Assembly (NCBI GenBank): GCA_002718735.1
Contig: PBFR01000026.1
Coordinates: 1-56,566 of the forward strand
Direction of reading: 5' to 3'
Source of the DNA: Halobacteriovoraceae bacterium
GTDB taxonomy: Bacteria; Bdellovibrionota; Bacteriovoracia; Bacteriovoracales; Bacteriovoracaceae
Length of the DNA: 56,566 bases
Part shown: in pieces, positions 1 to 56,566 of the stretch
How the letters are laid out: every line of letters starts with the position of its first letter
Numbering within the stretch: the stretch's first letter is position 1
The notes under the pieces: generated by a model
What the model was told of the DNA's origin: nothing
Database searches by the model: none
The model's input: only the letters and a program-made list of their open reading frames with translations
Program-made: the position numbers and the translations under genes

Positions 1-135
1 AGCCGAATCAGAGACGTTGATTACGCAGCTGCAACAGCTAAGAATGCTAAAAACAACATTCTTGCTCAAGCAGGTACTTCAGTTCTTTCTCAAGCTAACG
101 CTCAAGGACAAAATGCACTAAGACTGATTGGTTAA
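1..135 (+). CDS. fliC: Flagellin, C-terminal end only (partial)
   Basis: The first 44 codons of the window, open at the left edge and ending with TAA at 133-135, encode a typical flagellin C-terminus. It begins S-R-I-R-D-V-D-Y-A and continues with a heptad-like A/N/Q-rich helix ending N-A-L-R-L-I-G. In flagellins this segment is the C-terminal D0 helix that packs against the N-terminal helix in the filament core and carries the export and assembly determinants. The gene body and promoter lie outside the window, so paralogue number and any sheath-specific features cannot be judged. A strong intrinsic terminator follows at once, as expected for a highly expressed structural gene. The family call is secure; the gene symbol is by family only. 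Confidence 0.88.
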
Positions 136-169
136 TAAATAACAATCCTGCATTAGACATAAAAGGTCT

Positions 170-194
170 GTCCCCCTTAAATAGGGGGACTTTT
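170..194 (+). terminator. Intrinsic terminator of the flagellin gene
   Basis: GTCCCCC (170-176) and GGGGGAC (184-190) form a perfect 7-bp GC-rich stem with a 7-nt loop, followed by TTTT. It lies 35 nt after the flagellin stop and before an unrelated exported-protein gene. Confidence 0.88.
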
Positions 195-219
195 AATTAG
201 ATTAAGGAATAAAAACAAT

Positions 220-1128
220 ATGATTAAAGCACTTGCTATCATCTTGTCTTTACATTTCAAATTAGCCTACGCTCAGATAATCTGTGAGTCTTCTTTTCTT
301 CCTGAAGATTTTAGATTTCAAAATAACCTCGCAGATGCCCAGGCTTCCAGAAAAATTGATTATGATAAAGAAATTGAGAGACTATTAAGTGAAGACTATA
401 CCTTTTCATTAAAGTACAACAATTTAGCAAATGGATATGTCTTTAGGGGCTCTATTGATCGAATAGATGATCTTCCCTTTGAAGTAAGTCAGTTTTACCG
501 TAAAGATGTGAAAAAAGTCGAAATGATACGAAGGTTCTATGACCTAGACACCAAACTGCAAGATTCTATTTTAAGCGTTTATAACACGCTCAATGATAAG
601 TTTTACGTAAAAAATTATTTAAAAAGGCTCTACGCCGAGTCGTATATTTATGCAACTGAGAAAAATCTTGTGAAGGACGACGGCTACATCGATGGCAGGG
701 CCATAGTGGTAACCTTAATAAGACGGTTTAAAAGCAGGGATGATGCAAACTTTACAAAAATGATATACCCTCCTAAAAATGGGAAGCATATCATCACTGG
801 AAAGCATAACTACGATGACCTTAATCCGCTTAATAAGAACCAGGCCTTTAGGAAAGCAGTAGCCACAGGACCGTTTATTGATGGAGAGTTTTTTGGATTC
901 GTAGGACATGGTGCGTATTCGCATATGGTCCAAAGAGATTTGGTCCATGAATCTTTAAAGTCTGTTCTAGGTGAAAATATCGATGACTTTTATGCTTACC
1001 TTGGTACTACTAAAGGTATAAACTTTTGGGTTGATCTATTTGACGCTGGTTCTACAAATAGAATCTCATTTTCTGCTCCGCAAGACCTTACAGAAGTCAT
1101 AAGACAATCCATTATCGGGCCAGAGTAA
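220..1128 (+). CDS. Exported protein of unknown function, 302 aa
   Basis: The product starts with a short basic and hydrophobic stretch (residues 1-18, M-I-K-A-L-A-I-I-L-S to A-Y-A) that reads as a Sec signal peptide cleaved after A-Y-A. The mature part is charged, Tyr/Phe-rich and without membrane segments, so it is probably periplasmic or secreted. A loosely conserved-looking centre contains the string F-V-G-H-G-A-Y-S-H, which may be a structural or active region, but no catalytic family could be recognised. The start is the ATG at 220; an AAGGA lies 11-12 nt upstream, rather far for an efficient ribosome site. It stands alone between the flagellin terminator and the Nudix/MBL gene. Function unknown. 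Confidence 0.7.
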   Translation: MIKALAIILSLHFKLAYAQIICESSFLPEDFRFQNNLADAQASRKIDYDKEIERLLSEDYTFSLKYNNLANGYVFRGSIDRIDDLPFEVSQFYRKDVKKVEMIRRFYDLDTKLQDSILSVYNTLNDKFYVKNYLKRLYAESYIYATEKNLVKDDGYIDGRAIVVTLIRRFKSRDDANFTKMIYPPKNGKHIITGKHNYDDLNPLNKNQAFRKAVATGPFIDGEFFGFVGHGAYSHMVQRDLVHESLKSVLGENIDDFYAYLGTTKGINFWVDLFDAGSTNRISFSAPQDLTEVIRQSIIGPE

Positions 1129-1169
1129 ATTTAGTTTTTTAATAGTTTCGATTCATAAAAAGGTATATA

Positions 1170-2489
1170 TTGGATCCTATGAAGCGAATTCCAGAGTCTG
1201 TTTTAGTTATTTTTAAATATCAAAGAGAATTGTACTTTATTACTAGGCAAAACCATCTTCGTGTTTTTCCTGGTTATACATCCTTTCCAGGCGGAAAAGT
1301 TGAGAAAAGTGATGGCGCTAGTTCCTATAAAAATATACCTGGCAACATTATGGCAACGGCACAAAGGGAACTTGAAGAGGAGCTTCACTATGACCTCAGA
1401 AATGAAGTTGAGCAAGGTACGGTTAAAGACCTTAGACTTATAGGCCAAGCTACAACCCCTGACTTTAACCCTTATAGGTTTCTTGCGTACTACATATTAG
1501 TCGAAGTCTCAGAAAAGCCCCCATTTGTTTTAGACTACACTGAAATAAAGGAAGGGCACTGGCTTAATTTTGAACAATTTCAGGCAAGGTACAGAAAGGG
1601 AGAGGCCATCGTTATTCCTCCCATTTGGAAAATTCTTGATTACGTTGAAAGAAATGCTTACGAAGAAGAACTTTTTGATTTAGATCGCGATGATAAAAAA
1701 GTTCCTTGGCTAGAGTCGTTTTTTGGTGTGAAACAATTCATGCCATTATCAAATACTCTTCCTCCTGCTGAACGAACAAATGCTTTTCTTATTGGAGACA
1801 CACTTGTTGATCCTTCTCCGAAAGATGAGGTTGAGCTTGGGAAGCTGATAAGCTCAATCCCGGTCAGTAGTGTAAACAAAATCTTTATTACACACCACCA
1901 TGGGGATCATCATAATCTTTCAACTAAACTTGCTAGAGAAATCAGTTCTCCTATTTATTTGAGTGAATATACCTACTACCGAATCGTTGAAGTTGGTGGC
2001 CTAGATCACTTTAAAGACATAGATGTACAATTTTTAGAAGAAGGTGATTGCATCACGGAATGGTTAGGTAAAAAAGTTATTGTTCATGAAATACCTGGGC
2101 ACGATGAAGGCCATCTTGGTCTTGCACCTGAGACTCTCGAGTGGTTTATAGTTGGAGACTTATTTCAAGGGGTGGGGACTGTGGTTATTGGAGGAAAGGA
2201 AGGGAACATGTCCAAGTACTTCCAAAGCTTAAAAAGAGTTATTAAACTTTCTCCAAAAGCTGTATATCCAAGTCATGGCATCGTTCTTGGTGGAACTCAT
2301 ATCCTTGAAAAAACTTTAAAGCATAGAGAGCTTAGAGAGGCACAAATTAAAAAGATGCACGAATCGGGGCTTAACGAACAACAAATGCTTGAAAGAATCT
2401 ACTTTGATCTACCGCAAAAGCTTCATAAATATGCCCTTGCTAATATCAATTCACACCTCCTAAAGCTTAAAGGTGAGAACAAACTCTAA
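1170..2489 (+). CDS. Nudix hydrolase fused to a metallo-beta-lactamase-fold hydrolase
   Basis: Residues about 8-165 form a Nudix domain: F-P-G-G-K-V is followed, after an insertion, by the Nudix-box helix R-E-L-E-E-E-L, which binds the metal and the diphosphate substrate. Residues about 195-400 form an MBL domain with H-H-H-G-D-H-H for the dinuclear zinc site, then P-G-H-D-E-G-H, V-G-D-L-F-Q-G and a late P-S-H-G motif, as in LACTB2-like and RNase Z-like hydrolases. The same two-domain order occurs in known Nudix/MBL fusion proteins. It is probably a cytosolic hydrolase of a nucleoside-diphosphate or CoA-type compound; the substrate cannot be read from sequence. The start is TTG at 1170 because AAAAGG sits 7 nt upstream; the in-frame ATG at 1179 has a poorer spacing. 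Confidence 0.85.
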   Translation: MDPMKRIPESVLVIFKYQRELYFITRQNHLRVFPGYTSFPGGKVEKSDGASSYKNIPGNIMATAQRELEEELHYDLRNEVEQGTVKDLRLIGQATTPDFNPYRFLAYYILVEVSEKPPFVLDYTEIKEGHWLNFEQFQARYRKGEAIVIPPIWKILDYVERNAYEEELFDLDRDDKKVPWLESFFGVKQFMPLSNTLPPAERTNAFLIGDTLVDPSPKDEVELGKLISSIPVSSVNKIFITHHHGDHHNLSTKLAREISSPIYLSEYTYYRIVEVGGLDHFKDIDVQFLEEGDCITEWLGKKVIVHEIPGHDEGHLGLAPETLEWFIVGDLFQGVGTVVIGGKEGNMSKYFQSLKRVIKLSPKAVYPSHGIVLGGTHILEKTLKHRELREAQIKKMHESGLNEQQMLERIYFDLPQKLHKYALANINSHLLKLKGENKL

Positions 2490-2581
2490 TAGGACTATGT
2501 AATTAATACATAGTTCAACACTTTAGACTTTGAACTTCTTACAGGGTGGCTCAATTCTGATCCGCTTTGTACTCATGATTC

Positions 2582-2610
2582 TTGAGCGAAGTTTAGAGGC
2601 ACTGTATAAC
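2582..2610 (+). promoter_or_regulatory. Putative sigma-70-type promoter of the TIGR02147 gene
   Basis: TTGAGC (2582-2587) and TATAAC (2605-2610) are separated by 17 nt. The predicted start of transcription (about 2617) leaves a leader of roughly 29 nt containing the AAAGG ribosome site of the TTG-started gene at 2646. Confidence 0.45.
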
Positions 2611-2645
2611 TCGTTCATACGAAAACTTAACTTAAAGGTTTTATT

Positions 2646-3494
2646 TTGAACGCATACATGTACCTACAAACAAGTACTTTATTGAACGATAAGTTCAAGG
2701 AGAAGAAAAGGAGAAATCCATCCTTTTCTATTCGTTCGTGGGCTACTCAATTAGGGCTTAAATCTCATGGTGCCCTTCAACAGATGCTTGCTGGCAAAAG
2801 AGGCATACCCAAAAAGTACATTCATAGTATGGCAAAGTCCCTTGATCTTTCCGTAGGGGAGACAATGTACTTTGAAACCCTTGTCGACTATGAGAAGGCC
2901 AAAACTCAAGATGAAAAGAATATTTATTATGAAAGACTAAACCATCTAAGACCTCAGAAGAGAGAAGTAAAGTTTCTTGATGTCGAACACTATAAGTATT
3001 TTCAAAACCCTCTTCACTCAATAATTAGAACACTTATTGAAAGAGAGGATTTTGTTAATGATCCTACATGGATTCAAAGTACACTTAGGTTTAAAACCTC
3101 CCAAAGAGAGATTGAAGAAGTAATCAATAGGCTTAAGACTCTAGATCTATTAGATGAGAAAGATGGAAAGCTTATCAAAAAGTTTAAGGCCATACAAAAT
3201 AAAACTGATGTCCCAAGTAAGGCCGTTCAAGAGTTTCATAAGAAAATGAGCAGAATTGCTCAAGAAGAAGTCTCAAAACAAAGTGTATCTGAGCGTGAGT
3301 ACAATAGCTTTTGTTTCAATATTAAAAAGGGGCAGCTTCAAAATGCAAAGAAAAGATTAAGAGAGTTTACGCAAGAATTTATGGATGAATTTGAAGCAAG
3401 TAGTAAGCAATCTGATGATACTTATCATCTTAATATTCAATTATTTTCATTAACAAATAAATTAGACAAAAAAGAACAAGGAGTAACAAAGTGA
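2646..3494 (+). CDS. TIGR02147 / DUF4423 family putative regulator
   Basis: This 282-aa protein matches the TIGR02147 family common in Bdellovibrio and Fibrobacter relatives. Its N-terminal ~65 residues form a helix-turn-helix-like region (S-W-A-T-Q-L-G-L-K-S then G-K-R-G-I-P). The family signature Y-F-E-T-L-V-D-Y-E-K-A-K-T follows around residue 77, and an H-S-I-I-R-T-L-I segment and a second winged-helix-like region follow near 130-180. It has no signal peptide, so it is cytosolic and probably DNA-binding. The start is TTG at 2646, chosen because AAAGG lies 7 nt upstream; the ATG at 2658 is 19 nt away. Its stop overlaps the GTG of the exported FGE-domain gene (GTGA), so the two are translationally coupled. 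This pairing of a TIGR02147 gene with an exported protein suggests that the regulator controls its partner. Confidence 0.85.
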   Translation: MNAYMYLQTSTLLNDKFKEKKRRNPSFSIRSWATQLGLKSHGALQQMLAGKRGIPKKYIHSMAKSLDLSVGETMYFETLVDYEKAKTQDEKNIYYERLNHLRPQKREVKFLDVEHYKYFQNPLHSIIRTLIEREDFVNDPTWIQSTLRFKTSQREIEEVINRLKTLDLLDEKDGKLIKKFKAIQNKTDVPSKAVQEFHKKMSRIAQEEVSKQSVSEREYNSFCFNIKKGQLQNAKKRLREFTQEFMDEFEASSKQSDDTYHLNIQLFSLTNKLDKKEQGVTK

Positions 3495-4897
3495 AAAAAC
3501 TAATACTTTCAAGTATGATGGTCGCAGGTATGAGCTTATCTGTAATTGCTGGCGAAGGAGCTGGGAACGGGGGAGGAGCATGGGTATGTCAAAATAACGA
3601 TCAACTAAAAACAATTCGTTGGGCAAAACTAGTAGATCTATATGAAGCAGAAAAAGAGTTTAAATTAGGGATTAAGTATTATCATGATAATTATGGATAT
3701 CAAGACATTGTAGAAGTTCAAAAGTCATGGCTTAACTTTGTAGATCATACCTTTTATGAAGAACTTACCCCATACTTTGAAGAAGTAGAAAGAAATATTC
3801 GAATGGTTGATGCTGACCTTGAAGTTATTGATGATTCTCTTTATAGAGTCAGACCACCAGCAAGAGATTGCCTAGGTGGTGAAGTTAAGTATGTTCAAGT
3901 TGCAAACTATACTCATTACGGAAGTGTGCTCATTAATGAACACTTATTTAAAAATGAAATGTTTAGTGCATCAGACAAAGCGGCACTTATTTTTCATGAG
4001 ACCATCTATGCTTATCTTAGAGATAAATACGGGGATGAAGACTCTGTTAGGGCCAGAGAAATTGTTGGATATATTTTCTCCAAATTAAAGAGACCTGAGG
4101 TTTCTGAAAGAGTAGGAGAATTAATTGGAGACATGCCTAAGAGGCTTGGGATGGAATTTGTGAAAATTTCTGCAGGCAGCTTTATGATGGGATCCCCTAA
4201 GAATGAACTTGAGAGATATGACCATGAACAACAGCGATATGTAACCATCACCCGAGACTTCGAGATGATGACAACTGAAGTTACCCAGTCGATGTATTTT
4301 GAAGTAACAGGAAGAAACCCCTCTCATTTTAAAAAGCAAATATATTGCCCCAATAGCTTTGAAACTAGGGTAAGTCACACTACGGGATTTTATGAATATT
4401 TGTGTCCTAACAACCCTGTTGATAGTGTAAATTATAACGATGTACTGAACTTTATTAGTACTTTAAATGCGAGGACAGGTAAGAATTATCGTCTTCCAAC
4501 AGAGGCAGAGTGGGAGTTTGCAGCCAGAGCTGGCTCAGAAACTGCATATTCTTTTGGAGAGGGACCAGCTAATCTTTCCGCACATGCTATCTTTGAAGGT
4601 AACTTAGGAGATAGAACTCATGAGGTCGCACCTATTCGAACTTATTCAAATCTGCCTAACGCTTTTGGTCTTTTTGATATGCATGGCAATGTCTGGGAGT
4701 GGACTCAGGATTGGTATGAACAGGACCCAACTGGGACAATCGATCCTGTAGGTCCAGGAGCCGGTTCCGTCCGTGTTATTCGTGGCGGCAGTTGGGTCTA
4801 CAGTCCTGGGTTCTTGCGTTCGGCTAGTCGTGGCAACTCAAGGCCGACTTACGGGGGACCCGATATGGGGTTCCGCCTTGTGAGGGCATTGCACTAG
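3491..4897 (+). CDS. Exported GNGGG-motif protein with C-terminal FGE-sulfatase (C-type-lectin-like) domain
   Basis: The 468-aa product has a signal peptide (residues 1-20, ending I-A-G). A predator-type exported domain follows: G-A-G-N-G-G-G-A near 23, W-A-K-L-V-D-L-Y-E-A near 45, and I-F-H-E-T-I-Y near 168. From about residue 222 to the end it is an FGE-sulfatase domain: M-E-F-V-K-I-S-A-G-S-F-M-M-G-S-P, L-P-T-E-A-E-W-E-F-A-A-R-A-G, D-M-H-G-N-V-W-E-W, R-G-G-S-W and a final G-F-R-L-V-R. This fold makes formylglycine in true FGEs, but it is also a binding scaffold. The active-site cysteines of FGE were not identified, so binding is more likely than catalysis. GTG start overlaps the regulator stop. 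The last ~120 nt are far richer in G+C than the rest of the gene (see findings). Confidence 0.85.
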   Translation: MKKLILSSMMVAGMSLSVIAGEGAGNGGGAWVCQNNDQLKTIRWAKLVDLYEAEKEFKLGIKYYHDNYGYQDIVEVQKSWLNFVDHTFYEELTPYFEEVERNIRMVDADLEVIDDSLYRVRPPARDCLGGEVKYVQVANYTHYGSVLINEHLFKNEMFSASDKAALIFHETIYAYLRDKYGDEDSVRAREIVGYIFSKLKRPEVSERVGELIGDMPKRLGMEFVKISAGSFMMGSPKNELERYDHEQQRYVTITRDFEMMTTEVTQSMYFEVTGRNPSHFKKQIYCPNSFETRVSHTTGFYEYLCPNNPVDSVNYNDVLNFISTLNARTGKNYRLPTEAEWEFAARAGSETAYSFGEGPANLSAHAIFEGNLGDRTHEVAPIRTYSNLPNAFGLFDMHGNVWEWTQDWYEQDPTGTIDPVGPGAGSVRVIRGGSWVYSPGFLRSASRGNSRPTYGGPDMGFRLVRALH

Positions 4898-4947
4898 TTA
4901 CTCTTACCCTTTTAACCTTTATTCACCGCCCCAGGTTTAGTGAAACG

Positions 4948-4966
4948 AAAACCGAGAGGCGGTTTT
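4948..4966 (+). terminator. Hairpin/terminator after the FGE-domain gene
   Basis: AAAACCG (4948-4954) pairs with CGGTTTT (4960-4966) around AGAGG, 50 nt after the stop codon. The last arm supplies the T-run. A competing fold is possible: ACCGCC (4925-4930) with GGCGGT (4958-4963), enclosing a small GTTT/AAAC hairpin. Such stacked inverted repeats just after a C-type-lectin-fold gene are also seen downstream of retroelement variable regions. Confidence 0.6.
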
Positions 4967-5030
4967 ATCTTTATATCAATTTAACTTGGTACGGAGACAG
5001 ATTTAAACGCTCTTCATTTATTAATAATCT

Positions 5031-5056
5031 CAGTGTTTATAAACACTGGATTTTTT
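5031..5056 (+). terminator. Second intrinsic terminator (plus-strand direction)
   Basis: CAGTGTT (5031-5037) pairs with AACACTG (5042-5048), part of an 18-nt perfect palindrome, followed by GGA and six Ts (5051-5056). It ends plus-strand transcription before the convergent minus-strand operon. On the minus strand there is no T-run. Confidence 0.65.
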
Positions 5057-5059
5057 GTT

Positions 5060-5269
5060 CTAAAAATCTAATTCTTTAAGGCAGTCTTTTTCAAATTGAT
5101 TTGGTCTATACGCTTGGCCTTTTGTTCTGATCACTTTGTCCAAAAGGTCTTCGACTCTAGCAGGACTAAATTCCACAAACTTTAGGTGGGCCTTGTTGTC
5201 CTTCTCTACAAAAAACTTTTGAAGTCTAAGTTTGTCCACTAAATTTACCACTCTCATTGTAAGTGTCAT
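5060..5269 (-). CDS. Small hypothetical protein, 69 aa
   Basis: A short basic/acidic protein without signal peptide or membrane segment (M-T-L-T-M-R-V-V-N-L-V-D). I do not recognise a family. It is supported as a real gene by an excellent ribosome site, AAGGAGG, 6 nt before the ATG at 5269, and by its position only 23 nt downstream of the tetR stop on the same strand. It is therefore probably co-transcribed with, and controlled by, the TetR regulator. The C-terminal half is rich in K/R/D/E and could be a small nucleic-acid or protein binder, but this is only a guess. Confidence 0.6.
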   Translation of the reverse strand: MTLTMRVVNLVDKLRLQKFFVEKDNKAHLKFVEFSPARVEDLLDKVIRTKGQAYRPNQFEKDCLKELDF

Positions 5270-5292
5270 GTTGTCCTCCTTATAAATAAGAA

Positions 5293-5880
5293 CTATATAC
5301 TTGAACGCTCTAAAATCGCTTGAAAATTATTTTCAAACATATCTTGAGACGCCTTATTTTTTAATAATCGGTTGTAAATATGAAATCCAATCATATTTGA
5401 GTAGATCTCATATGCGATTTGTTCAGTGTTTACCTCTGGGTTCAGTTGGTTCTCTTCTTGGGCAATGGCTACTGCTCTTTCAAATGTTCCAATCATTGTG
5501 CTCTGGAGTTTTAAAATGTGATCTCTAACTTTCCCTGGCCTGTCATCAAACTCTACAATTGCTGATAGAAAAGGACATCCGCCCGGCAGGTAAGAGCTAG
5601 ACCATTTTTTCCAATTGTCCATCAAGGCCCTAATTCTAGGGATTCCTCTTTCCTTTTCAACAGCTGGTTTTACGACCTGACCAACAAAGTTAGAAGAGGC
5701 GTAATCCATTACCATTATTTGTAGTTTCTCTTTTGATTTAAAATGACTGAACAGTCCGGACTTGCTCATTCCAACATTTTTTGCCAGCTCACCTATGGAT
5801 AGTGATTCAAGTCCAAACTTGCTGGTGAGTTCAAATGCGCACTTGAGAATGTTTTCTTTTGTATTAAAACCTTTACTCAT
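5293..5880 (-). CDS. TetR/AcrR family transcriptional repressor
   Basis: Residues about 8-55 form a TetR N-terminal HTH: I-L-K-C-A-F-E-L, then S-I-G-E-L-A-K-N-V-G-M-S-K-S-G-L-F-S-H-F-K-S-K. The C-terminal ligand domain contains P-G-G-C-P-F-L near residue 100, a motif typical of the YcdC-like/TetR_C_6 group. At 195 aa it has normal family length. No ribosome site precedes the ATG; a -10 box ends 6 nt before it, so the mRNA should be leaderless. The promoter contains the perfect palindrome ACGATCGT (5895-5902) between its -35 and -10, a good operator candidate implying autorepression. The 69-aa gene downstream is the only visible co-transcribed target; the inducer is unknown. Confidence 0.88.
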   Translation of the reverse strand: MSKGFNTKENILKCAFELTSKFGLESLSIGELAKNVGMSKSGLFSHFKSKEKLQIMVMDYASSNFVGQVVKPAVEKERGIPRIRALMDNWKKWSSSYLPGGCPFLSAIVEFDDRPGKVRDHILKLQSTMIGTFERAVAIAQEENQLNPEVNTEQIAYEIYSNMIGFHIYNRLLKNKASQDMFENNFQAILERSSI

Positions 5881-5886
5881 GTATAT

Positions 5887-5914
5887 ATAATAGCACGATC
5901 GTTCGGACAGTCAA
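5887..5914 (-). promoter_or_regulatory. tetR promoter with embedded palindromic operator
   Basis: On the minus strand TTGACT (5914-5909) and TATTAT (5892-5887) are 16 nt apart. The palindrome ACGATCGT (5902-5895) lies in the spacer. Only 6 nt separate the -10 from the ATG, so transcription should begin at the start codon. Confidence 0.6.
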
Positions 5915-5934
5915 GTGGTCTTAAGTTGTCGAAA

Positions 5935-7032
5935 TTATGGAGAGTCCTCTACAAAGTCATTTGATCTTATATTTAGTGGGGCACCATGGGAGTTACCAAG
6001 CTGATCATTTAGGCCATCCTCAGAGTCTTTGATATCATCGCCAAAGCGATGCCAAACTAGCAATGAGTTATGCCTTGGGTGTGTCATTAAATTGTTTGAA
6101 ACTCTGTCGTTATAGACCCGATTCACACTTAAGGAACTCATCGCAGTGGACCAAATGGACACCTCATCTATAAGCCCTTTATAGCCTTTTTTATTTCCTG
6201 TATAGCTGCCAACAGAAATTGGGTGAGATCCAAATTTAGAAATTTTGATTTCATTTAAATTCACTCTTGTTGAATCAACATAAAAAGCAAGATACTTTCC
6301 ATTGTAAGTTACACTGGTGTGATGCCAAGTGCTGTCATCATAGCTCATTTGATATTCTACTTTGCTTGTGTTGCCTAAGCTGTCTTCAACTTGGAGAAAA
6401 ATATGGTCTTTTTTGAGCCCTATTGACAATGCCGTTCCAGCGTAGGAGCCCTTGTGTAAGGTGATCAGCCTTGAATCCATTGATGCCTTAGTTGCTGTTT
6501 TAAACCACATTGATATTGTGAAGTTTTGATCTTTAATTAATTCACTTGCCCCTTTTAGGCCAACTCTGGCCATTCCATTGAAAAGAAGGGATTTTTCATT
6601 AATGTAGGTCGGGGAGCTTTTAGTTGATACACTTATTTGTTTTTCATTCAGATCATACAGTCCTCTTTCATCAAGAACCTTTACCATTATGTTATATGTA
6701 GTATTTGGAGTTAGGCCTTCAAGCCAGGTCGAAGTCTTATCTGACGATGTTGTTTTAAATAGTCTCATCCTTTGGCCATCAGGTGCCAAAAATACTAAGT
6801 ATGCTTTTGCAAGATCATTGGCCTCCCAAGATATCTCCAGCCTGGTTTGTTCGACTGTTATCACCTCACTTACTCCATTAAATTGGACTGATGGTGGGCT
6901 TGGGTATGGATTTTTTGCACAGATTGATGGAGTTGTAACACTTTTTGAAGAGTTCTCTTTTACTACTTGATCTTTACAAGCAGTAAAAGCGATGAGACTG
7001 CTCATCAGAAATGTTTTAGATATTACTTTCAT
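5935..7032 (-). CDS. Surface lipoprotein with fibronectin-III-like and LamG domains
   Basis: The first ~20 residues (M-K-V-I-S-K then hydrophobic, ending A-F-T-A-C) look like a lipoprotein signal with a non-ideal lipobox and lipid-modified Cys20. Residues about 45-135 resemble a fibronectin type III repeat (L-E-I-S-W-E-A, then L-T-P-N-T-T-Y-N-I-M-V-K-V). Residues about 148-300 match a concanavalin-like LamG/Laminin_G_3 jelly roll (L-L-F-N-G, F-T-I-S-M-W-F-K, W-H-H-T-S-V-T-Y-N-G, G-L-I-D-E-V-S-I-W). These domains bind carbohydrate or protein ligands, so an adhesin-like envelope role is likely. It lies 7 nt downstream of the LysM/barrel gene on the same strand, so the two probably act together. 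The ligand is unknown. Confidence 0.8.
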   Translation of the reverse strand: MKVISKTFLMSSLIAFTACKDQVVKENSSKSVTTPSICAKNPYPSPPSVQFNGVSEVITVEQTRLEISWEANDLAKAYLVFLAPDGQRMRLFKTTSSDKTSTWLEGLTPNTTYNIMVKVLDERGLYDLNEKQISVSTKSSPTYINEKSLLFNGMARVGLKGASELIKDQNFTISMWFKTATKASMDSRLITLHKGSYAGTALSIGLKKDHIFLQVEDSLGNTSKVEYQMSYDDSTWHHTSVTYNGKYLAFYVDSTRVNLNEIKISKFGSHPISVGSYTGNKKGYKGLIDEVSIWSTAMSSLSVNRVYNDRVSNNLMTHPRHNSLLVWHRFGDDIKDSEDGLNDQLGNSHGAPLNIRSNDFVEDSP

Positions 7033-7039
7033 TTAATCC

Positions 7040-7960
7040 TCATTTTATTAAATACGTGAACCCTGCACCTGTGCTCAACCTAGTGTCAAGGTTTGCATTT
7101 TCATACACCTCATACTGAGAAAATATATGTGCTTCGGTGTGAGTTGTAATTAGAGTGCTAAGCTTGAGATCGACTCTAATAGCGTTCAAGGAATTAAGGT
7201 TTTCGGAGTTCGCTTCAACTACTGTTCTCTGTAAAGTTGTATCCATATTGAGCTCAATCTCTTCAACGGGATTAAAACGATAACTTGCAAAGGCTCCAAT
7301 GAAGGTTGCGGTATCTCTTCTTATTGTAAGCTCATTATCATTCTGAGTTGACCTGGATGCCTGCTCAAGGCTAATCGTTGGGCCATAGTCTAGACCTTTT
7401 TCTGATTTAAAACCAAGCCTAGAGTTAAAACGATAAGTGTTCTCATAGGTTGCAATTGTTTCTCTGTCCGATTGATTTGCGCCATGTCCTTGAAAGGTAA
7501 ACTCGTATGTTGGAGTGAAATTTGCTCCATTCCAAGAATGGGATTGATTGTCTGTGTACGAGAGTGTTATTCCAAAGTTTTCATTCGAAATAACCTTTTG
7601 GGTGTCAACGGATGATTGGGCATGGTGGATGGCGAATCCAATTTTAAATACATGGTTTTCAGGTATTTTATTGGTAAGAATTCCACTCTTCAGAACTGAA
7701 GACTGCTTTATTTTAATAGAGTCCACATTTCTGGTTGGAACAATCAGAAGAGTTTCTGGATCAAGATTTTTGGCCTGTGTTTCAGTTAGACGGTTGAGCT
7801 TTAAAACTTTCTCAACCCACTCATTCTCACCATAAAGTGGTTTGTAATTATCATTGTATAAAATATCGGAGATAGTTTCACCTTTAGCAAGTGGACGGAC
7901 CTTGTAAGAGTCGCCCCATAGAATTTGGGGCGCAAGTAATAGTGGCAGCAACAACTTCAT
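7040..7960 (-). CDS. Exported LysM-domain protein with C-terminal beta-barrel-like region
   Basis: Signal peptide at residues 1-16 (M-K-L-L-L-P-L-L-L-A-P). Residues about 18-75 form a LysM-like unit (Y-K-V-R-P-L-A-K-G-E-T-I-S-D-I-L, then L-I-V-P), which binds N-acetylglucosamine polymers such as peptidoglycan. The remaining ~200 residues alternate polar and hydrophobic residues with many Thr, Asn and Tyr, in the manner of an outer-membrane barrel, and end in an aromatic strand (G-F-T-Y-L-I-K). It would then link outer membrane and cell wall. AAGGAGA lies upstream of the ATG at 7960. It is the first gene of a two-gene unit with the LamG lipoprotein. Barrel topology is inferred from the pattern. 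Confidence 0.7.
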   Translation of the reverse strand: MKLLLPLLLAPQILWGDSYKVRPLAKGETISDILYNDNYKPLYGENEWVEKVLKLNRLTETQAKNLDPETLLIVPTRNVDSIKIKQSSVLKSGILTNKIPENHVFKIGFAIHHAQSSVDTQKVISNENFGITLSYTDNQSHSWNGANFTPTYEFTFQGHGANQSDRETIATYENTYRFNSRLGFKSEKGLDYGPTISLEQASRSTQNDNELTIRRDTATFIGAFASYRFNPVEEIELNMDTTLQRTVVEANSENLNSLNAIRVDLKLSTLITTHTEAHIFSQYEVYENANLDTRLSTGAGFTYLIK

Positions 7961-8039
7961 GTTATTATCTCCTTAATGGTGAAAAAGATATTTTACCACT
8001 ATCTAAAGGCATTCTGTCATTGCGCACTGTTGTATGAAT

Positions 8040-8411
8040 TTAAGCTATTAGTTTAATTATTTTAAGGCCTGCAAATGCAAAGCAAACACCGATGATAGGT
8101 GAGGTGACCAAGTAGATTATGGCCTTCAATTCAAGACCATTTGAGAGATCGTTCATTGCTCCAAGAGCATATCCTGAAAATGTTGTAAGTCCGCCACAGA
8201 ATCCAACAAGGAGAATAGTATTGAAGCTTTGGTCGATAAGTTTAGATTGGAAAGCTTGAAAAATAGCTCCGGCAATAAAGCAGCCAAGCATATTGGCACC
8301 AAATGTACCTAAGGGAATCCAATTGCCGTGTTTTCCAAAATTTAATTCTAGAAAGTGTCTTGAGAGAATCCCCAAGACACCAGCAATTGATATTAAAAAA
8401 TAACTTTTCAC
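8040..8411 (-). CDS. crcB: Fluoride exporter CrcB/FluC
   Basis: A 123-aa four-helix membrane protein with the CrcB signatures: G-V-L-G-I-L-S-R-H at the N-terminus, G-T-F-G-A-N-M-L-G-C-F-I-A-G in the second helix, and G-F-C-G-G-L-T-T-F-S-G in the third. The family forms dual-topology dimers that pass F- out of the cytoplasm and protects against fluoride. Its start is GTG at 8411, three nt after the stop of the 75-aa gene upstream. With no ribosome site of its own, it is probably translated by reinitiation after that gene. No fluoride riboswitch could be recognised upstream of the pair. A single crcB gene is seen, consistent with a homodimer. Confidence 0.92.
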   Translation of the reverse strand: MKSYFLISIAGVLGILSRHFLELNFGKHGNWIPLGTFGANMLGCFIAGAIFQAFQSKLIDQSFNTILLVGFCGGLTTFSGYALGAMNDLSNGLELKAIIYLVTSPIIGVCFAFAGLKIIKLIA

Positions 8412-8414
8412 TTT

Positions 8415-8642
8415 TTAGTGATAGCGAGAACTATGACAGTACAACCTAAAGATCTTGTCTTTGGATCTTTTGATTGCAAAGTTTCCTTTTTCTCTTTGTT
8501 CAACAAGATAATGATAGTAAGTGGGATGAGTGTCAGAGACCTCAAGCACACTCTTACCTTCGTGCTCTCCAAAGTCGATTACTACAGACTCTTCAGCGAT
8601 GATGCCAGTTAAAGGACTAGATTCTTTTATAGCTGCTGCCAT
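8415..8642 (-). CDS. Small conserved-looking protein upstream of crcB, 75 aa
   Basis: A soluble 75-aa protein with a very strong ribosome site (AAGGAGG) before the ATG at 8642. Its core, V-I-D-F-G-E-H-E-G-K-S-V-L-E-V then H-P-T-Y-Y-H-Y-L, resembles the short F-G-K-Y-K-G-K motif of DUF3820-type and exonuclease X C-terminal modules, which suggests nucleic-acid binding. The match is weak and the function is unassigned. It is translationally linked to crcB (3-nt gap). The 109-nt leader contains a 6-bp hairpin (8688-8705) of unknown role. Confidence 0.6.
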   Translation of the reverse strand: MAAAIKESSPLTGIIAEESVVIDFGEHEGKSVLEVSDTHPTYYHYLVEQREKGNFAIKRSKDKIFRLYCHSSRYH

Positions 8643-8751
8643 TTATTCCCTCCTTAGAATAAGTAGCTGGTTAATGAAATTCATTAGAAAGCGTTCCTTC
8701 GCTTTGTGAATATAATTTTTCAATAATTTTTATAACTTGAAAAGGAAAAAA

Positions 8752-9753
8752 TCATTTACCAAAGAAATGCTTTAAAAAATGAACTAAACTTTTAAATTCC
8801 TGAGGGTGCTCGTCGGCCAAGACTCTTTTTAATAGTTCAAGTGATTTAAAAACACTGGCACCTTGTCTATAAGGCCTGTCGGAGGTCATCGCGACCAAAA
8901 TATCTAATGCACTTAATAGTGCCGACTCGACTCCAGTAATAAGTCCCTGTGGATGGTATTTTTCATTATTCGCAAGGGCCTGAATTTTGTAATTTAGGTA
9001 GTGGTGGTTTTTTATAAGCTCTAACTGATTGGCACCCAAAGGAACTCTGCCGTTTAATATTTTCATCGAGTTGTCAGCATGATCTGAAAAAATCTTTTTA
9101 TCAAAATCATTTAAGTGTGCGAGATCAAACTTCTCTCTTGGTATAAAACTCATACCGATGTCTTTGAAGTAAGATGTCATAAATAACGTCTGTGTTTCTT
9201 TTTCTGAAAAAAGACCTGTGCTTTGGAGAAAAGAAAGAAGAAGAATAGATGACAACAACGGTTGAGTGACAGTGTAGTGATGGCCTTGCTTAGAAATGTT
9301 ACGATATAAATGTTTATGAGTATGCTTATTTTTGATTAGCAAATTACTTAGGTTCTGACCACTTTGGAATTGGCTGTTTAAAAGCTCATCATTGAAGGGA
9401 TCTTCGTAAAGATTTGCCATTTGAAGGCTCAGCAGGTGGGTGTGCCTAGTTGCATTCTTTAGGGGATCACCAATAGAAAGTGATCGAGTTAACTTAACAA
9501 GCTTTTGACTCAAGTTATCGTGGAGATATTCATAATCCTCTTCGTGAATATAGATCTCTGAACTTTCTTCTCCTGCATACTGCTTGATGAAGTCAGGAGT
9601 TATTCCTTCGTGGGCCTTGAGGACTTCTTCAAAAACTCCATTTTTAAAAGCGTAAGCGCTGTGGCCTAGACCATCAATTATTGAAAGCTGTCCCACAAAG
9701 ATGGGTTTTAGCTTCAAAGGGAGTCGATGTCTTTCCAAGTAGTTCACTCTCAT
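8752..9753 (-). CDS. Degenerate HD-GYP domain protein (probable c-di-GMP effector)
   Basis: A 333-aa cytosolic protein with an undefined N-terminal ~155 residues followed by an HD-GYP-like domain. The domain keeps the family hallmark S-D-R-P-Y-R (291-296) and a paired H-H (250-251). However, the catalytic H-D dyad is replaced by K-D-I-G (197-200), and the G-Y-P triplet has become Y-H-P-Q-G (266-270). Metal binding and phosphodiesterase activity are therefore unlikely; a role in binding c-di-GMP or a partner is more probable. Degenerate HD-GYP proteins are known in Bdellovibrio relatives, where c-di-GMP controls predation and motility. An extended -10 box ends 7 nt before the ATG and there is no ribosome site, so the mRNA is probably leaderless. 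Confidence 0.8.
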   Translation of the reverse strand: MRVNYLERHRLPLKLKPIFVGQLSIIDGLGHSAYAFKNGVFEEVLKAHEGITPDFIKQYAGEESSEIYIHEEDYEYLHDNLSQKLVKLTRSLSIGDPLKNATRHTHLLSLQMANLYEDPFNDELLNSQFQSGQNLSNLLIKNKHTHKHLYRNISKQGHHYTVTQPLLSSILLLSFLQSTGLFSEKETQTLFMTSYFKDIGMSFIPREKFDLAHLNDFDKKIFSDHADNSMKILNGRVPLGANQLELIKNHHYLNYKIQALANNEKYHPQGLITGVESALLSALDILVAMTSDRPYRQGASVFKSLELLKRVLADEHPQEFKSLVHFLKHFFGK

Positions 9754-9760
9754 AGGTACA

Positions 9761-9769
9761 ATTATACCA
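9761..9769 (-). promoter_or_regulatory. Extended -10 promoter of the HD-GYP gene
   Basis: On the minus strand TGG-TATAAT (9769-9761) is a perfect extended -10 element. No good -35 is visible, which extended -10 promoters tolerate. The -10 ends 7 nt before the ATG at 9753. Confidence 0.5.
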
Positions 9770-9774
9770 TAGTT

Positions 9775-10755
9775 TTATTTTGAAAGTGACTCAAGCTGGT
9801 CATTTAAGACCTGTGGGTAAGACAGCCCATAGTTCTCAATCATCTTTGGGAAAAGAGAAATTGGTGTCATTCCTGGAAAGGTATTGATTTCGTTAAGATA
9901 GACCTGCTCTCCAACTACAAAAAAGTCCATTCTGCAGAATTGGGCCAACTTGAGGTTTATGAAGGCCATCCTTGCAAACTCTTGAATAGTTTTTGTAATT
10001 TGTGGATCCAAGTCTGGATTTAAATTGGTTTGAGTCTTAGACTTTTGAGAGTACTTTTCCTCGTAACTGTAAAACTTATCAGGACAAATTATTTCGCTGG
10101 GAGAAGTTGCTATCACTTCACCTTTATGTTCAAAAACTGATATTTCTAGTTCTCGTGGAACAATCTTTTTTTCGACGATTACAAAGTTTGAGAAATTGAA
10201 GGCTTCTTTTAAAAACTTTTTTATCTCTGACTTTTTATCTACTGGGTAACAGCCAACGGAAGAGCCTTGATTTGATGCCTTTATGAAGATTGAACCCTGC
10301 TCATCAAAAAATGAAGAAACCTTTTCAAGAGTTTCCTCGGAACTGTCATTTGCAATGATAAATGGAGTAACAGGTATTGATGCCTTCTCAAGCCACAGTT
10401 TCGTCAAAACTTTGTTGAAACAAATCGCACTGGCCTCATAGCCACAACCTAGATAAGGAAGCTTTATCATCTCAAAAAAAGCTTGAATGTGTCCCGTCTC
10501 CCCTGGGTAGCCGTGAAAGCAGGGAACACACACGTCTATTTTTTCTTTCTTTCCTGAGTTACTAAAAAGTAGTTCTTTATGGAAGTTTAGTTCAACTTTT
10601 TCGCCATCAACACTCCAGGTGAATTCTTGATCAACCTCGACCTCAAAGATGCGAAACCTGGTGTTGTCTATCACACTTCCCAGATAATTTGCCGTAACCA
10701 GAGAGACATCGTGCTCTTGGCCGCCGCCACCTTTAAGTAACAAAAGGTTTTTCAT
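9775..10755 (-). CDS. ddl: D-alanine--D-alanine ligase family protein
   Basis: ATP-grasp ligase of 326 aa that joins two D-alanines for the peptidoglycan stem peptide. Visible signatures are the N-terminal K-G-G-G-G-Q-E-H-D-V-S, the C-F-H-G-Y-P-G-E-T-G-H-I-Q loop near 78-91, the ATP-binding K-A-S-N-Q-G-S-S-V-G near 160, and the Mg-binding N-E-I-N-T-F-P-G-M-T near the end. Length is within the Ddl range. Its ATG shares one base with the thrS stop (TAATG), so it is translationally coupled to thrS. The H-G-Y-P-G-E loop differs from the common H-G-x-x-G-E-D form, so a related D-Ala-X ligase cannot be fully excluded, but Ddl is the best reading. Confidence 0.88.
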   Translation of the reverse strand: MKNLLLLKGGGGQEHDVSLVTANYLGSVIDNTRFRIFEVEVDQEFTWSVDGEKVELNFHKELLFSNSGKKEKIDVCVPCFHGYPGETGHIQAFFEMIKLPYLGCGYEASAICFNKVLTKLWLEKASIPVTPFIIANDSSEETLEKVSSFFDEQGSIFIKASNQGSSVGCYPVDKKSEIKKFLKEAFNFSNFVIVEKKIVPRELEISVFEHKGEVIATSPSEIICPDKFYSYEEKYSQKSKTQTNLNPDLDPQITKTIQEFARMAFINLKLAQFCRMDFFVVGEQVYLNEINTFPGMTPISLFPKMIENYGLSYPQVLNDQLESLSK

Positions 10756-12512
10756 TAGAGTTCTCTTAGTTGCTTAGGAAAGCGTTGATTGCTTAGCTCT
10801 CTAAACTTATCCATGGCCTCTTCTAGTGAATAAACATTTGTCTCTTTAGAGCCATACGCTCTAAGTGCCAGTGATTTTTGTTCGATTTCTTTATCTCCAA
10901 TTACCGCCATGAAAGGAACTTTGGCTTTTTGAAGAGTTCTGGTTTTCTTACCCATGGTTTCGTTGGAATCGTCGACTCTTGCTCTTAGTCCTTGATGTCT
11001 GAGTTGAGCTGCAAGTTCTTGGCAGTACTCACCATGAATTTCGTTGTTCACCGGAACAAACACAACTTGCTCTGGTGCTAACCAGAATGGGAATGCCCCA
11101 GCAACGTGCTCAAGGTAAACTCCAAAAAATCTTTCAAGCGACCCAAGTAGAGCTCTGTGAATAACTACTGGCCTTTCGTCTTCTCCATTTGAGTTTGTAA
11201 ACTTAAGGTCAAATCTTTCCGGAAGTTGGAAGTCTAGCTGTACAGTTCCAAGTTGATGGTATCTTCCGATTGCGTCGGAAATCTGAATATCTATTTTTGG
11301 ACCGTAAAAAGCACCATCGCCTTCATTAATAAAATAGTCGTACTTGGACGCGTCAAGAGCCGCTTTTAAAGCAGCCTCTGCAGTATCCCAAGTCTCATCA
11401 TCTCCAACCTTCTTTTCAGGCCTGGTTGATAATCCAATTTTGATATTTTCAAAGCCAAAGTGGTCATAACAGACATTGAACATGTCCAATAGACTAGTTA
11501 CTTCCTTTTGGATGTCTTCTTTAGAAAGGAAAACGTGAGCATCATCTTGGCAGAAGGTTCTTACTCTCGTTACACCCGCCAATGCCCCAGATCTTTCGTT
11601 TCTGTGAAGTCTGCCAAAGTCAGCAAACCTAAGTGGAAGATCTCTATAGCTGTACTTCTTATGCTTAAACATAAGCATGTGACACGGACAATTCATCGGC
11701 TTAACAGCCATTTCTCTATGATCATCTTTTGTGAAGAACATATCGTCTTTATAGTTATCCCAGTGTCCAGAAGTCTTCCACAGCTCAACGTCGAGCACCT
11801 GAGGTGTGATAACTTCTTTATAATCATAGATTTGATAAATTCTTCTAATGAAAGCAATTAGTTCATTATAAACAATAGTGCCCTTTGGCTCAAAGAAGGG
11901 AGAGCCTGGAGCAGCTTGATCAAAAAGGAATAGGCCAAGCTCCTTTCCTAGTTTCCTGTGATCTCTCTTTTTCGCTTCTTCCAAGAAGTTTAGATGCTCC
12001 TTGAGCTTCTTTTTATCGTCGAAACATGCAGCATATACCCTCTGAAGCATTGGCCGAGTTTCATCACCTCTCCAATAGGCCCCAGCAGTGTGAAGTAGTT
12101 TAAAAAACATCGGTAGCTGTCTAGTCGTCTCAACATGGGGACCACGACAAAGGTCAATGAACGTTTCGCCTTGGGTGTAGTATGAAATAGTCTCACCATC
12201 AGGCAGGTCTTTAATTAATTCAACCTTATACTCTTGTCCGGCCTCTTCAAAAATCTCAAGAGCTTTCTCTCTGGAAACTTCATATCTAGTTATCTCGTCA
12301 GATCTTTTAATGATCTCTTTCATCTTGGCTTCAATCGTTTTAAGATCCTCATCATGGATCTTTTTATCCATATCAATGTCGTAGTAGAAACCGTGTTCAA
12401 TTGTTGGTCCAATTCCTAGTTTCACATTTTCATCTGGATATAGTTCCTGAATGGCCTGTGCCATGAGGTGAGCGGTTGAGTGTCTGATTACTTCTAAATC
12501 GAATTTTGCCAT
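10755..12512 (-). CDS. thrS: Threonine--tRNA ligase lacking the N-terminal TGS domain
   Basis: Charges tRNA-Thr in the cytoplasm. It begins directly with the editing domain (H-S-T-A-H at 11-15, then L-C-R-G-P-H near 121-126, the four metal-type residues of the N2 editing site). The class II catalytic core follows, with M-N-C-P-C-H (zinc Cys), the motif 2 region F-G-R-L-H-R-N-E-R-S-G and V-I-H-R-A-L-L-G near the C-terminus (zinc His). At 585 aa it is about 60 residues shorter than E. coli ThrRS because the N1/TGS domain is missing, as in some epsilonproteobacterial enzymes. No upstream coding extension is visible. The ribosome site is weak. It is followed by ddl with a one-base overlap. Confidence 0.95.
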   Translation of the reverse strand: MAKFDLEVIRHSTAHLMAQAIQELYPDENVKLGIGPTIEHGFYYDIDMDKKIHDEDLKTIEAKMKEIIKRSDEITRYEVSREKALEIFEEAGQEYKVELIKDLPDGETISYYTQGETFIDLCRGPHVETTRQLPMFFKLLHTAGAYWRGDETRPMLQRVYAACFDDKKKLKEHLNFLEEAKKRDHRKLGKELGLFLFDQAAPGSPFFEPKGTIVYNELIAFIRRIYQIYDYKEVITPQVLDVELWKTSGHWDNYKDDMFFTKDDHREMAVKPMNCPCHMLMFKHKKYSYRDLPLRFADFGRLHRNERSGALAGVTRVRTFCQDDAHVFLSKEDIQKEVTSLLDMFNVCYDHFGFENIKIGLSTRPEKKVGDDETWDTAEAALKAALDASKYDYFINEGDGAFYGPKIDIQISDAIGRYHQLGTVQLDFQLPERFDLKFTNSNGEDERPVVIHRALLGSLERFFGVYLEHVAGAFPFWLAPEQVVFVPVNNEIHGEYCQELAAQLRHQGLRARVDDSNETMGKKTRTLQKAKVPFMAVIGDKEIEQKSLALRAYGSKETNVYSLEEAMDKFRELSNQRFPKQLREL

Positions 12513-12705
12513 TTTATTCTCGACTTTTTATAGGTGCCAATAATGATTCAGGTAATTTAGCAAACTCGTTATAAGTTGACTAGTGGTGATAAGCACCAGT
12601 TTTAGGTTTGAGTGCTAAGATTGTGAGAAAAATTTACAGACCAGAAACCATTGAAAATATTTGTATGGAAATATTCATTATATTACAAAGTCTTACACCT
12701 AAGCC
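12513..12705. other. Intergenic part between thrS and the TPR regulator gene
   Basis: This is part of a 360-bp gene-free stretch between two divergent genes. It is AT-rich and must hold the thrS promoter on the minus strand, but I could not settle on one. A small hairpin, TGGTG/CACCA (12584-12598), is present. No ORF with a ribosome site and no tRNA-like fold was seen. Confidence 0.4.
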
Positions 12706-12794
12706 CCTGTAATTTTTAAGAAACCATCCGTCATATGGCCTTGATATTTGTAAGAAAAAAAATTGAAAAAGGCCTAAGAGACCTAAATTACAGG
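12706..12794. repeat. Nested inverted repeats in the thrS/TPR intergenic region
   Basis: CCTGTAATTT (12706-12715) and AAATTACAGG (12785-12794) are perfect 10-bp inverted arms. Inside them GGCCTT (12737-12742) pairs with AAGGCC (12769-12774). The arrangement could be a structured leader or small RNA on either strand, or a paired protein-binding site. Nothing identifies it further. Confidence 0.4.
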
Positions 12795-12872
12795 AATAAC
12801 TGATTTTACAACTAGGATTTGTTGATGTAAGTTTCCCGCAGCAAATCTATATTGTTGGACGGTAGGAAGAAT

Positions 12873-14147
12873 ATGGAAACACAAACTCAAGAAGAAACGG
12901 CCTTAAGAAACGAACTTCAAGAAAGGTACATGGCCAAATCATCTTTACTTAAAGAAGTGGATGAGAAGTTCGCTGAACTTGAAGGTGACCAAGAAAGAGC
13001 GTTAGGTCAGGGCTTTTATAGGCTTGGAAAAGTTTATTACGACAAAGCAGATTTAAATACTGCCGAAGATTACTTCTTGAGAGCATTGGACAAGACTATC
13101 TATCCTAAAGACGCATTTGCCATGTTTAAGTGCTATGGTTTTCTAATCAGAATTTATTCTGAAAACGAAAGAGAGAAAGATGCCGACAGGTTTATAGACC
13201 TTGCCTACGACCTTGTTGAAAAACTTGGAAGTGAGCTTGGAACTCTCGGAGCAGAGTATTTTTATAACGTTGGAATGGTTTACACATATAAGGGAGAGTT
13301 TGAGAAAGCTCTTGAGAACTTTAAGCTTGCTTACAAAAAAGCACAAACTGAAAATGAACCAGAGCTAATAGCAAAGTCTCTATATTCCACGGCCACAGCT
13401 TCTTATCACCTAAAACTTCATAAAGAGACTCTCAGTTATCTATCTCAATTGAGTGAACTTTTAAATATTCTTAGAAAAGGATACTTGAAGGGAAGTATGC
13501 ATCTTCTATATGGAAACCTATATAAGGACATGGGCAACTTTTCTGAGTCCCTAAAGAACTTTGATCTTGCAATAGCCTATCTTCAGCAAAAGAACTGCTG
13601 GAACCTGTATGGTTACATCCTTTTAGGTAAAGGTATTACTTATAAAAAAATGGGTGAGTACAATCAGTCGCTAATGTACTTTAAGTTGGCCCTAAATACG
13701 ATCAACTCACAATATAAGAGACTTCGTGACCTTGTTGCAACTCAAGTTGAAGATGTTAATGATTCCAGTGTTGATCTATATCTAGATCGACATAATAGAG
13801 TCATTCATGAAAAGAACCTTGGTTCTATCGATTTCAAGCATAGATTTGTGCTTCTTGAAATCCTATTCCTTTTAGCTAAGAACCCTGGCTCCCATTTTAA
13901 TAAAGAAGATCTTGCACAGTCCATTTGGAAAGATGAATATAATCCGTTAATTCATGACAAGTTAATCTATACCAGCATTTCAAGATTAAGAAAGCTGATT
14001 GAACCAAAGGGCTCAAACAGAAAATACATCTTGAGAGGGAAAGACGGGTACACCTTTAATCCAAGAGTAAAGGCCAGATTTCATAAAGAGGATGATCCGA
14101 AGACCAAAAAGGTTATTGGAAATATTGAAATAAGCTCACCAGTTTAA
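12873..14147 (+). CDS. TPR-repeat protein with C-terminal OmpR-type winged helix (putative regulator)
   Basis: About 424 aa. Residues ~20-290 are a string of tetratricopeptide repeats (for example A-L-G-Q-G-F-Y-R-L-G-K-V-Y-Y, then G-E-F-E-K-A-L-E-N-F-K-L-A-Y and M-G-N-F-S-E-S-L-K-N-F). Residues ~310-400 form an OmpR/PhoB-like winged helix: F-V-L-L-E-I-L-F-L-L, then H-D-K-L-I-Y-T-S-I-S-R-L-R-K-L-I-E and R-G-K-D-G-Y-T-F, with the wing hairpin. There is no receiver, kinase or ATPase domain, so this would be a one-component regulator gated through TPR contacts. The ATG at 12873 is preferred because AGGAAG lies just upstream; the frame is open to a TTG at 12852. The promoter of the next gene lies within its 3' end. 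Confidence 0.8.
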   Translation: METQTQEETALRNELQERYMAKSSLLKEVDEKFAELEGDQERALGQGFYRLGKVYYDKADLNTAEDYFLRALDKTIYPKDAFAMFKCYGFLIRIYSENEREKDADRFIDLAYDLVEKLGSELGTLGAEYFYNVGMVYTYKGEFEKALENFKLAYKKAQTENEPELIAKSLYSTATASYHLKLHKETLSYLSQLSELLNILRKGYLKGSMHLLYGNLYKDMGNFSESLKNFDLAIAYLQQKNCWNLYGYILLGKGITYKKMGEYNQSLMYFKLALNTINSQYKRLRDLVATQVEDVNDSSVDLYLDRHNRVIHEKNLGSIDFKHRFVLLEILFLLAKNPGSHFNKEDLAQSIWKDEYNPLIHDKLIYTSISRLRKLIEPKGSNRKYILRGKDGYTFNPRVKARFHKEDDPKTKKVIGNIEISSPV

Positions 14148-14153
14148 TACAAT
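14125..14153 (+). promoter_or_regulatory. Promoter inside the end of the TPR gene, predicted leaderless output
   Basis: TTGAAA (14125-14130) and TACAAT (14148-14153) have an exact 17-nt spacer. The -10 ends 6 nt before the ATG at 14160, which has no ribosome site. Confidence 0.6.
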
Positions 14154-14159
14154 TTCTTA

Positions 14160-14756
14160 ATGAGAAAGCTTTGTGCCTTAATGGCAGCTTTAGTCTTGTT
14201 TGGCAGTGGAGCCACTGCTAACAAGGTTGTATTTTCGGACTTATTTGTTTTTCGGATGGATAATTCCGTCTACTCTTTGGACACCCTCCAAACTTACCAC
14301 TCTTTTTTGAAAGACTTCAAATGCTTCTATCCTGAATCTATTGTAGTAGCTGCGTTTTCTGAATTACTGAATATTGAAAAAGACTATTTTGATATTTCTC
14401 ACTTTAAAACTGAAACCCACAACTCTCACCATCAGCTAGTGACTCAAAAATTTATTACTGTTCTGAAATTGAATAAGTATGCATCCTTGCAAGGGGTGAG
14501 TGTAAGCTCAAGTCTCCCAAATGCAATGAAGCTTTCCGCCAAGAAAAACAAATGCTCGCTAAATGGATTCAGTGCGAAGGGGTTTAAAAAAGAATTGGCA
14601 GACATTGTCCTATTGGAGGTGTTTCTTCGTTCCAGATTTATGCCTAAAACGGGACAGAAACTAACTTCTGATCAAGCGAAGTCGGTTCTTAAGAATATTT
14701 CTTCGCTGGCAGAGTCGGTAAGAAGCCAGGTGGACCATGAACTCTTTGACAATTAA
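14160..14756 (+). CDS. Exported protein of unknown function, 198 aa
   Basis: A signal peptide covers residues 1-20 (M-R-K-L-C-A-L-M-A-A-L-V-L-F-G-S-G-A-T-A). The mature protein has no membrane segment and contains three cysteines spread through the chain. No family is recognised. The segment K-V-V-F-S-D-L-F-V-F-R-M-D-N-S-V-Y-S-L may be the core of a small periplasmic domain resembling peptidyl-prolyl isomerase-associated N-terminal regions, but this is speculative. It is predicted to be translated from a leaderless mRNA. Its last 20 nt overlap rimI, whose ribosome site lies inside this gene. Confidence 0.65.
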   Translation: MRKLCALMAALVLFGSGATANKVVFSDLFVFRMDNSVYSLDTLQTYHSFLKDFKCFYPESIVVAAFSELLNIEKDYFDISHFKTETHNSHHQLVTQKFITVLKLNKYASLQGVSVSSSLPNAMKLSAKKNKCSLNGFSAKGFKKELADIVLLEVFLRSRFMPKTGQKLTSDQAKSVLKNISSLAESVRSQVDHELFDN

Positions 14757-15204
14757 GGACCTCTCTAGAAGAGAGCACAATAAAACTTTTGAAGAGGATA
14801 TTTTAAGTATCGACTCCAAGCACTTGGCCTACCCATGGAAGAAAGAGCTTTGGCACGATGTGTTTATTAATCAGGATTCAAGATTCTTACTATGTACTGC
14901 ACTGCAAGAGGGAAGACTAGCTGGTTTTTCACTCTTTGAGCTTAACAACTGGTCACTTCAGGCACATCTTTTGAAAATCGTTATTTGTCCCGAAGTGCGT
15001 GGATCTGGTTTGGCCTCTAGACTGTTCTTATTTTGTAAAGATCATATCGTAGAGACCGGCATGAAAGAAATCTACCTAGAAGTAGAGGCTGGAAATACTA
15101 GAGCAATTTCGTTTTATAGAAAGAATTTGTTTTTGACTTTGTGCGTAAAGAGCGATTATTATTCCGATGGGGCGGACGCCCAGGCCATGCTTTTGTCTCT
15201 ATAA
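14737..15204 (+). CDS. rimI: GNAT-family N-acetyltransferase, RimI-like
   Basis: 155 aa with a GNAT fold: the acetyl-CoA loop V-C-P-E-V-R-G-S-G-L-A-S-R-L around residues 85-97, then Y-L-E-V-E-A-G-N-T-R-A-I-S-F-Y-R-K, which is the family strand-helix ending in the catalytic-type Tyr. RimI acetylates the N-terminus of ribosomal protein S18 and sometimes other proteins. The location just upstream of the rimP-nusA-infB operon fits a ribosome-related role. It overlaps the end of the preceding exported-protein gene by 20 nt; the ribosome site AGGTGG lies within that gene. RimI versus another protein acetyltransferase cannot be settled from sequence alone. Confidence 0.75.
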   Translation: MNSLTIKDLSRREHNKTFEEDILSIDSKHLAYPWKKELWHDVFINQDSRFLLCTALQEGRLAGFSLFELNNWSLQAHLLKIVICPEVRGSGLASRLFLFCKDHIVETGMKEIYLEVEAGNTRAISFYRKNLFLTLCVKSDYYSDGADAQAMLLSL

Positions 15205-15210
15205 TATGTC

Positions 15211-15239
15211 TTGTCAATATCAATTCCATTTGATATGAA
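15211..15239 (+). promoter_or_regulatory. Promoter of the rimP-nusA-infB operon
   Basis: TTGTCA (15211-15216), 17-nt spacer, TATGAA (15234-15239), located immediately after the rimI stop. The predicted transcription start (about 15246) lies upstream of the terminator at 15270, so transcripts must pass it to reach rimP. Confidence 0.5.
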
Positions 15240-15269
15240 TTCAATCTGTTACAGTGGTATTTTTATGTT

Positions 15270-15303
15270 GGGGTGGAAATTCTTTTATCCACCCCTTTTT
15301 TTT
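15270..15303 (+). terminator. Strong intrinsic terminator in the rimP leader (probable attenuator)
   Basis: GGGGTGG (15270-15276) pairs perfectly with CCACCCC (15289-15295) around a 12-nt AT-rich loop, followed by eight Ts. It ends 17 nt before the rimP ATG, leaving no room for another promoter. It may also terminate rimI transcripts. Confidence 0.85.
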
Positions 15304-15319
15304 AGTGGGGGCGCATTTC

Positions 15320-15817
15320 ATGAACGGCGAAAGCCTAAGCGCAATGGAAAAGAAATTTTTAGACATGTCTTTAAAAGTCACCGAAGAAACAGGTTACTAC
15401 CTTTATGACATGGAGTATATTAAAGGAAGTAAAACTCTTAGAGTTTATATCGCCGATAAGGAAACAGGTTCAGCGTTAATTGAAGATTGCGTGAAAGTGG
15501 ATAGAGCATTTACTGATCACGTTGAAGCTGCTGATTGGGTTCCTGAAGATTTTGTTTTGGAAGTGTCATCTCCAGGTGTCTACCGAAAATTAAAAACAGA
15601 AGAACATTTTGAGTCGGCCATCGATGAAATTATTTTCATCGAAACTAACGAGCCCCTTGATATTGAAGGTCTTACCAAGAAAGGCAAGGGCGTTAAGAAA
15701 TTTAGAGCATTATTAAAAAATATATTAGAAGAAAAATTAATATTGGACGCGGACGGGACGCAATTTGAGTTGGAACTTTCTAAGATAAAGAAAGCAAATC
15801 TCGATCCAGATCTTTAA
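15320..15817 (+). CDS. rimP: Ribosome maturation factor RimP
   Basis: A 165-aa DUF150/RimP protein needed for 30S subunit maturation. Visible features are an N-terminal alpha/beta domain (S-L-K-V-T-E-E-T-G-Y-Y-L-Y-D-M-E-Y), the family signature L-E-V-S-S-P-G-V-Y-R-K-L near residue 95, and a C-terminal SH3-like beta region. The start is placed at the ATG at 15320, the first Met after the terminator hairpin. The frame is open upstream to 15254, but those codons run through the hairpin and T-tract and encode an implausible Phe/Trp-rich string. A GGGGG tract precedes the ATG. It is the first gene of the rimP-nusA-infB-rbfA-truB operon. Confidence 0.9.
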   Translation: MNGESLSAMEKKFLDMSLKVTEETGYYLYDMEYIKGSKTLRVYIADKETGSALIEDCVKVDRAFTDHVEAADWVPEDFVLEVSSPGVYRKLKTEEHFESAIDEIIFIETNEPLDIEGLTKKGKGVKKFRALLKNILEEKLILDADGTQFELELSKIKKANLDPDL

Positions 15818-15832
15818 TTCAAGGAGAACAAG

Positions 15833-17248
15833 GTGAACTTTTCTGAATTAGGCAAAGTAATTGAGCAACTAGGTAAAGACAGAGGCATCAAAAAAGATGT
15901 TGTTATTGGAGCTATTGAGCAAGCATTCTTGGTTACTGCTAGGAAAAAATACGGCATTCAAGGAGAGTTTGAGGCTAGATATAATACAGATGATGGTGAA
16001 GTTGAAATTTATCAATATAAGAACGTTGTAGACTCCGTTAAGGACTCAATTGTAGAAATTGGATTTGATGATGCAAAAGAACTTGATGAAGATTGTGAGA
16101 TCGGCGATCAATTAGGTATCAAAATTGAAGATCCAAGGTTCTCTAGAGTTGATATTCAAACTGCAAAACAAATCATCTTTCAAAAAGTTCGCGATGCTGA
16201 AAGGGAAATTTTATTTTCAGAGTTCAAGCATAGAGAAGGTGACCTTGTTACAGGTATCGTGAGAAGATACGAGCGTGGAAACGTGATTGTTGATCTTGGA
16301 AAAGCAGATGCGATCCTTGCTAGAAAAGAAATTATTTACGGTGAGACTTTCAAGCCTGGGGATAGAATTCAAGCGTATCTTTCTGAAGTTGTAATGACTA
16401 ATAGAGGTCCTGAAATTCGTCTTTCAAGAACGTCTCCAATGTTTCTTGTTAAGCTTTTCGAAGTTGAGGTTCCTGAGATCCAAGATGGAACTATTGAGAT
16501 TAAAGCTGCTGCAAGAGAGCCAGGGCATAGAGCAAAGATCGCTGTTTGGACTGAAGACAGAGATATTGACCCGGTTGGAGCATGTGTTGGTATGAAAGGC
16601 TCAAGAGTTCAAAACATTGTAAATGAACTTCAGGGCGAGAAGATTGATATTGTTAAGTGGCATGATGAAGTTGAAGTATTTGTTAAAAATGCTTTGGCAC
16701 CTGCTGATATCACATCCATTAACGGAAATACTGAAGAGAAAGTTCTTGATGTAATTGTTGAAGAAGATCAATTGTCATTGGCCATCGGAAGAAGAGGTCA
16801 AAACGTTAGACTTGCGGCAATGCTTACAGGCTGGAAAGTAAACATCATCTCCAAGTCTAAACTTCAAGAAAAAGTTAAGTTCTCTGTTGAGAACCTTACT
16901 CAGCTTGAAGGAGTTACTGAAGCTACTGCTCAAGTTCTTATCCAAAGTGGAATTATGTCCGTCGTGGATTTGAGCGCAACTGAAGCGGATGATCTTGCAA
17001 GATTCCTAGATCTATCAAGTGAAGAGGCTCAAAAAATGATTGATACTGCTGCTGCAGGAATTGAAAGTGAAGAGATTGCAAATGAGCCTTCAGAAGAAGC
17101 TGAGATTATTTCAGCATCTGCTGTTCCATCTGCAAGAATGGGTATGATCGCCAAAGAAAGCGAGTCTACCGAAGAAGGTGATGACGATAAATTCTCTGAA
17201 GCTGAGAAGAGGCTTAGAGAGGAATTGGCAGCATTTAAATTGAAATAA
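15833..17248 (+). CDS. nusA: Transcription termination/antitermination protein NusA
   Basis: 471 aa. It has an N-terminal RNA-polymerase-binding domain (residues ~1-125), an S1 domain (~130-200; G-D-L-V-T-G-I-V-R-R-Y-E-R-G-N-V-I-V-D-L-G), two KH domains (I-A-V-W-T-E-D-R-D-I-D-P-V-G-A-C-V-G-M-K-G-S-R-V and L-A-I-G-R-R-G-Q-N-V-R-L-A) and one helix-hairpin-helix-type C-terminal repeat (L-E-G-V-T-E-A-T-A-Q-V-L-I). The acidic tail resembles the AR2 region of E. coli NusA, but only one repeat is clear. NusA promotes pausing, Rho-independent termination and rRNA antitermination. GTG start at 15833 follows AAGGAGA. Its own operon carries a terminator in the leader, which suggests autoregulation as in E. 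coli. Confidence 0.96.
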   Translation: MNFSELGKVIEQLGKDRGIKKDVVIGAIEQAFLVTARKKYGIQGEFEARYNTDDGEVEIYQYKNVVDSVKDSIVEIGFDDAKELDEDCEIGDQLGIKIEDPRFSRVDIQTAKQIIFQKVRDAEREILFSEFKHREGDLVTGIVRRYERGNVIVDLGKADAILARKEIIYGETFKPGDRIQAYLSEVVMTNRGPEIRLSRTSPMFLVKLFEVEVPEIQDGTIEIKAAAREPGHRAKIAVWTEDRDIDPVGACVGMKGSRVQNIVNELQGEKIDIVKWHDEVEVFVKNALAPADITSINGNTEEKVLDVIVEEDQLSLAIGRRGQNVRLAAMLTGWKVNIISKSKLQEKVKFSVENLTQLEGVTEATAQVLIQSGIMSVVDLSATEADDLARFLDLSSEEAQKMIDTAAAGIESEEIANEPSEEAEIISASAVPSARMGMIAKESESTEEGDDDKFSEAEKRLREELAAFKLK

Positions 17249-17303
17249 TAAATAATATGTTCAAAGTTAATGGCGGTTTTGGAACATAAAAAAGGGGTAG
17301 TTG

Positions 17304-19940
17304 ATGCCGAAGAAAGTATTTGAATTGGCAAATGAAATTGGCGTGAGTTCAATCGACATGGTTGAAAAACTAAAGTCTGCCGGACTCAATGTGCGAAATC
17401 ATATGGTCACTCTGAGCGACGATGAAGTAAAGAAAGCTCTTGAAGTGTACGAGCCAAGCAAAGAGGCCAAAAAGAAGACAACTAAAAAGAAAGTTACGAA
17501 GAAGAAAGTTGCTAAAAAGACAGTCGTTAAGAAAGTTGTTAAAAAAGCTGCTGCACCTTCGAAACCTGTAGAGGAGCCAAAAGTAGAAGAGAAACCTGCT
17601 GCTGAAGTTGCTCCTGAAACTTCTGAGAAAAAGGTTGAAGAGCCTAAGGTAGAAGAAGAGCAGGTAGAGTCGAAGCCAGCTCCGAAGACCGTTGTAAGAA
17701 AGAAAAAACCAACTATCCGTAAAGCTGCCGCCAAAGCTGAGGAGACTTCCTCTGAAACTCTTCCTGATAAAATGGATGAGATTGAGAAAAAAGAAGTTTT
17801 CAAAGAGAAAATGCATACATTTACCCCTGTGTATGTTCCGGATGAAAAAGAAAAAGAGGAAGAGAGAGCAAAAGCTCAGAAAGCTGCAGCTTCAAGACCT
17901 TCAAGTCCTCAAACACCTCCAGACCTAGACGCTGACAAGAACAAAAAAGACAGTAAAAAGAGAATGGGTGATCTTGCGGCAATGGTTTCCAAGAAAGGAG
18001 CTGTTGGTAAGACAAAAGATATCACCAATATTAGAGCCGAAGAGGAAATGAAACTTGCAACCAATATTATTGGTAGGCAAGTATATACTCCAGTAAAGAG
18101 AAAGAAAGTTTTCACTGGTAGCACAAAGCAAACTGAAATTACTGAGGTTAAAAAGTCAAAGAGAGTTGTTAATATTCACAACGCTGTTACGGCATTGGAT
18201 CTCTCAAATAAGTTGTCCGTTAAGTTTGAAAAACTTAGAAACGATGCCCTTGAGCAGAACCTTTTATTGAAAGAAGATGACTACTTGGGTGTTGAGCTGG
18301 CGAATGAGCTTGCTGCAATGTATGACTACAGGGTTGAAAATAAAGCATTTGATGAAGAAGAAGTTCTTAAATCTGAAGTTAAGGCACCAAAGTCTGATCT
18401 TCCTTTAAGAAACCCAATCATCACTGTTATGGGTCACGTTGATCATGGTAAAACTACACTTCTTGACTATATAAGAGATGCAAAAGTTACCGCAGGTGAG
18501 GCCGGAGGAATCACTCAACACATTGGAGCTTATTCTGTTCCAGTAGGTGAGACAACTCTTACGTTCCTGGATACACCAGGCCACGCCGCCTTCGCTTCAA
18601 TGAGGCAAAGAGGTGCTAATGTAACAGATGTTGTAATCTTAGTTGTAGCTGCTGACGATGGTGTAATGCCACAGACGAAAGAGTCTATTAAGTTTGCTAA
18701 GAATGCTAAATGTCCAATTATTGTTGCTATTAACAAAATGGACAAAGAGGGTGCAAACCCAGAAAGAATTAAACAAGAACTAACTGAGTTTGAGCTTGTT
18801 CCTGAGGACTGGGGTGGAGATACAATGTTTGTTCCTATTTCAGCTCTAAAAGGCGAGGGCGTAGATGACCTTCTTGAGTCTGTAAAACTTCAATCAGAGA
18901 TGATGGAGCTTAGAGAGTCACCAAAAGGAAAAGCAGAAGGAATTATTATCGAGTCCAAAGTTGAAACAGGGCGTGGTCCTGTGGCAACGGTTCTAGTACA
19001 GAAAGGAACACTTAAGAAGGGCGATGCAATTGTTTGTGATGAGTTCTATGGAAGGGCGAGAAGCTTGACCGATCACTCTGGAAAAGACGTTAAATCTGCA
19101 GGTCCATCTATTCCTGTGCAGATTTTGGGTTTAAACGGAGTTCCTGCTCCTGGTGAAACACTAAATGTTGCCAAGAACGAAAGAGAAGCTAAGAAGGTTG
19201 CTGAAAACAGAGCTGATGAGAGAAAGAAACTTGAAAGCGTTGAGGCACCAAAAGTTAACTCCCTTGAAGACTTCTTCTCAAGTGCTCCAAGTGATACAGG
19301 TGAAAAGAAAATCCTTAATCTTGTTATTAGAGCAGATGTTCAAGGCTCATACGAGGCAATTAAAGATGCACTATTAGGTCTTGGAAATGATGAGGTTGGT
19401 GTTTCGATCGTTACTGGCGGTGTTGGAGCAATCACAGACAATGACGTTGTTATGGCAACAAACTCTAGCGGGATCTTGATTGGCTTTAATATGAGACCAA
19501 TGACAAGTGCTAGAAGACTGGCAGAACAAAATGGTATTGAAGTTAGAACATATTCTATTATCTATGAGCTAATTAATGATATCACTCTTGCTCTAGAAGG
19601 TATGTTAGAGCCTGAGAGCATTGAAAAATACATTGGTAGAGCTGAAGTTCGCGATACCTTCAATATCCCTAAAGTTGGAACTATTGCTGGTACGGCCGTA
19701 ATTGATGGGAAAATCGAAAGAGGCTGTAACATCCGTCTTCTTAGAGATGGAAAAATCATTTATGATGGCAAGCTTTCAACTCTCAAGAGGTTCAAAGATG
19801 AAGTTAAAGAAGTTGCCAACGGCTATGAGTGTGGTATGGCACTTGAAGGCTTTAATGACATTAAGAATAACGACTTGATCGAAGCGTACATACTTGAGCA
19901 AAAGCAAAGAAAGTTGGACGCAGATAGTAGGACGCTATAA
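17304..19940 (+). CDS. infB: Translation initiation factor IF-2
   Basis: 878 aa. An IF2_N domain (K-V-F-E-L-A-N-E-I-G-V-S) is followed by a long Lys/Ala/Glu/Pro-rich linker (~50-360), as is common in IF-2. The GTPase domain starts near residue 377 with G-H-V-D-H-G-K-T-T, D-T-P-G-H-A-A-F and N-K-M-D; domains II-IV, including the C-terminal tRNA-binding barrel, complete the protein. It delivers fMet-tRNA to the 30S subunit. The ATG at 17304 is chosen because AAAGGGG lies at the right distance; the TTG immediately before is less likely. The stop overlaps the ATG of rbfA (TAATG). Several long antisense ORFs across the linker are by-products of its lysine-rich codons. Confidence 0.97.
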   Translation: MPKKVFELANEIGVSSIDMVEKLKSAGLNVRNHMVTLSDDEVKKALEVYEPSKEAKKKTTKKKVTKKKVAKKTVVKKVVKKAAAPSKPVEEPKVEEKPAAEVAPETSEKKVEEPKVEEEQVESKPAPKTVVRKKKPTIRKAAAKAEETSSETLPDKMDEIEKKEVFKEKMHTFTPVYVPDEKEKEEERAKAQKAAASRPSSPQTPPDLDADKNKKDSKKRMGDLAAMVSKKGAVGKTKDITNIRAEEEMKLATNIIGRQVYTPVKRKKVFTGSTKQTEITEVKKSKRVVNIHNAVTALDLSNKLSVKFEKLRNDALEQNLLLKEDDYLGVELANELAAMYDYRVENKAFDEEEVLKSEVKAPKSDLPLRNPIITVMGHVDHGKTTLLDYIRDAKVTAGEAGGITQHIGAYSVPVGETTLTFLDTPGHAAFASMRQRGANVTDVVILVVAADDGVMPQTKESIKFAKNAKCPIIVAINKMDKEGANPERIKQELTEFELVPEDWGGDTMFVPISALKGEGVDDLLESVKLQSEMMELRESPKGKAEGIIIESKVETGRGPVATVLVQKGTLKKGDAIVCDEFYGRARSLTDHSGKDVKSAGPSIPVQILGLNGVPAPGETLNVAKNEREAKKVAENRADERKKLESVEAPKVNSLEDFFSSAPSDTGEKKILNLVIRADVQGSYEAIKDALLGLGNDEVGVSIVTGGVGAITDNDVVMATNSSGILIGFNMRPMTSARRLAEQNGIEVRTYSIIYELINDITLALEGMLEPESIEKYIGRAEVRDTFNIPKVGTIAGTAVIDGKIERGCNIRLLRDGKIIYDGKLSTLKRFKDEVKEVANGYECGMALEGFNDIKNNDLIEAYILEQKQRKLDADSRTL

Positions 19941-20296
19941 TGGCTAGAAAGGGTGGCTCACATAATAAGGCCATGTTTGAGGAACGAATTAAAAACGAAA
20001 TGAATTCGTTCCTAAGAACTGAGCTTAAAGATCCTAGACTTATGCTAATGAGTATTACTAGAGTAGAACTGAATCAAGACTATTCAGTGGCCTCTGTATA
20101 TTGGGATACTTTTGACTCATCCAAACGTGGTGATATTAAAGCTGCCTTAAATGGGACCAAGGGAAGACTTAGGTCCCTTCTCGCTAAAAATCTCAAGGTG
20201 CGACACACCCCAGAATTGAACTTTTCCTACGACTCACAGTTTGAAGATGAAAGAAAGATTGAAAGTCTGTTAAAAGATAATCCTACTGGTGAGTAA
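19940..20296 (+). CDS. rbfA: Ribosome-binding factor A
   Basis: A 118-aa RbfA, a KH-fold 30S maturation and cold-adaptation factor. The family strings are E-R-I-K-N-E-M-N-S-F-L near the N-terminus, D-P-R-L around residue 30, and L-R-S-L-L-A-K-N-L-K-V-R-H-T-P-E-L-N-F in the second half. It starts at the ATG sharing one base with the infB stop, and its last codons contain the GTG start of truB. Confidence 0.94.
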   Translation: MARKGGSHNKAMFEERIKNEMNSFLRTELKDPRLMLMSITRVELNQDYSVASVYWDTFDSSKRGDIKAALNGTKGRLRSLLAKNLKVRHTPELNFSYDSQFEDERKIESLLKDNPTGE

Positions 20297-21218
20297 CCAA
20301 CAATTTATCCCATTAACATTTAATATGTATAAGCCTGCGAATATCAGCTCTTATGATGTTATTCGCACCATTAAGCGAAGTTTTGGCAAGAAACTTGGGA
20401 AAATAGGTCACTTTGGAACTCTTGATCCATTCGCTTGCGGCGTGCTTCTAGTTGGCGTAGGTGGAGCGGCCAGGCTTAACGAATATATTCACGAGATGCC
20501 AAAAACTTACCTAGCAGTTGGAAAACTTGGCGAGGAAACTGAAACAGGTGATTTTACATCACCGGTTAGCCAAAAAGATACAAGTCCATATCTGGATCAG
20601 ACGATTGCAAAATTGGATGTGGAATTTATCCAAAAGCAGCTTCAGGATAAATTTCTGGGAGACTATTATCAGGCACCCCATAAGTACAGCGCTGCAAAGC
20701 ACCAAGGAAAGAAGCTGCTTGAGTGGGCCAGAGAGGGTGTTGATATTAAGAAAGAGAAGAAGCTTAGGCATATCTATGAGCTTGAAGTTGTCTCTTACGA
20801 ATTTCCCCTTCTTACAATTAGAGTAAAAGTGAGTAGCGGTACCTATATTAGAACCCTATTTTCCGAGTGTGCAAATCATCTTGGAACTATAGGATCGCTG
20901 GTTTCTCTTGAGCGTGAGGCCGTAGGCCATCATCACATTAAAGAAAGCATCCAACAAAACAATTGGCCAAATGGACAAGACTGGGATTATCACGGATTTG
21001 GCCTTCGTCCTGAACAAACCCTACTGCTCCCGAAAGTGATTTTCGCTCCTAAAGAGTCAAAGCTCGTTGCCAATGGAGTTCAATTAAAACTTGATAGGGC
21101 CTTAGAGTGTGAGGATTCAGAGAGCTTACTCTACTGGGCATATAGTGCGGATGATAAGCTTTTAGGTTTAATTAAAAAGATCGATGGAGAGTGGAGAGTT
21201 CAGGTTAATTTCTCTTGA
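20289..21218 (+). CDS. truB: tRNA pseudouridine(55) synthase TruB
   Basis: 309 aa. The TruB motif K-I-G-H-F-G-T-L-D-P-F-A-C-G-V-L carries the catalytic Asp near residue 45. It is preceded by Y-K-P-A-N-I-S-S-Y-D-V and followed by Y-S-A-A-K-H-Q-G-K and V-K-V-S-S-G-T-Y-I-R-T-L, all standard for enzymes that convert U55 of tRNA to pseudouridine. A C-terminal PUA-like region follows. GTG start at 20289 overlaps rbfA by 8 nt. The 3' end overlaps the convergent acyltransferase gene by 19 bp. Confidence 0.94.
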   Translation: MSNQQFIPLTFNMYKPANISSYDVIRTIKRSFGKKLGKIGHFGTLDPFACGVLLVGVGGAARLNEYIHEMPKTYLAVGKLGEETETGDFTSPVSQKDTSPYLDQTIAKLDVEFIQKQLQDKFLGDYYQAPHKYSAAKHQGKKLLEWAREGVDIKKEKKLRHIYELEVVSYEFPLLTIRVKVSSGTYIRTLFSECANHLGTIGSLVSLEREAVGHHHIKESIQQNNWPNGQDWDYHGFGLRPEQTLLLPKVIFAPKESKLVANGVQLKLDRALECEDSESLLYWAYSADDKLLGLIKKIDGEWRVQVNFS

Positions 21219-21964
21219 AGCTCGCTATACCCTAAGTGAGCCTCATTCCAGCAATTTTCCATAAACTCATCCGAGCTTTGAAATAAGTCTGGTCTAAGAG
21301 CCTCTTTAATAATAATTCCCACTTTTTGACCGTGATTAATAAAGCCCGTCTTGCTGTTAATGACTCTTTTTGTTCCGTACATACTGATAGGGTAGACTGG
21401 AAGATTTTTCTCAAAAGCATACTTAAGCAGTGCCTTCTTTATAAAACTATAATCTTTTGGGCCATCTCCTAGTTTTTGTCTAGTTCCCTCCGGGTAAACT
21501 TGCAAGGCCTTGAGGCCTTTTAGAAGTCGCTGTTGTGCCCTAATGAGTGTTGTTCTTCTGGAGGCTGCACTCTTTCTATCCACGATCAGGGCCCCTGAAG
21601 CATAACCACATAAACCAAGTATAGGAATGTAGAGAACTTCCTTTTTCATTATTGGTGGTATTTGCAAGCAAGATATTATGAGAGGTATGTCCACAAAACT
21701 CTGATGATTAGCAATATATAGACCTTTTGGGGCACTCTCTTTTTCATTTAGGGGGCGACGGTCTTCGATGTAGACCTTGGATAAAGTGCTAATTCTTAGA
21801 ATGATAGTTGAGCAAAGTTTCCAAAAGGGACCAGAGATTGCGACTCTTCTTTCCAAGCTAAAAGGTAATGAAATTAAAGAGCCGGGCAAAATCGTTAAAA
21901 AAAATGTTGCCACGGCAATGGCATAGGAGAAAGGCTGTAAAGCAATTCTCGCTACGGTTGTCAC
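21200..21964 (-). CDS. plsC: 1-acyl-sn-glycerol-3-phosphate acyltransferase (PlsC family)
   Basis: 254 aa with an N-terminal hydrophobic segment (about residues 8-35) that places it on the inner membrane. The acyltransferase motifs are N-H-Q-S-F-V-D (H and D of the catalytic H-x4-D) near residue 85 and Y-P-E-G-T-R near residue 160. The reaction makes phosphatidic acid from acyl-CoA or acyl-ACP and lysophosphatidic acid. It is last of three overlapping minus-strand genes (PTPS, M14 peptidase, acyltransferase; 4-nt overlaps). An alternative role is acylation of another lipid. Confidence 0.82.
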   Translation of the reverse strand: MTTVARIALQPFSYAIAVATFFLTILPGSLISLPFSLERRVAISGPFWKLCSTIILRISTLSKVYIEDRRPLNEKESAPKGLYIANHQSFVDIPLIISCLQIPPIMKKEVLYIPILGLCGYASGALIVDRKSAASRRTTLIRAQQRLLKGLKALQVYPEGTRQKLGDGPKDYSFIKKALLKYAFEKNLPVYPISMYGTKRVINSKTGFINHGQKVGIIIKEALRPDLFQSSDEFMENCWNEAHLGYSELQEKLT

Positions 21965-22650
21965 TTTTGGACTTTTGCCTTGAGGAGTTCGCTTTTCATT
22001 AGCTCTTTAAGGCCAGCCTCATTATCTTGCCAAATCTTTTTAAGAGACAAGTCATCGTCAAGTGTCGGACACTCAAATGTCAAAACTCCGCAGTCGTATG
22101 TTTCTGGTACAAATGTCCCCAGAGAGCCTGGAGTCGGGTAGCCAATATCAGGCACTGTTTCATAAGAATTGTAACCCGAAAGATATTCAGCGATCTCTCT
22201 AGCATCTCCGTTAAAGTTTAATAGGGGTTTCCAAGAGTGAAAAGAAAGAACAAAACCTGGCTTGAATTTGTTAAATAATTTTACAAGAAACTTGTTCTCT
22301 GGCTCGGATAGAGCACTTGGTCCTGGGTTATACTTTGGTTTTCTTACTTGATCACTCCAGTTGGAGGAGGGATAATTTCGGTTTAGGTCTACAGCGTGAG
22401 AGTTAACTCTGGTACCGGCCCTATATCCGTCCACATTTAAAATCGGTACTACAACCAAAGGCATCTCTTCAAGTGAGTGATCGTTCTTTAGCCAGTCAAA
22501 AAGCTGCTTTAGAACATAAACGCCTTCAACTTCGTCTCCATGAGTTCCGCCAATCAAGTAGATGTATTTTTTAGATTTTACATCGGTCCTAAAGGCCTCT
22601 ATTTCATTTCCTTCGACACTCGTACCAGATTCTAGGGGGTGAAAAATCAT
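21961..22650 (-). CDS. M14-family zinc carboxypeptidase, MpaA-like
   Basis: 229 aa with the M14 zinc site: G-G-T-H-G-D-E-V-E-G near residue 35 (His and Glu ligands), D-L-N-R-N-Y-P (substrate Arg region), L-S-F-H-S-W (third ligand His) and F-E-C-P (catalytic Glu) near the end. Size and motifs resemble murein peptide amidase A and other short bacterial M14 enzymes that trim cell-wall tripeptides in the cytosol; no signal peptide is present. It could therefore recycle L-Ala-D-Glu-mDAP, possibly supplying the dipeptide epimerase encoded at 44.5 kb. The stop overlaps the acyltransferase ATG, and the start overlaps the PTPS gene stop. AAGGAAA precedes the ATG. Confidence 0.82.
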   Translation of the reverse strand: MIFHPLESGTSVEGNEIEAFRTDVKSKKYIYLIGGTHGDEVEGVYVLKQLFDWLKNDHSLEEMPLVVVPILNVDGYRAGTRVNSHAVDLNRNYPSSNWSDQVRKPKYNPGPSALSEPENKFLVKLFNKFKPGFVLSFHSWKPLLNFNGDAREIAEYLSGYNSYETVPDIGYPTPGSLGTFVPETYDCGVLTFECPTLDDDLSLKKIWQDNEAGLKELMKSELLKAKVQK

Positions 22651-23156
22651 AATGTTTCCTTATGAGCGTAAACTGCTGATTGACCCGGAGTCTCTTCAAC
22701 TTCAACCTCTAAGGCAGAAAAGCGAAACTGGAATCTCTCAAAAGTTATTTTTGTAATTTCCTCGCAAATATAAATTGCAAGTCTTTCAGCACTTGTATTG
22801 GATATGGGAAGAACCAACGCGTCCTGTTTTGGAATTAAAAACTCTGACTCATCTGGAGTTGTAAGCTTGAAGCTTTTTCCTTTGTCGTGGATTTTTAAAT
22901 GTTGGTTATCCTTGGGTAGAAGAAGTCGGTGATCAAGGGAGTCACATACTTCTCTTACAATCGGTTTAATATCTAGAAAATCAAAAACCATATCTCCTTC
23001 AAGCTTTGGAGCTTCTCCTTTAACCATGACCCTGTAGTTGTGGCCATGCAAAGGTTCTCTTGTGCCATCTTCAAAAATTAAGAAGTGGGAGGCGGCAAAA
23101 TTAAAATACTGTTTATAGACTTTGATTGAATAATTAAAATCCAAAAATAACCTCAC
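22647..23156 (-). CDS. 6-pyruvoyl-tetrahydropterin synthase (PTPS/QueD) family enzyme, possibly PTPS-III type
   Basis: 169 aa of the tunnelling-fold PTPS family. Zinc ligands are the His of A-A-S-H-F-L and the two of H-G-H-N-Y. The Cys that normally lies shortly before H-G-H in QueD and PTPS is absent; instead the sequence reads R-E-P-L-H-G-H, with Glu. A Glu before H-G-H marks PTPS-III enzymes, which bypass FolB in folate synthesis, so a folate rather than queuosine role is possible. The C-terminus holds the conserved E of V-E-V-E-E-T-P-G. The drawn start is GTG at 23156; the TTG at 23144 has a better ribosome site (GAGG, 6 nt) and may be the true start. Confidence 0.78.
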   Translation of the reverse strand: MRLFLDFNYSIKVYKQYFNFAASHFLIFEDGTREPLHGHNYRVMVKGEAPKLEGDMVFDFLDIKPIVREVCDSLDHRLLLPKDNQHLKIHDKGKSFKLTTPDESEFLIPKQDALVLPISNTSAERLAIYICEEITKITFERFQFRFSALEVEVEETPGQSAVYAHKETL

Positions 23157-23273
23157 TTTTAAGTCAGAGAGCTTATATGAGCATTCGCTAATTGAAAAGA
23201 GCGCAAATCTTGTTTGTGCTGCGAGTTATCCATCCTCTGTTTTCAAATCACAAATAAAGAGATACAAGGACTT

Positions 23274-23891
23274 ATGACAACAAAAAAGAAATTAATTGGT
23301 GCGTTAAATACTCTTAAAAAAGCATTGGACGAAGAATACCTTGTTGGTGCCTTCAAGAAGATTGAGGAATCAATAAATAGCATGGCGGAGGAGAGTGAGA
23401 GTCCATCAGTGAGTCTACCAACTCCAATTTTAAATAGTGATGAAATCGCTTTATATTCTGACGGTGCGTGTCGTGGCAACCCTGGTCCAGGCTCTTGGGC
23501 CTTCATTGCCCAGAATCATGAAGGGGAGCTTGTTTATTCAAGTTCAGGTGTAAGCAAGTTAACTACAAACAATAAGATGGAGTTGCAGGGTGTTATAGAG
23601 GGACTGCTCTTTGTAAGCGATCAACCCCAGAATTTTAAGAAAATCTTCTTTTATACAGACTCAAAGTATGTTGTTGACGGTATCACCTCCTGGGTGAAGG
23701 GCTGGAAGAGAAGAGGGTGGAAAAAGGCTGATAAGAAAGCACCTGAAAACTTGGAACAGTGGCAGGAGCTAGATCAACTCAATGAAAAATTTAACGTAGA
23801 ATTTATTTGGGTTAAAGGCCATGCGGGGCATCCACAGAACGAGCTCTGTGATAGACTGGCAAATGAGGCCCTTGATGCTCAGGGCTTTTAG
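23274..23891 (+). CDS. rnhA: Ribonuclease HI with N-terminal extension
   Basis: 205 aa. After a ~58-residue helical extension the RNase HI fold begins: Y-S-D-G-A-C-R-G-N-P-G-P-G-S-W-A-F (first catalytic Asp), N-N-K-M-E-L-Q-G (Glu), F-Y-T-D-S-K-Y-V (Asp), W-V-K-G-W-K-R-R-G-W, the substrate-handling loop typical of E. coli-type enzymes, and V-K-G-H-A-G-H-P-Q-N-E-L-C-D-R-L-A (His/Asp). It removes RNA from RNA-DNA hybrids. The ATG at 23274 is chosen because AAGGA precedes it; the frame is open to 23214. The extension does not resemble the hybrid-binding domain. Its 3' end overlaps the following exported-protein gene by 17 nt. Confidence 0.92.
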   Translation: MTTKKKLIGALNTLKKALDEEYLVGAFKKIEESINSMAEESESPSVSLPTPILNSDEIALYSDGACRGNPGPGSWAFIAQNHEGELVYSSSGVSKLTTNNKMELQGVIEGLLFVSDQPQNFKKIFFYTDSKYVVDGITSWVKGWKRRGWKKADKKAPENLEQWQELDQLNEKFNVEFIWVKGHAGHPQNELCDRLANEALDAQGF

Positions 23892-24690
23892 TTTAGCTCT
23901 CTTTTTTATTACCTTCGAAGGAGCTCTTGCCTGTAAGCTTGTGCCAAGCAAAACTTACGTGTCGTTTTCTGCACCAATTACCCACCTTCTAGAAGAGTTA
24001 AAACTTCTAGAAGACAAATCTTTAGAAGCAATATCTAATTACCACTCAGTTCAAAATTCTAAAGTTAAGAAACTACACGGAGGCATATTCCTGGCACCCA
24101 AGAAATTAATGCAAATGAAAGACTCCATTGTTTTTTATGATGAAAGTAGGGAGCTTTCGCGAACGCTTAAGCATTCAGATGTAAAGGGGGCTGTTGAAGT
24201 GGTGACTAGAGAGCTAGATCCATTTATGGCTTTTAATGCTTCTGTTCAAAAACTTTCGCCTTCCTTAATAGGTTGCAATAAAGAGTTAAGCGGATTGAAA
24301 GACAAGGTCGACCTAATTAAGAAAGAAGCACTTAAAAAAAATCTTCCAAAAAAGACATTTATTTTTTATTTAGGAAAAATTTCTAAATCAGGGAAAAAGC
24401 CAAAGCTTTTGATCGCTAATGATGGAATAGTAAAGTTTTTGAAGGAAAAACTTTCGATGTTAAGCTATCCGTCAAACCTTGCTTACGTTCCACCGTCGTC
24501 GAGGATACTTAGCGGGTTAAGTAAACCTATTTCAATTGGTCTTTATGAGTCTAGAGAAAAACTCGAAATCACTGAAGTCTCAACTGATTCATACAATATT
24601 GGGTTTCCCAACTCTTTAAAACCCGGCATCACACAAGTGTACTTTTTAGAGGCGCTATTAGAGCTTAAATTATTTAGGGTGGATGGATGA
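23875..24690 (+). CDS. Exported substrate-binding-like protein of an ABC importer
   Basis: 271 aa with a signal peptide (M-L-R-A-F-S-L-A-L-F-F to A-L-A-C); the Cys could be lipid-modified, but the lipobox is poor. The early mature part (S-F-S-A-P-I-T-H-L-L-E-E-L, then I-S-N-Y-H-S-V and L-H-G-G-I-F) follows the pattern of BtuF/FecB-type binding proteins, in which a first lobe names the ligand site. The rest is short and divergent. It overlaps the ATPase gene by 4 nt (ATGA) and precedes the FecCD-type permease, which supports the assignment. The likely substrate is a metal chelate or cobalamin-like compound. Start is ATG 23875 with GAGG at 6 nt; ATG 23863 lies in the same frame. Confidence 0.62.
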   Translation: MLRAFSLALFFITFEGALACKLVPSKTYVSFSAPITHLLEELKLLEDKSLEAISNYHSVQNSKVKKLHGGIFLAPKKLMQMKDSIVFYDESRELSRTLKHSDVKGAVEVVTRELDPFMAFNASVQKLSPSLIGCNKELSGLKDKVDLIKKEALKKNLPKKTFIFYLGKISKSGKKPKLLIANDGIVKFLKEKLSMLSYPSNLAYVPPSSRILSGLSKPISIGLYESREKLEITEVSTDSYNIGFPNSLKPGITQVYFLEALLELKLFRVDG

Positions 24691-25280
24691 GGATAACCTT
24701 AGATAATGCTTTCAAGATTAACGGAAAGCAAACAAGTATCGATCTTTTTATAAAAGAAAAGGCAATAAATTTTTTGATAGGTGAGAACGGTGTTGGAAAA
24801 AGCTCCCTATTTACCTACATGAAAATAAATAAAGACCTATTTAAAGGAACCAGAGTGGCATTTGTTGACCAAGAAAAGCTTAACCCATTAAGTGATTTGA
24901 GTGTGTCAGAGATTTTAGCTGTTGTTATTGAAGAGCTTGTAGATGTTAAGAGTTGGGAAGAATGTGAACATGTTAAAAACCTTGAGATTGAGAAATTACT
25001 TGATAAAAAAGTCTCGTGTTTATCAGGTGGTGAAAATCAAAAATTAAAGTTGGCCTTAAGCTTGATATTGCCTTTCGATATTTTATTGCTGGATGAACCA
25101 CTTCAAAGCTTAGATGTGAAAAGTCAAAAACAAGTCATTTCAACTTTGGAAGATATTTCCAAAGAGAAGGCCGTATTAATTATTGAGCATAATGTGAAGA
25201 AGTATGAAAGCTTTAATGGTTGTTTAAATGTTATGAAAGAAGGCAACGATTTTGTGGAGGTTTCTCATGGTCGAAGTTGA
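24687..25280 (+). CDS. ABC transporter ATP-binding protein
   Basis: 197 aa, short for the family but complete in motifs: Walker A G-E-N-G-V-G-K-S-S near residue 35, the signature L-S-G-G-E-N-Q near 115, Walker B I-L-L-L-D-E-P and the switch His in I-I-E-H. It couples ATP hydrolysis to uptake by the FecCD-type permease encoded next. ATGA overlap with the binding-protein gene; its last 14 nt overlap the permease start, whose ribosome site lies inside this gene. Three consecutive overlaps make the set an obligate operon. Confidence 0.9.
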   Translation: MRITLDNAFKINGKQTSIDLFIKEKAINFLIGENGVGKSSLFTYMKINKDLFKGTRVAFVDQEKLNPLSDLSVSEILAVVIEELVDVKSWEECEHVKNLEIEKLLDKKVSCLSGGENQKLKLALSLILPFDILLLDEPLQSLDVKSQKQVISTLEDISKEKAVLIIEHNVKKYESFNGCLNVMKEGNDFVEVSHGRS

Positions 25281-26151
25281 TTGGCTTAGACTTTTAACAT
25301 CCTTCATTTGTGGTGGCTTTTTAACTCTGTCGGGAAGTCTAACCCAGATCGTGACAAACAATAGCCTTGGGAGTCCTTCCACGTTGGGCTTCGATGCACT
25401 TGCCGCCCTAAGTGTTATTTGCTCTCAATTTTTGGTGGTTTATTGGGTAGAGCTCCCTTTAGAGTTCATGTCGCTTACTCTTTTCTTTTCGTGTTTTACA
25501 ATATTGTGGTTGGTCGGAGAAACAGTTTCAAAGAGGCCTAGTGTTAGGGGATTTAGTGTTGATATTAAAGTACTTATCCTTATAGGCCTTGGATTTAATC
25601 TCTTTGTTGGAGCAATATTTTCTATTGTTCAATTTTTATTTATGGCCCTCAATTTCGAATTTCCTACTGGTCTATGGTTTGGGAACTTCAAATACTCTAA
25701 CGAGTACACAATTTATATACTGTTTTTCTTTTTAATTGTTTCTGTTTTTTATTTGAGCACAAATGCAAAGTCTCTAAGACTTTTGAGCATTGGGGAGAAA
25801 TTTGCACTCGGTATTGGAGTACCGGTGGCCAAAGTACAGAAAAGGGCCTTATTGGTTTCTCTAGGCCTGACGGGTGTAGTCATTTCATTCTTTGGTGTCT
25901 TTTCTTTTCTGGGTCTCATTGTTCCTCACATGCTGCGAAGCTTCAATTTCTTTAGATCAAATATGAAACGAGAGCTTTTTTTAGGTCCAATTTTTGGAGG
26001 AGTATCCCTCTGCCTGATGGACTATCTGTGCTTTAGCTTTGACTTTCGTGGTGCTGAGTTTCCTGCGGGAATGGTCTCATCTGTGGTGGGGGCACTTTTA
26101 CTAATTGTTTTACTGATTAAATCTCAGGTTAAAAGCTTTGCAAAAGACTAA
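25267..26151 (+). CDS. FecCD/BtuC-family ABC transporter permease
   Basis: 294 aa, somewhat shorter than the usual ~330. It is strongly hydrophobic with about eight to nine membrane segments. The G-G-F-L-T-L-S-G-S-L-T-Q-I-V-T-N-N-S-L-G-S-P opening and the late F-S-F-L-G-L-I-V-P-H-M-L-R loop (the ATPase-coupling motif) identify the FecCD family for iron-siderophores, haem or vitamin B12. ATG at 25267 with GGAGG 6 nt upstream. Together with the two preceding genes it forms a complete importer; no TonB-dependent receptor gene is in the window. Confidence 0.87.
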   Translation: MVEVDWLRLLTSFICGGFLTLSGSLTQIVTNNSLGSPSTLGFDALAALSVICSQFLVVYWVELPLEFMSLTLFFSCFTILWLVGETVSKRPSVRGFSVDIKVLILIGLGFNLFVGAIFSIVQFLFMALNFEFPTGLWFGNFKYSNEYTIYILFFFLIVSVFYLSTNAKSLRLLSIGEKFALGIGVPVAKVQKRALLVSLGLTGVVISFFGVFSFLGLIVPHMLRSFNFFRSNMKRELFLGPIFGGVSLCLMDYLCFSFDFRGAEFPAGMVSSVVGALLLIVLLIKSQVKSFAKD

Positions 26152-26210
26152 TTTGTATTCAATAATAAATATAAAAACGAGTACTTAAATAGTAATAAAA
26201 GGATTAAATC

Positions 26211-26906
26211 ATGAAAAGATTTACACTATTCACTGCAGTATTATTTTTATTCTCTGCTTGTAATCAGGGTAAGAACCCTGCAAACGTAAGCATTAAAACA
26301 GAAGATGACAAAACTTTTTACTCTATGGGCTACATGCTTGCTTCAAGCCTTCAAAGGTTGGATTTGACAGATGAGGAACTTGCAGCTCTTTACAAGGGTT
26401 TAAGAGACTCTGCCAAGGGAACTAAGGCCGAAGTTGATCTTCAAATCTATCAACCAAAAATTCAAACAATGTTCAAAGCTAGAATGGAGAAGGTTGCTAA
26501 AAAAGAAAAAGAGAAAGGTGAAGGCTTTATCAAGGATTACATGAAGAAAAACCCTGAGGCGAAGAAAACAGAGAGCGGATTGGTTTACAAAGTTATAAAG
26601 CCGGGATCTGATAAAAAACCAAGTGCAAAAGACACTGTTAAAGTTCACTATCACGGAACTCTAACTAGCGGAGAAGTTTTTGACTCTTCTGTTGAGCGTG
26701 GGGATCAAATTACTTTCCCACTTGATAGAGTTATTAAGGGATGGACTGAAGGTCTTCAACTTATCGGTGAAGGTGGAAAGATTGAATTGGTTATTCCACC
26801 AGAGCTTGCTTATGGAGAGCAAGGTGCTCCGCCTAAAATTCCAGGTGGTGCAACTTTGAAATTTGAAGTTGAATTGTTTGAAGTATCGCCTGAAGCGAAA
26901 AAATAA
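26211..26906 (+). CDS. FKBP-type peptidyl-prolyl isomerase, Mip/FkpA-like lipoprotein
   Basis: 231 aa. Lipoprotein signal (M-K-R-F-T-L-F-T-A-V-L-F-L-F-S-A-C, Cys17 as lipid site), an N-terminal helical dimerisation region (~30-120, with Y-S-M-G-Y-M-L-A as in Mip/FkpA), then an FKBP domain (~125-225: V-K-V-H-Y-H-G-T-L, G-E-V-F-D-S-S, V-I-K-G-W-T-E-G-L, I-P-P-E-L-A-Y-G). It folds proline-containing proteins in the periplasm. AAAAGGA precedes the ATG and a strong terminator follows, so it is a single-gene unit. Confidence 0.92.
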   Translation: MKRFTLFTAVLFLFSACNQGKNPANVSIKTEDDKTFYSMGYMLASSLQRLDLTDEELAALYKGLRDSAKGTKAEVDLQIYQPKIQTMFKARMEKVAKKEKEKGEGFIKDYMKKNPEAKKTESGLVYKVIKPGSDKKPSAKDTVKVHYHGTLTSGEVFDSSVERGDQITFPLDRVIKGWTEGLQLIGEGGKIELVIPPELAYGEQGAPPKIPGGATLKFEVELFEVSPEAKK

Positions 26907-26931
26907 TTCGAAAAATTACAAAAATTCATAT

Positions 26932-26960
26932 AGGCCGGACAATTGTTCGGCCTTTTTTTT
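26932..26960 (+). terminator. Intrinsic terminator of the FKBP gene
   Basis: AGGCCGGAC (26932-26940) and GTTCGGCCT (26945-26953) pair over 9 bp (one G-U) around AATT, followed by seven further Ts. It separates this gene from the convergent exported-protein gene. Confidence 0.9.
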
Positions 26961-26964
26961 AAAA

Positions 26965-27567
26965 TTATTTCTGGTAGGGAATCTCTTTGATTACTTCTGC
27001 TGGAATTCCTTGAAAGTCGATATATGCCTCGTTCTCTCCCACGCAAAAATAACTATAAAACTTCTTGTCTTGTAGACCGAGACTCATTCGTCTGCAATTC
27101 CTCTCTCCTTCAGCATCTTGAATTTTTACAACTTCAACTTTTTCTAGCTCCAGGTATTTAAGACATCGACTCTCTGCCAATATACTCTTTGAATAAGAGC
27201 TTGGTCGCATTCTATTGTAACTTTTGAGTCCAATTTTTGATTGATGGAAGTCATTGCCATCCTTACAACCTGGTAGCAAGTCATAAGGAGCAAACAAATC
27301 CCTTTCAGGGAAGTTGTTCGCAAAGTAGATCACTCCATGAAGCTCTCTTTTACTTCTATCTTGCTCTTCTTCTTCAAGAAGCTCAGCACACTCATCTTTT
27401 GTTAGAGGCTTTTGAATATCGCCCTTAGAAGTTGATGATAAGTTTCCGATTATTTTCATCAGACCAGAGCTATATGGTTCCGCTAAATTTCCTATTCCAT
27501 CCAGTAGGCCATCGGCACTGGCATTTAAAGAGAATAAAATGGCGCTTAACAATAGAGAAGTTTTCAT
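26965..27567 (-). CDS. Exported protein of unknown function, 200 aa
   Basis: Signal peptide at residues 1-18 (M-K-T-S-L-L-L-S-A-I-L-F-S-L-N-A-S-A). The mature protein is acidic in its first third (L-L-E-E-E-E-Q-D) and has five cysteines, probably disulfide-bonded in the periplasm or outside the cell. A strong ribosome site (AAAGGAAAG) supports the start at 27567. No family recognised. It lies just downstream of the metalloprotease gene on the same strand but is separated from it by a terminator, so it is expressed independently. Confidence 0.68.
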   Translation of the reverse strand: MKTSLLLSAILFSLNASADGLLDGIGNLAEPYSSGLMKIIGNLSSTSKGDIQKPLTKDECAELLEEEEQDRSKRELHGVIYFANNFPERDLFAPYDLLPGCKDGNDFHQSKIGLKSYNRMRPSSYSKSILAESRCLKYLELEKVEVVKIQDAEGERNCRRMSLGLQDKKFYSYFCVGENEAYIDFQGIPAEVIKEIPYQK

Positions 27568-27633
27568 TATTACTTTCCTTTAATGTGTTATCGGCATTTT
27601 AGTGAATAAATTTAGTGGGAAAGGGGAGAGTGA

Positions 27634-27657
27634 AAAGGCCTTCGTATGAAGGCCTTT
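27634..27657 (-). terminator. Terminator of the metalloprotease gene
   Basis: AAAGGCCTTC (27634-27643) and GAAGGCCTTT (27648-27657) form a perfect 10-bp stem with a 4-nt loop. On the minus strand it ends in TTTT, 10 nt after the gene's stop codon. Confidence 0.8.
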
Positions 27658-27667
27658 ACTAGTAAAA

Positions 27668-28549
27668 TTAAAGACTTGCTGTAGGCGCAAACCAACAAAG
27701 TGGTCTTACACCAAAAGTGTCGCCAGAGTCTCTGTTACAAACTCCAACTGTTTCATCATCTTGATCAACATCGCTTAATTCGTCTACTTGGCAAAGTGCG
27801 CCTTGGTAATAAGTATCCAAGCGACATTGAGTGTCTGGGTGACTGTGGTCTGTAGTTGTAACAACCGCTTCGTCGGGAGTGTCGAACATTGGCGGTGTTG
27901 TTTGTCTTCTTAGAGCTTGAAATAAGTTCGCTGTGCTCTTTCCGGCCATTGCACCTCTTTGACAGATCAATTGATCTTCTTCGCTGCTCCACTGCTCTGC
28001 ACATGTGTTTACTACGATTTGAGGAACTTCCAATTTAGATAGAACTGCTTTGTGATCTTCTCCTCTGAAAGTTCTTCTTAAACATTTAAGAGTTGCGAAA
28101 TAGTCAGCTTGACCTTCATTAGTTGCCCAGTTGCTCCACCAACCACCTTTTTTAGGTGCTCCACCAATGTGGTGTCCAAGTTCGTGACACACAACTAGTG
28201 CAAATCCGTCTGGAGTAACGGTTTCGTGCCTAGCAAGACCGCCAAACATGTGAATGTTCCACTCTGAACCAGACCTTGATGCGTAAGCATTAACTGTTCC
28301 GTCATCCCAGTTTCTGTTTACCTTTAACGTTGCACCCATTTGAGTAAAAATTGGTGCGTAGATTTCAGAAACTTTGTCTATTACTGCATTGAATGTAGGC
28401 TCGTCCAAGTTTGCGTTTGCTTTGGCGCTAGCGGGAATTTTCAAATTGTTTTCAGGTACAATTCCCTCTGTCCCGTCGATAGTGCATGTGTAACCTGTGT
28501 TTGCCAGAACAGCTGCAACGGTTACTGTCTTAAAAAGTTTTCCAAGCAT
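27668..28549 (-). CDS. Exported zinc metalloprotease (HEXXH family)
   Basis: 293 aa with an N-terminal hydrophobic stretch (~1-18) read as a signal peptide. Zinc site: C-H-E-L-G-H-H-I-G-G with HELGH at 122-126, and a likely third ligand Glu in N-E-G-Q-A-D-Y near 144-150, the gluzincin arrangement HEXXH plus E 19 residues on. Many cysteines (about nine) in the C-terminal half suggest a disulfide-stabilised extracellular enzyme. Predatory bacteria use such proteases in prey invasion and digestion; here that is inference. GGAGG lies 4 nt before the ATG. The downstream terminator makes it monocistronic. Confidence 0.82.
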   Translation of the reverse strand: MLGKLFKTVTVAAVLANTGYTCTIDGTEGIVPENNLKIPASAKANANLDEPTFNAVIDKVSEIYAPIFTQMGATLKVNRNWDDGTVNAYASRSGSEWNIHMFGGLARHETVTPDGFALVVCHELGHHIGGAPKKGGWWSNWATNEGQADYFATLKCLRRTFRGEDHKAVLSKLEVPQIVVNTCAEQWSSEEDQLICQRGAMAGKSTANLFQALRRQTTPPMFDTPDEAVVTTTDHSHPDTQCRLDTYYQGALCQVDELSDVDQDDETVGVCNRDSGDTFGVRPLCWFAPTASL

Positions 28550-28636
28550 AAATCCTCCATGATGTTATTGCCGTATCCCTTCATTGTCTCTTTGAATGGA
28601 ATCTGTGGCAAAGGAAAACAAGAACCTGTAAGTAAA

Positions 28637-28645
28637 TGTTATAAT
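28637..28645 (+). promoter_or_regulatory. Extended -10 promoter of the NIF3-like gene
   Basis: TGT-TATAAT (28637-28645) is a perfect extended -10 element. Predicted transcription start about 28652, giving a ~26-nt leader containing the GGAGG site of the gene at 28678. Confidence 0.5.
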
Positions 28646-28677
28646 GATGAATAATGACGGTAAGCTTTGGAGGATCA

Positions 28678-29001
28678 ATGTATAAATTTGTGTTTTATGC
28701 GCCTAAAAATTCGTGTGAGAAAATTAAAAATTCTGTCTTTGAAACAGGCGCTGGAAAACTCGGAAATTACGAACAATGCGCTTTTGAGATTTCAGGTATA
28801 GGCCAATTCAAACCTGCACCAGGAGCGGAGCCTGCGATTGGGAAAGTTGGAGAGCTTGAAAAAGTGGAAGAGGTGAGAGTAGAAATTCTTTGCACCGAAG
28901 AAAACATTAGGAGTGCGGTGCGAGCTATGATTAAAGCACATCCTTATGAAGTTCCCGCATATGAAATTTTAAAAGTTGAAAACAATAAATTTTTACCCTA
29001 G
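28678..29001 (+). CDS. Small NIF3/YqfO-type CutA-like protein
   Basis: 107 aa matching the short NIF3-associated domain that is inserted in YqfO and also found alone in many proteobacteria: Y-K-F-V-F-Y-A-P near the start, G-K-L-G-N-Y-E-Q-C-A-F, I-G-Q-F-K-P, V-G-E-L-E-K-V-E-E-V-R-V-E and A-H-P-Y-E-V-P-A-Y at the end. The domain resembles trimeric CutA/PII-like proteins; its exact role is unknown. The start is the ATG at 28678 because GGAGG lies 4 nt upstream; the upstream in-frame ATG at 28654 has no ribosome site. Confidence 0.85.
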   Translation: MYKFVFYAPKNSCEKIKNSVFETGAGKLGNYEQCAFEISGIGQFKPAPGAEPAIGKVGELEKVEEVRVEILCTEENIRSAVRAMIKAHPYEVPAYEILKVENNKFLP

Positions 29002-29140
29002 TGGGGGTGAAATATATTCCCCCCGGAAAAATTGACCTATTCAATTTAAACCTATTAAAAACAGCGACTTAATTAATTGACTAAAGCGTTTTCTCAAATC
29101 TGCCGATCAGCTCTTTGATACTGTAATGTTGGGAGTTTTG

Positions 29141-29572
29141 ATGAAGCGTTACTTCTTATATGTCATTGTGGCCTTAATGCCCTTAGAGCTGATGAGTGAA
29201 GAACTTGGGAGATTCGGCAAGAAGGACTTTAAGTCTCCTGTAAGAGAATTTGGTGTTATCGCCACTAAGTCAGGATATTTCCCCGAGAGCATGTTTGCTT
29301 ATGTGGGGGAGAAAGCACGCTTCTTTATAACCTCAACGGACGATACTCCTCAGTGTTTCTTACTAAAGGATCATAATGTTTTTCTATCTGCCGAAAAGGG
29401 GAAAATGCAAGAGGCCATCGTTGAGTTTAAATACCCCGGCAGGTTTGAGTATTATTGCCCCTCTACAAAGTTTAAAGGGCATATAACAGTTGTTGAAAGA
29501 CCAGGAACGAAAAGCAAAGTTAAAAGAGAAATTGCCAGTGAAAAGAAAACATACTGGACACCGAGAGATTAA
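29141..29572 (+). CDS. Exported cupredoxin-like protein
   Basis: 143 aa with a signal peptide (M-K-R-Y-F-L-Y-V-I-V-A-L-M-P-L-E-L-M-S). The mature part reads as a cupredoxin sandwich: G-Y-F-P-E-S-M-F-A-Y-V-G-E-K-A-R-F-F-I-T, then C-F-L-L-K-D-H-N, and P-G-R-F-E-Y-Y-C-P as in the Cys-containing copper loop of cupredoxins. A full His-Cys-His-Met copper set is not clear, so electron transfer is uncertain. GGGAG lies 5 nt before the ATG at 29141. It precedes the CpaF-type ATPase by 12 nt on the same strand; the reason for the pairing is unknown. Confidence 0.65.
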   Translation: MKRYFLYVIVALMPLELMSEELGRFGKKDFKSPVREFGVIATKSGYFPESMFAYVGEKARFFITSTDDTPQCFLLKDHNVFLSAEKGKMQEAIVEFKYPGRFEYYCPSTKFKGHITVVERPGTKSKVKREIASEKKTYWTPRD

Positions 29573-29584
29573 TAGAGAGGATAA

Positions 29585-30727
29585 ATGAGCTCCGTATTTC
29601 AAGATGCCATTGGATCATTGCTAGCACCAATAAAGAACTTATTGGACGATGCCAGTGTTTCTGAAATTATGATCAATGGTCCGCATGAAATTTTTGTGGA
29701 GCAAAAAGGTCTTGTTCACAAAGTTCCAAATAAATTTCCGGATGAAGAGTCTCTTATGGCCTCTATGAGAGCGATTGCTCAATCAGTTGGCCGAATTATA
29801 GACTCAGATAATCCGAGACTGGACGCAAGACTTCCCGATGGATCAAGGATTGCAGTTGTCATTCCACCAATGGCCAAAAATGGTACTACGGTAGCTATTC
29901 GAAAGTTCTCCCAAGAGAAGCTTGGGCTTAAGGACCTTATAAACTTTGGCTCTCTTTCTGCGGACGCCGCAAGGTTTTTGGATTGTTGCATGTATGTGGG
30001 TAAGAATACCTTAGTGTCTGGCGGGACTGGGTCTGGTAAAACCACAATGTTGAATGTCCTAGGTTCTAGGATGCCAAAAACTCAGAGATTGTTGATTATT
30101 GAAGACTCAGCAGAACTTCAAATTAAGGCCGAGCATGTTGTGCAATTCGAAACAAGAAAAGCAAATAAGGACCATGCGATAAGCGAAGTTTCAATAAGAG
30201 ATTTAATCGAGTCAGCCTTGAGACTTAGGCCTGATAGAATTATTGTAGGTGAGGTTAGAGGTCAAGAGGCCTTGGACTTGTTAAATGCAATGGGAACAGG
30301 ACATGATGGATCGATGGGGACAGTTCACGCAAACACTCCATTGGACGCATGCACTAGGCTTGAAACTTTATGTCTGATGGGTGAAACCAAGATACCACCA
30401 GATGCAATTAGAAGCATGGTTGGTTCGGCCCTTCAAATTATAGTCCAATGTTCTAGGTATCACGATGGTGGTAGAAGAACTTCACATATATCTGAAGTGT
30501 TGGGAGTTGACCCTCATGGTAGATATATTGTGAGGGATATTTTTAAATGGGTTCAAACTGGGAAAGATCCTGAGACTGGTATGTTCCAAGGAGAGATGGT
30601 GCCTTGTGGATACGTACCTTCATTCTTTGAGCAGTTTGTGGCCAATAAGTTGCCATTTCCCAAGTCTAAATTCAGGCCGCCTGAATGGGCACTGCCTTTT
30701 CTTAGCGATAAAAAGAAGGTCGCCTAG
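29585..30727 (+). CDS. cpaF: CpaF/TadA-type secretion ATPase (Flp/Tad pilus)
   Basis: 380 aa, a T2SS/T4SS-E superfamily ATPase. N-terminal S-E-I-M-I-N-G-P and I-D-S-D-N-P-R-L-D-A-R-L-P-D-G-S-R typify CpaF. Walker A is G-G-T-G-S-G-K-T-T near 145, Asp-box I-I-E-D-S-A-E-L, Walker B-like I-I-V-G-E-V-R-G, and His-box G-S-M-G-T-V-H-A-N. It is a hexameric cytoplasmic motor for Flp pili. No tadB/C, cpaB/C or pilin gene is nearby, so it is an orphan copy; Bdellovibrio-like predators commonly have several. GAGG precedes the ATG. Its partner here is the cupredoxin-like gene just upstream. Confidence 0.88.
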   Translation: MSSVFQDAIGSLLAPIKNLLDDASVSEIMINGPHEIFVEQKGLVHKVPNKFPDEESLMASMRAIAQSVGRIIDSDNPRLDARLPDGSRIAVVIPPMAKNGTTVAIRKFSQEKLGLKDLINFGSLSADAARFLDCCMYVGKNTLVSGGTGSGKTTMLNVLGSRMPKTQRLLIIEDSAELQIKAEHVVQFETRKANKDHAISEVSIRDLIESALRLRPDRIIVGEVRGQEALDLLNAMGTGHDGSMGTVHANTPLDACTRLETLCLMGETKIPPDAIRSMVGSALQIIVQCSRYHDGGRRTSHISEVLGVDPHGRYIVRDIFKWVQTGKDPETGMFQGEMVPCGYVPSFFEQFVANKLPFPKSKFRPPEWALPFLSDKKKVA

Positions 30728-30844
30728 GGTCATCTTCTTAATCCCGCTATTTTTGCTAATTCTAAAAGGCCAATGCGGCTCAACTTTACATCTGAAGCGT
30801 TTGGTTTAAACTTTTCACGTTATTTTATTATTAAGGAGTTTATA

Positions 30845-32128
30845 ATGTCCGCCATTAAAAAAATCAAAGCTAGACAAATCCTCGATTCAAGAGGAAATCC
30901 TACTGTAGAGGTTGAGATCTTCACTGAAAATTCACAAGGCAGAGCCTCTGTTCCAAGTGGAGCTTCGACAGGATCTAGAGAGGCCCTTGAACTCAGAGAT
31001 AAAGATAAAAGCTTTTATATGGGTAAGTCCGTAAGAAAGGCAATCGCAAATATAAATGAAAAAATAGCCCCAAAACTTCTTGGCATGGAAGTATCTGAGC
31101 AAAGAAAAATTGATAACTGCATGCTGGAGTTGGATGGAACAGACTTTAAGAACAACCTTGGTGCAAATGCCATGCTTGCAGTAAGTATGGCCGCAACCAG
31201 AGCTGCTGCAAGTGAATTAAACAAGCCATTGTATAAGTACCTTTCTGAAGATTTAAACTGTCCAAACCCTGTGGGAGCCCTAAGGCACCCTGCTCCTTTG
31301 ATGAATATTATTAATGGGGGGGAGCATGCATCAAATAATCTTGATATTCAGGAATTTATGATCGTTCCTCACATGAACAAAACATTCTCCGAGAACCTAA
31401 GGGCCGGTGTTGAAATTTTTCATAATTTAAAGCAAGTCCTAACTGAAAAAGGTCACTCCACAAATGTTGGTGATGAGGGAGGCTTTGCTCCTGACTTAAA
31501 ATCACACGAAGAAGCTCTTGAGTGCATTAAAGAAGCTGTTGGTAGAGCTGGTTACAAGTTTGGAGAAGAAGTATCAATATCCCTAGATGCTGCGGCCAGT
31601 GAATTCTATGACAAAGACTCCAAGAAATATACAATGGGTGGAAAGCAGTACTCCTCAGAAGAGATGATTGAGTACTATGCAGGACTTGTTGACTCAATGC
31701 CAATTTACTCAATTGAAGATGGCCTTGATGAGAGTGACCATGAAGGGTGGACCAAGTTAACAGAAAAACTAGGCAGTAAAACTGTTCTTGTTGGTGATGA
31801 TCTTTTTGTTACAAATGCAAAAATTTTCGAAGAGGGAATTAAAAACAAAGAGGCCAATGCAATTCTTGTAAAGATTAATCAAATCGGGACTATCTCCGAG
31901 ACTTTCGACACCCTAAAAATGGCATTTGATAACAACTTCAAGGCCATCATCTCTCATCGTTCCGGAGAAACTGCTGACACTTATATTGCCGACTTGGCAG
32001 TAGCAAGTGGTTCAGGCCATATTAAAACAGGCTCTGCATCGAGATCGGATAGAATTGAGAAGTATAATCAACTACTTCGCATCGAAGAAGAACTGGGAGA
32101 AAGTGCCCGTTTTGACCATAAGCTCTAA
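30845..32128 (+). CDS. eno: Enolase
   Basis: 427 aa, full length. Glycolytic conversion of 2-phosphoglycerate to phosphoenolpyruvate. Visible: [39 protein letters not shown] (catalytic His and Glu region), S-L-D-A-A (Mg-binding Asp), [13 protein letters not shown] (catalytic Lys) and [15 protein letters not shown] lies 7 nt before the ATG at 30845; the frame is open upstream but without a ribosome site. A terminator follows the stop. Confidence 0.97.
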
Positions 32129-32135
32129 ATAAAAT

Positions 32136-32174
32136 ATCGCTAAGGAGCCGAAACTAGGTCTTCTTAGCGATTTT
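32136..32174 (+). terminator. Intrinsic terminator of eno
   Basis: ATCGCTAAG (32136-32144) and CTTAGCGAT (32163-32171) pair perfectly over 9 bp with an 18-nt loop, followed by TTTT. It lies 8 nt after the eno stop. Confidence 0.7.
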
Positions 32175-32251
32175 ACCTTGTAAAGACCACTTGTAGCGCT
32201 TAAAATTTAATTAGAACTTTGAAGTTCTTAACCTCAAACATCGAGGTCTTT

Positions 32252-32851
32252 ATGTTGTCGAAGTTATTTGTTGCTCTTAACTTTAGATCTGATAGCTCTC
32301 TATCCCGTAAAATTGATGGCTTTAAGAAACGGTACGATCCTAAGTATCGCCAACGGTCCTTTCCGCACATGGCACTACTTGCGCCATTTGAGGTAAACTC
32401 CACCGATGTGAATAATCTTGGAGGGGAGCTTAAAGAAGAGTTGGAGAGTTTCTTTTATGGTCATAATTCTGCCATAAAACTTGCTTTTACGGGGGTGGGA
32501 ATTCTTCAAACTAAAAGAAACAATATTGTTCACCTTATTCCCAGTTATTCACCCGACTTAAAATTTTGTTCAGATCTTGTTTTGGATATTTGCAAGTCTT
32601 TCATTCCTGCTGGGCAGAAGTATAAAACTAACGATAAACAATTTCTTCCAATAGGATACTTCTCCTTGATGGACAACATGATTGAAGTCATTGAACAAAT
32701 TAAAATGGAGTTCAGTAGAAATAGCGAGCTAACTTTAGACGGTATCTCGCTGTATGAACAGAAAAATGGATCTTGGTATCTAAGGGAGGAACTTATTTCC
32801 TTTGAGGACAATCAGGACACATTTTTACAGCTGCAGGAGCGTTCGATATAA
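32252..32851 (+). CDS. 2H-phosphoesterase-like protein with degenerate motifs
   Basis: 199 aa. The opening L-S-K-L-F-V-A-L-N-F and F-P-H-M-A-L-L-A-P-F resemble the first half of the 2H (RNA ligase / LigT) superfamily, where an H-x-T/S motif stands in this position. Here it is H-M-A, and the second H-x-T is not found (P-I-G-Y-F stands where it would be). Either the protein is a non-catalytic relative or the resemblance is superficial. ATG at 32252 with GAGG 5 nt upstream; the in-frame TTG at 32219 lacks one. Its last codons contain the promoter of the next gene. Confidence 0.6.
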   Translation: MLSKLFVALNFRSDSSLSRKIDGFKKRYDPKYRQRSFPHMALLAPFEVNSTDVNNLGGELKEELESFFYGHNSAIKLAFTGVGILQTKRNNIVHLIPSYSPDLKFCSDLVLDICKSFIPAGQKYKTNDKQFLPIGYFSLMDNMIEVIEQIKMEFSRNSELTLDGISLYEQKNGSWYLREELISFEDNQDTFLQLQERSI

Positions 32852-32852
32852 T
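32824..32852 (+). promoter_or_regulatory. Strong promoter at the end of the 2H-like gene
   Basis: TTTACA (32824-32829), 17-nt spacer, perfect TATAAT (32847-32852). The -10 overlaps the upstream stop codon and ends 6 nt before the ATG at 32859, which has no ribosome site; the mRNA is predicted to be leaderless. Confidence 0.65.
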
Positions 32853-32858
32853 CTTTTC

Positions 32859-34037
32859 ATGATTAATTATAAAACACTGTTGTTGGCATCCATTTGGAGC
32901 ACTTTTTCTTTTGGGCAGGCTTCATACCTGCCTTTCTCAACAACCCTTGATAAGGGTGGAAACGAGGCCAGCGTTAAGGGCACCTACTGGCAATCTCAAA
33001 CTAGGATTAATAGTGACGGGGAAGAAGTACCTTTTGTTGATAATGAGAGTTTTCAAAAAGTTGATGTGGAATTGCTTGTTAAGTATGGATTGACTGATGA
33101 CTTGGAGATGGGTGTTGGTGCTCTTTATAGACAGAATCTGTCTGTGGAAGTAGTTGGAAATGAAGAGGAGAACTTAACCAGCAACGGAGTTAAGTCGGGA
33201 ATCTTTCAACTTAAATACTCTCTTCCTAGAGAAGGAAGATGGCAGTTCGCAGCCGAAGTAAGCTTTTTAAAAGACTTCATTTCCAATTCCGAAGGTTCGA
33301 AGGATTTAGTATTGGGCGATGATGGAGATAGCACCTCGTTTGGGTTATCAGGCTCGTATCGCTTCCCGTCAATGAACTTTATTTCAGGTAGGGTTCATTA
33401 CAGAAATCCTTCCAGTGCGTTATCCAGTGAGGTTGTCTCTAGTGCTGAGTACGTGCTTCTTTGGAAGCGTGTATCCCTTTTGGGAGGAGTTGAAAATGTC
33501 ACCTCCCTGAATCAGGATCCTTATGATGATGATCCATCAGAGAAACCCAGTGTCAACACTGGAAGCACCTATCTATACAACAGCATAAATCGTTCTTGGA
33601 CTGCCCCCTACATAGGATTTAATTTCTCTCTTGGAGACCATTGGAGAGTGGAGACAAGAGCTGAAACTCGATTAAATACAGTGTCTAGCGACAAAGGGAG
33701 TGCGTTTTCATTGATGATTGCTAGAAGAAACTCTGCACCTAGGGCCCTAGAGCAAAAAAGACAAGCGTTTAAGCAGTACTCCATTGATGCCAGGGTAGTA
33801 AAACTAACTAAATCAAAATCGTCGGTAATTATTGATGTAGGATTAAGTCAAGGTATGGAAAAAGGCTCAAAGGTTGATTTTTATCACTTTGACTATTTAG
33901 GTGGAAACGAATTGATTGCGTCGGGATATACTGTCCGCGTTGGAACTTCTAAATCTATGGTGAAAATAACCAAAAGATACTCTAAAAAACAAGTTCAAGA
34001 TGGAACAATTGCCAGATCTGGGCTTGTTAAAGAGTAG
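32859..34037 (+). CDS. Outer-membrane beta-barrel-like protein with C-terminal FlgT-like domain
   Basis: 392 aa. Signal peptide (M-I-N-Y-K-T-L-L-L-A-S-I-W-S-T-F-S-F-G-Q). Residues ~25-300 show repeated amphipathic strands with many aromatic, Ser and Gly residues, as in outer-membrane barrels (V-D-V-E-L-L-V-K-Y-G-L, G-F-N-F-S-L). Residues ~305-392 change character: I-D-V-G-L-S-Q-G-M-E-K-G-S-K-V-D-F-Y resembles the C-terminal module of FlgT-like proteins, which sits in the periplasm. An envelope-anchored protein is likely; the ligand is unknown. It is translated from a predicted leaderless mRNA. Confidence 0.65.
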   Translation: MINYKTLLLASIWSTFSFGQASYLPFSTTLDKGGNEASVKGTYWQSQTRINSDGEEVPFVDNESFQKVDVELLVKYGLTDDLEMGVGALYRQNLSVEVVGNEEENLTSNGVKSGIFQLKYSLPREGRWQFAAEVSFLKDFISNSEGSKDLVLGDDGDSTSFGLSGSYRFPSMNFISGRVHYRNPSSALSSEVVSSAEYVLLWKRVSLLGGVENVTSLNQDPYDDDPSEKPSVNTGSTYLYNSINRSWTAPYIGFNFSLGDHWRVETRAETRLNTVSSDKGSAFSLMIARRNSAPRALEQKRQAFKQYSIDARVVKLTKSKSSVIIDVGLSQGMEKGSKVDFYHFDYLGGNELIASGYTVRVGTSKSMVKITKRYSKKQVQDGTIARSGLVKE

Positions 34038-34118
34038 AATGGAAAAAAATTAGCCCTTTGTAAGTTTGGCGCTTTGGATTAAAATAGCAGCAATATCTAA
34101 TTATAATAAGGAATCCTT

Positions 34119-34853
34119 ATGATGCGTTTAAAGCACATCTTTACAATCATCTTGATAGGCCTGTGGAGCTCGGCCGCAATCTCTAAAACTTTCTTAAACC
34201 AGTTTGTTCAGTTTGAATTGCCAACTGGATGGAATTGTATGATTGAAGGAAGTGAGTGGGTTTGCCAATCGGAAAATGATGAAAGGAAGAAAGAGGCCAT
34301 TATTATCCTGGCCGCAAAATATAGGGGACCTCAAGATTCCTTGGAGGAATATCAGGCATATTTAAAGAAAGCAAAAACTTATCAACTACCTGGTGGAAAG
34401 TCTCAACGTTCAGAGGCGAAATATGCAAAGCTTAGCAGTGTCAATAATCATAGGTGGGTGGATGCACTTCACCTCGCTAGTGAGGTTCCTGGATTTTACA
34501 CAAGATATTTAGCTACTGTAAAAGAAGACCTCGGTGTGGCGGTGACATTCTCAGTTACCAAGGACTTGTACAGCGCCTATCAAGGGATCTTCGACAACGT
34601 GGTGGCATCATTAAGAGTTTTCAGACAGAAAAAGCAAAACCTTGCCGATATCAAGCTTAAAGGAAGTGGTGCAGGAGGAGAAGCAGACTTTGATGACACG
34701 ACCTTTGTGCCTGCCGATCAAAACTTTGATATTGGAATGGCAAAAAAGAAAAGAGAATCTGATGATTCTAGCTCTGATGAGAATCTTCTATATCTACTCG
34801 CCTTGCTAGTTGCAGGTGCCTTTATTCTAATTAAACTCAAGGGTAGAAAATAA
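34119..34853 (+). CDS. Exported protein with C-terminal membrane anchor, upstream of protein A
   Basis: 244 aa. Signal peptide (~1-22, ending A-A-I-S-K), a soluble domain (~25-170), a low-complexity acidic/Lys/Ser linker (~180-222, including F-D-D-T-T-F and a D-D-S-S-S-D-E stretch), and a terminal membrane helix (L-L-Y-L-L-A-L-L-V-A-G-A-F-I-L-I) with a basic K-L-K-G-R-K tail that would face the cytoplasm. This makes it a single-pass inner-membrane protein with its main domain in the periplasm. No family recognised. AAGGA precedes the ATG. A terminator separates it from protein A, 178 nt downstream. Confidence 0.7.
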   Translation: MMRLKHIFTIILIGLWSSAAISKTFLNQFVQFELPTGWNCMIEGSEWVCQSENDERKKEAIIILAAKYRGPQDSLEEYQAYLKKAKTYQLPGGKSQRSEAKYAKLSSVNNHRWVDALHLASEVPGFYTRYLATVKEDLGVAVTFSVTKDLYSAYQGIFDNVVASLRVFRQKKQNLADIKLKGSGAGGEADFDDTTFVPADQNFDIGMAKKKRESDDSSSDENLLYLLALLVAGAFILIKLKGRK

Positions 34854-34862
34854 TTAGATATT

Positions 34863-34890
34863 GGGAGGAGTTAGTCCTCCCTTTTTTTTT
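34863..34890 (+). terminator. Intrinsic terminator after the 244-aa anchored protein gene
   Basis: GGGAGGA (34863-34869) and TCCTCCC (34875-34881) pair perfectly around GTTAG, followed by nine Ts. Confidence 0.92.
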
Positions 34891-35030
34891 GCCTAAAAAA
34901 GTAGGCGAGCTAAAAGCTTGAGTTTATTTACCTTGCCAATAAATCCAGTAGGTTAGTTAAATCCATTAAGATAATACAAGGGGATGACGATAAAATAGAG
35001 TCGTGTACCATTGATGCTTAAAGGAAGCCT

Positions 35031-38000
35031 ATGAAGCTTATTCTTAGAAATTCTCTTGCCGGACTTTCTACTTACCTAATGACAGTAAGTCTTATTCTTT
35101 CTCCAATCCCAGGAGTAGGAGTTAGTTACGCAAGTGCTCAAGACTCTGTCGACTGCTATGACTCAAATAAAGATTCAGACTCAGAACGTCTTTATAAAAC
35201 TGGTTGCGACTTAGAAGATATTAAAAAGAAAGCTAAGTTTTCCAATTACACGGATCATAACTCTAATATTATGGCGATGCTTGAGCAAGCAGTTGCTGGA
35301 ATGATGGGCGTTGTTATGATCCAGTCGCTTAGTAACGGTTATCTATATGAAGTTGACCCTTTGTTGTATGGAGATGACTGTTCTGCGAATAAGGCCGGCA
35401 AATATACAATTAGAATCGCTCAACTAGGAGCTCTTTCTTATATACTTGGCGATATTAAAGCAAATATGGAATTTAGCAAAGCAAGTGAGAAAGCACTCGA
35501 TATGGTGTCTAGTACTGGTGAACAAGAGAAACTCGGTAAGAACTATAAGAACAAACAAATTGAAACTCTTGATACTTTAATTGAAGTTTTTGAAAAACAA
35601 CAAAAAGGGATAAAAGCTAAACAAACTCTTTCCCTTATTGCTGAAGCAGCATTCGCAGCATCTCTTGGATTGGAGGTTGCAGGAATTTTTAAATGTAATG
35701 CTCAGTGTGCAAAGGATAAAGCAGAGAAAATGGCGCAGCTTACAAAGTTTCAGACTGCCGCATCCAGTGCAATCGCTGTGGCAAATGCAAAAGTTGCAAA
35801 AGCGTCTGTGTGCCCGGGGCCAACCTGTAATCCAGCTGCGGTAACAAATTGTACAGCAACTGCAGGAAGCCTTACCGGCCTTATGACAATGTTCAATGCA
35901 TCTGTTTCGGAAAAGCAAGCGACAGACTCTGCCAAAGGAACGGTCAAGGCTGCTACTCAAGTTAAGAAGACTGCTTTTTGGACAGGACTTTGGGCGAAAG
36001 TTAAAAACTTTTTTAAAAGCGAGTCTGCTGGCCTTAACGCCGTAGGAAAGTTGCCTGTTGAGGATTTAGCCGATGATGCTATCAAGGGAACTGTCTTTAC
36101 ACAGGATCAGGCAGAAATGATTGCAGAGTTTTCAACTGATCAATCTACCATAAGTTCGGTAATCGCGAATACCCACATCTGTTCTAAGTTTGATATACCT
36201 TCTGACGGTCCGGCCTTGGAGGCCAGTGTTAAAAGCGCTTTGAATGCTTTTGTGAATTATAAAAATTCTCCGATTGAGTGTTGTGGAGGAGCCGGACTTA
36301 CCATTCAGCAACAGAACTCGCTCTATGCTCACAACTCAATTATGGCCGCAGAGATAAACACTTTGCAAGGTGAGCCCTCAATAGGTCTTTCTGCTAAGAT
36401 TGCAACCGCCAAGGCAACTGAGAAAGCTCAGCTTGAAGTAATGAAGAAAGGATTTGACCAAATATTAGATCAGATAAATATAGGTGGAAATTCCAATCTG
36501 TTTAATCCATTTAGTGCTGTAGGCGAAGCTCAGGTCATTAAAGGAACATTGAAAGGTTACGGTGTGCCTCAAACATCACTATTTTCAAGCACAAAAGATA
36601 TGAGAGTGTTTGGAGTATTTGGTGGTGCAGAAGAGGGTACTAGTAAACTTTTTGATAAGAACTTCAAACATTATGTTAAATCAAACTTCCACTCGACACT
36701 TATAAGACTTGCATTCGCTTCTCAAATGGAGAGTTTTGATCCGAACAATCCTCAGGCTGAAATCGAAGAGATTGCAATGTTGGGAGAGAAGGTCGAGAAG
36801 ATTATGTTTCTTTTTAATCAGCTCGTAGAGCAAGAGAAGCCTCTTCAATTAGCGAATACTGATTTTAAGAATAAGAGCTTATGGAAAGAAGTCGTATCTA
36901 AGGTAGCCGAATTGGTAATGCCAAGTGCTCACGCTTGGATAAGTAGTGTCGGTGGGCAAGTTGCCGCTGGGGCGGGACTGAAAATGGTTAAAAGTAAGCT
37001 TGGGCTCAAGGGACCATGGTCAGCAGTATTAAATGTTGGCTCTGATTTTATGATTATGAATGCTCTGCTGGGCAATTTCGCAAGAAACTATGGTCTTGTT
37101 TCTCCAAAGGGAAGGGCCTACACGTGGGGAGCAATGGCAGCAGTAAATTTAGCTGTTTATATGATGGATAAAAAAGCAGAAGGTAAGATTAAAGGTTACC
37201 TTCAGACTGTTAAACAACATAGAGATCGATATGTTGATACTGCTGGTTTTTCTCGATATGGAGATGGAGACAAGTCAAGTGAGACTAGAGACGGTAGCGG
37301 TAAGCTCAAAACAAAAGATGGTGCCCAATTTGAGAAATATATCAGCAACGGTGTTGCCATAAAGGCATGTGCAGTCCCCAAGGCCGATGGATTTGCTCCT
37401 TCTACTTGTCCGGCAAAAGTTTCAAAGTCTAGTTTCTCTTTGCCTAGCATGGATCGAAGCCTGGCCCAAAGTGTAACTCCTGCTCACTTATCAAGTGCTA
37501 AGTTTGTGTCTCAAGTGTCTAGAGGGCTTGCTACTGGGGCAAGGGATGCAAGCTCATTGGCATCTATGGACTTGGCAAAAATTGAAGCACAGAATAAGGC
37601 CATGAGAACTTTTAATGCGAAGGCGTTAAAGAAACTTGATGAACAGGAATCTTCTAATAATAAAAATGATATTTCTAGCTCACCACCTCTGGCTAAACTT
37701 ATTGCTAGTGGAAAGAAGGCAATCGTTGGAGCCTCTCAAGCAGCTATTGGTAAAGGTTTCCCTAGCTCTGACAATATCACTACGACAAGTGAAGAAAGTG
37801 ACGAGGGCACGGGTGAATCAAGAAAAGTTACCAGAACTTCAGCCTTTGGGGGACTGGGGTCAAAAAGTGTGCAGACACCACAAGGGGCAAATTACGATTT
37901 GGATCTTTTTGATGAAGAGCAGGACATTGATATCGGCCAAAAGCCTGGAGAAAAACTAGAAAGTTTTGTTCTAAATCATGACGATATTCATAAGACCAAG

Positions 38001-38075
38001 CAAACCTCGATTTTTAAAATTCTATCCAACCGATACTTGCTTTCATACCCAAAGGTTTTGGAAGAAAAGAAATAA
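35031..38075 (+). CDS. Protein A: large exported protein of unknown family, shares C-terminal motif with B and C
   Basis: 1014 aa. Signal peptide (~1-36, ending S-A-Q), then a Cys-containing region, hydrophobic helices near 82-102 (M-M-G-V-V-M-I-Q-S-L) and ~130-145, a coiled-coil-like helix (I-E-V-F-E-K-Q-Q-K-G-I-K-A-K), another hydrophobic segment (E-A-A-F-A-A-S-L-G-L-E-V), a long soluble part, and further hydrophobic helices ~650-720. The end has D-D-I-H-K and then S-I-F-K-I-L-S-N-R-Y at 993-1002. Several segments match protein C (findings), so A and C look paralogous. No known family. AAAGGAAG lies just before the ATG. Probably spans or lines the inner membrane. Confidence 0.75.
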   Translation: MKLILRNSLAGLSTYLMTVSLILSPIPGVGVSYASAQDSVDCYDSNKDSDSERLYKTGCDLEDIKKKAKFSNYTDHNSNIMAMLEQAVAGMMGVVMIQSLSNGYLYEVDPLLYGDDCSANKAGKYTIRIAQLGALSYILGDIKANMEFSKASEKALDMVSSTGEQEKLGKNYKNKQIETLDTLIEVFEKQQKGIKAKQTLSLIAEAAFAASLGLEVAGIFKCNAQCAKDKAEKMAQLTKFQTAASSAIAVANAKVAKASVCPGPTCNPAAVTNCTATAGSLTGLMTMFNASVSEKQATDSAKGTVKAATQVKKTAFWTGLWAKVKNFFKSESAGLNAVGKLPVEDLADDAIKGTVFTQDQAEMIAEFSTDQSTISSVIANTHICSKFDIPSDGPALEASVKSALNAFVNYKNSPIECCGGAGLTIQQQNSLYAHNSIMAAEINTLQGEPSIGLSAKIATAKATEKAQLEVMKKGFDQILDQINIGGNSNLFNPFSAVGEAQVIKGTLKGYGVPQTSLFSSTKDMRVFGVFGGAEEGTSKLFDKNFKHYVKSNFHSTLIRLAFASQMESFDPNNPQAEIEEIAMLGEKVEKIMFLFNQLVEQEKPLQLANTDFKNKSLWKEVVSKVAELVMPSAHAWISSVGGQVAAGAGLKMVKSKLGLKGPWSAVLNVGSDFMIMNALLGNFARNYGLVSPKGRAYTWGAMAAVNLAVYMMDKKAEGKIKGYLQTVKQHRDRYVDTAGFSRYGDGDKSSETRDGSGKLKTKDGAQFEKYISNGVAIKACAVPKADGFAPSTCPAKVSKSSFSLPSMDRSLAQSVTPAHLSSAKFVSQVSRGLATGARDASSLASMDLAKIEAQNKAMRTFNAKALKKLDEQESSNNKNDISSSPPLAKLIASGKKAIVGASQAAIGKGFPSSDNITTTSEESDEGTGESRKVTRTSAFGGLGSKSVQTPQGANYDLDLFDEEQDIDIGQKPGEKLESFVLNHDDIHKTKQTSIFKILSNRYLLSYPKVLEEKK

Positions 38076-38138
38076 GGGTGCCAACATTGTTGGCCGCTCT
38101 TATTCCTCATAAATATCCAACATGCTGATTTTATGTTG

Positions 38139-38173
38139 CTCTATATCTTTAAATATAGAGTTAAGTGTATAAT
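38139..38173 (+). promoter_or_regulatory. Hairpin and -10-like box upstream of protein B
   Basis: CTCTATAT (38139-38146) and ATATAGAG (38153-38160) form an 8-bp AT-rich hairpin. A perfect TATAAT follows (38168-38173), 68 nt before the ATG of protein B. No convincing -35 was found. The hairpin might be a leftover terminator of protein A or a regulator site. Confidence 0.35.
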
Positions 38174-38241
38174 TTCACTAAGGTTACGGACCTAATCCTC
38201 CGATATAGCCTAATGACGGAAAGTCTCTTATTGGAGAAATT

Positions 38242-40665
38242 ATGAAAAGATTGCATAAGAATATCATTTTCACCCTAGTTGCGTTCTTACCATTATCTAG
38301 CTTTGGCTCTGAACAGGAGCAAGTCAAAAAAAGTTGTATGGCAAATAGCTCACAGCTGGAAGCTAAGATGAATGAGATGAAGGAATTATCTAATATCGTA
38401 TCTGATAATAAAGAATTAGCTAAAAGCGTTGATTATGCCGAAAAATGTTATGAAAAAGCAACCGGTAAACAAGGCGTAGATTGTGTAAATAACACAGTAA
38501 CTGAAAAAGTTACCATCGCCAAAAGTAAGGAAGATGCTCTAGGTGCATTTTGCGATCATTATGCCCTATTTACTTTTACGAAAGAGGAAATTCAAAAAAT
38601 GAAGCATTTAGTAGATGCATCTGCACACTTGGATACCTCTGGCTCAACGAGCATTAGTACTTCGATGGGAGGCGCCCTTAAAGGTATCAGCAGCAAATTC
38701 TTGTCTAATAAAAACATTAATAAACCACTTAAGTGTGACCGTTACTTGGGAGACATTGAGAGTGGTGGACTTGCAACTAGGATTTATGAAGAGATTACTA
38801 ATTCCATTGATAATCCAGATCGTCCTTTCAGGTTTAAAAAGGTTTGGAGTCCCCAAGCATGTTTTACCGATGATAATAGTGTAGGCGTCTTTCGTATTGC
38901 CCAAGGTAATGGCAGTCAGTTCTTTACTAATATGAACGCCAAAGTTGAATTGGAATCTTCTACTTATTGCAAAGACCACGCTAGGAACTATTGCTTTCCT
39001 GCATTTGCTTTTTACCATGCTTGTAACCAATTTTCTGGGGCACAAGGAAGTGAAGATGAGATTAGAAAAGCAGCCTGCATGAAGGATGCAAAGAAGGCCA
39101 TAGAAAACTGTGCAAATGGAGACTACGAATTAGCACAGTTGCCAAGAGATTTTCAAGAAACAAAAAATGTTAGGGAATGGTACAAGGTTAATGAAGAGAA
39201 TTCGACAGCTAGACTTCTTATGGCTGAGCCAATGGCTAACTTTGATAATAACCTTAATCGATCTCCAACCCCAATCAAGCCCTCTTTTGGGGATACTATG
39301 TTTGAAATGTATTCCACATGTGTGATCTTAAGAAAAGCGGCGGAATCACAGACCGGTGAGGACGGCCGTCTAGTTGTAGGTGAGAAGGTAAGGTCTCTTT
39401 CTAATACATATGAATGTGTAAGAAGTGCCCCGTGGAATGCAGACTTCAATTACTGCTCAAAGGCAAGTCAGTTTGGGGATGGTATTTTTGATATTGGTGC
39501 TGCCGGATTGCATACTGCGATGCAGATTGGTAGCTCGATGAAAGAGTCTGAGATTCAGGGAGAATTAGCTAGCGGAATAGCCAGTGGAGATGAAACTGCA
39601 TATATAAAAGCACAAAAATCTAAAGTTGAAAGAGAGGCTACCCAAGCTCAGAATAGAGGACATATAAATGCTGCTCATGCCACTGGCCTAGGTACTGCTA
39701 TTTATAACTTTCCAAATGCCCAGCAATTTGCCAAGGCCTGCGAGCAGCCTTTGGATGGCTACTTTGAAAATCAGGCATTAAACTGTGGAGTCCGATGGGT
39801 TGCAGATAACAATGATGAAGTAAGAAGCGGGCTATTCTCTAACCAGGCTGTTAGGGGAAATTTGATGTATAAAATGGCACAGAAAGTGGGACAGGCCACC
39901 TTTGAATATGTCATGTCCAATCAACTCGACAATCAAGCAGATCAGCTTCGCGATATTCAAAAAGAGTATGACAAGTTCTTCGCACAAGATGCGGTAACCC
40001 CCGAGTTGGTAGGAGTAGATTACTGTGAGCAGAACCCTAATGCTCCAAGTTGTGCCGGTGGTAGAACCACTGTGGACTCCGGAAGCTTCTCAGGCTTTGA
40101 CTCTGCAAATTTCCAAAACGGACAGGGCGGAAATTTTTCTTTCTCTAAAGATGCTGATCCTGAGATCACTAATCAAGAACTTACGCCTGAAGAGAGAGAG
40201 GCAAGGGAGAAGCTTGCTGACTTTATGGGAAAAGGTGGAGCTAAGTCCTTCGGATCAGACTTTAGCGCTCCAGGTGCTGCATCGGCTAAGTATGGCAAGT
40301 CTGGTGGCGCCGGCGGAGGCGGCGGCGGCGGCGGCGGAGGAGGCGGAGGTGGATCAACTGCACCAGCTCCTCAGACGGGAGGCGAAGCAGTTAATTCACA
40401 AGGTATCACCAAGAAAAGAAATAAAATGATATCGGGAAGCTCTAATATTAGTTACCGTTCAGGCGGCAGTGCTGGAAAATCAAAGAAGGATACAAATCCC
40501 TTCTCAAATATGCTGGGTGACAAGAGCTCTAGGAAAGTCGCCAACACTGTAAATGATATCGCTCCATCTCAGAGTAAGTTGTTTGAAAAAATTAGTAATA
40601 GGTATGGAAAGGTTTCAAAAGAAAAGAGAATATACAACTTCAGTGGCGATGAAAATGGAATTTAA
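38242..40665 (+). CDS. Protein B: large Cys-rich exported protein with a glycine tract, shares the C-terminal motif
   Basis: 807 aa. Signal peptide (~1-22, ending S-F-G-S), then a predominantly soluble, Cys-rich region (over a dozen cysteines, for instance Y-C-K-D-H-A-R-N-Y-C and N-Y-C-S-K) without membrane segments, so it is probably periplasmic or extracellular and disulfide-bonded. Residues ~625-720 are low complexity, including 14 consecutive glycines. The C-terminus has N-D-I-A and then K-L-F-E-K-I-S-N-R-Y (779-788). No family recognised. GGAG precedes the ATG. Its stop overlaps the thioesterase start. Lies 166 nt after protein A on the same strand. Confidence 0.75.
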   Translation: MKRLHKNIIFTLVAFLPLSSFGSEQEQVKKSCMANSSQLEAKMNEMKELSNIVSDNKELAKSVDYAEKCYEKATGKQGVDCVNNTVTEKVTIAKSKEDALGAFCDHYALFTFTKEEIQKMKHLVDASAHLDTSGSTSISTSMGGALKGISSKFLSNKNINKPLKCDRYLGDIESGGLATRIYEEITNSIDNPDRPFRFKKVWSPQACFTDDNSVGVFRIAQGNGSQFFTNMNAKVELESSTYCKDHARNYCFPAFAFYHACNQFSGAQGSEDEIRKAACMKDAKKAIENCANGDYELAQLPRDFQETKNVREWYKVNEENSTARLLMAEPMANFDNNLNRSPTPIKPSFGDTMFEMYSTCVILRKAAESQTGEDGRLVVGEKVRSLSNTYECVRSAPWNADFNYCSKASQFGDGIFDIGAAGLHTAMQIGSSMKESEIQGELASGIASGDETAYIKAQKSKVEREATQAQNRGHINAAHATGLGTAIYNFPNAQQFAKACEQPLDGYFENQALNCGVRWVADNNDEVRSGLFSNQAVRGNLMYKMAQKVGQATFEYVMSNQLDNQADQLRDIQKEYDKFFAQDAVTPELVGVDYCEQNPNAPSCAGGRTTVDSGSFSGFDSANFQNGQGGNFSFSKDADPEITNQELTPEEREAREKLADFMGKGGAKSFGSDFSAPGAASAKYGKSGGAGGGGGGGGGGGGGGSTAPAPQTGGEAVNSQGITKKRNKMISGSSNISYRSGGSAGKSKKDTNPFSNMLGDKSSRKVANTVNDIAPSQSKLFEKISNRYGKVSKEKRIYNFSGDENGI
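40312..40353 (+). repeat. GGC/GGA codon tract encoding 14 glycines
   Basis: A run of 14 glycine codons, mostly GGC and GGA, inside the gene of protein B, striking in an AT-rich genome. Loss or gain of whole codons would not shift the frame, so the tract can vary in length freely. It lies between an acidic/Ser region and an S-T-A-P-A-P linker. Confidence 0.9.
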
Positions 40666-41056
40666 TAAGTTTATATATACTTTGATGATTAAAGAAAATC
40701 ATTTAGATACTTTTGGTCATGTAAATAATGCTGCTTATTTAACTCTTTATGAGGAAGCAAGATGGGATTTCATTACTAAAAATGGGTATGGACTGGACGT
40801 CATCCAGAGAGAACAAAAGGGTCCTGTTGTTCTCGATGTAAATCTTCGTTTCAAAAGGGAACTTAAAAATAGACAGCTGATAAGTATCCATTCCCAATCT
40901 CAAGACATGTCTTCAAAAATAATGAAAATGAAACAAGTCATGATTAACCCTGAGGGGGAAGTTGCAAGCGAAGCTTTATTTACATTTGGATTCATGGATA
41001 TGAAGTTAAGAAAGCTAGTAGAGATGCCTCAAGATTGGCTTAATGCCGTTACTTAG
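40649..41056 (+). CDS. Acyl-CoA thioesterase, 4HBT hot-dog fold (YbgC/FadM-like)
   Basis: 135 aa. The active-site motif H-L-D-T-F-G-H-V-N-N-A-A-Y-L contains the catalytic Asp followed by G-H-x-N-N, and an E-A-R-W helix follows, as in 4-hydroxybenzoyl-CoA thioesterase family enzymes such as YbgC and FadM. It hydrolyses acyl-CoA thioesters in the cytosol. It starts within the last codons of protein B (17-nt overlap), so its translation depends on B. ATG at 40649 is used; the ATG at 40655 is an alternative, and neither has a clear ribosome site. Why a thioesterase is coupled to protein B is unclear. Confidence 0.82.
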   Translation: MKMEFNKFIYTLMIKENHLDTFGHVNNAAYLTLYEEARWDFITKNGYGLDVIQREQKGPVVLDVNLRFKRELKNRQLISIHSQSQDMSSKIMKMKQVMINPEGEVASEALFTFGFMDMKLRKLVEMPQDWLNAVT

Positions 41057-41715
41057 GCTGGACTAGTATTTATTACATAACGCTCATATATTTCCTCAAC
41101 CTTCTCCAAAACAAAGTCTTTAAACAGTAACTGTGACTCATCAATATTTTGTTTGAAAATATCCAATGTATAATGCTGTTCGCATTGAAGAGATATCGGT
41201 GTGAAGGAAAGATGCCAAGGCTCTACTGAAACACCACCTAGGTCTTCTTTATATGGCCTGTGAAATTTAAACCTGTTCAGATTTTCATCAATCCAGACAT
41301 AGAGCTTTGAGAAGTCTTCGTTGCACTCGTTAATGGTGAGTGCTAGTTGGTCTCTGGGCTTCACACTTTTATCGTAGATGTCAATCTCCGTTCCCCAATG
41401 ATGTCTACTCGCACCAGGAATTGCAGACCAGGCCATTATTGCTTCTAAGATTTCTTGATTTGAGGCCGTGTCAAAATTTAAAATTTTCTCCTCTCTGGTT
41501 AGAAGTGTTCTCTTACCGCTGGCCTTGGCGTTCCAAATCGCTAGTTGCTTATCAAAGTTTCTGTACGCACTTGCAACTTCAATATGAATGTCTGCCTCTC
41601 TGGCTGCACTCTGCAATTTTTTTAATTCGAGCAAGGCCTCAGGATGGATCTGATATAGATCTTTAGTTTGGACAAGGTAAGAGTTCTCTCTTCCGGTAAG
41701 TTCTTTATAGTTCAT
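41053..41715 (-). CDS. VanY-like D-alanyl-D-alanine carboxypeptidase (LAS family)
   Basis: 220 aa. LAS metallopeptidase core: E-V-A-S-A-Y-R-N-F-D-K-Q, S-R-H-H-W-G-T-E-I-D-I (zinc His and Asp) and E-P-W-H-L-S-F (catalytic Glu and third zinc ligand His). VanY/DacB-type enzymes cut the terminal D-Ala from peptidoglycan stem peptides. No signal peptide is seen, so either it is cytosolic or it leaves by another route. It starts four nt after the stop of protein C (TAA-CGAA-ATG) and is thus coupled to it; the ATG at 41736 inside protein C is an alternative start. Its stop overlaps the convergent thioesterase gene. Confidence 0.82.
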   Translation of the reverse strand: MNYKELTGRENSYLVQTKDLYQIHPEALLELKKLQSAAREADIHIEVASAYRNFDKQLAIWNAKASGKRTLLTREEKILNFDTASNQEILEAIMAWSAIPGASRHHWGTEIDIYDKSVKPRDQLALTINECNEDFSKLYVWIDENLNRFKFHRPYKEDLGGVSVEPWHLSFTPISLQCEQHYTLDIFKQNIDESQLLFKDFVLEKVEEIYERYVINTSPA

Positions 41716-41719
41716 TTCG

Positions 41720-43798
41720 TTATTCTTCTTTTTCATCAGGGAATAGTCTTCTAAGTGCACTTTTCTTATACCTTATTGAAAGTATCTTAAAAAGGTCTGT
41801 GTCTGCACCCTTATGGATATCACCTTTCATGGAGAAATTTGTATTCATGATCTTTTCTTTTTCGCTTAAAACCTCAATTCCACCTGAAGAGGTGTCATTG
41901 CCGAAACCGAAGTCAAAATCATCCTCTTTTTTTCCTGTAGTTGTTTTAAAGCTACCAGCACTTTTCATATCAAGGCCTTTGGTGTCATTGGTGGCTTCAG
42001 TTTTTGACTCTGTTTCTGCCTTGGCGGCCGATTGTGTATTGTTTGAGCTTCCTAGGCTAGCCAGCTCTGTTGGAGTGCTCGCTCCAAAACTTTTCTTGAA
42101 TAGGGCGGGAGAGGCCTTTAGGAAGTTACCCTCTAGTTTTTTTACTTTATCCACAATTGCTTTATAAGGAGCTTTCTCCGCTAACTTTTCTGTAATCTTG
42201 CTGATCCTGGCCGCTTTCTTGTTGAGGTCAGCGGTATCTAAGCTTGCTAGCTCAAGCCTGCCAGTGGCAAGGGAGTTTGATTGCTTTAAGAGTGAGGGCA
42301 CCTCAAGGCTACTTGGTAAATTAATTGTGCCAAGATTTGCACTCGCTACAACGGGACATTTGGTCGGATACTTTTTACAGATTGAGCAGTCCTCGTCAGA
42401 CTTTCCTTCATTGGTGATGCACTCATTTACTGGTGAATAACCTAAAGTATTTCCACCCGCATAACTTCCTGCCTTAAGATTTATATCGCTATTGTAAGAG
42501 ACACAAACTTCTCTGTTCTTTCTTTGCATGTTAGGAGAGCCATCTTCATTAAAGCAATAACATTCTGGTACTGTGGGGTTGTCCAACTTATCCTCAGTAC
42601 ATGCCACGCCAAACCTCGCTCCACCTGTATCAATGAAGGATACTAAAATTTCATCTAAGGCCTTGATCCTGTCTTCACTTATCTGTTCATTTTTCTTAGC
42701 CGAATTTCTTAACATATTGGAGTAGGTAGTTAAAACACCGGCCAGTGCGGCCCTTACCCAAGGGGTTGCCATTCCCTTATCAATCCATTTCTTTACCGTC
42801 TCTCCGAGTGGAGTCTTAGCCGAGGCCTTTATTGCTTGAGTGGGCTTGGTTGCGTCCACTTGCAATGAAGCTGCTGTGGGGGCATCTGCAGCTACTACAT
42901 CAGAAATGGCTAAACCTTGATAAATTTTTCTAGTTATCATTTCAGCAAACTGAGGCAAAGTAACTTCACTCAGATAGGAAAATTCGGTGAATAGGGCCTC
43001 AAAGTCTTTGTTCATCCAAAGATCCGCTAGATTGATTGTTTCGTTGCGATTGGCCGGTGTGTAATAACCTCCCTTAATCGCATTATCCAGTGTGCCTGTA
43101 CCTGTGCTGGAGGCTAGACAATTACCCATTGGAGAACCTAAACCCATCTGTACCTGCTCGTAAATAGCAGCGGCAACAGCAGCTGCATAAAGTGTAGTAG
43201 CGAGTGTGTGACCCTTCTTTCTAGTTTGAGATACCTTCATCCTGATTCTTTCTTGTTCCTTCATCGTTTCAAGAGCGAGGGTTTGGGCCTTAGTTGCTTC
43301 GGTATCTTCGGAATTCTCATCTTGTATTACTTTTATGTCAGCTTCGTATTTTTTATGGAGTTTTTTAAGGCTCTTACTGTAGCTTAATTGACTGGTAACT
43401 TCTGTCAGGGTGCCAGCAACTGCTCCGCCTAGCATAAGCCAAACAGAGGTTGCTTTACATGATTTGAAGGCCTCTTTGTTAATTATGAGGTAGTAGCCCG
43501 CCAGAAGTCCGACCGCTAAAGGCACGCTGGCCCTGTGCCAGTTTCCATCAGATACTTCACTAGGTTTTTTAAAATCCTGAAGCTCCCTCTTTACATTGTC
43601 CTTGAAGCAGCTAGAGTATTCGTCTCCTGTTTTTCCTTCACATAAGTTCGCGTTAGTCTTCGTGGATACTGTCTTGTTATTTAGAACACATCTATTAAGC
43701 TCAGGGTGCATGTATTGCCCTGTTGGACAATCATCGGCCAGGGCTGAAGTTGTGAAAACTATTAATGATATAAATGAAATTAGTTTCTTGAGACTCAT
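41720..43798 (-). CDS. Protein C: exported/membrane protein, distant paralogue of A, shares the C-terminal motif
   Basis: 692 aa. Signal peptide (~1-21, ending S-A-L-A-D), a small Cys-bearing N-terminal domain, two hydrophobic helices near 92-110 and 120-136 (V-P-L-A-V-G-L-L-A-G-Y-Y, W-L-M-L-G-G-A-V-A-G), a long coiled-coil-like helix (~150-200), a third hydrophobic region (A-A-A-V-A-A-A-I-Y) and a Cys-rich segment (~400-490; C-S-I-C-K-K-Y-P-T-K-C). Residues 668-677 read D-L-F-K-I-L-S-I-R-Y, preceded by G-D-I-H-K. Layout and several segments match protein A. AAAGG precedes the ATG. Followed closely by the VanY-like gene. Confidence 0.75.
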   Translation of the reverse strand: MSLKKLISFISLIVFTTSALADDCPTGQYMHPELNRCVLNNKTVSTKTNANLCEGKTGDEYSSCFKDNVKRELQDFKKPSEVSDGNWHRASVPLAVGLLAGYYLIINKEAFKSCKATSVWLMLGGAVAGTLTEVTSQLSYSKSLKKLHKKYEADIKVIQDENSEDTEATKAQTLALETMKEQERIRMKVSQTRKKGHTLATTLYAAAVAAAIYEQVQMGLGSPMGNCLASSTGTGTLDNAIKGGYYTPANRNETINLADLWMNKDFEALFTEFSYLSEVTLPQFAEMITRKIYQGLAISDVVAADAPTAASLQVDATKPTQAIKASAKTPLGETVKKWIDKGMATPWVRAALAGVLTTYSNMLRNSAKKNEQISEDRIKALDEILVSFIDTGGARFGVACTEDKLDNPTVPECYCFNEDGSPNMQRKNREVCVSYNSDINLKAGSYAGGNTLGYSPVNECITNEGKSDEDCSICKKYPTKCPVVASANLGTINLPSSLEVPSLLKQSNSLATGRLELASLDTADLNKKAARISKITEKLAEKAPYKAIVDKVKKLEGNFLKASPALFKKSFGASTPTELASLGSSNNTQSAAKAETESKTEATNDTKGLDMKSAGSFKTTTGKKEDDFDFGFGNDTSSGGIEVLSEKEKIMNTNFSMKGDIHKGADTDLFKILSIRYKKSALRRLFPDEKEE

Positions 43799-43960
43799 AT
43801 TTTTACCTTTGCTATACCCAACTTTTCGGCTAAATCTCCGAAATTATTAAGTATAGTCCTATTATATGGCCAAGTTTATTCGGAGCCTTTTTTTCTGGGC
43901 CAGTTTGAGTTAGTATTCAGTTCTTAAACTTGTAAGTGTATGTAATTATGAAGGTTTGTT

Positions 43961-44557
43961 TTGTTATATAAAGTCACTATTTTCATATTTGTTGCCACCT
44001 TATTGCCAGCTGTTTTTGGCGCAAATTTAAATTTAAAGACTGGAGATCTACTACTGCAACCACTTGGGTGTTGGAGTTGTTTCCTAATTGAAGAGCAGGA
44101 GGCAACAGAATACTCACATATGGGTGTCTATTTAAATCTAGATGGACAAGAATTAGTGCTTGAGGCCTATGGCGAGGTAAAGCTTACCCCTCTTAATAAT
44201 TTTTTGGCACGAACTGAGGGTGATGAGAAGGTGCTTGTGAGGCGCTTTAATGAGCGAAAATTTTCTTATGAAAAGGTCGTTGATAAAAGTTTGTCATTTG
44301 AAGGGCTTTCTTATGATGACCAATTCTTATGGGACAATGTAAATGAAAGTGGTGAGAAGCTATATTGCAGTGAGCTTGTATATAAACTTTTTTATGAATT
44401 TTATGGAGAACTCTTGCCTTTAAAGCCCATGAGGTATGATAAAAACCGGCCACACTGGTTTAAGTTCTTCAAGGGCAACATTCCCGATGGAAAGCTTGGA
44501 AACTCCCCAGGAGACTTCGAGAGATCTGAGCTATTCAAAACCATAGGCGAGTTATGA
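43961..44557 (+). CDS. YiiX/YebB-like permuted papain-fold amidase
   Basis: 198 aa with a signal peptide (~1-20, ending V-F-G-A). The permuted NlpC/P60 fold is indicated by L-K-T-G-D-L-L-L-Q, then Y-S-H-M-G-V-Y-L (His of the catalytic pair) and L-Y-C-S-E-L-V-Y-K-L-F (nucleophilic Cys), the order typical of the YaeF/YiiX (DUF830) group. Members act as amidases or peptidases on cell-wall peptides or lipids. The TTG at 43961 is chosen because AAGG lies 6 nt upstream; an ATG at 43948 is followed by a stop. It overlaps the epimerase gene by 4 nt and lies divergent to protein C. Confidence 0.78.
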   Translation: MLYKVTIFIFVATLLPAVFGANLNLKTGDLLLQPLGCWSCFLIEEQEATEYSHMGVYLNLDGQELVLEAYGEVKLTPLNNFLARTEGDEKVLVRRFNERKFSYEKVVDKSLSFEGLSYDDQFLWDNVNESGEKLYCSELVYKLFYEFYGELLPLKPMRYDKNRPHWFKFFKGNIPDGKLGNSPGDFERSELFKTIGEL

Positions 44558-45525
44558 AGTTAACCTACGAGGTAAAGAGATTAGAACTTAGAGTTAATTG
44601 GAAAATTTCCAGAAATGAAGCTCTCTTTAAAGAGAACATCATTATCAAACTGGAGGAGTGCGGCCTATACTCAATAGGGGAAGTGGCACCTAATGTAAGA
44701 TATAATGAATCTCTTGAGAAAGTGATTCAACAAATTGATTCTTTACCTCCTTTTAACTCCCCACAACACCTTCTTGATGAAGTAAACTCTATTCAAGTTT
44801 GTCACTCCTTGAAGTGTGCTCTCGTTTGTTCAGCAGTTGATCTCGTGTCTAAAAAAAGAGGTATTGCTGTCGAGAATTTTTTAAATGTCTCTCCAATTGC
44901 TGAGGTGGCAACTTCCATGTCGGTTCCGATAATGCAGGAATCTTTGATAGAAGACTATCTATCCGATCTAACGCACTTTAAGTTTATAAAAATCAAGGTT
45001 GAAGAATCAAATTGTATTGAGTTAACAAGACGAGTTGCAAAAATTTCCAAAGTTCCTGTTAGGGTGGATGCAAATGAAGCGTTTAGCTCAAAAGACTCCT
45101 TTTTGACGTTTACAGAGGCCATATCGGATTTAAATATTGAGTTTATTGAACAGCCATTTAAGTCGAGAGACCTGGAACTTTATAGAGAAGTGAAAGGGCA
45201 GACTCCATTCGAGATCATGGCCGATGAGTCTGTCGAGGATTATGCTGACTTCAAGACACTTGTAGAACTTTTCGACTCTGTAAATGTTAAGTTAATGAAG
45301 GCCGGAGGATACTTGAAGGCTAAAGAGTTAATGGAAGGTGCAAAAGCGAATGGAATGAAGGTCATGTTAGGTTGCATGATTGAAAGCTCTATCGGTATTA
45401 GGAATGCTTTAAGACTTGGAAGTTTGGCGGATTTCTATGATTTAGATGGGTCGCTTTTATTAAGAAACGACCCATTTCATAAGATTAAAGAATCAAATGG
45501 TCTGGTCTCTATTATTGAGGATTAG
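44554..45525 (+). CDS. Enolase-superfamily dipeptide epimerase (L-Ala-D/L-Glu epimerase-like)
   Basis: 323 aa, muconate-lactonizing/OSBS-like branch of the enolase superfamily. Catalytic features: I-K-I-K-V (Lys-x-Lys), V-R-V-D-A-N-E-A-F (first metal Asp), F-I-E-Q-P-F (Glu), M-A-D-E-S (Asp) and V-N-V-K-L-M-K-A-G-G (second-base Lys), then G-C-M-I-E-S-S-I-G and D-L-D-G, which are hallmarks of dipeptide epimerases. These convert L-Ala-D-Glu from murein to L-Ala-L-Glu. That fits its operon mate, a YiiX-like amidase, and the MpaA-like peptidase at 22 kb: together a murein-peptide recycling route. ATGA overlap upstream; convergent with slyD. Confidence 0.85.
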   Translation: MKLTYEVKRLELRVNWKISRNEALFKENIIIKLEECGLYSIGEVAPNVRYNESLEKVIQQIDSLPPFNSPQHLLDEVNSIQVCHSLKCALVCSAVDLVSKKRGIAVENFLNVSPIAEVATSMSVPIMQESLIEDYLSDLTHFKFIKIKVEESNCIELTRRVAKISKVPVRVDANEAFSSKDSFLTFTEAISDLNIEFIEQPFKSRDLELYREVKGQTPFEIMADESVEDYADFKTLVELFDSVNVKLMKAGGYLKAKELMEGAKANGMKVMLGCMIESSIGIRNALRLGSLADFYDLDGSLLLRNDPFHKIKESNGLVSIIED

Positions 45526-45992
45526 TGCTGGTGTCCACCCTCACCATGAGCATGACCATGTGCTTTTTCTTCTTCTGTAGCCGCTCTTTTCTCAGTAACT
45601 TCTACATCAAAGAATAGGTCTCTTCCCGCCATAGGATGATTTCCATCAACCATAACGTCGTTGCCTTGGATGTCCATAACTGTAAAAATTGGAGCATTTG
45701 GCTCGTTGTTTACTTGAAATTGGTCACCAACCTTTACATCGCTTCCTTCTGGAAATTGATCTTTCTTAACTGTGATTTTTAAGTCTTCAATAACATCGCC
45801 ATATGCGTCAGCAGCTTTAACTTCAACTTGCTTCTTATCACCCACATTCATGCCTTCTAGTTCTTTCTCAAGACCTGGGATGATTTGTCCGCTTCCTACT
45901 AAAAATAGTAGTGGCGCTCTTCCTTCGCTAGAGTCAACTAAGTTGCCCTCTCCATCTTTAAGAGTGTAGTGAAATCCCATAACTTCGCTCAT
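45522..45992 (-). CDS. slyD: FKBP-type peptidyl-prolyl isomerase SlyD
   Basis: 156 aa. FKBP half (Y-T-L-K-D-G-E-G-N-L-V-D-S-S, L-F-L-V-G-S-G-Q-I-I-P-G-L-E) split by the IF (insert-in-flap) chaperone domain as in SlyD (K-A-A-D-A-Y-G-D, then P-M-A-G-R-D-L-F-F-D-V-E-V). The C-terminus is a His-rich tail (H-G-H-A-H then G-H-Q-H) as in nickel-binding SlyD. It folds proteins and stores metal in the cytosol. The start at 45992 follows AAAGGA; the ORF is open to 46031. Confidence 0.92.
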   Translation of the reverse strand: MSEVMGFHYTLKDGEGNLVDSSEGRAPLLFLVGSGQIIPGLEKELEGMNVGDKKQVEVKAADAYGDVIEDLKITVKKDQFPEGSDVKVGDQFQVNNEPNAPIFTVMDIQGNDVMVDGNHPMAGRDLFFDVEVTEKRAATEEEKAHGHAHGEGGHQH

Positions 45993-45994
45993 AT

Positions 45995-46891
45995 CTATTC
46001 CTTTTCTTTTTTTGGAAACAAGTTGATGCAAATATCACTGTTTCCGATGAGTTCTTCTATTTCTTTGCCTGTATAGCTTAAAAACATTTTAGAGATGCTT
46101 TGGCCAGTTCTTCCTGATTCGTCAAAACGATCTTCGAGTGAAAACGTAAGGTTAAAGATCTCACAAAACTTTATCCAAAACTTGTTCTCTACTGCGGCTA
46201 GACCAATATATCGGCCATCAGACGACTGGTAAATGTTGTAACACGGATATTTCCCTGTGTGCAGTGCCTTTGGTGTTTCACTATCTTCAAGTGAGTTTGT
46301 CCACAGCTTATCCAGAACGCGAGATGCGGCCTGGTCTAGATAGATTTTTCTATTTTCTTTTTTGCCTGAGGTTGACTCAACGTATGCTCCTAAAGCCTCT
46401 AGAGCTATTTGTTGGGCGAAGACTACGCCTGCAAATGGGAGGTAGGGAAGTGTATCGCCATTAGTTGCCTCTAGGTGAAGTTTAAAAGACTTTGTAAGAA
46501 ATAAGGCATTTAAGTCGTGCAAATACTTTTGGTTGCCCGATCCACCACAGACTTCAATGAACAAGGTTTCTGGAAAAAGCTCTTTAAGTACTGAGTATTT
46601 CTTATTTCCTGGAATTAAAGCAATGTCTGACTCTTCTAGCACATTCTTTACCTCAGAACTCTCTAGGCTTTTGATTACTAATTGCTCCTTGGAGGCATTA
46701 AGATTTTTGTACCAAGCACCAAACATCTCCTCTGGAGAGTTGGCATTCTTAGGATTGAAAGGGTCTAGAGCATTTTCAAGCTCCAGTTTAACAACTCTAG
46801 CTCCAAGATCAGACAAAATACTGCCTGCCAATGGCCCTGGCAGGCGAGAGGTAAAATCGCATACTTTTAGATCAAGATTGCTCAGGTGCAT
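45995..46891 (-). CDS. Short CaiB/BaiF-family CoA-transferase-like protein
   Basis: 298 aa. N-terminal V-C-D-F-T-S-R-L-P-G-P-L-A-G-S-I-L-S-D-L-G-A-R-V-V-K-L-E is the family hallmark, and the Y-I-G-L-A-A-V-E-N-K-F-W segment belongs to the second domain. CaiB-family enzymes transfer CoA between carboxylic acids or act as racemases and usually have ~380-400 residues; the C-terminal part is missing here, so activity is doubtful. Start ATG at 46891; its start lies inside the thioredoxin-domain gene (20-nt overlap). The upstream in-frame GTG at 46942 is an alternative. Confidence 0.7.
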   Translation of the reverse strand: MHLSNLDLKVCDFTSRLPGPLAGSILSDLGARVVKLELENALDPFNPKNANSPEEMFGAWYKNLNASKEQLVIKSLESSEVKNVLEESDIALIPGNKKYSVLKELFPETLFIEVCGGSGNQKYLHDLNALFLTKSFKLHLEATNGDTLPYLPFAGVVFAQQIALEALGAYVESTSGKKENRKIYLDQAASRVLDKLWTNSLEDSETPKALHTGKYPCYNIYQSSDGRYIGLAAVENKFWIKFCEIFNLTFSLEDRFDESGRTGQSISKMFLSYTGKEIEELIGNSDICINLFPKKEKE

Positions 46892-48932
46892 CTCCTTGTT
46901 TTTTAGGAAAGAACACCTCTTTGAAATTATCAAATCCCTCACCGCTCAATTCGCAGGCATTGAAGTTGCAAATCTCCCACTTCTCATTGCTGTCTTCATG
47001 ATAGTTAATTGTGAATCTAGCCGAGAAATATGGAAACATCGTTTGAATTTGATTATCTCTTAGCCACGCCAATGGAATTGAGATTTTCTTATAGGCAGCT
47101 TTTGGATAAATTAAGGCCCTAAGTAGCTCTCCAAATCCTAGAGGATTTTGTAGTGCCACGTGCTTTAGGTTTCTTATTGTTGTATCTAGCTGATTCAAAA
47201 CACCACTGATCTGCGGCGACTCAAGAGACCATTTTCTGACGAGAGAGATATAAGTGCCCACTGGAGCTTTGAATGACTGGTCAAACACTGGAGCTGGAAT
47301 GTTATCAAATCCCTTGTCGCTATCCAATGCTCTGGTATAAAGATGCTCATTAAAGAAGTTGTCCTTAATATATAACAACGTTTCAATTCCATTATTTTTA
47401 AAAACTTTATTTCCTGAGATTTCATAAAGTCTAAGCTGAAAGTCTGCAAAGAAAACATAATCTTCGAATAAAAGAGAATTATCTTTTCTTGTCGTTGTAG
47501 AAAGTATGTTTGACCTTTCACTCTCACTGCCATGTGACAAGAACGTTTTATGAATCCCTTCAGTTACTTTCTTTAGAAGCCTAGATGCCGCTTCTTGGAT
47601 AGGAGCAATTTTTGAGTATTGGAGAACGTCAATAAGGGCAACAGCCATTTGAAAGTTCCAGCTGGCCACACCCTTGTTATCTGTTTTAGGAGGAATGCGC
47701 TTCTGTCTTTCTTCAAATAGTGAAATCTTAATTTTTCGCAGTATCTCCCAGTTTTCCGGTTTGAAAAACTCATCTCTCTTATCAGGGTTTAATGCCACTA
47801 CGTTAAGCTGTTTTTCAAAATTTCCTTCGTCAGTGAATCGGAACCAGGATAGGATGGTTTCAAGCTTCTCTCCTATATCCTCATGAGACCTTGTTACAAC
47901 ATCTATGAACTCTTCTTTTGTGAAAGTGAAGTAGAGGCCTTCCACTCCTTCACTGTCTGCATCTTGCGATGTGAAAAAGTGACCATTGTCAGATAACATC
48001 TCACTCTCAAGATACGTAAGTGTTTGAATCAGAGAATCTAGCACCAAAGGTGAAGGATAAAGAAGGCTTAACTTGCTTAGCACCTTTAGTAGCCCAGCTT
48101 GATCGTAGAGCATTTTCTCAAAATGGGGGACAAGCCAATTTTCATCAACACTATATCTATGGATGCCCCCTCTTGCATGATCATAGATGCCGCCCATTAG
48201 CATTCTCTCAACACTTGTCACCACATGTTTTGCAAGTTCTTCAGGAATCATTCCTTCAAGGATTTGCTCGGTTGCAAATTCGTAAAATGGAAATTGAGGA
48301 AATTTTGGAGCTTTTCCATATCCACCGTTTGTTGTGTCTGCGAAGCTTTTAACTGCATTTAAAATCGAACCAGCAGGAGGAAACTCACCGTTGAATTCAA
48401 CTTCTTGCTTCGCTCTGGCCGGAGTTTTGGCAGCCTCTAAAAGTTGTTTGGCGTTTTTAAGGACAGTTTCTTTATCATCTATAAAAGCTTTGGCAAGTTG
48501 TTCAGCTGCAGTGGCCAAAGAAGGCATGTCCTTTTGATCTATCTTTGGAAGATAAGTCGCACAGAAGAAAGGCTCCATGTCTGGAGTTAAAAAAACATTC
48601 AAAGGCCAACCGCCGCCACCATTCATAAGCTGACAGATCATCTGATAGTATTGGTCTAGGTCAGGCATTTCCTCTCTATCGACCTTAATTGGAATAAACT
48701 TCTCGTTCAAAATCTGAGCAGTTCTCGTGTCTTCAAAAGTCTCATCAGCCATTACATGACACCAATGGCAGGAGGAATAACCGATCGAAAGAAGGATAGG
48801 CTTATTTTGTTCTTTGGCCTCTTTGAGAGCTGCGTCCCCGTATGCTCTCCAAAACACTGGATTTTCAGCATGTTGTCTAAGGTAGTTAGAAGTTTCGGAC
48901 TTTAAGTGATTGAAATCTTGTGTCGAAGACAT
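46872..48932 (-). CDS. YyaL/SPATA20-like thioredoxin-domain protein (DUF255)
   Basis: 686 aa. N-terminal thioredoxin-like domain with Y-S-S-C-H-W-C-H-V-M (C-x-x-C), V-D-R-E-E-M-P-D-L and G-G-G-G-W-P-L-N-V-F-L-T-P, the DUF255 signature. A long (alpha/alpha)6-type region (~200-600) follows, including V-P-H-F-E-K-M-L-Y-D-Q and D-A-D-S-E-G-V-E-G. The family is highly conserved from bacteria to mammals; its function is not established. No signal peptide. AAGGA precedes the ATG. Overlaps the CaiB-like gene, so the two are co-expressed. Confidence 0.92.
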   Translation of the reverse strand: MSSTQDFNHLKSETSNYLRQHAENPVFWRAYGDAALKEAKEQNKPILLSIGYSSCHWCHVMADETFEDTRTAQILNEKFIPIKVDREEMPDLDQYYQMICQLMNGGGGWPLNVFLTPDMEPFFCATYLPKIDQKDMPSLATAAEQLAKAFIDDKETVLKNAKQLLEAAKTPARAKQEVEFNGEFPPAGSILNAVKSFADTTNGGYGKAPKFPQFPFYEFATEQILEGMIPEELAKHVVTSVERMLMGGIYDHARGGIHRYSVDENWLVPHFEKMLYDQAGLLKVLSKLSLLYPSPLVLDSLIQTLTYLESEMLSDNGHFFTSQDADSEGVEGLYFTFTKEEFIDVVTRSHEDIGEKLETILSWFRFTDEGNFEKQLNVVALNPDKRDEFFKPENWEILRKIKISLFEERQKRIPPKTDNKGVASWNFQMAVALIDVLQYSKIAPIQEAASRLLKKVTEGIHKTFLSHGSESERSNILSTTTRKDNSLLFEDYVFFADFQLRLYEISGNKVFKNNGIETLLYIKDNFFNEHLYTRALDSDKGFDNIPAPVFDQSFKAPVGTYISLVRKWSLESPQISGVLNQLDTTIRNLKHVALQNPLGFGELLRALIYPKAAYKKISIPLAWLRDNQIQTMFPYFSARFTINYHEDSNEKWEICNFNACELSGEGFDNFKEVFFPKKQGDAPEQS

Positions 48933-49089
48933 ATATAGATCCTTGGAAAATTCAAAAAAAGTAATAACTTAGGGCTAAATTCTCTGTAATTTTTAGTCTT
49001 ATTACAATAATTTTATTTACTTTTTCCTTGAGCGCGCGTTAGAAACCTCTTCCATATAAACGAAACGCCGATGTAGAGGGGATCTCAGT

Positions 49090-49950
49090 ATGTCTCTAGC
49101 CTCAATTTTTAATCCAAAAGTTAAAGCTGTTCCTATGCTTACGAACCCTGAACTATTGGTTTTGTCTTTTATGGCACTGTTTGGAAGTATTTACTTTCTC
49201 TCTGGGCATGAGTTTAGAGACTCATCAGCTGGAAAGCTGACCTATATCGGTTCTCCTCTAATTGAAAGACCTGCTGAAACAGGACTTAAGGGTTTTGCAA
49301 CTAAGAACTTAAATTTAATAGCAGAGCTAAAGGATAGATACTCATTTAGCAAAGCAAGCCCAGGCTTTTTCTTGAAAGATTTAAACTTTATTGAAAGTCA
49401 AAGAATGGAGGCCATTGAAACACTTATGGTGCGTTCCCTGCCAAATAGAATGAGGAAAAGAGCAAAGAAGTATGTACGTCCGGTTTTGTTACTTTCAGAA
49501 AAACACCAAATTGATCCATTCTGGGTTATGTCTATAATGTGGACAGAGAGCCACTTTGTTCCAACTGCTACAAGCTCAGTCGGTGCCAGAGGTCTAATGC
49601 AACTTATGCCGAAAACTAAAGCATGGATTTATAATCTCTATCGCAAAAAAGGAAACCGCCTTGTTGTGGAAAATCCAATGGCCGATCTGAACTATTTCTT
49701 TAAGCGAGAAATTGGCTCAAAACAGTTGGGCTTTTACAAAATGAAGCTCATTAACATTGAGCTGGGGATAGTCTATCTAAAGTACCTGTTGAAAAAGTTT
49801 GATCATAACCACAAATTAGCAACAGTCGCTTACAATATGGGACCAGGCTGGACCCAATACAGACTTAGACACAAACTTGCAGTAGGTCAGAAAAATTTAT
49901 ACCTATCCAAAGTTCGAAATGCTTACAGAGAGCTGAGCAAAAGAATTTAG
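49090..49950 (+). CDS. Membrane-anchored lytic transglycosylase (SLT domain)
   Basis: 286 aa. One N-terminal membrane segment (~20-38, L-L-V-L-S-F-M-A-L-F-G-S-I-Y-F-L) places the catalytic domain in the periplasm. The SLT domain (~125-285) has W-T-E-S-H-F (catalytic Glu), G-A-R-G-L-M-Q-L-M-P and V-A-Y-N-M-G-P, as in MltC/Slt-type enzymes that cleave peptidoglycan to anhydro-muropeptides. GAGGGG lies upstream of the ATG. No partner in the same transcription unit; cell-wall remodelling in this window is also represented by VanY-like, YiiX-like, M14 and LysM proteins. Confidence 0.88.
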   Translation: MSLASIFNPKVKAVPMLTNPELLVLSFMALFGSIYFLSGHEFRDSSAGKLTYIGSPLIERPAETGLKGFATKNLNLIAELKDRYSFSKASPGFFLKDLNFIESQRMEAIETLMVRSLPNRMRKRAKKYVRPVLLLSEKHQIDPFWVMSIMWTESHFVPTATSSVGARGLMQLMPKTKAWIYNLYRKKGNRLVVENPMADLNYFFKREIGSKQLGFYKMKLINIELGIVYLKYLLKKFDHNHKLATVAYNMGPGWTQYRLRHKLAVGQKNLYLSKVRNAYRELSKRI

Positions 49951-50048
49951 ACCCAAACATTTCATATTACGAGTCTTCTTATTGCTTTTTTACAACGTCG
50001 AATCTAAGGTGGGTTCAAATTTTTCAAAGTAAATAAGGAATTAGAGGA

Positions 50049-50753
50049 ATGAAGGATAGAGTCATTGCCATTGACGGCCCCAGTGGAAGCGGGAAGTCTA
50101 CTATAACTAAATTATTTGCCGACAAGATAGGGTTCACTTATTTGGACACAGGTGCCATGTTTAGAGCTCTAGCATACAAACTGAATACACTTGATATTGA
50201 TTTTAGTAGGGATACACTCACTTCAACTGAAGAACTAGAGGTTGAGAGGTTTCTGGATAACCTTGATTTTCAATACGCACCAACTGAAAATGTTCTCATA
50301 AGTGTTAACGGAGAAGATCTAACAAGGAAAATTCGTGAACATCATGTTTCTAAATTAGCATCTCAAACTTCCAAGTTCTCCGTTGTACGAGAGTTTCTAG
50401 CAAACCTGCAGAGGAAAATAGCAAAGAGATCCCCATGCATACTAGAGGGAAGAGATATCGGAACGGTCATATTTCCAAACGCTGCTTTAAAATTTTATCT
50501 TACGGCCAATAGTGATGTCAGGGCACAAAGAAGGCTTGAGCAACTCCAAGAAAAGGGAAAGGCTGACGGGCTTACTCTAAAACAAATTAAAGAAGACATT
50601 GAGAAGCGAGACGACCAAGACACCCAAAGAGAGGTAGCCCCTCTTAAAAAAGCTGATGATGCTTTCGAAATTGATACTTCAAACAGGACGGTTAAAGAGG
50701 TTTTGAACTTAATGTTTAATCTTTTTCAAGATAAAGAGTCCCTTTTTAAATAG
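50049..50753 (+). CDS. cmk: Cytidylate kinase
   Basis: 234 aa. P-loop G-P-S-G-S-G-K-S-T at the N-terminus, L-D-T-G-A-M-F-R-A-L (CMP-binding), E-G-R-D-I-G-T-V-I-F-P near residue 137 and R-R-D-like R-D-D-Q-D-T-Q-R lid region. It phosphorylates CMP and dCMP to the diphosphates. GAGGA precedes the ATG. Likely transcribed alone or with rfaE1, 66 nt downstream. Confidence 0.94.
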   Translation: MKDRVIAIDGPSGSGKSTITKLFADKIGFTYLDTGAMFRALAYKLNTLDIDFSRDTLTSTEELEVERFLDNLDFQYAPTENVLISVNGEDLTRKIREHHVSKLASQTSKFSVVREFLANLQRKIAKRSPCILEGRDIGTVIFPNAALKFYLTANSDVRAQRRLEQLQEKGKADGLTLKQIKEDIEKRDDQDTQREVAPLKKADDAFEIDTSNRTVKEVLNLMFNLFQDKESLFK

Positions 50754-50819
50754 ACTTCCCAAAGGATGGCGCCCAAGTTACATTTGTAGTTGAAGAAACG
50801 TTATTAGGAGATCCCATAG

Positions 50820-51821
50820 ATGATTACCGAACAAAGGTTTGTAGAGATACTTGAAAACTTTGAAAATATAGACCCTATTCTTGTTGTTGGAGATGTTGGG
50901 GTCGACAAATACACCTATGGCGAAGTAAATAGGATTTCACCTGAAGCACCAGTGCCAATATTGGAAGTTAATAAAGAATGGACCAAGTTGGGATTGGCTG
51001 CAAACGTATCGGATAACCTACAGTCATTAAAAGCAAAATCAACTATATGTTCGGTAATTGGCGACGATCAAAACGGCAACACTCTAGAAGGTCTTTTAGA
51101 GGAGGCGGGTCTTAAGACTTGGGGGCTTGTCAGAGATAAGTCTAGAATGACAACGTTTAAAGAAAGAGTTGTAACAGAGACCCAACAAATCTGTAGAGTT
51201 GACTACGAAACCAAAGAGCCAATAGATAGCAGTATTTATGACAGAGTTAAGGATCGCTTCAACGAGTTTAAAGAAGCACACTCTGCTCTCATTTTAGAAG
51301 ACTATGGTAAGGGATTCTTCACTAAAGAGATGACTGAGTTTTTTATTAAAGAGGCTAAAGAGATTGGACGAATGGTTGCGGTTGACCCTTCCAGGACAAC
51401 ACCTCCAACTTGGTATAAAGGCGCAACGTTACTAAAGCCAAATAAAGTTGAAAGTTTGATGATGGCACAAAGCCTGGGTTGCACCGAAAAAGATATTGAA
51501 AAAGTAGCCATGCTATTGGTTGATAAGCTTGCCCTCAAAAAAATCATCATAACTTTAGGCTCCGAAGGTATGGGGATGATTGACACCGAAACTGATGGAA
51601 AGTTCCACAGGATACCAACCGTGGCAAAAGAGGTCTTTGATGTATCCGGTGCCGGGGACACTGCAATTAGTGCGGTGGTAAGTGCTTTAGTTAGTTCTGC
51701 CACCCTTGAGGAAGCTGCATGGGTTGGAAACTGTGCATCTGGTGTAGTGGTTGGCAAGAAAGGCACTGCCTTGGCATCACAGGAAGAACTCAAGGCTTTT
51801 TACCCAAGCCTCATTAAGTAG
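50820..51821 (+). CDS. rfaE1: D-glycero-beta-D-manno-heptose-7-phosphate kinase-like PfkB-family kinase
   Basis: 333 aa, the kinase half of HldE. V-V-G-D-V-G-V-D-K-Y, then R-I-S-P-E-A-P-V-P-I-L-E-V (sugar binding), L-G-L-A-A-N-V replacing the usual G-G-A-A-N-V, L-E-D-Y-G-K-G, V-D-P-S-R, K-P-N, T-L-G-S-E-G-M and D-V-S-G-A-G-D-T-A (catalytic Asp). It would phosphorylate heptose-7-phosphate at O-1 in LPS inner-core synthesis. The nucleotidyltransferase half is absent, so a separate HldC/RfaE2 is expected elsewhere. AGGAG precedes the ATG at 9 nt. Followed directly by a DUF4416 gene. Confidence 0.85.
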   Translation: MITEQRFVEILENFENIDPILVVGDVGVDKYTYGEVNRISPEAPVPILEVNKEWTKLGLAANVSDNLQSLKAKSTICSVIGDDQNGNTLEGLLEEAGLKTWGLVRDKSRMTTFKERVVTETQQICRVDYETKEPIDSSIYDRVKDRFNEFKEAHSALILEDYGKGFFTKEMTEFFIKEAKEIGRMVAVDPSRTTPPTWYKGATLLKPNKVESLMMAQSLGCTEKDIEKVAMLLVDKLALKKIIITLGSEGMGMIDTETDGKFHRIPTVAKEVFDVSGAGDTAISAVVSALVSSATLEEAAWVGNCASGVVVGKKGTALASQEELKAFYPSLIK

Positions 51822-52331
51822 ATGGCCACTCTTAAAACTGCGGACCAAGGCCTTATCTTCACTAGCTGCATTTTTAATATTGATAAGGTTTCAGTTCAAA
51901 ATATCGAATCCATCTGGAAGGAAAGGTATGAACTCTCAGGTAGTCTAGAACCTGAATTATCTCCGTCCTTTAGATACTACTCAAAAGAAATGGGAAGCAA
52001 CCTCAAAAGGTTAATCATTTGGGGCAATATTCATTATCCTCGTGAAGAGCTTGTTGCAGGAAAGCTTTGGGCCGACAATGTTGAGTCTGAGCACCTGGAA
52101 GCTGGAAATAGGACAATAAATATGGATATTGGGCTTTTAGTTAAAGAGCAGATGGTGCTTGCAACCAGTAAACCTTACGCCCACAGAGTCTATTTAGGTT
52201 CTGGTGTATATGCTGATTTAACATATAAATATGAGAACAAAAGTTATCAATTCCTGCCTTGGACCTACCCTGACTATAAATGTCCTGAAAAAGTAAACCT
52301 ATTTAACTCATTGAGAACTCGTCTTTTTTAA
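51822..52331 (+). CDS. DUF4416-family protein
   Basis: 169 aa; matches the DUF4416 pattern (F-T-S-C-I-F-N, S-F-R-Y-Y-S-K-E-M-G, R-L-I-I-W-G, R-T-I-N-M-D-I-G and Y-L-G-S-G-V-Y-A-D-L-T, then W-T-Y-P-D-Y). A cytosolic protein of unknown function often found in deltaproteobacteria. The ATG follows the rfaE1 TAG without a gap, so translation is by coupling. Confidence 0.85.
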   Translation: MATLKTADQGLIFTSCIFNIDKVSVQNIESIWKERYELSGSLEPELSPSFRYYSKEMGSNLKRLIIWGNIHYPREELVAGKLWADNVESEHLEAGNRTINMDIGLLVKEQMVLATSKPYAHRVYLGSGVYADLTYKYENKSYQFLPWTYPDYKCPEKVNLFNSLRTRLF

Positions 52332-52350
52332 TAAAAGCTAAAAAAGTTTT

Positions 52351-52378
52351 TTGAATACATTTTGCACCTTGTTAAAAT
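52351..52378 (+). promoter_or_regulatory. Promoter of the putative structured RNA upstream of pheS
   Basis: TTGAAT (52351-52356), 16-nt spacer, TAAAAT (52373-52378). It begins 20 nt after the DUF4416 stop and precedes a ~320-nt region without a credible gene. Confidence 0.5.
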
Positions 52379-52384
52379 GGAAGC

Positions 52385-52704
52385 AACCAAAACCCGTGGA
52401 AAAGGTGACCATGTTCGAAAGGCGTGGGAACAAAGTCATTGCTCTCCACTTAAAGAGTTAATGATTGCCAAAGCGGAGATAAAGTTTTCTGCCCCAGGGT
52501 CGCATTAGGAGTTGCGAATCATTTAACAACGGGTCACTTGCTTGGACGAGTGCTGGGTGTGGAGCTTTTGAGGAGGTATTTTTGGGACCATAGCGTGAAT
52601 TCGCTTGGAACTTACATTCACTTATTTTTTAGTAAGCTTTTAGCTTTTATTTGGATTTTCCAATTTTTGACAAGAAAAAGGGCCTCAACGAAGGCCCTTT
52701 TTTT
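52385..52704 (+). ncRNA. Putative structured RNA or pheS leader, unassigned family
   Basis: Between the DUF4416 gene and pheS lie 466 nt without a gene. A promoter is at the left and an intrinsic terminator at 52675-52704. In between are several pairings: GTGACC (52405-52410) with GGTCAC (52532-52537); AATGATT (52460-52466) with AATCATT (52517-52523); CTCC-A-CTT (52444-52451) with AAG-C-GGAG (52471-52478, one mismatch); and a hairpin with CGAAA loop (52409-52427). The second and third cross, so they would be alternative folds or a pseudoknot. G+C is higher than in flanking spacers. It does not match tmRNA, RNase P, SRP, 6S, T-box or c-di-GMP riboswitch consensus as far as I can tell. It could be an independent RNA or an attenuator of pheST. 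Confidence 0.5.
52675..52704 (+). terminator. Intrinsic terminator before pheS
   Basis: AAGGGCCT (52678-52685) and AGGCCCTT (52692-52699) pair perfectly over 8 bp, extended by A-T pairs, with a 6-nt loop and a run of seven Ts. It ends the putative RNA 93 nt before pheS. Confidence 0.9.
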
Positions 52705-52797
52705 ATTTAGACTCGTTGTCTTATTTTTTTGGTTTTGATACGCTTTTTCCCAATTCTGCTAACTTAGCTAATTTCATTTACAAACATAGGACACAAA

Positions 52798-53832
52798 ATG
52801 TTGGAAAAAATTGAGTCACTGTTCACTGAATTTAAAGAACAGATAACCAAAGTGGACAAGCAAGCTGACGTCTTGAACTTAAAGTCTTCGTTTATTGGTA
52901 AAAAGGGCGCACTCTCTGAGATTCTTAAATCATTAAAAGATGCAACTCCTGAACAGAGAAAGGCCATCGGACCCAAGAGTAACGAGGTCAAGCAGCAAAT
53001 AGAAAAAATGGTGCAAGATAGACTTCGAGAAATAGAGCTTAAGGAAGTTAACGAAAAACTTGAGAAATCAAAAATAGACTTTTCCCTGACAGACTCTGTT
53101 TTGGACAAAGGTTTAAATACAGGTGGGATTCATCCCGTACATCAAATTCAAAGGGAAGTGGAAGATATATTCCAGTCAATGGGATTTGAAGTTCTTGATG
53201 GGCCACACATTGAAGATGATTGGCATAACTTTGGAGCTCTTAATATCCCAGAAACACACCCTGCCAGAGATATGCAAGATACCTTTTGGTTTAAAGACAA
53301 AAAGCACCTATTGAGAACTCATACATCAACGATCCAGGTAAGAGGGATGGAGACTAGAAAGCCGCCTTTTAAGTTTGTTGGTCCTGGGAAGGTTTTTAGA
53401 TGTGAAAGAACTGATGCAACTCACGAAATGTGCTTTCATCAGTTGGAAGGAATGATGGTCGGTAAAGACATCACAGTTGGAAATCTTATCTACTTTATGA
53501 AAACTCTTTTAAAAGAAATTTTTAAAAAGGATATGGAAGTTAGACTAAGACCAGGTTTCTTCCCCTTCGTTGAGCCAGGCTTCGAGCTGGACATTCGTTG
53601 GAAAAAACCTAAGAAAGGAGAATCTAGACATAGCGGATGGTTAGAGCTTCTTCCTTGTGGCATGGTACATCCAAATGTTTTGAAAGCTGGTGGTATTGAT
53701 CCAGAGAAATATAATGGCTTTGCTTTTGGACTCGGACTGGACAGACTGGTCATGGTTAAAAACGCAATAGAAGACATTCGTCATCTTCATTCTGGAGATC
53801 TTCGATTTAACAAACAATTTTCATCTTACTAA
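52798..53832 (+). CDS. pheS: Phenylalanine--tRNA ligase alpha subunit
   Basis: 344 aa. N-terminal coiled coil (~1-100; K-S-S-F-I-G-K-K-G-A-L-S-E-I), then the class II core: H-P-V-H-Q-I-Q-R-E-V-E-D-I-F, H-T-S-T-I-Q-V-R-G-M, G-K-V-F-R-C-E-R-T-D-A-T-H-E, F-H-Q-L-E-G and G-L-G-L-D-R-L-V-M. Forms the alpha2beta2 enzyme with PheT, encoded 13 nt downstream. AGGA lies before the ATG. A ~320-nt RNA-like segment with a terminator sits immediately upstream. Confidence 0.96.
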   Translation: MLEKIESLFTEFKEQITKVDKQADVLNLKSSFIGKKGALSEILKSLKDATPEQRKAIGPKSNEVKQQIEKMVQDRLREIELKEVNEKLEKSKIDFSLTDSVLDKGLNTGGIHPVHQIQREVEDIFQSMGFEVLDGPHIEDDWHNFGALNIPETHPARDMQDTFWFKDKKHLLRTHTSTIQVRGMETRKPPFKFVGPGKVFRCERTDATHEMCFHQLEGMMVGKDITVGNLIYFMKTLLKEIFKKDMEVRLRPGFFPFVEPGFELDIRWKKPKKGESRHSGWLELLPCGMVHPNVLKAGGIDPEKYNGFAFGLGLDRLVMVKNAIEDIRHLHSGDLRFNKQFSSY

Positions 53833-53845
53833 TAAAGGAACGCGC

Positions 53846-55708
53846 GTGTTAATTTCGCTAAACTGGATAAAAGACTTTGTAGAATTACCTGAATTGGATG
53901 CTGATGAGCTTGCCAATTCTTTTACTATGACAACCGCTGAGGTCGAGGATGTTAAAACAACCTTTAAGCATCTAAAAGAGATTAAGGTTGCACAAATAGA
54001 CTCCATAAAAAAACACCCTGAAGCAGACAAGTTAAACCTTGTTACTTTTTCCTTTGGAAGCGGAAAAACAAAGGAAGTTGTTTGTGGTGCTCCCAATGTA
54101 AGGGAGGGGCTAAAGATCCCTTATGCGCCTTTGGGAACAACACTGCCTAATGGTCTTACATTGGAACCTAAGAAAATTAGGGGAATACTGTCTGAAGGTA
54201 TGCTGTGCTCGCAAGTTGAACTAGGCATTGGTGAAGGTTCTAGCGGTTTGATGGAGCTGGACGAACATGCAACTGTTGGGCAGTCAATGCTGGAGTATTT
54301 AAATCTAAGTGTCGATGTTGTCCTTGATGTGGATAATAAATCTTTAACCCACCGCCCGGATTTGTGGGGACACTATGGACTTGCTAGAGAATTCGCTGCA
54401 GCCCACTCCAAAGGACTAAAAAAACCATACGGTGAAGAATGGAAAAAGAATCTAGAGACTAACTTTAATGATTCTAAAAGTCCTATAACTCCTAAGGTTG
54501 ATGAGGACTCTGCTGGGTTGGCCTACTGGGGATTATCATTGGACGGAGTTAAAGTTTCAGAAAGTCCTGAGTGGATGAGAAATCGATTAGAGGCCGCAGG
54601 TCTTAGGCCGATCAATAATATTGTCGATGTATCGAATTACGTAATGTTGGAGCTTGGCATACCTCTTCACATCTTTGATAGAGACAAAATAGAAGATGGT
54701 GTCATCCACATTAAACAACTAGCTGAAGAACAAACCTTTCAAACTTTGGATGAAGTAGATAGGGATCTTGTTGCCGGCGACACTGTTATATGTGACTCTA
54801 AAAAACCGCTAGTACTTGCCGGTATCATGGGAGGGCACAATAGTGGTGTAAGTGACAATACAACTAAAGTGTTTATAGAAGTTGCAAATTGGAATGCTGA
54901 AAGAGTTAGAACGACAAGCACGCGCTTAGGCCTGAGAACTGATTCATCTCAAAGATATGAAAAGTCTTTGGATAGTACCCAGTGTTATAAAACATTGTTA
55001 AGAACTCTAGACTTAATCTTACAACTGTGTCCCGAAGCAAAGGTTGTTGGAAAGCCAGAGTATGACGGTGAGAAGCTAGAGAACATTAAACCTTTAGTTA
55101 TAGAAACCTCAATTAAGAAAATTAAAAGTACTCTTGGACATGAGCTAAGCGACGAGGAGCTAATAAGAATTTTCCGATCATTAGACTTTGGAGTTGAAGA
55201 GGAGAATGAGCAGCTTAAGGTTACAATACCTACTTTTAGAACTACTAAAGATATCGAATGCGAAGCGGACTTAGTTGAGGAAGTTGGAAGAATGGTAGGC
55301 TATGACAACATAGTTCCCGTTGCTCCTTTGACAGAGTTAAATACTACAAAGCTTGAGCCTGGAAAGAAGATCTCTAGAAAAATTCAAGACTACTTGAGTT
55401 TGAAGGGAGAGTCTCTAGAGATAATGACTTACCCGCTTGTAGGTGAAAAGCTTCTTGATAAGGCCGTGTGGGAAAGTGCCAATGAAGAATTAAAGTTGGT
55501 TAACGCTTTATCAAAAGATGCTGACAGAATGAGACCAAGCTTAATACCTAGTGCTCTGGAGGTTATCGGTGAGAACGCAAAAAGGTTCTCGAAGTTTTCC
55601 TTTTTCGAGATAGGTAGAAGTTATTTGCCAAGTGAGAAAAGCTTTTCAGAAGAGAAGCATCAGTTGTTAATAGCTTGTTTTGATAAAAAGGGAAACTCCA
55701 TTTGTTGA
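53846..55708 (+). CDS. pheT: Phenylalanine--tRNA ligase beta subunit, 5' part (frame broken near 55685)
   Basis: 620 codons of PheT: the tRNA-binding OB-fold domain (residues ~38-150, K-H-P-E-A-D-K-L-N-L-V, G-A-P-N-V, G-I-L-S-E-G-M-L-C-S), B3/B4 editing domain (~210-380, R-P-I-N-N-I-V-D-V-S-N-Y-V-M), B5 (~400-475) and most of the catalytic-like core. The GTG start at 53846 follows AAAGGA. The frame ends early at TGA 55706-55708, while the remaining ~195 codons of PheT continue in the next frame from about 55690. One surplus base in the A5G3 run at 55685-55692 explains this. It could be a sequencing error, since a functional pheT is essential. Confidence 0.9.
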   Translation: MLISLNWIKDFVELPELDADELANSFTMTTAEVEDVKTTFKHLKEIKVAQIDSIKKHPEADKLNLVTFSFGSGKTKEVVCGAPNVREGLKIPYAPLGTTLPNGLTLEPKKIRGILSEGMLCSQVELGIGEGSSGLMELDEHATVGQSMLEYLNLSVDVVLDVDNKSLTHRPDLWGHYGLAREFAAAHSKGLKKPYGEEWKKNLETNFNDSKSPITPKVDEDSAGLAYWGLSLDGVKVSESPEWMRNRLEAAGLRPINNIVDVSNYVMLELGIPLHIFDRDKIEDGVIHIKQLAEEQTFQTLDEVDRDLVAGDTVICDSKKPLVLAGIMGGHNSGVSDNTTKVFIEVANWNAERVRTTSTRLGLRTDSSQRYEKSLDSTQCYKTLLRTLDLILQLCPEAKVVGKPEYDGEKLENIKPLVIETSIKKIKSTLGHELSDEELIRIFRSLDFGVEEENEQLKVTIPTFRTTKDIECEADLVEEVGRMVGYDNIVPVAPLTELNTTKLEPGKKISRKIQDYLSLKGESLEIMTYPLVGEKLLDKAVWESANEELKLVNALSKDADRMRPSLIPSALEVIGENAKRFSKFSFFEIGRSYLPSEKSFSEEKHQLLIACFDKKGNSIC

Positions 55709-56273
55709 ACTTATTAATACAACAGAAAAGCTACTTGCGTATTTAAATGTTCCTTATGATATGGCAACAGAGACAGGAAAGTTTAAAAATGATGTAGTAG
55801 ATAAGTCCTGGACGGGTGCTCACCCTCATGAGTTCTTAAATATTAGAATTATGGGGAAGTTCAAGGGAAGTATTTTCTCTGTTCACCCTTTAATGATGAA
55901 AAATTTTAAAGCTAAAGGTTTCGCTTCAGTTGCCGTAATAGACCTCACGGATTTTTTGAATAGAGAACTAAAAGATAAGAATAAGTACAAACCGATATCA
56001 AAGTTCCCTGTATCAACATTTGACTGCACTGTATTGGTTGGAAAGGAAAAGCCTGCCGCGACTGTTCTTGACTGCCTAAAGAAGGTAAAACTTAAAGAAT
56101 TGTCGGAAAAGAAGATTTTAGACGTTTTTGATCTAAGCGATACTCAGAATGCAGTAACTTTATCCGTTAAATTTGAAGACCCTAATAAGACTTTGGATCA
56201 CGAATTTATAAAAAATGCGGAAACCATGGTAATCAAGACTCTTGAGGAGGCTGGTTTCCCTTTAAAATCGTAG
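55680..56273 (+). pseudogene. pheT: PheT 3' part, in the +1 frame
   Basis: Continuous with the 5' part in protein sequence but displaced by one base: from T-P-F-V-E-L-I-N-T-T-E-K onward it gives the rest of the core and the C-terminal anticodon-binding FDX-ACB domain (F-P-V-S-T-F-D-C-T-V, L-D-V-F-D-L, then T-L-D-H-E-F-I). The start codon drawn at 55680 (TTG) is not a real initiation site. If the shift is real, the PheT protein would lack its tRNA anticodon arm-binding end. If it is a sequencing error, both parts form one ~808-aa gene, the expected length. Confidence 0.85.
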
Positions 56274-56278
56274 GGTTA

Positions 56279-56308
56279 GAAAAAAGTTAAAAAAAAAGTA
56301 ACTTTTTT
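56279..56308 (+). terminator. AT-rich terminator / UP-element-like tract after pheT
   Basis: GAAAAAAGTTA (56279-56289) and TAACTTTTTTC (56299-56309) pair perfectly over 11 bp; the right arm carries six Ts. The same A/T tracts lie 12-40 nt upstream of the rRNA -35 box and could also serve as an UP element. Confidence 0.6.
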
Positions 56309-56319
56309 CAAAAAAACTA

Positions 56320-56348
56320 TTGACGGGCTTAATTAAAATAAATAATAT
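56320..56348 (+). promoter_or_regulatory. Ribosomal RNA operon promoter
   Basis: TTGACG (56320-56325), exactly 17 nt, TAATAT (56343-56348), preceded by A- and T-tracts as in rrn P1 UP elements. The GC-poor spacer and the downstream boxA support the rrn assignment. Confidence 0.75.
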
Positions 56349-56354
56349 GCTGTC

Positions 56355-56566
56355 TCACTGATCAACACGAAACATCACTTGATGAACAGCTGACAGGCTG
56401 GAGTTGATCTTTGCTCTTTAAAATTCGAATAGTTAGTAAAAAAAGTTTTGTTCCCTCGGGAACATTACAAGATGAGAAAGGACCCGTTCAATGAACGATG
56501 TCGGATGAATAGACGAGATACTTTTAGTATCCCTCCGACGGTAGACATGGTGACATGAGCTACTTC
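56355..56566 (+). other. rRNA operon leader (boxA 56412-56421), 16S gene not reached
   Basis: The leader from the predicted start (~56355) contains TGCTCTTTAA at 56412-56421, the boxA element that recruits the Nus factors for antitermination. The hairpin GTTCCC/GGGAAC (56450-56463) follows. No ORF is present and the conserved 5' end of 16S rRNA does not appear before the window ends. The remaining sequence (to 56566) probably belongs to the pre-16S processing stem. Confidence 0.7.

Follow-up and report, generated by a model that had tools for sequence, protein, structure and literature searches.

In type IX secretion (T9SS), a C-terminal signal is carried by many Sec-exported proteins of one lineage, and the T9SS C-terminal domains are β-sandwiches of ~70–100 aa, kinds of which are presumably represented by the models TIGR04183 and TIGR04131. 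In PEP-CTERM, MYXO-CTERM and LPXTG-type proteins, a variable linker leads to a short tag at the C-terminus, in many copies per genome; these tags contain a hydrophobic segment for the membrane, and their end is basic. Periplasmic proteases, too, have C-terminal tags; tags that are read through the carboxylate are located at the very end of the protein, without variable end residues.

The window analysed here, the whole 56,566-nucleotide stretch of DNA from a Halobacteriovoraceae bacterium, encodes three large proteins, A, B and C, with related C-terminal tails. We consider it slightly better than an even bet (probability roughly 0.5) that this tail, ~30–40 residues long, serves as a C-terminal motif for the targeting or docking of large Sec-exported proteins in one Bdellovibrionota order. 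In two Halobacteriovorax marinus strains, RAST left 39–40% of protein-coding genes as hypothetical (PMC5760749). The tail looks not to have been described previously, as far as could be found in the open-licence PMC literature, where the literal motif did not occur, 'C-terminal sorting signal' combined with 'Bdellovibrionota' gave nothing, and broader searches gave no title on such a tail among the matches listed. The terms 'C-terminal' and 'signal peptide' were absent from the accessible portion of PMC11656739.

Results

Protein A (35,031–38,075, + strand; 1014 aa ORF) comprises a signal peptide, a helical/coiled-coil first part and the tail. Protein B (38,242–40,665, + strand; 807 aa ORF) has a signal peptide, is Cys-rich and contains a poly-Gly stretch and a variant of the tail, while protein C (41,720–43,798, − strand; 692 aa ORF) consists of a signal peptide, a helical module, a Cys-rich domain, a flexible linker and the tail. 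The N-termini of all three resemble signal peptides, as judged by eye and by a crude rule. As originally predicted, these exported proteins share a C-terminal motif 12–19 residues from the end: A ends in DDIHKTKQTSIFKILSNRY followed by 12 aa, B in NDIAPSQSKLFEKISNRY followed by 19 aa, and C in GDIHKGADTDLFKILSIRY followed by 15 aa. The complete tails of A (residues 979–1014, FVLNHDDIHKTKQTSIFKILSNRYLLSYPKVLEEKK; 37,965–38,072, + strand) and C (residues 655–692, FSMKGDIHKGADTDLFKILSIRYKKSALRRLFPDEKEE; 41,723–41,836, − strand) are matched by the tail HMM, and that of B (residues 771–807, starting with its motif; 40,552–40,662, + strand) is conserved in the B-family alignment and has an NPF box ~20 residues upstream. 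Comparison of the tails with hhalign gave E=9.5e-18 for A and C, 2.1e-6 for B and C, and 3.2e-4 for B and A, in each case above all 40 shuffles.

Conservation in the A family peaks at the tail (0.888 for this 28-residue window, median 0.423), and the same holds for the C family (0.486, median 0.172). The tail consensus is D-I-N-x(5)-S-I-F-K-[IV]-[IL]-[ST]-x-R-Y-x-K-S, with a conserved core of D-I-x(6)-S-[IL]-[FW]-x-[IV]-[IL]-[ST]-x-R-Y-x-x-S. The distance from R-Y to the C-terminus is 5–37 residues (median 15), and the end residues are variable. A low-complexity linker lies between tail and body; linkers and tails are without Cys, whereas Cys makes up 2% of the bodies. No C-terminal hydrophobic anchor was found, none of 142 tail proteins having a 15-mer above a Kyte–Doolittle (KD) value of 1.6 in the last 60 aa, and the amphipathicity of the tail (0.72) is barely higher than that of shuffles (0.66).

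To describe the distribution of the tail we used an HMM that was built without B. In the order to which the nearest relative belongs, it matched 125 of 129 genomes, with up to 16 sites per genome (one genome had 7 at E≤0.01); of 208 genomes sampled elsewhere in the phylum, it matched about one. We also surveyed 1052 predicted proteins from 82 stretches, which were mostly picked for tail matches. The tail was present in 142 of these proteins, at the C-terminus in every case; all 121 tail-HMM matches, 108 of them outside the training set, and all 30 B-tail matches lay at most 45 aa from the C-terminal end. Reversed and shuffled decoys gave no tail matches. By the crude rule, 124 of the 133 tail proteins that are complete have a signal-peptide-like N-terminus, compared with 89 of 201 other proteins of at least 350 aa. 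The motif recurs in homologues as well as in many further exported proteins, and several exported proteins per genome carry it, as expected of a sorting or docking signal. The recurrence implied by the original prediction was thus borne out; docking or sorting itself is plausible.

Outside the tails, A and C proved to be paralogous, as had been proposed. The tail-free second half of A (residues 569–966; 36,735–37,928, + strand) is homologous to that of C, the two profiles aligning at E=2e-23 in hhalign with a score of 197, which none of 30 column shuffles (at most 21.6) nor the reversed control (27.5) approached. Comparison of the profiles of A and C gave E=1e-34, and BLASTP aligned 218 positions ending at R-Y (E=5e-4). 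Within the common layout suggested earlier, the LATG/ASL and DTAG/DTGG stretches of the two proteins do align with each other. The earlier suggestion of shared hydrophobic helices held in part. The helical module of A (~residues 79–259; 35,265–35,807, + strand), which is helical in a low-confidence model, matches that of C (residues 85–245; 43,064–43,546, − strand), where hydrophobic helices surround a coiled coil and Gln172 is invariant in the alignment (A 70–240 against C 85–245: E=2.9e-10, reached by 0 of 40 shuffles). Their hydrophobicity is only moderate, however, and any membrane insertion is hypothetical: two segments of A (79–97 and 202–220) pass a Kyte–Doolittle mean of 1.5 over 19 residues, and C has no segment above this value besides the signal peptide. 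The Cys-rich domain of C (residues 400–481, C...CYCF...C...C...C..C...C; 42,356–42,601, − strand) has invariant Cys columns in the alignment, and the Cys pattern of a further family, D, resembles it.

B is at best distantly related to these proteins. Its helical region is not similar to that of A (17 of 40 shuffles reached the score) and gave a weak match to that of C (probability 57%, E=1.1e-4, 0 of 40 shuffles). It is possible that B belongs, very distantly, to the superfamily of A and C. Within the order, the B profile matched 116 of 129 genomes, in a few cases weakly. Protein-database searches reached few relatives, with 9, 7 and 7 proteins, the query included; they scored the 7992 or 7993 best-word-matching candidates, and absence from them means little. 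The 8 non-self homologues of A were 27–74% identical to it, and the C family is multi-copy.

By iterated profile search, 106 of the 142 tail proteins fell into one A/C/D superfamily, 22 into the B family and 14 into neither; the bodies that carry the motif may be unrelated or may share distant common descent. The 14 are not independent, as four come from one tandem array and two are orthologues, and some carry weak tails (E up to 2e-3); one is a DUF3011-domain protein (Pfam, above cut-off). Two further orphans, L102 and L130, are by eye large proteins with helical hydrophobic stretches like those of other tail proteins. Of the 109 members of the superfamily, three lack a tail: one is a gene truncated where its contig ends, and the other two are the N-terminal parts of genes that are split in two. 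In both split genes, which belong to the C family, the second part keeps the tail and has its own signal-like start.

These data bear on the alternative that survives best, namely that the tail is a conserved C-terminal element of an old, fast-diverging superfamily and serves self-association or folding rather than sorting, for example by packing on its own body or on the equivalent element of paralogues. Since 106 of the 142 tails lie in one superfamily, common descent could explain much of the tail sharing, and the absence of the tail from split or cut genes alone, the weak likeness of the helical regions of B and C, and the size and helical hydrophobic stretches of L102 and L130 all speak for such an origin. 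Yet the tail is parted from the body by a low-complexity linker and conserved where bodies vary, it occurs on bodies outside both groups, among them the DUF3011-domain protein, and split genes keep it on the part without the helical module. We regard this explanation as a serious possibility, albeit a minority one.

A second alternative is that the tail acts before or during export, as the binding site of a targeting factor or cytosolic chaperone, or that its final location is cytoplasmic. In favour of this, the proteins are of very large size and hydrophobic in part, and an odd number of membrane crossings could conceivably leave the tail on the cytoplasmic side. Against it, all but one of 18 B-family proteins lack hydrophobic segments at KD 1.5 beyond the N-terminus, the tail halves of split genes have their own signal-like start, and Cys-rich domains, which here precede the tail, would fit an oxidising compartment. 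This alternative appears improbable. Less probable still is a role as a tag by which an envelope protease would recognise the proteins for degradation or processing. Although C-terminal tags for such proteases are known in the periplasm, the position of R-Y ahead of variable end residues is unlike that of carboxylate-read tags, and strong conservation would be unexpected in a destruction tag carried by such a number of large proteins. Compositional coincidence in low-complexity C-termini, a concern raised by the match of the C-terminal region of B to an unrelated phage spanin model (E=9.6e-6), since such stretches can mislead, is refuted by the empty decoys, the failure of all 40 shuffles and the near absence of the tail outside the order.

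In agreement with the original prediction, database models of known families explain neither A, B and C nor their tail, a single PHROG match of B being probably compositional. This match joins residues 744–799 of B to the Rz-like spanin phrog_8821 and was repeated in two close relatives (E=3.5e-5 and 0.0024) and in none of five other B proteins. Searches of phage records with tblastn gave nothing for the A tail and two chance-level matches for the B tail (E=5 and 7). Rz-like spanins are small phage lysis proteins, whereas only 56 aa at the C-terminal end of the 807-aa B are matched, and we rejected this identity. A giant tail protein matched an NCBIfam model of an FEA1-related lipoprotein over 65 residues (E=9e-7; 27.9 bits, cut-off 250). 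A PADLOC defence search gave no match for five proteins, and a plasmid search with the C tail none. Against solved structures, the best sequence matches were E=0.9 for A and E=0.4 for the C family, with none for the 244-aa family described below; the 86 matches of the B profile up to E=1 are an artefact of its poly-Gly region, the best 60 of the 86 all lying in profile positions 545–661 and many being scFv linkers. AlphaFold2 models of C (8 sequences; pLDDT 45.5, pTM 0.32) and A (10 sequences; pLDDT 46.9, pTM 0.36) had low confidence, with long helices in the A module and a helix in the tail. Given these poor models, fold searches were judged meaningless, and no fold backs the docking reading.

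The window also encodes a 244-aa exported protein (34,119–34,853, + strand) with a C-terminal hydrophobic segment and 61% mean column identity over 13 sequences, adjoined by a putative outer-membrane barrel protein (32,802–34,037, + strand; Pfam Phenol_MetA_deg, 22.5 bits, cut-off 22). A VanY-type D-alanyl-D-alanine carboxypeptidase gene (41,053–41,760, − strand; Pfam PF02557, E=2.2e-31) follows C directly, in the same orientation. It had been suggested that the 244-aa protein forms one envelope complex with A, B and C. Within the order, its gene adjoins a tail gene at 13 of 14 fetched loci, but these had been chosen for their tail genes; across the phylum, 297 of 319 genomes have the family, and no tail or family protein lay near the gene in any of the nine fetched loci outside the order, where it was adjoined by the barrel family in eight. 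The proposed complex was thus not upheld, and the barrel and 244-aa pair was dropped as a tail receptor because of the phylum-wide distribution of the 244-aa family. The VanY-type gene was found at 17 of 43 loci and directly adjoins the tail gene in 16 of these. A second frequent neighbourhood, with DTW-domain, ABC-F and similar genes named by reading of their sequences, was set aside as housekeeping. Overall, the neighbour genes of tail loci revealed no dedicated machine.

We also looked for a common receptor in within-genome tail similarity, with a negative result: tails of different families were no more alike within than between genomes (C–B p=0.80, C–A 0.67, A–B 0.49, C–D 0.09, B–D 0.17; 3 to 17 genomes each). 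In two genomes W replaces the F of the tail jointly in four families, B, C, D and one more (G127, 7 of 9 tails; G128, 9 of 11); this joint change speaks for the docking reading, but it is probably one event in close relatives.

Discussion

These data allow us to propose how a targeting or docking motif might work. After export, the tail would hang free on its linker, where a lineage-specific envelope partner could bind the conserved core running from D-I to the S after R-Y, and this partner would bring the proteins that carry a tail to a single site or build them into a single kind of structure. With 5–37 residues following R-Y, the terminal carboxylate should not be needed for recognition. 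More tentatively, the tail may belong to an envelope assembly route specific to Bacteriovoracales, in which one receptor collects many large, fast-evolving Sec-exported proteins by their tails for display or assembly at one place, perhaps the prey-facing pole; we hold this extension to be possible though doubtful. The tail provides a single sequence tag that groups widespread, variable exported proteins across an order of predatory-type bacteria, and it predicts a common envelope partner.

Neither T9SS sorting models (at E≤1, among NCBIfam matches of 18 tail proteins and the 244-aa protein) nor curated CTERM models (among NCBIfam matches of the 18 tail proteins) were found. Like the type IX signal, the tail is C-terminal and borne by many Sec-exported proteins of one lineage; unlike that β-sandwich of ~70–100 aa, it has 30–40 aa and is a helix in low-confidence models only. 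With PEP-CTERM, MYXO-CTERM and LPXTG-type tags it shares shortness, a variable linker and many copies, but those include a hydrophobic segment, for which none of the 142 tails qualifies at KD 1.6. If real, the Bacteriovoracales route would serve the purpose that known sorting systems serve in other phyla.

Position and distribution of the tail

The common tail of proteins A (1014 aa; 35031-38075, forward strand), B (807 aa; 38242-40665, forward strand) and C (692 aa; 41720-43798, reverse strand) is a real, C-terminal, order-restricted and strongly conserved module on mostly exported-looking proteins. We evaluated its position in 82 stretches encoding 1052 predicted proteins, namely 79 usable fetched stretches (40 + 39), the window, L001 and L002; these were selected for tail matches and their proportions are not genome-wide. 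With a carrier defined by a domain at E<0.01 using either the HMM of alignment A5 or a B-tail HMM, 142 of the 1052 proteins bear the tail. All matches lie within 45 aa of the C-terminal end (121/121 and 30/30, respectively), decoys made by reversing and shuffling all 1052 proteins gave no tail match, and 108 of the 121 A5 HMM matches are non-training sequences. A loose pattern anchored 138 of the 142 tails and placed the conserved R-Y pair at 5-37 residues (median 15) from the C-terminus; it requires R/N/T/G then Y/F and so biases the R and Y percentages upward. By a crude rule, 124/133 tail proteins have an exported-looking start, as against 89/201 others.

The original prediction that the end motif recurs in homologues was borne out in the order of the SAT180 genome (taken to be Bacteriovoracales), where an HMM built from 20 tails, B excluded, matched 125 of the 129 genomes searched at E<=0.01, with 1 to 16 sites per genome. 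The full A profile matched 101/129, most of the matches listed spanning only the last ~200 profile positions. In a phylum sample of 319 genomes, 108 had a tail match at E<=0.001, all but one of them in the order; with membership counted from handle numbers, this is 107/111 genomes inside the order versus 1/208 outside. The exception, genome G307 (E=3.5e-5), carries its match on a 343-aa exported-looking, Cys-containing protein (L143:3242-4270). Four genomes of the order (G070, G071, G075 and G108) gave no match at E<=0.01. A stretch from G108 encodes a member of the C family (profile E=1e-37) whose end has diverged, ...SLFERISNGYLRLRR, and one from G075 encodes a protein of similar layout by eye that ends ...VFKSISGRYQQKSSLFF... 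and matches the B-tail HMM at E=4e-3. These sequences suggest that the tail may have diverged in both genomes rather than been lost.

Families bearing the tail

The nearest named relative found is the metagenome-assembled genome Halobacteriovoraceae bacterium SAT180. It encodes an A homologue with 74% identity and arranges the genes surrounding A, B and C in the same order as the window. Every Pfam model scanned against A, B and C fell below its cut-off and NCBIfam and PADLOC gave no match of weight, in agreement with the earlier remark that no known family was recognised; a PDB sequence search with A and C likewise gave no match of weight. B has one PHROG match, its residues 744-799 (40471-40662) to the Rz-like spanin phrog_8821 (E=9.6e-6). 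The same model matches two close B relatives (E=3.5e-5 and 0.0024) and none of five other B proteins, and phage records gave no match to the A tail and chance-level matches only to the B tail (E=5 and 7). We take the match for a probable composition effect.

A and C align by BLASTP at E=5e-4 across 218 positions, ending at R-Y, while neither shows similarity to B at this level. Profile comparison of A with C gave E=1e-34. We checked the contribution of the tail by cutting it off, with column-shuffled profiles as control. The bodies still matched at E=2e-23 (reached by 0/30 shuffles) and the helical modules at E=2.9e-10 (0/40), which upholds the predicted paralogy. The helical part of B is weakly similar to that of C (E=1.1e-4, probability 57%, 0/40 shuffles) and not to that of A (17/40 shuffles reach the score). 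Tail against tail, all pairs match (A-C E=9.5e-18, B-C 2.1e-6, B-A 3.2e-4; 0/40 shuffles each).

An iterated profile search from a further family, D (seven of its members are 527-564 aa long), draws in C and A, which makes A, C and D one superfamily; we found no described family to which it corresponds. The search gathered 109 members at E<1e-4, 106 with the tail; of the other three, two are the N-terminal parts of split genes and the third comes from a gene truncated at a contig end. An A-seeded search grew from 8 seeds to 95 matches over three rounds. The D profile matches 122/129 genomes at E<=1e-6, partly via C, and the B profile 116/129 at E<=0.001, a few weakly. B accounts for 22 of the 142 tail proteins.

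From the N-terminus, tail proteins consist of a signal peptide, hydrophobic helices around a coiled coil, a linker and the tail, with a Cys-rich domain (C-x-C ... C ... C) before the linker in C and D. One coiled-coil Gln does not vary within the alignments (Q172 of C, alignment A6; Q176 of A, alignment A3). Among 28-residue windows, the tail ranks first for conservation in A (0.888 versus a median of 0.423) and in C (0.486 versus 0.172); in B a poly-Gly stretch leads (0.52), with the tail at 0.44 and the median at 0.165. In all 142 proteins, every 15-mer of the final 60 residues stays at or below KD 1.6.

Genomic neighbourhood of tail genes

Tail genes occur in two cluster types. Type I comprises genes for a barrel, a 244-aa protein, A, B, a thioesterase, a VanY-type D,D-carboxypeptidase, C and a C92 peptidase, with an Arg/Asn-rich protein between thioesterase and VanY in some loci; in type II, housekeeping genes adjoin a single C gene or a tandem pair. 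The VanY gene (41053-41760 in the window, directly downstream of C) is present in 17/43 loci and adjoins a tail gene in 16 of these, pointing to cell-wall work nearby.

The 244-aa exported protein encoded upstream of A (34119-34853) had been proposed to form one envelope complex with the tail proteins. Its gene adjoins a tail gene in 13/14 loci of the order, which favours that proposal, but these loci were selected for tail genes. The family occurs in 297/319 genomes of the phylum and no tail protein accompanied it in 9/9 fetched loci outside the order, so its range exceeds that of the tail and it is no specific companion of tail proteins. In the loci read, the 244-aa gene usually adjoins one for a putative barrel protein.

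Arg/Asn-rich, low-complexity, exported-looking proteins (mean 342 aa) lie near VanY and B in eight loci, for example L071:5746-6786, L078:7035-8414 and L101:9705-10742; the window lacks one. Reading of the sequence also assigned a CpaF-like pilus/secretion ATPase gene and a small exported protein gene at 29126-30727, and the position of the ATPase gene before enolase is kept in several related loci.

A proposed docking role for the tail

We infer that the tail serves in docking: after export it would lie free in the periplasm or beyond and be bound by a common partner, for placement or assembly of the proteins bearing it. In the chief rival reading, the tail would be a structural element closing the proteins of a single superfamily, as the predominance of one superfamily among tail proteins would suggest. 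Structure prediction gave no decision between the two; split genes, the linker, a DUF3011 protein and the bodies outside both main groups speak for docking. Two C genes are split into an N-terminal helical ORF and a tail ORF (L073:5041-7442 and L077:9934-12049), each with its own signal-like start by reading of the sequence, which argues that the tail half would be exported on its own account. The linker is rich in small and charged residues and without Cys in the 142 tail proteins.

Fourteen of the 142 match neither the A/C/D superfamily nor B, although a single tandem array supplies four of them, one pair are orthologues and the lowest-scoring tails may be false. The strongest individual example of a transferable module among them is a 1105-aa protein of genome G045 (L112:3979-7293), in which a DUF3011 domain scores 26.9 bits (cut-off 25). 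In genome G064, 16 sites match the tail at E<=0.01. Its stretch L114:1-20000 encodes a tandem array of four tail proteins: three measure 1433-1552 aa, the fourth runs off the end of the stretch, and one of the four matches an FEA1-related lipoprotein model below threshold.

In genomes G127 and G128, Trp replaces the tail Phe jointly in four families (B, C, D and one more), at 7/9 and 9/11 tail sites, respectively (L128, L129, L135, L136, L144, L145, L163, L164 and L167); elsewhere B has Phe in 17/17 aligned members. Such a joint change is expected of an altered common receptor. The two genomes resemble close relatives, with identical or near-identical tails, G005, G041 and G042 mix both residues, and a permutation test across genomes found no general within-genome likeness of tails; we treat the change only as a hint of a common receptor.

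Neither the literal motif nor the concept of a C-terminal sorting tail for this phylum was found in open-licence papers. The tail would work in the manner of established C-terminal sorting tails, but those of its carriers that were tested fall outside the T9SS and CTERM definitions.
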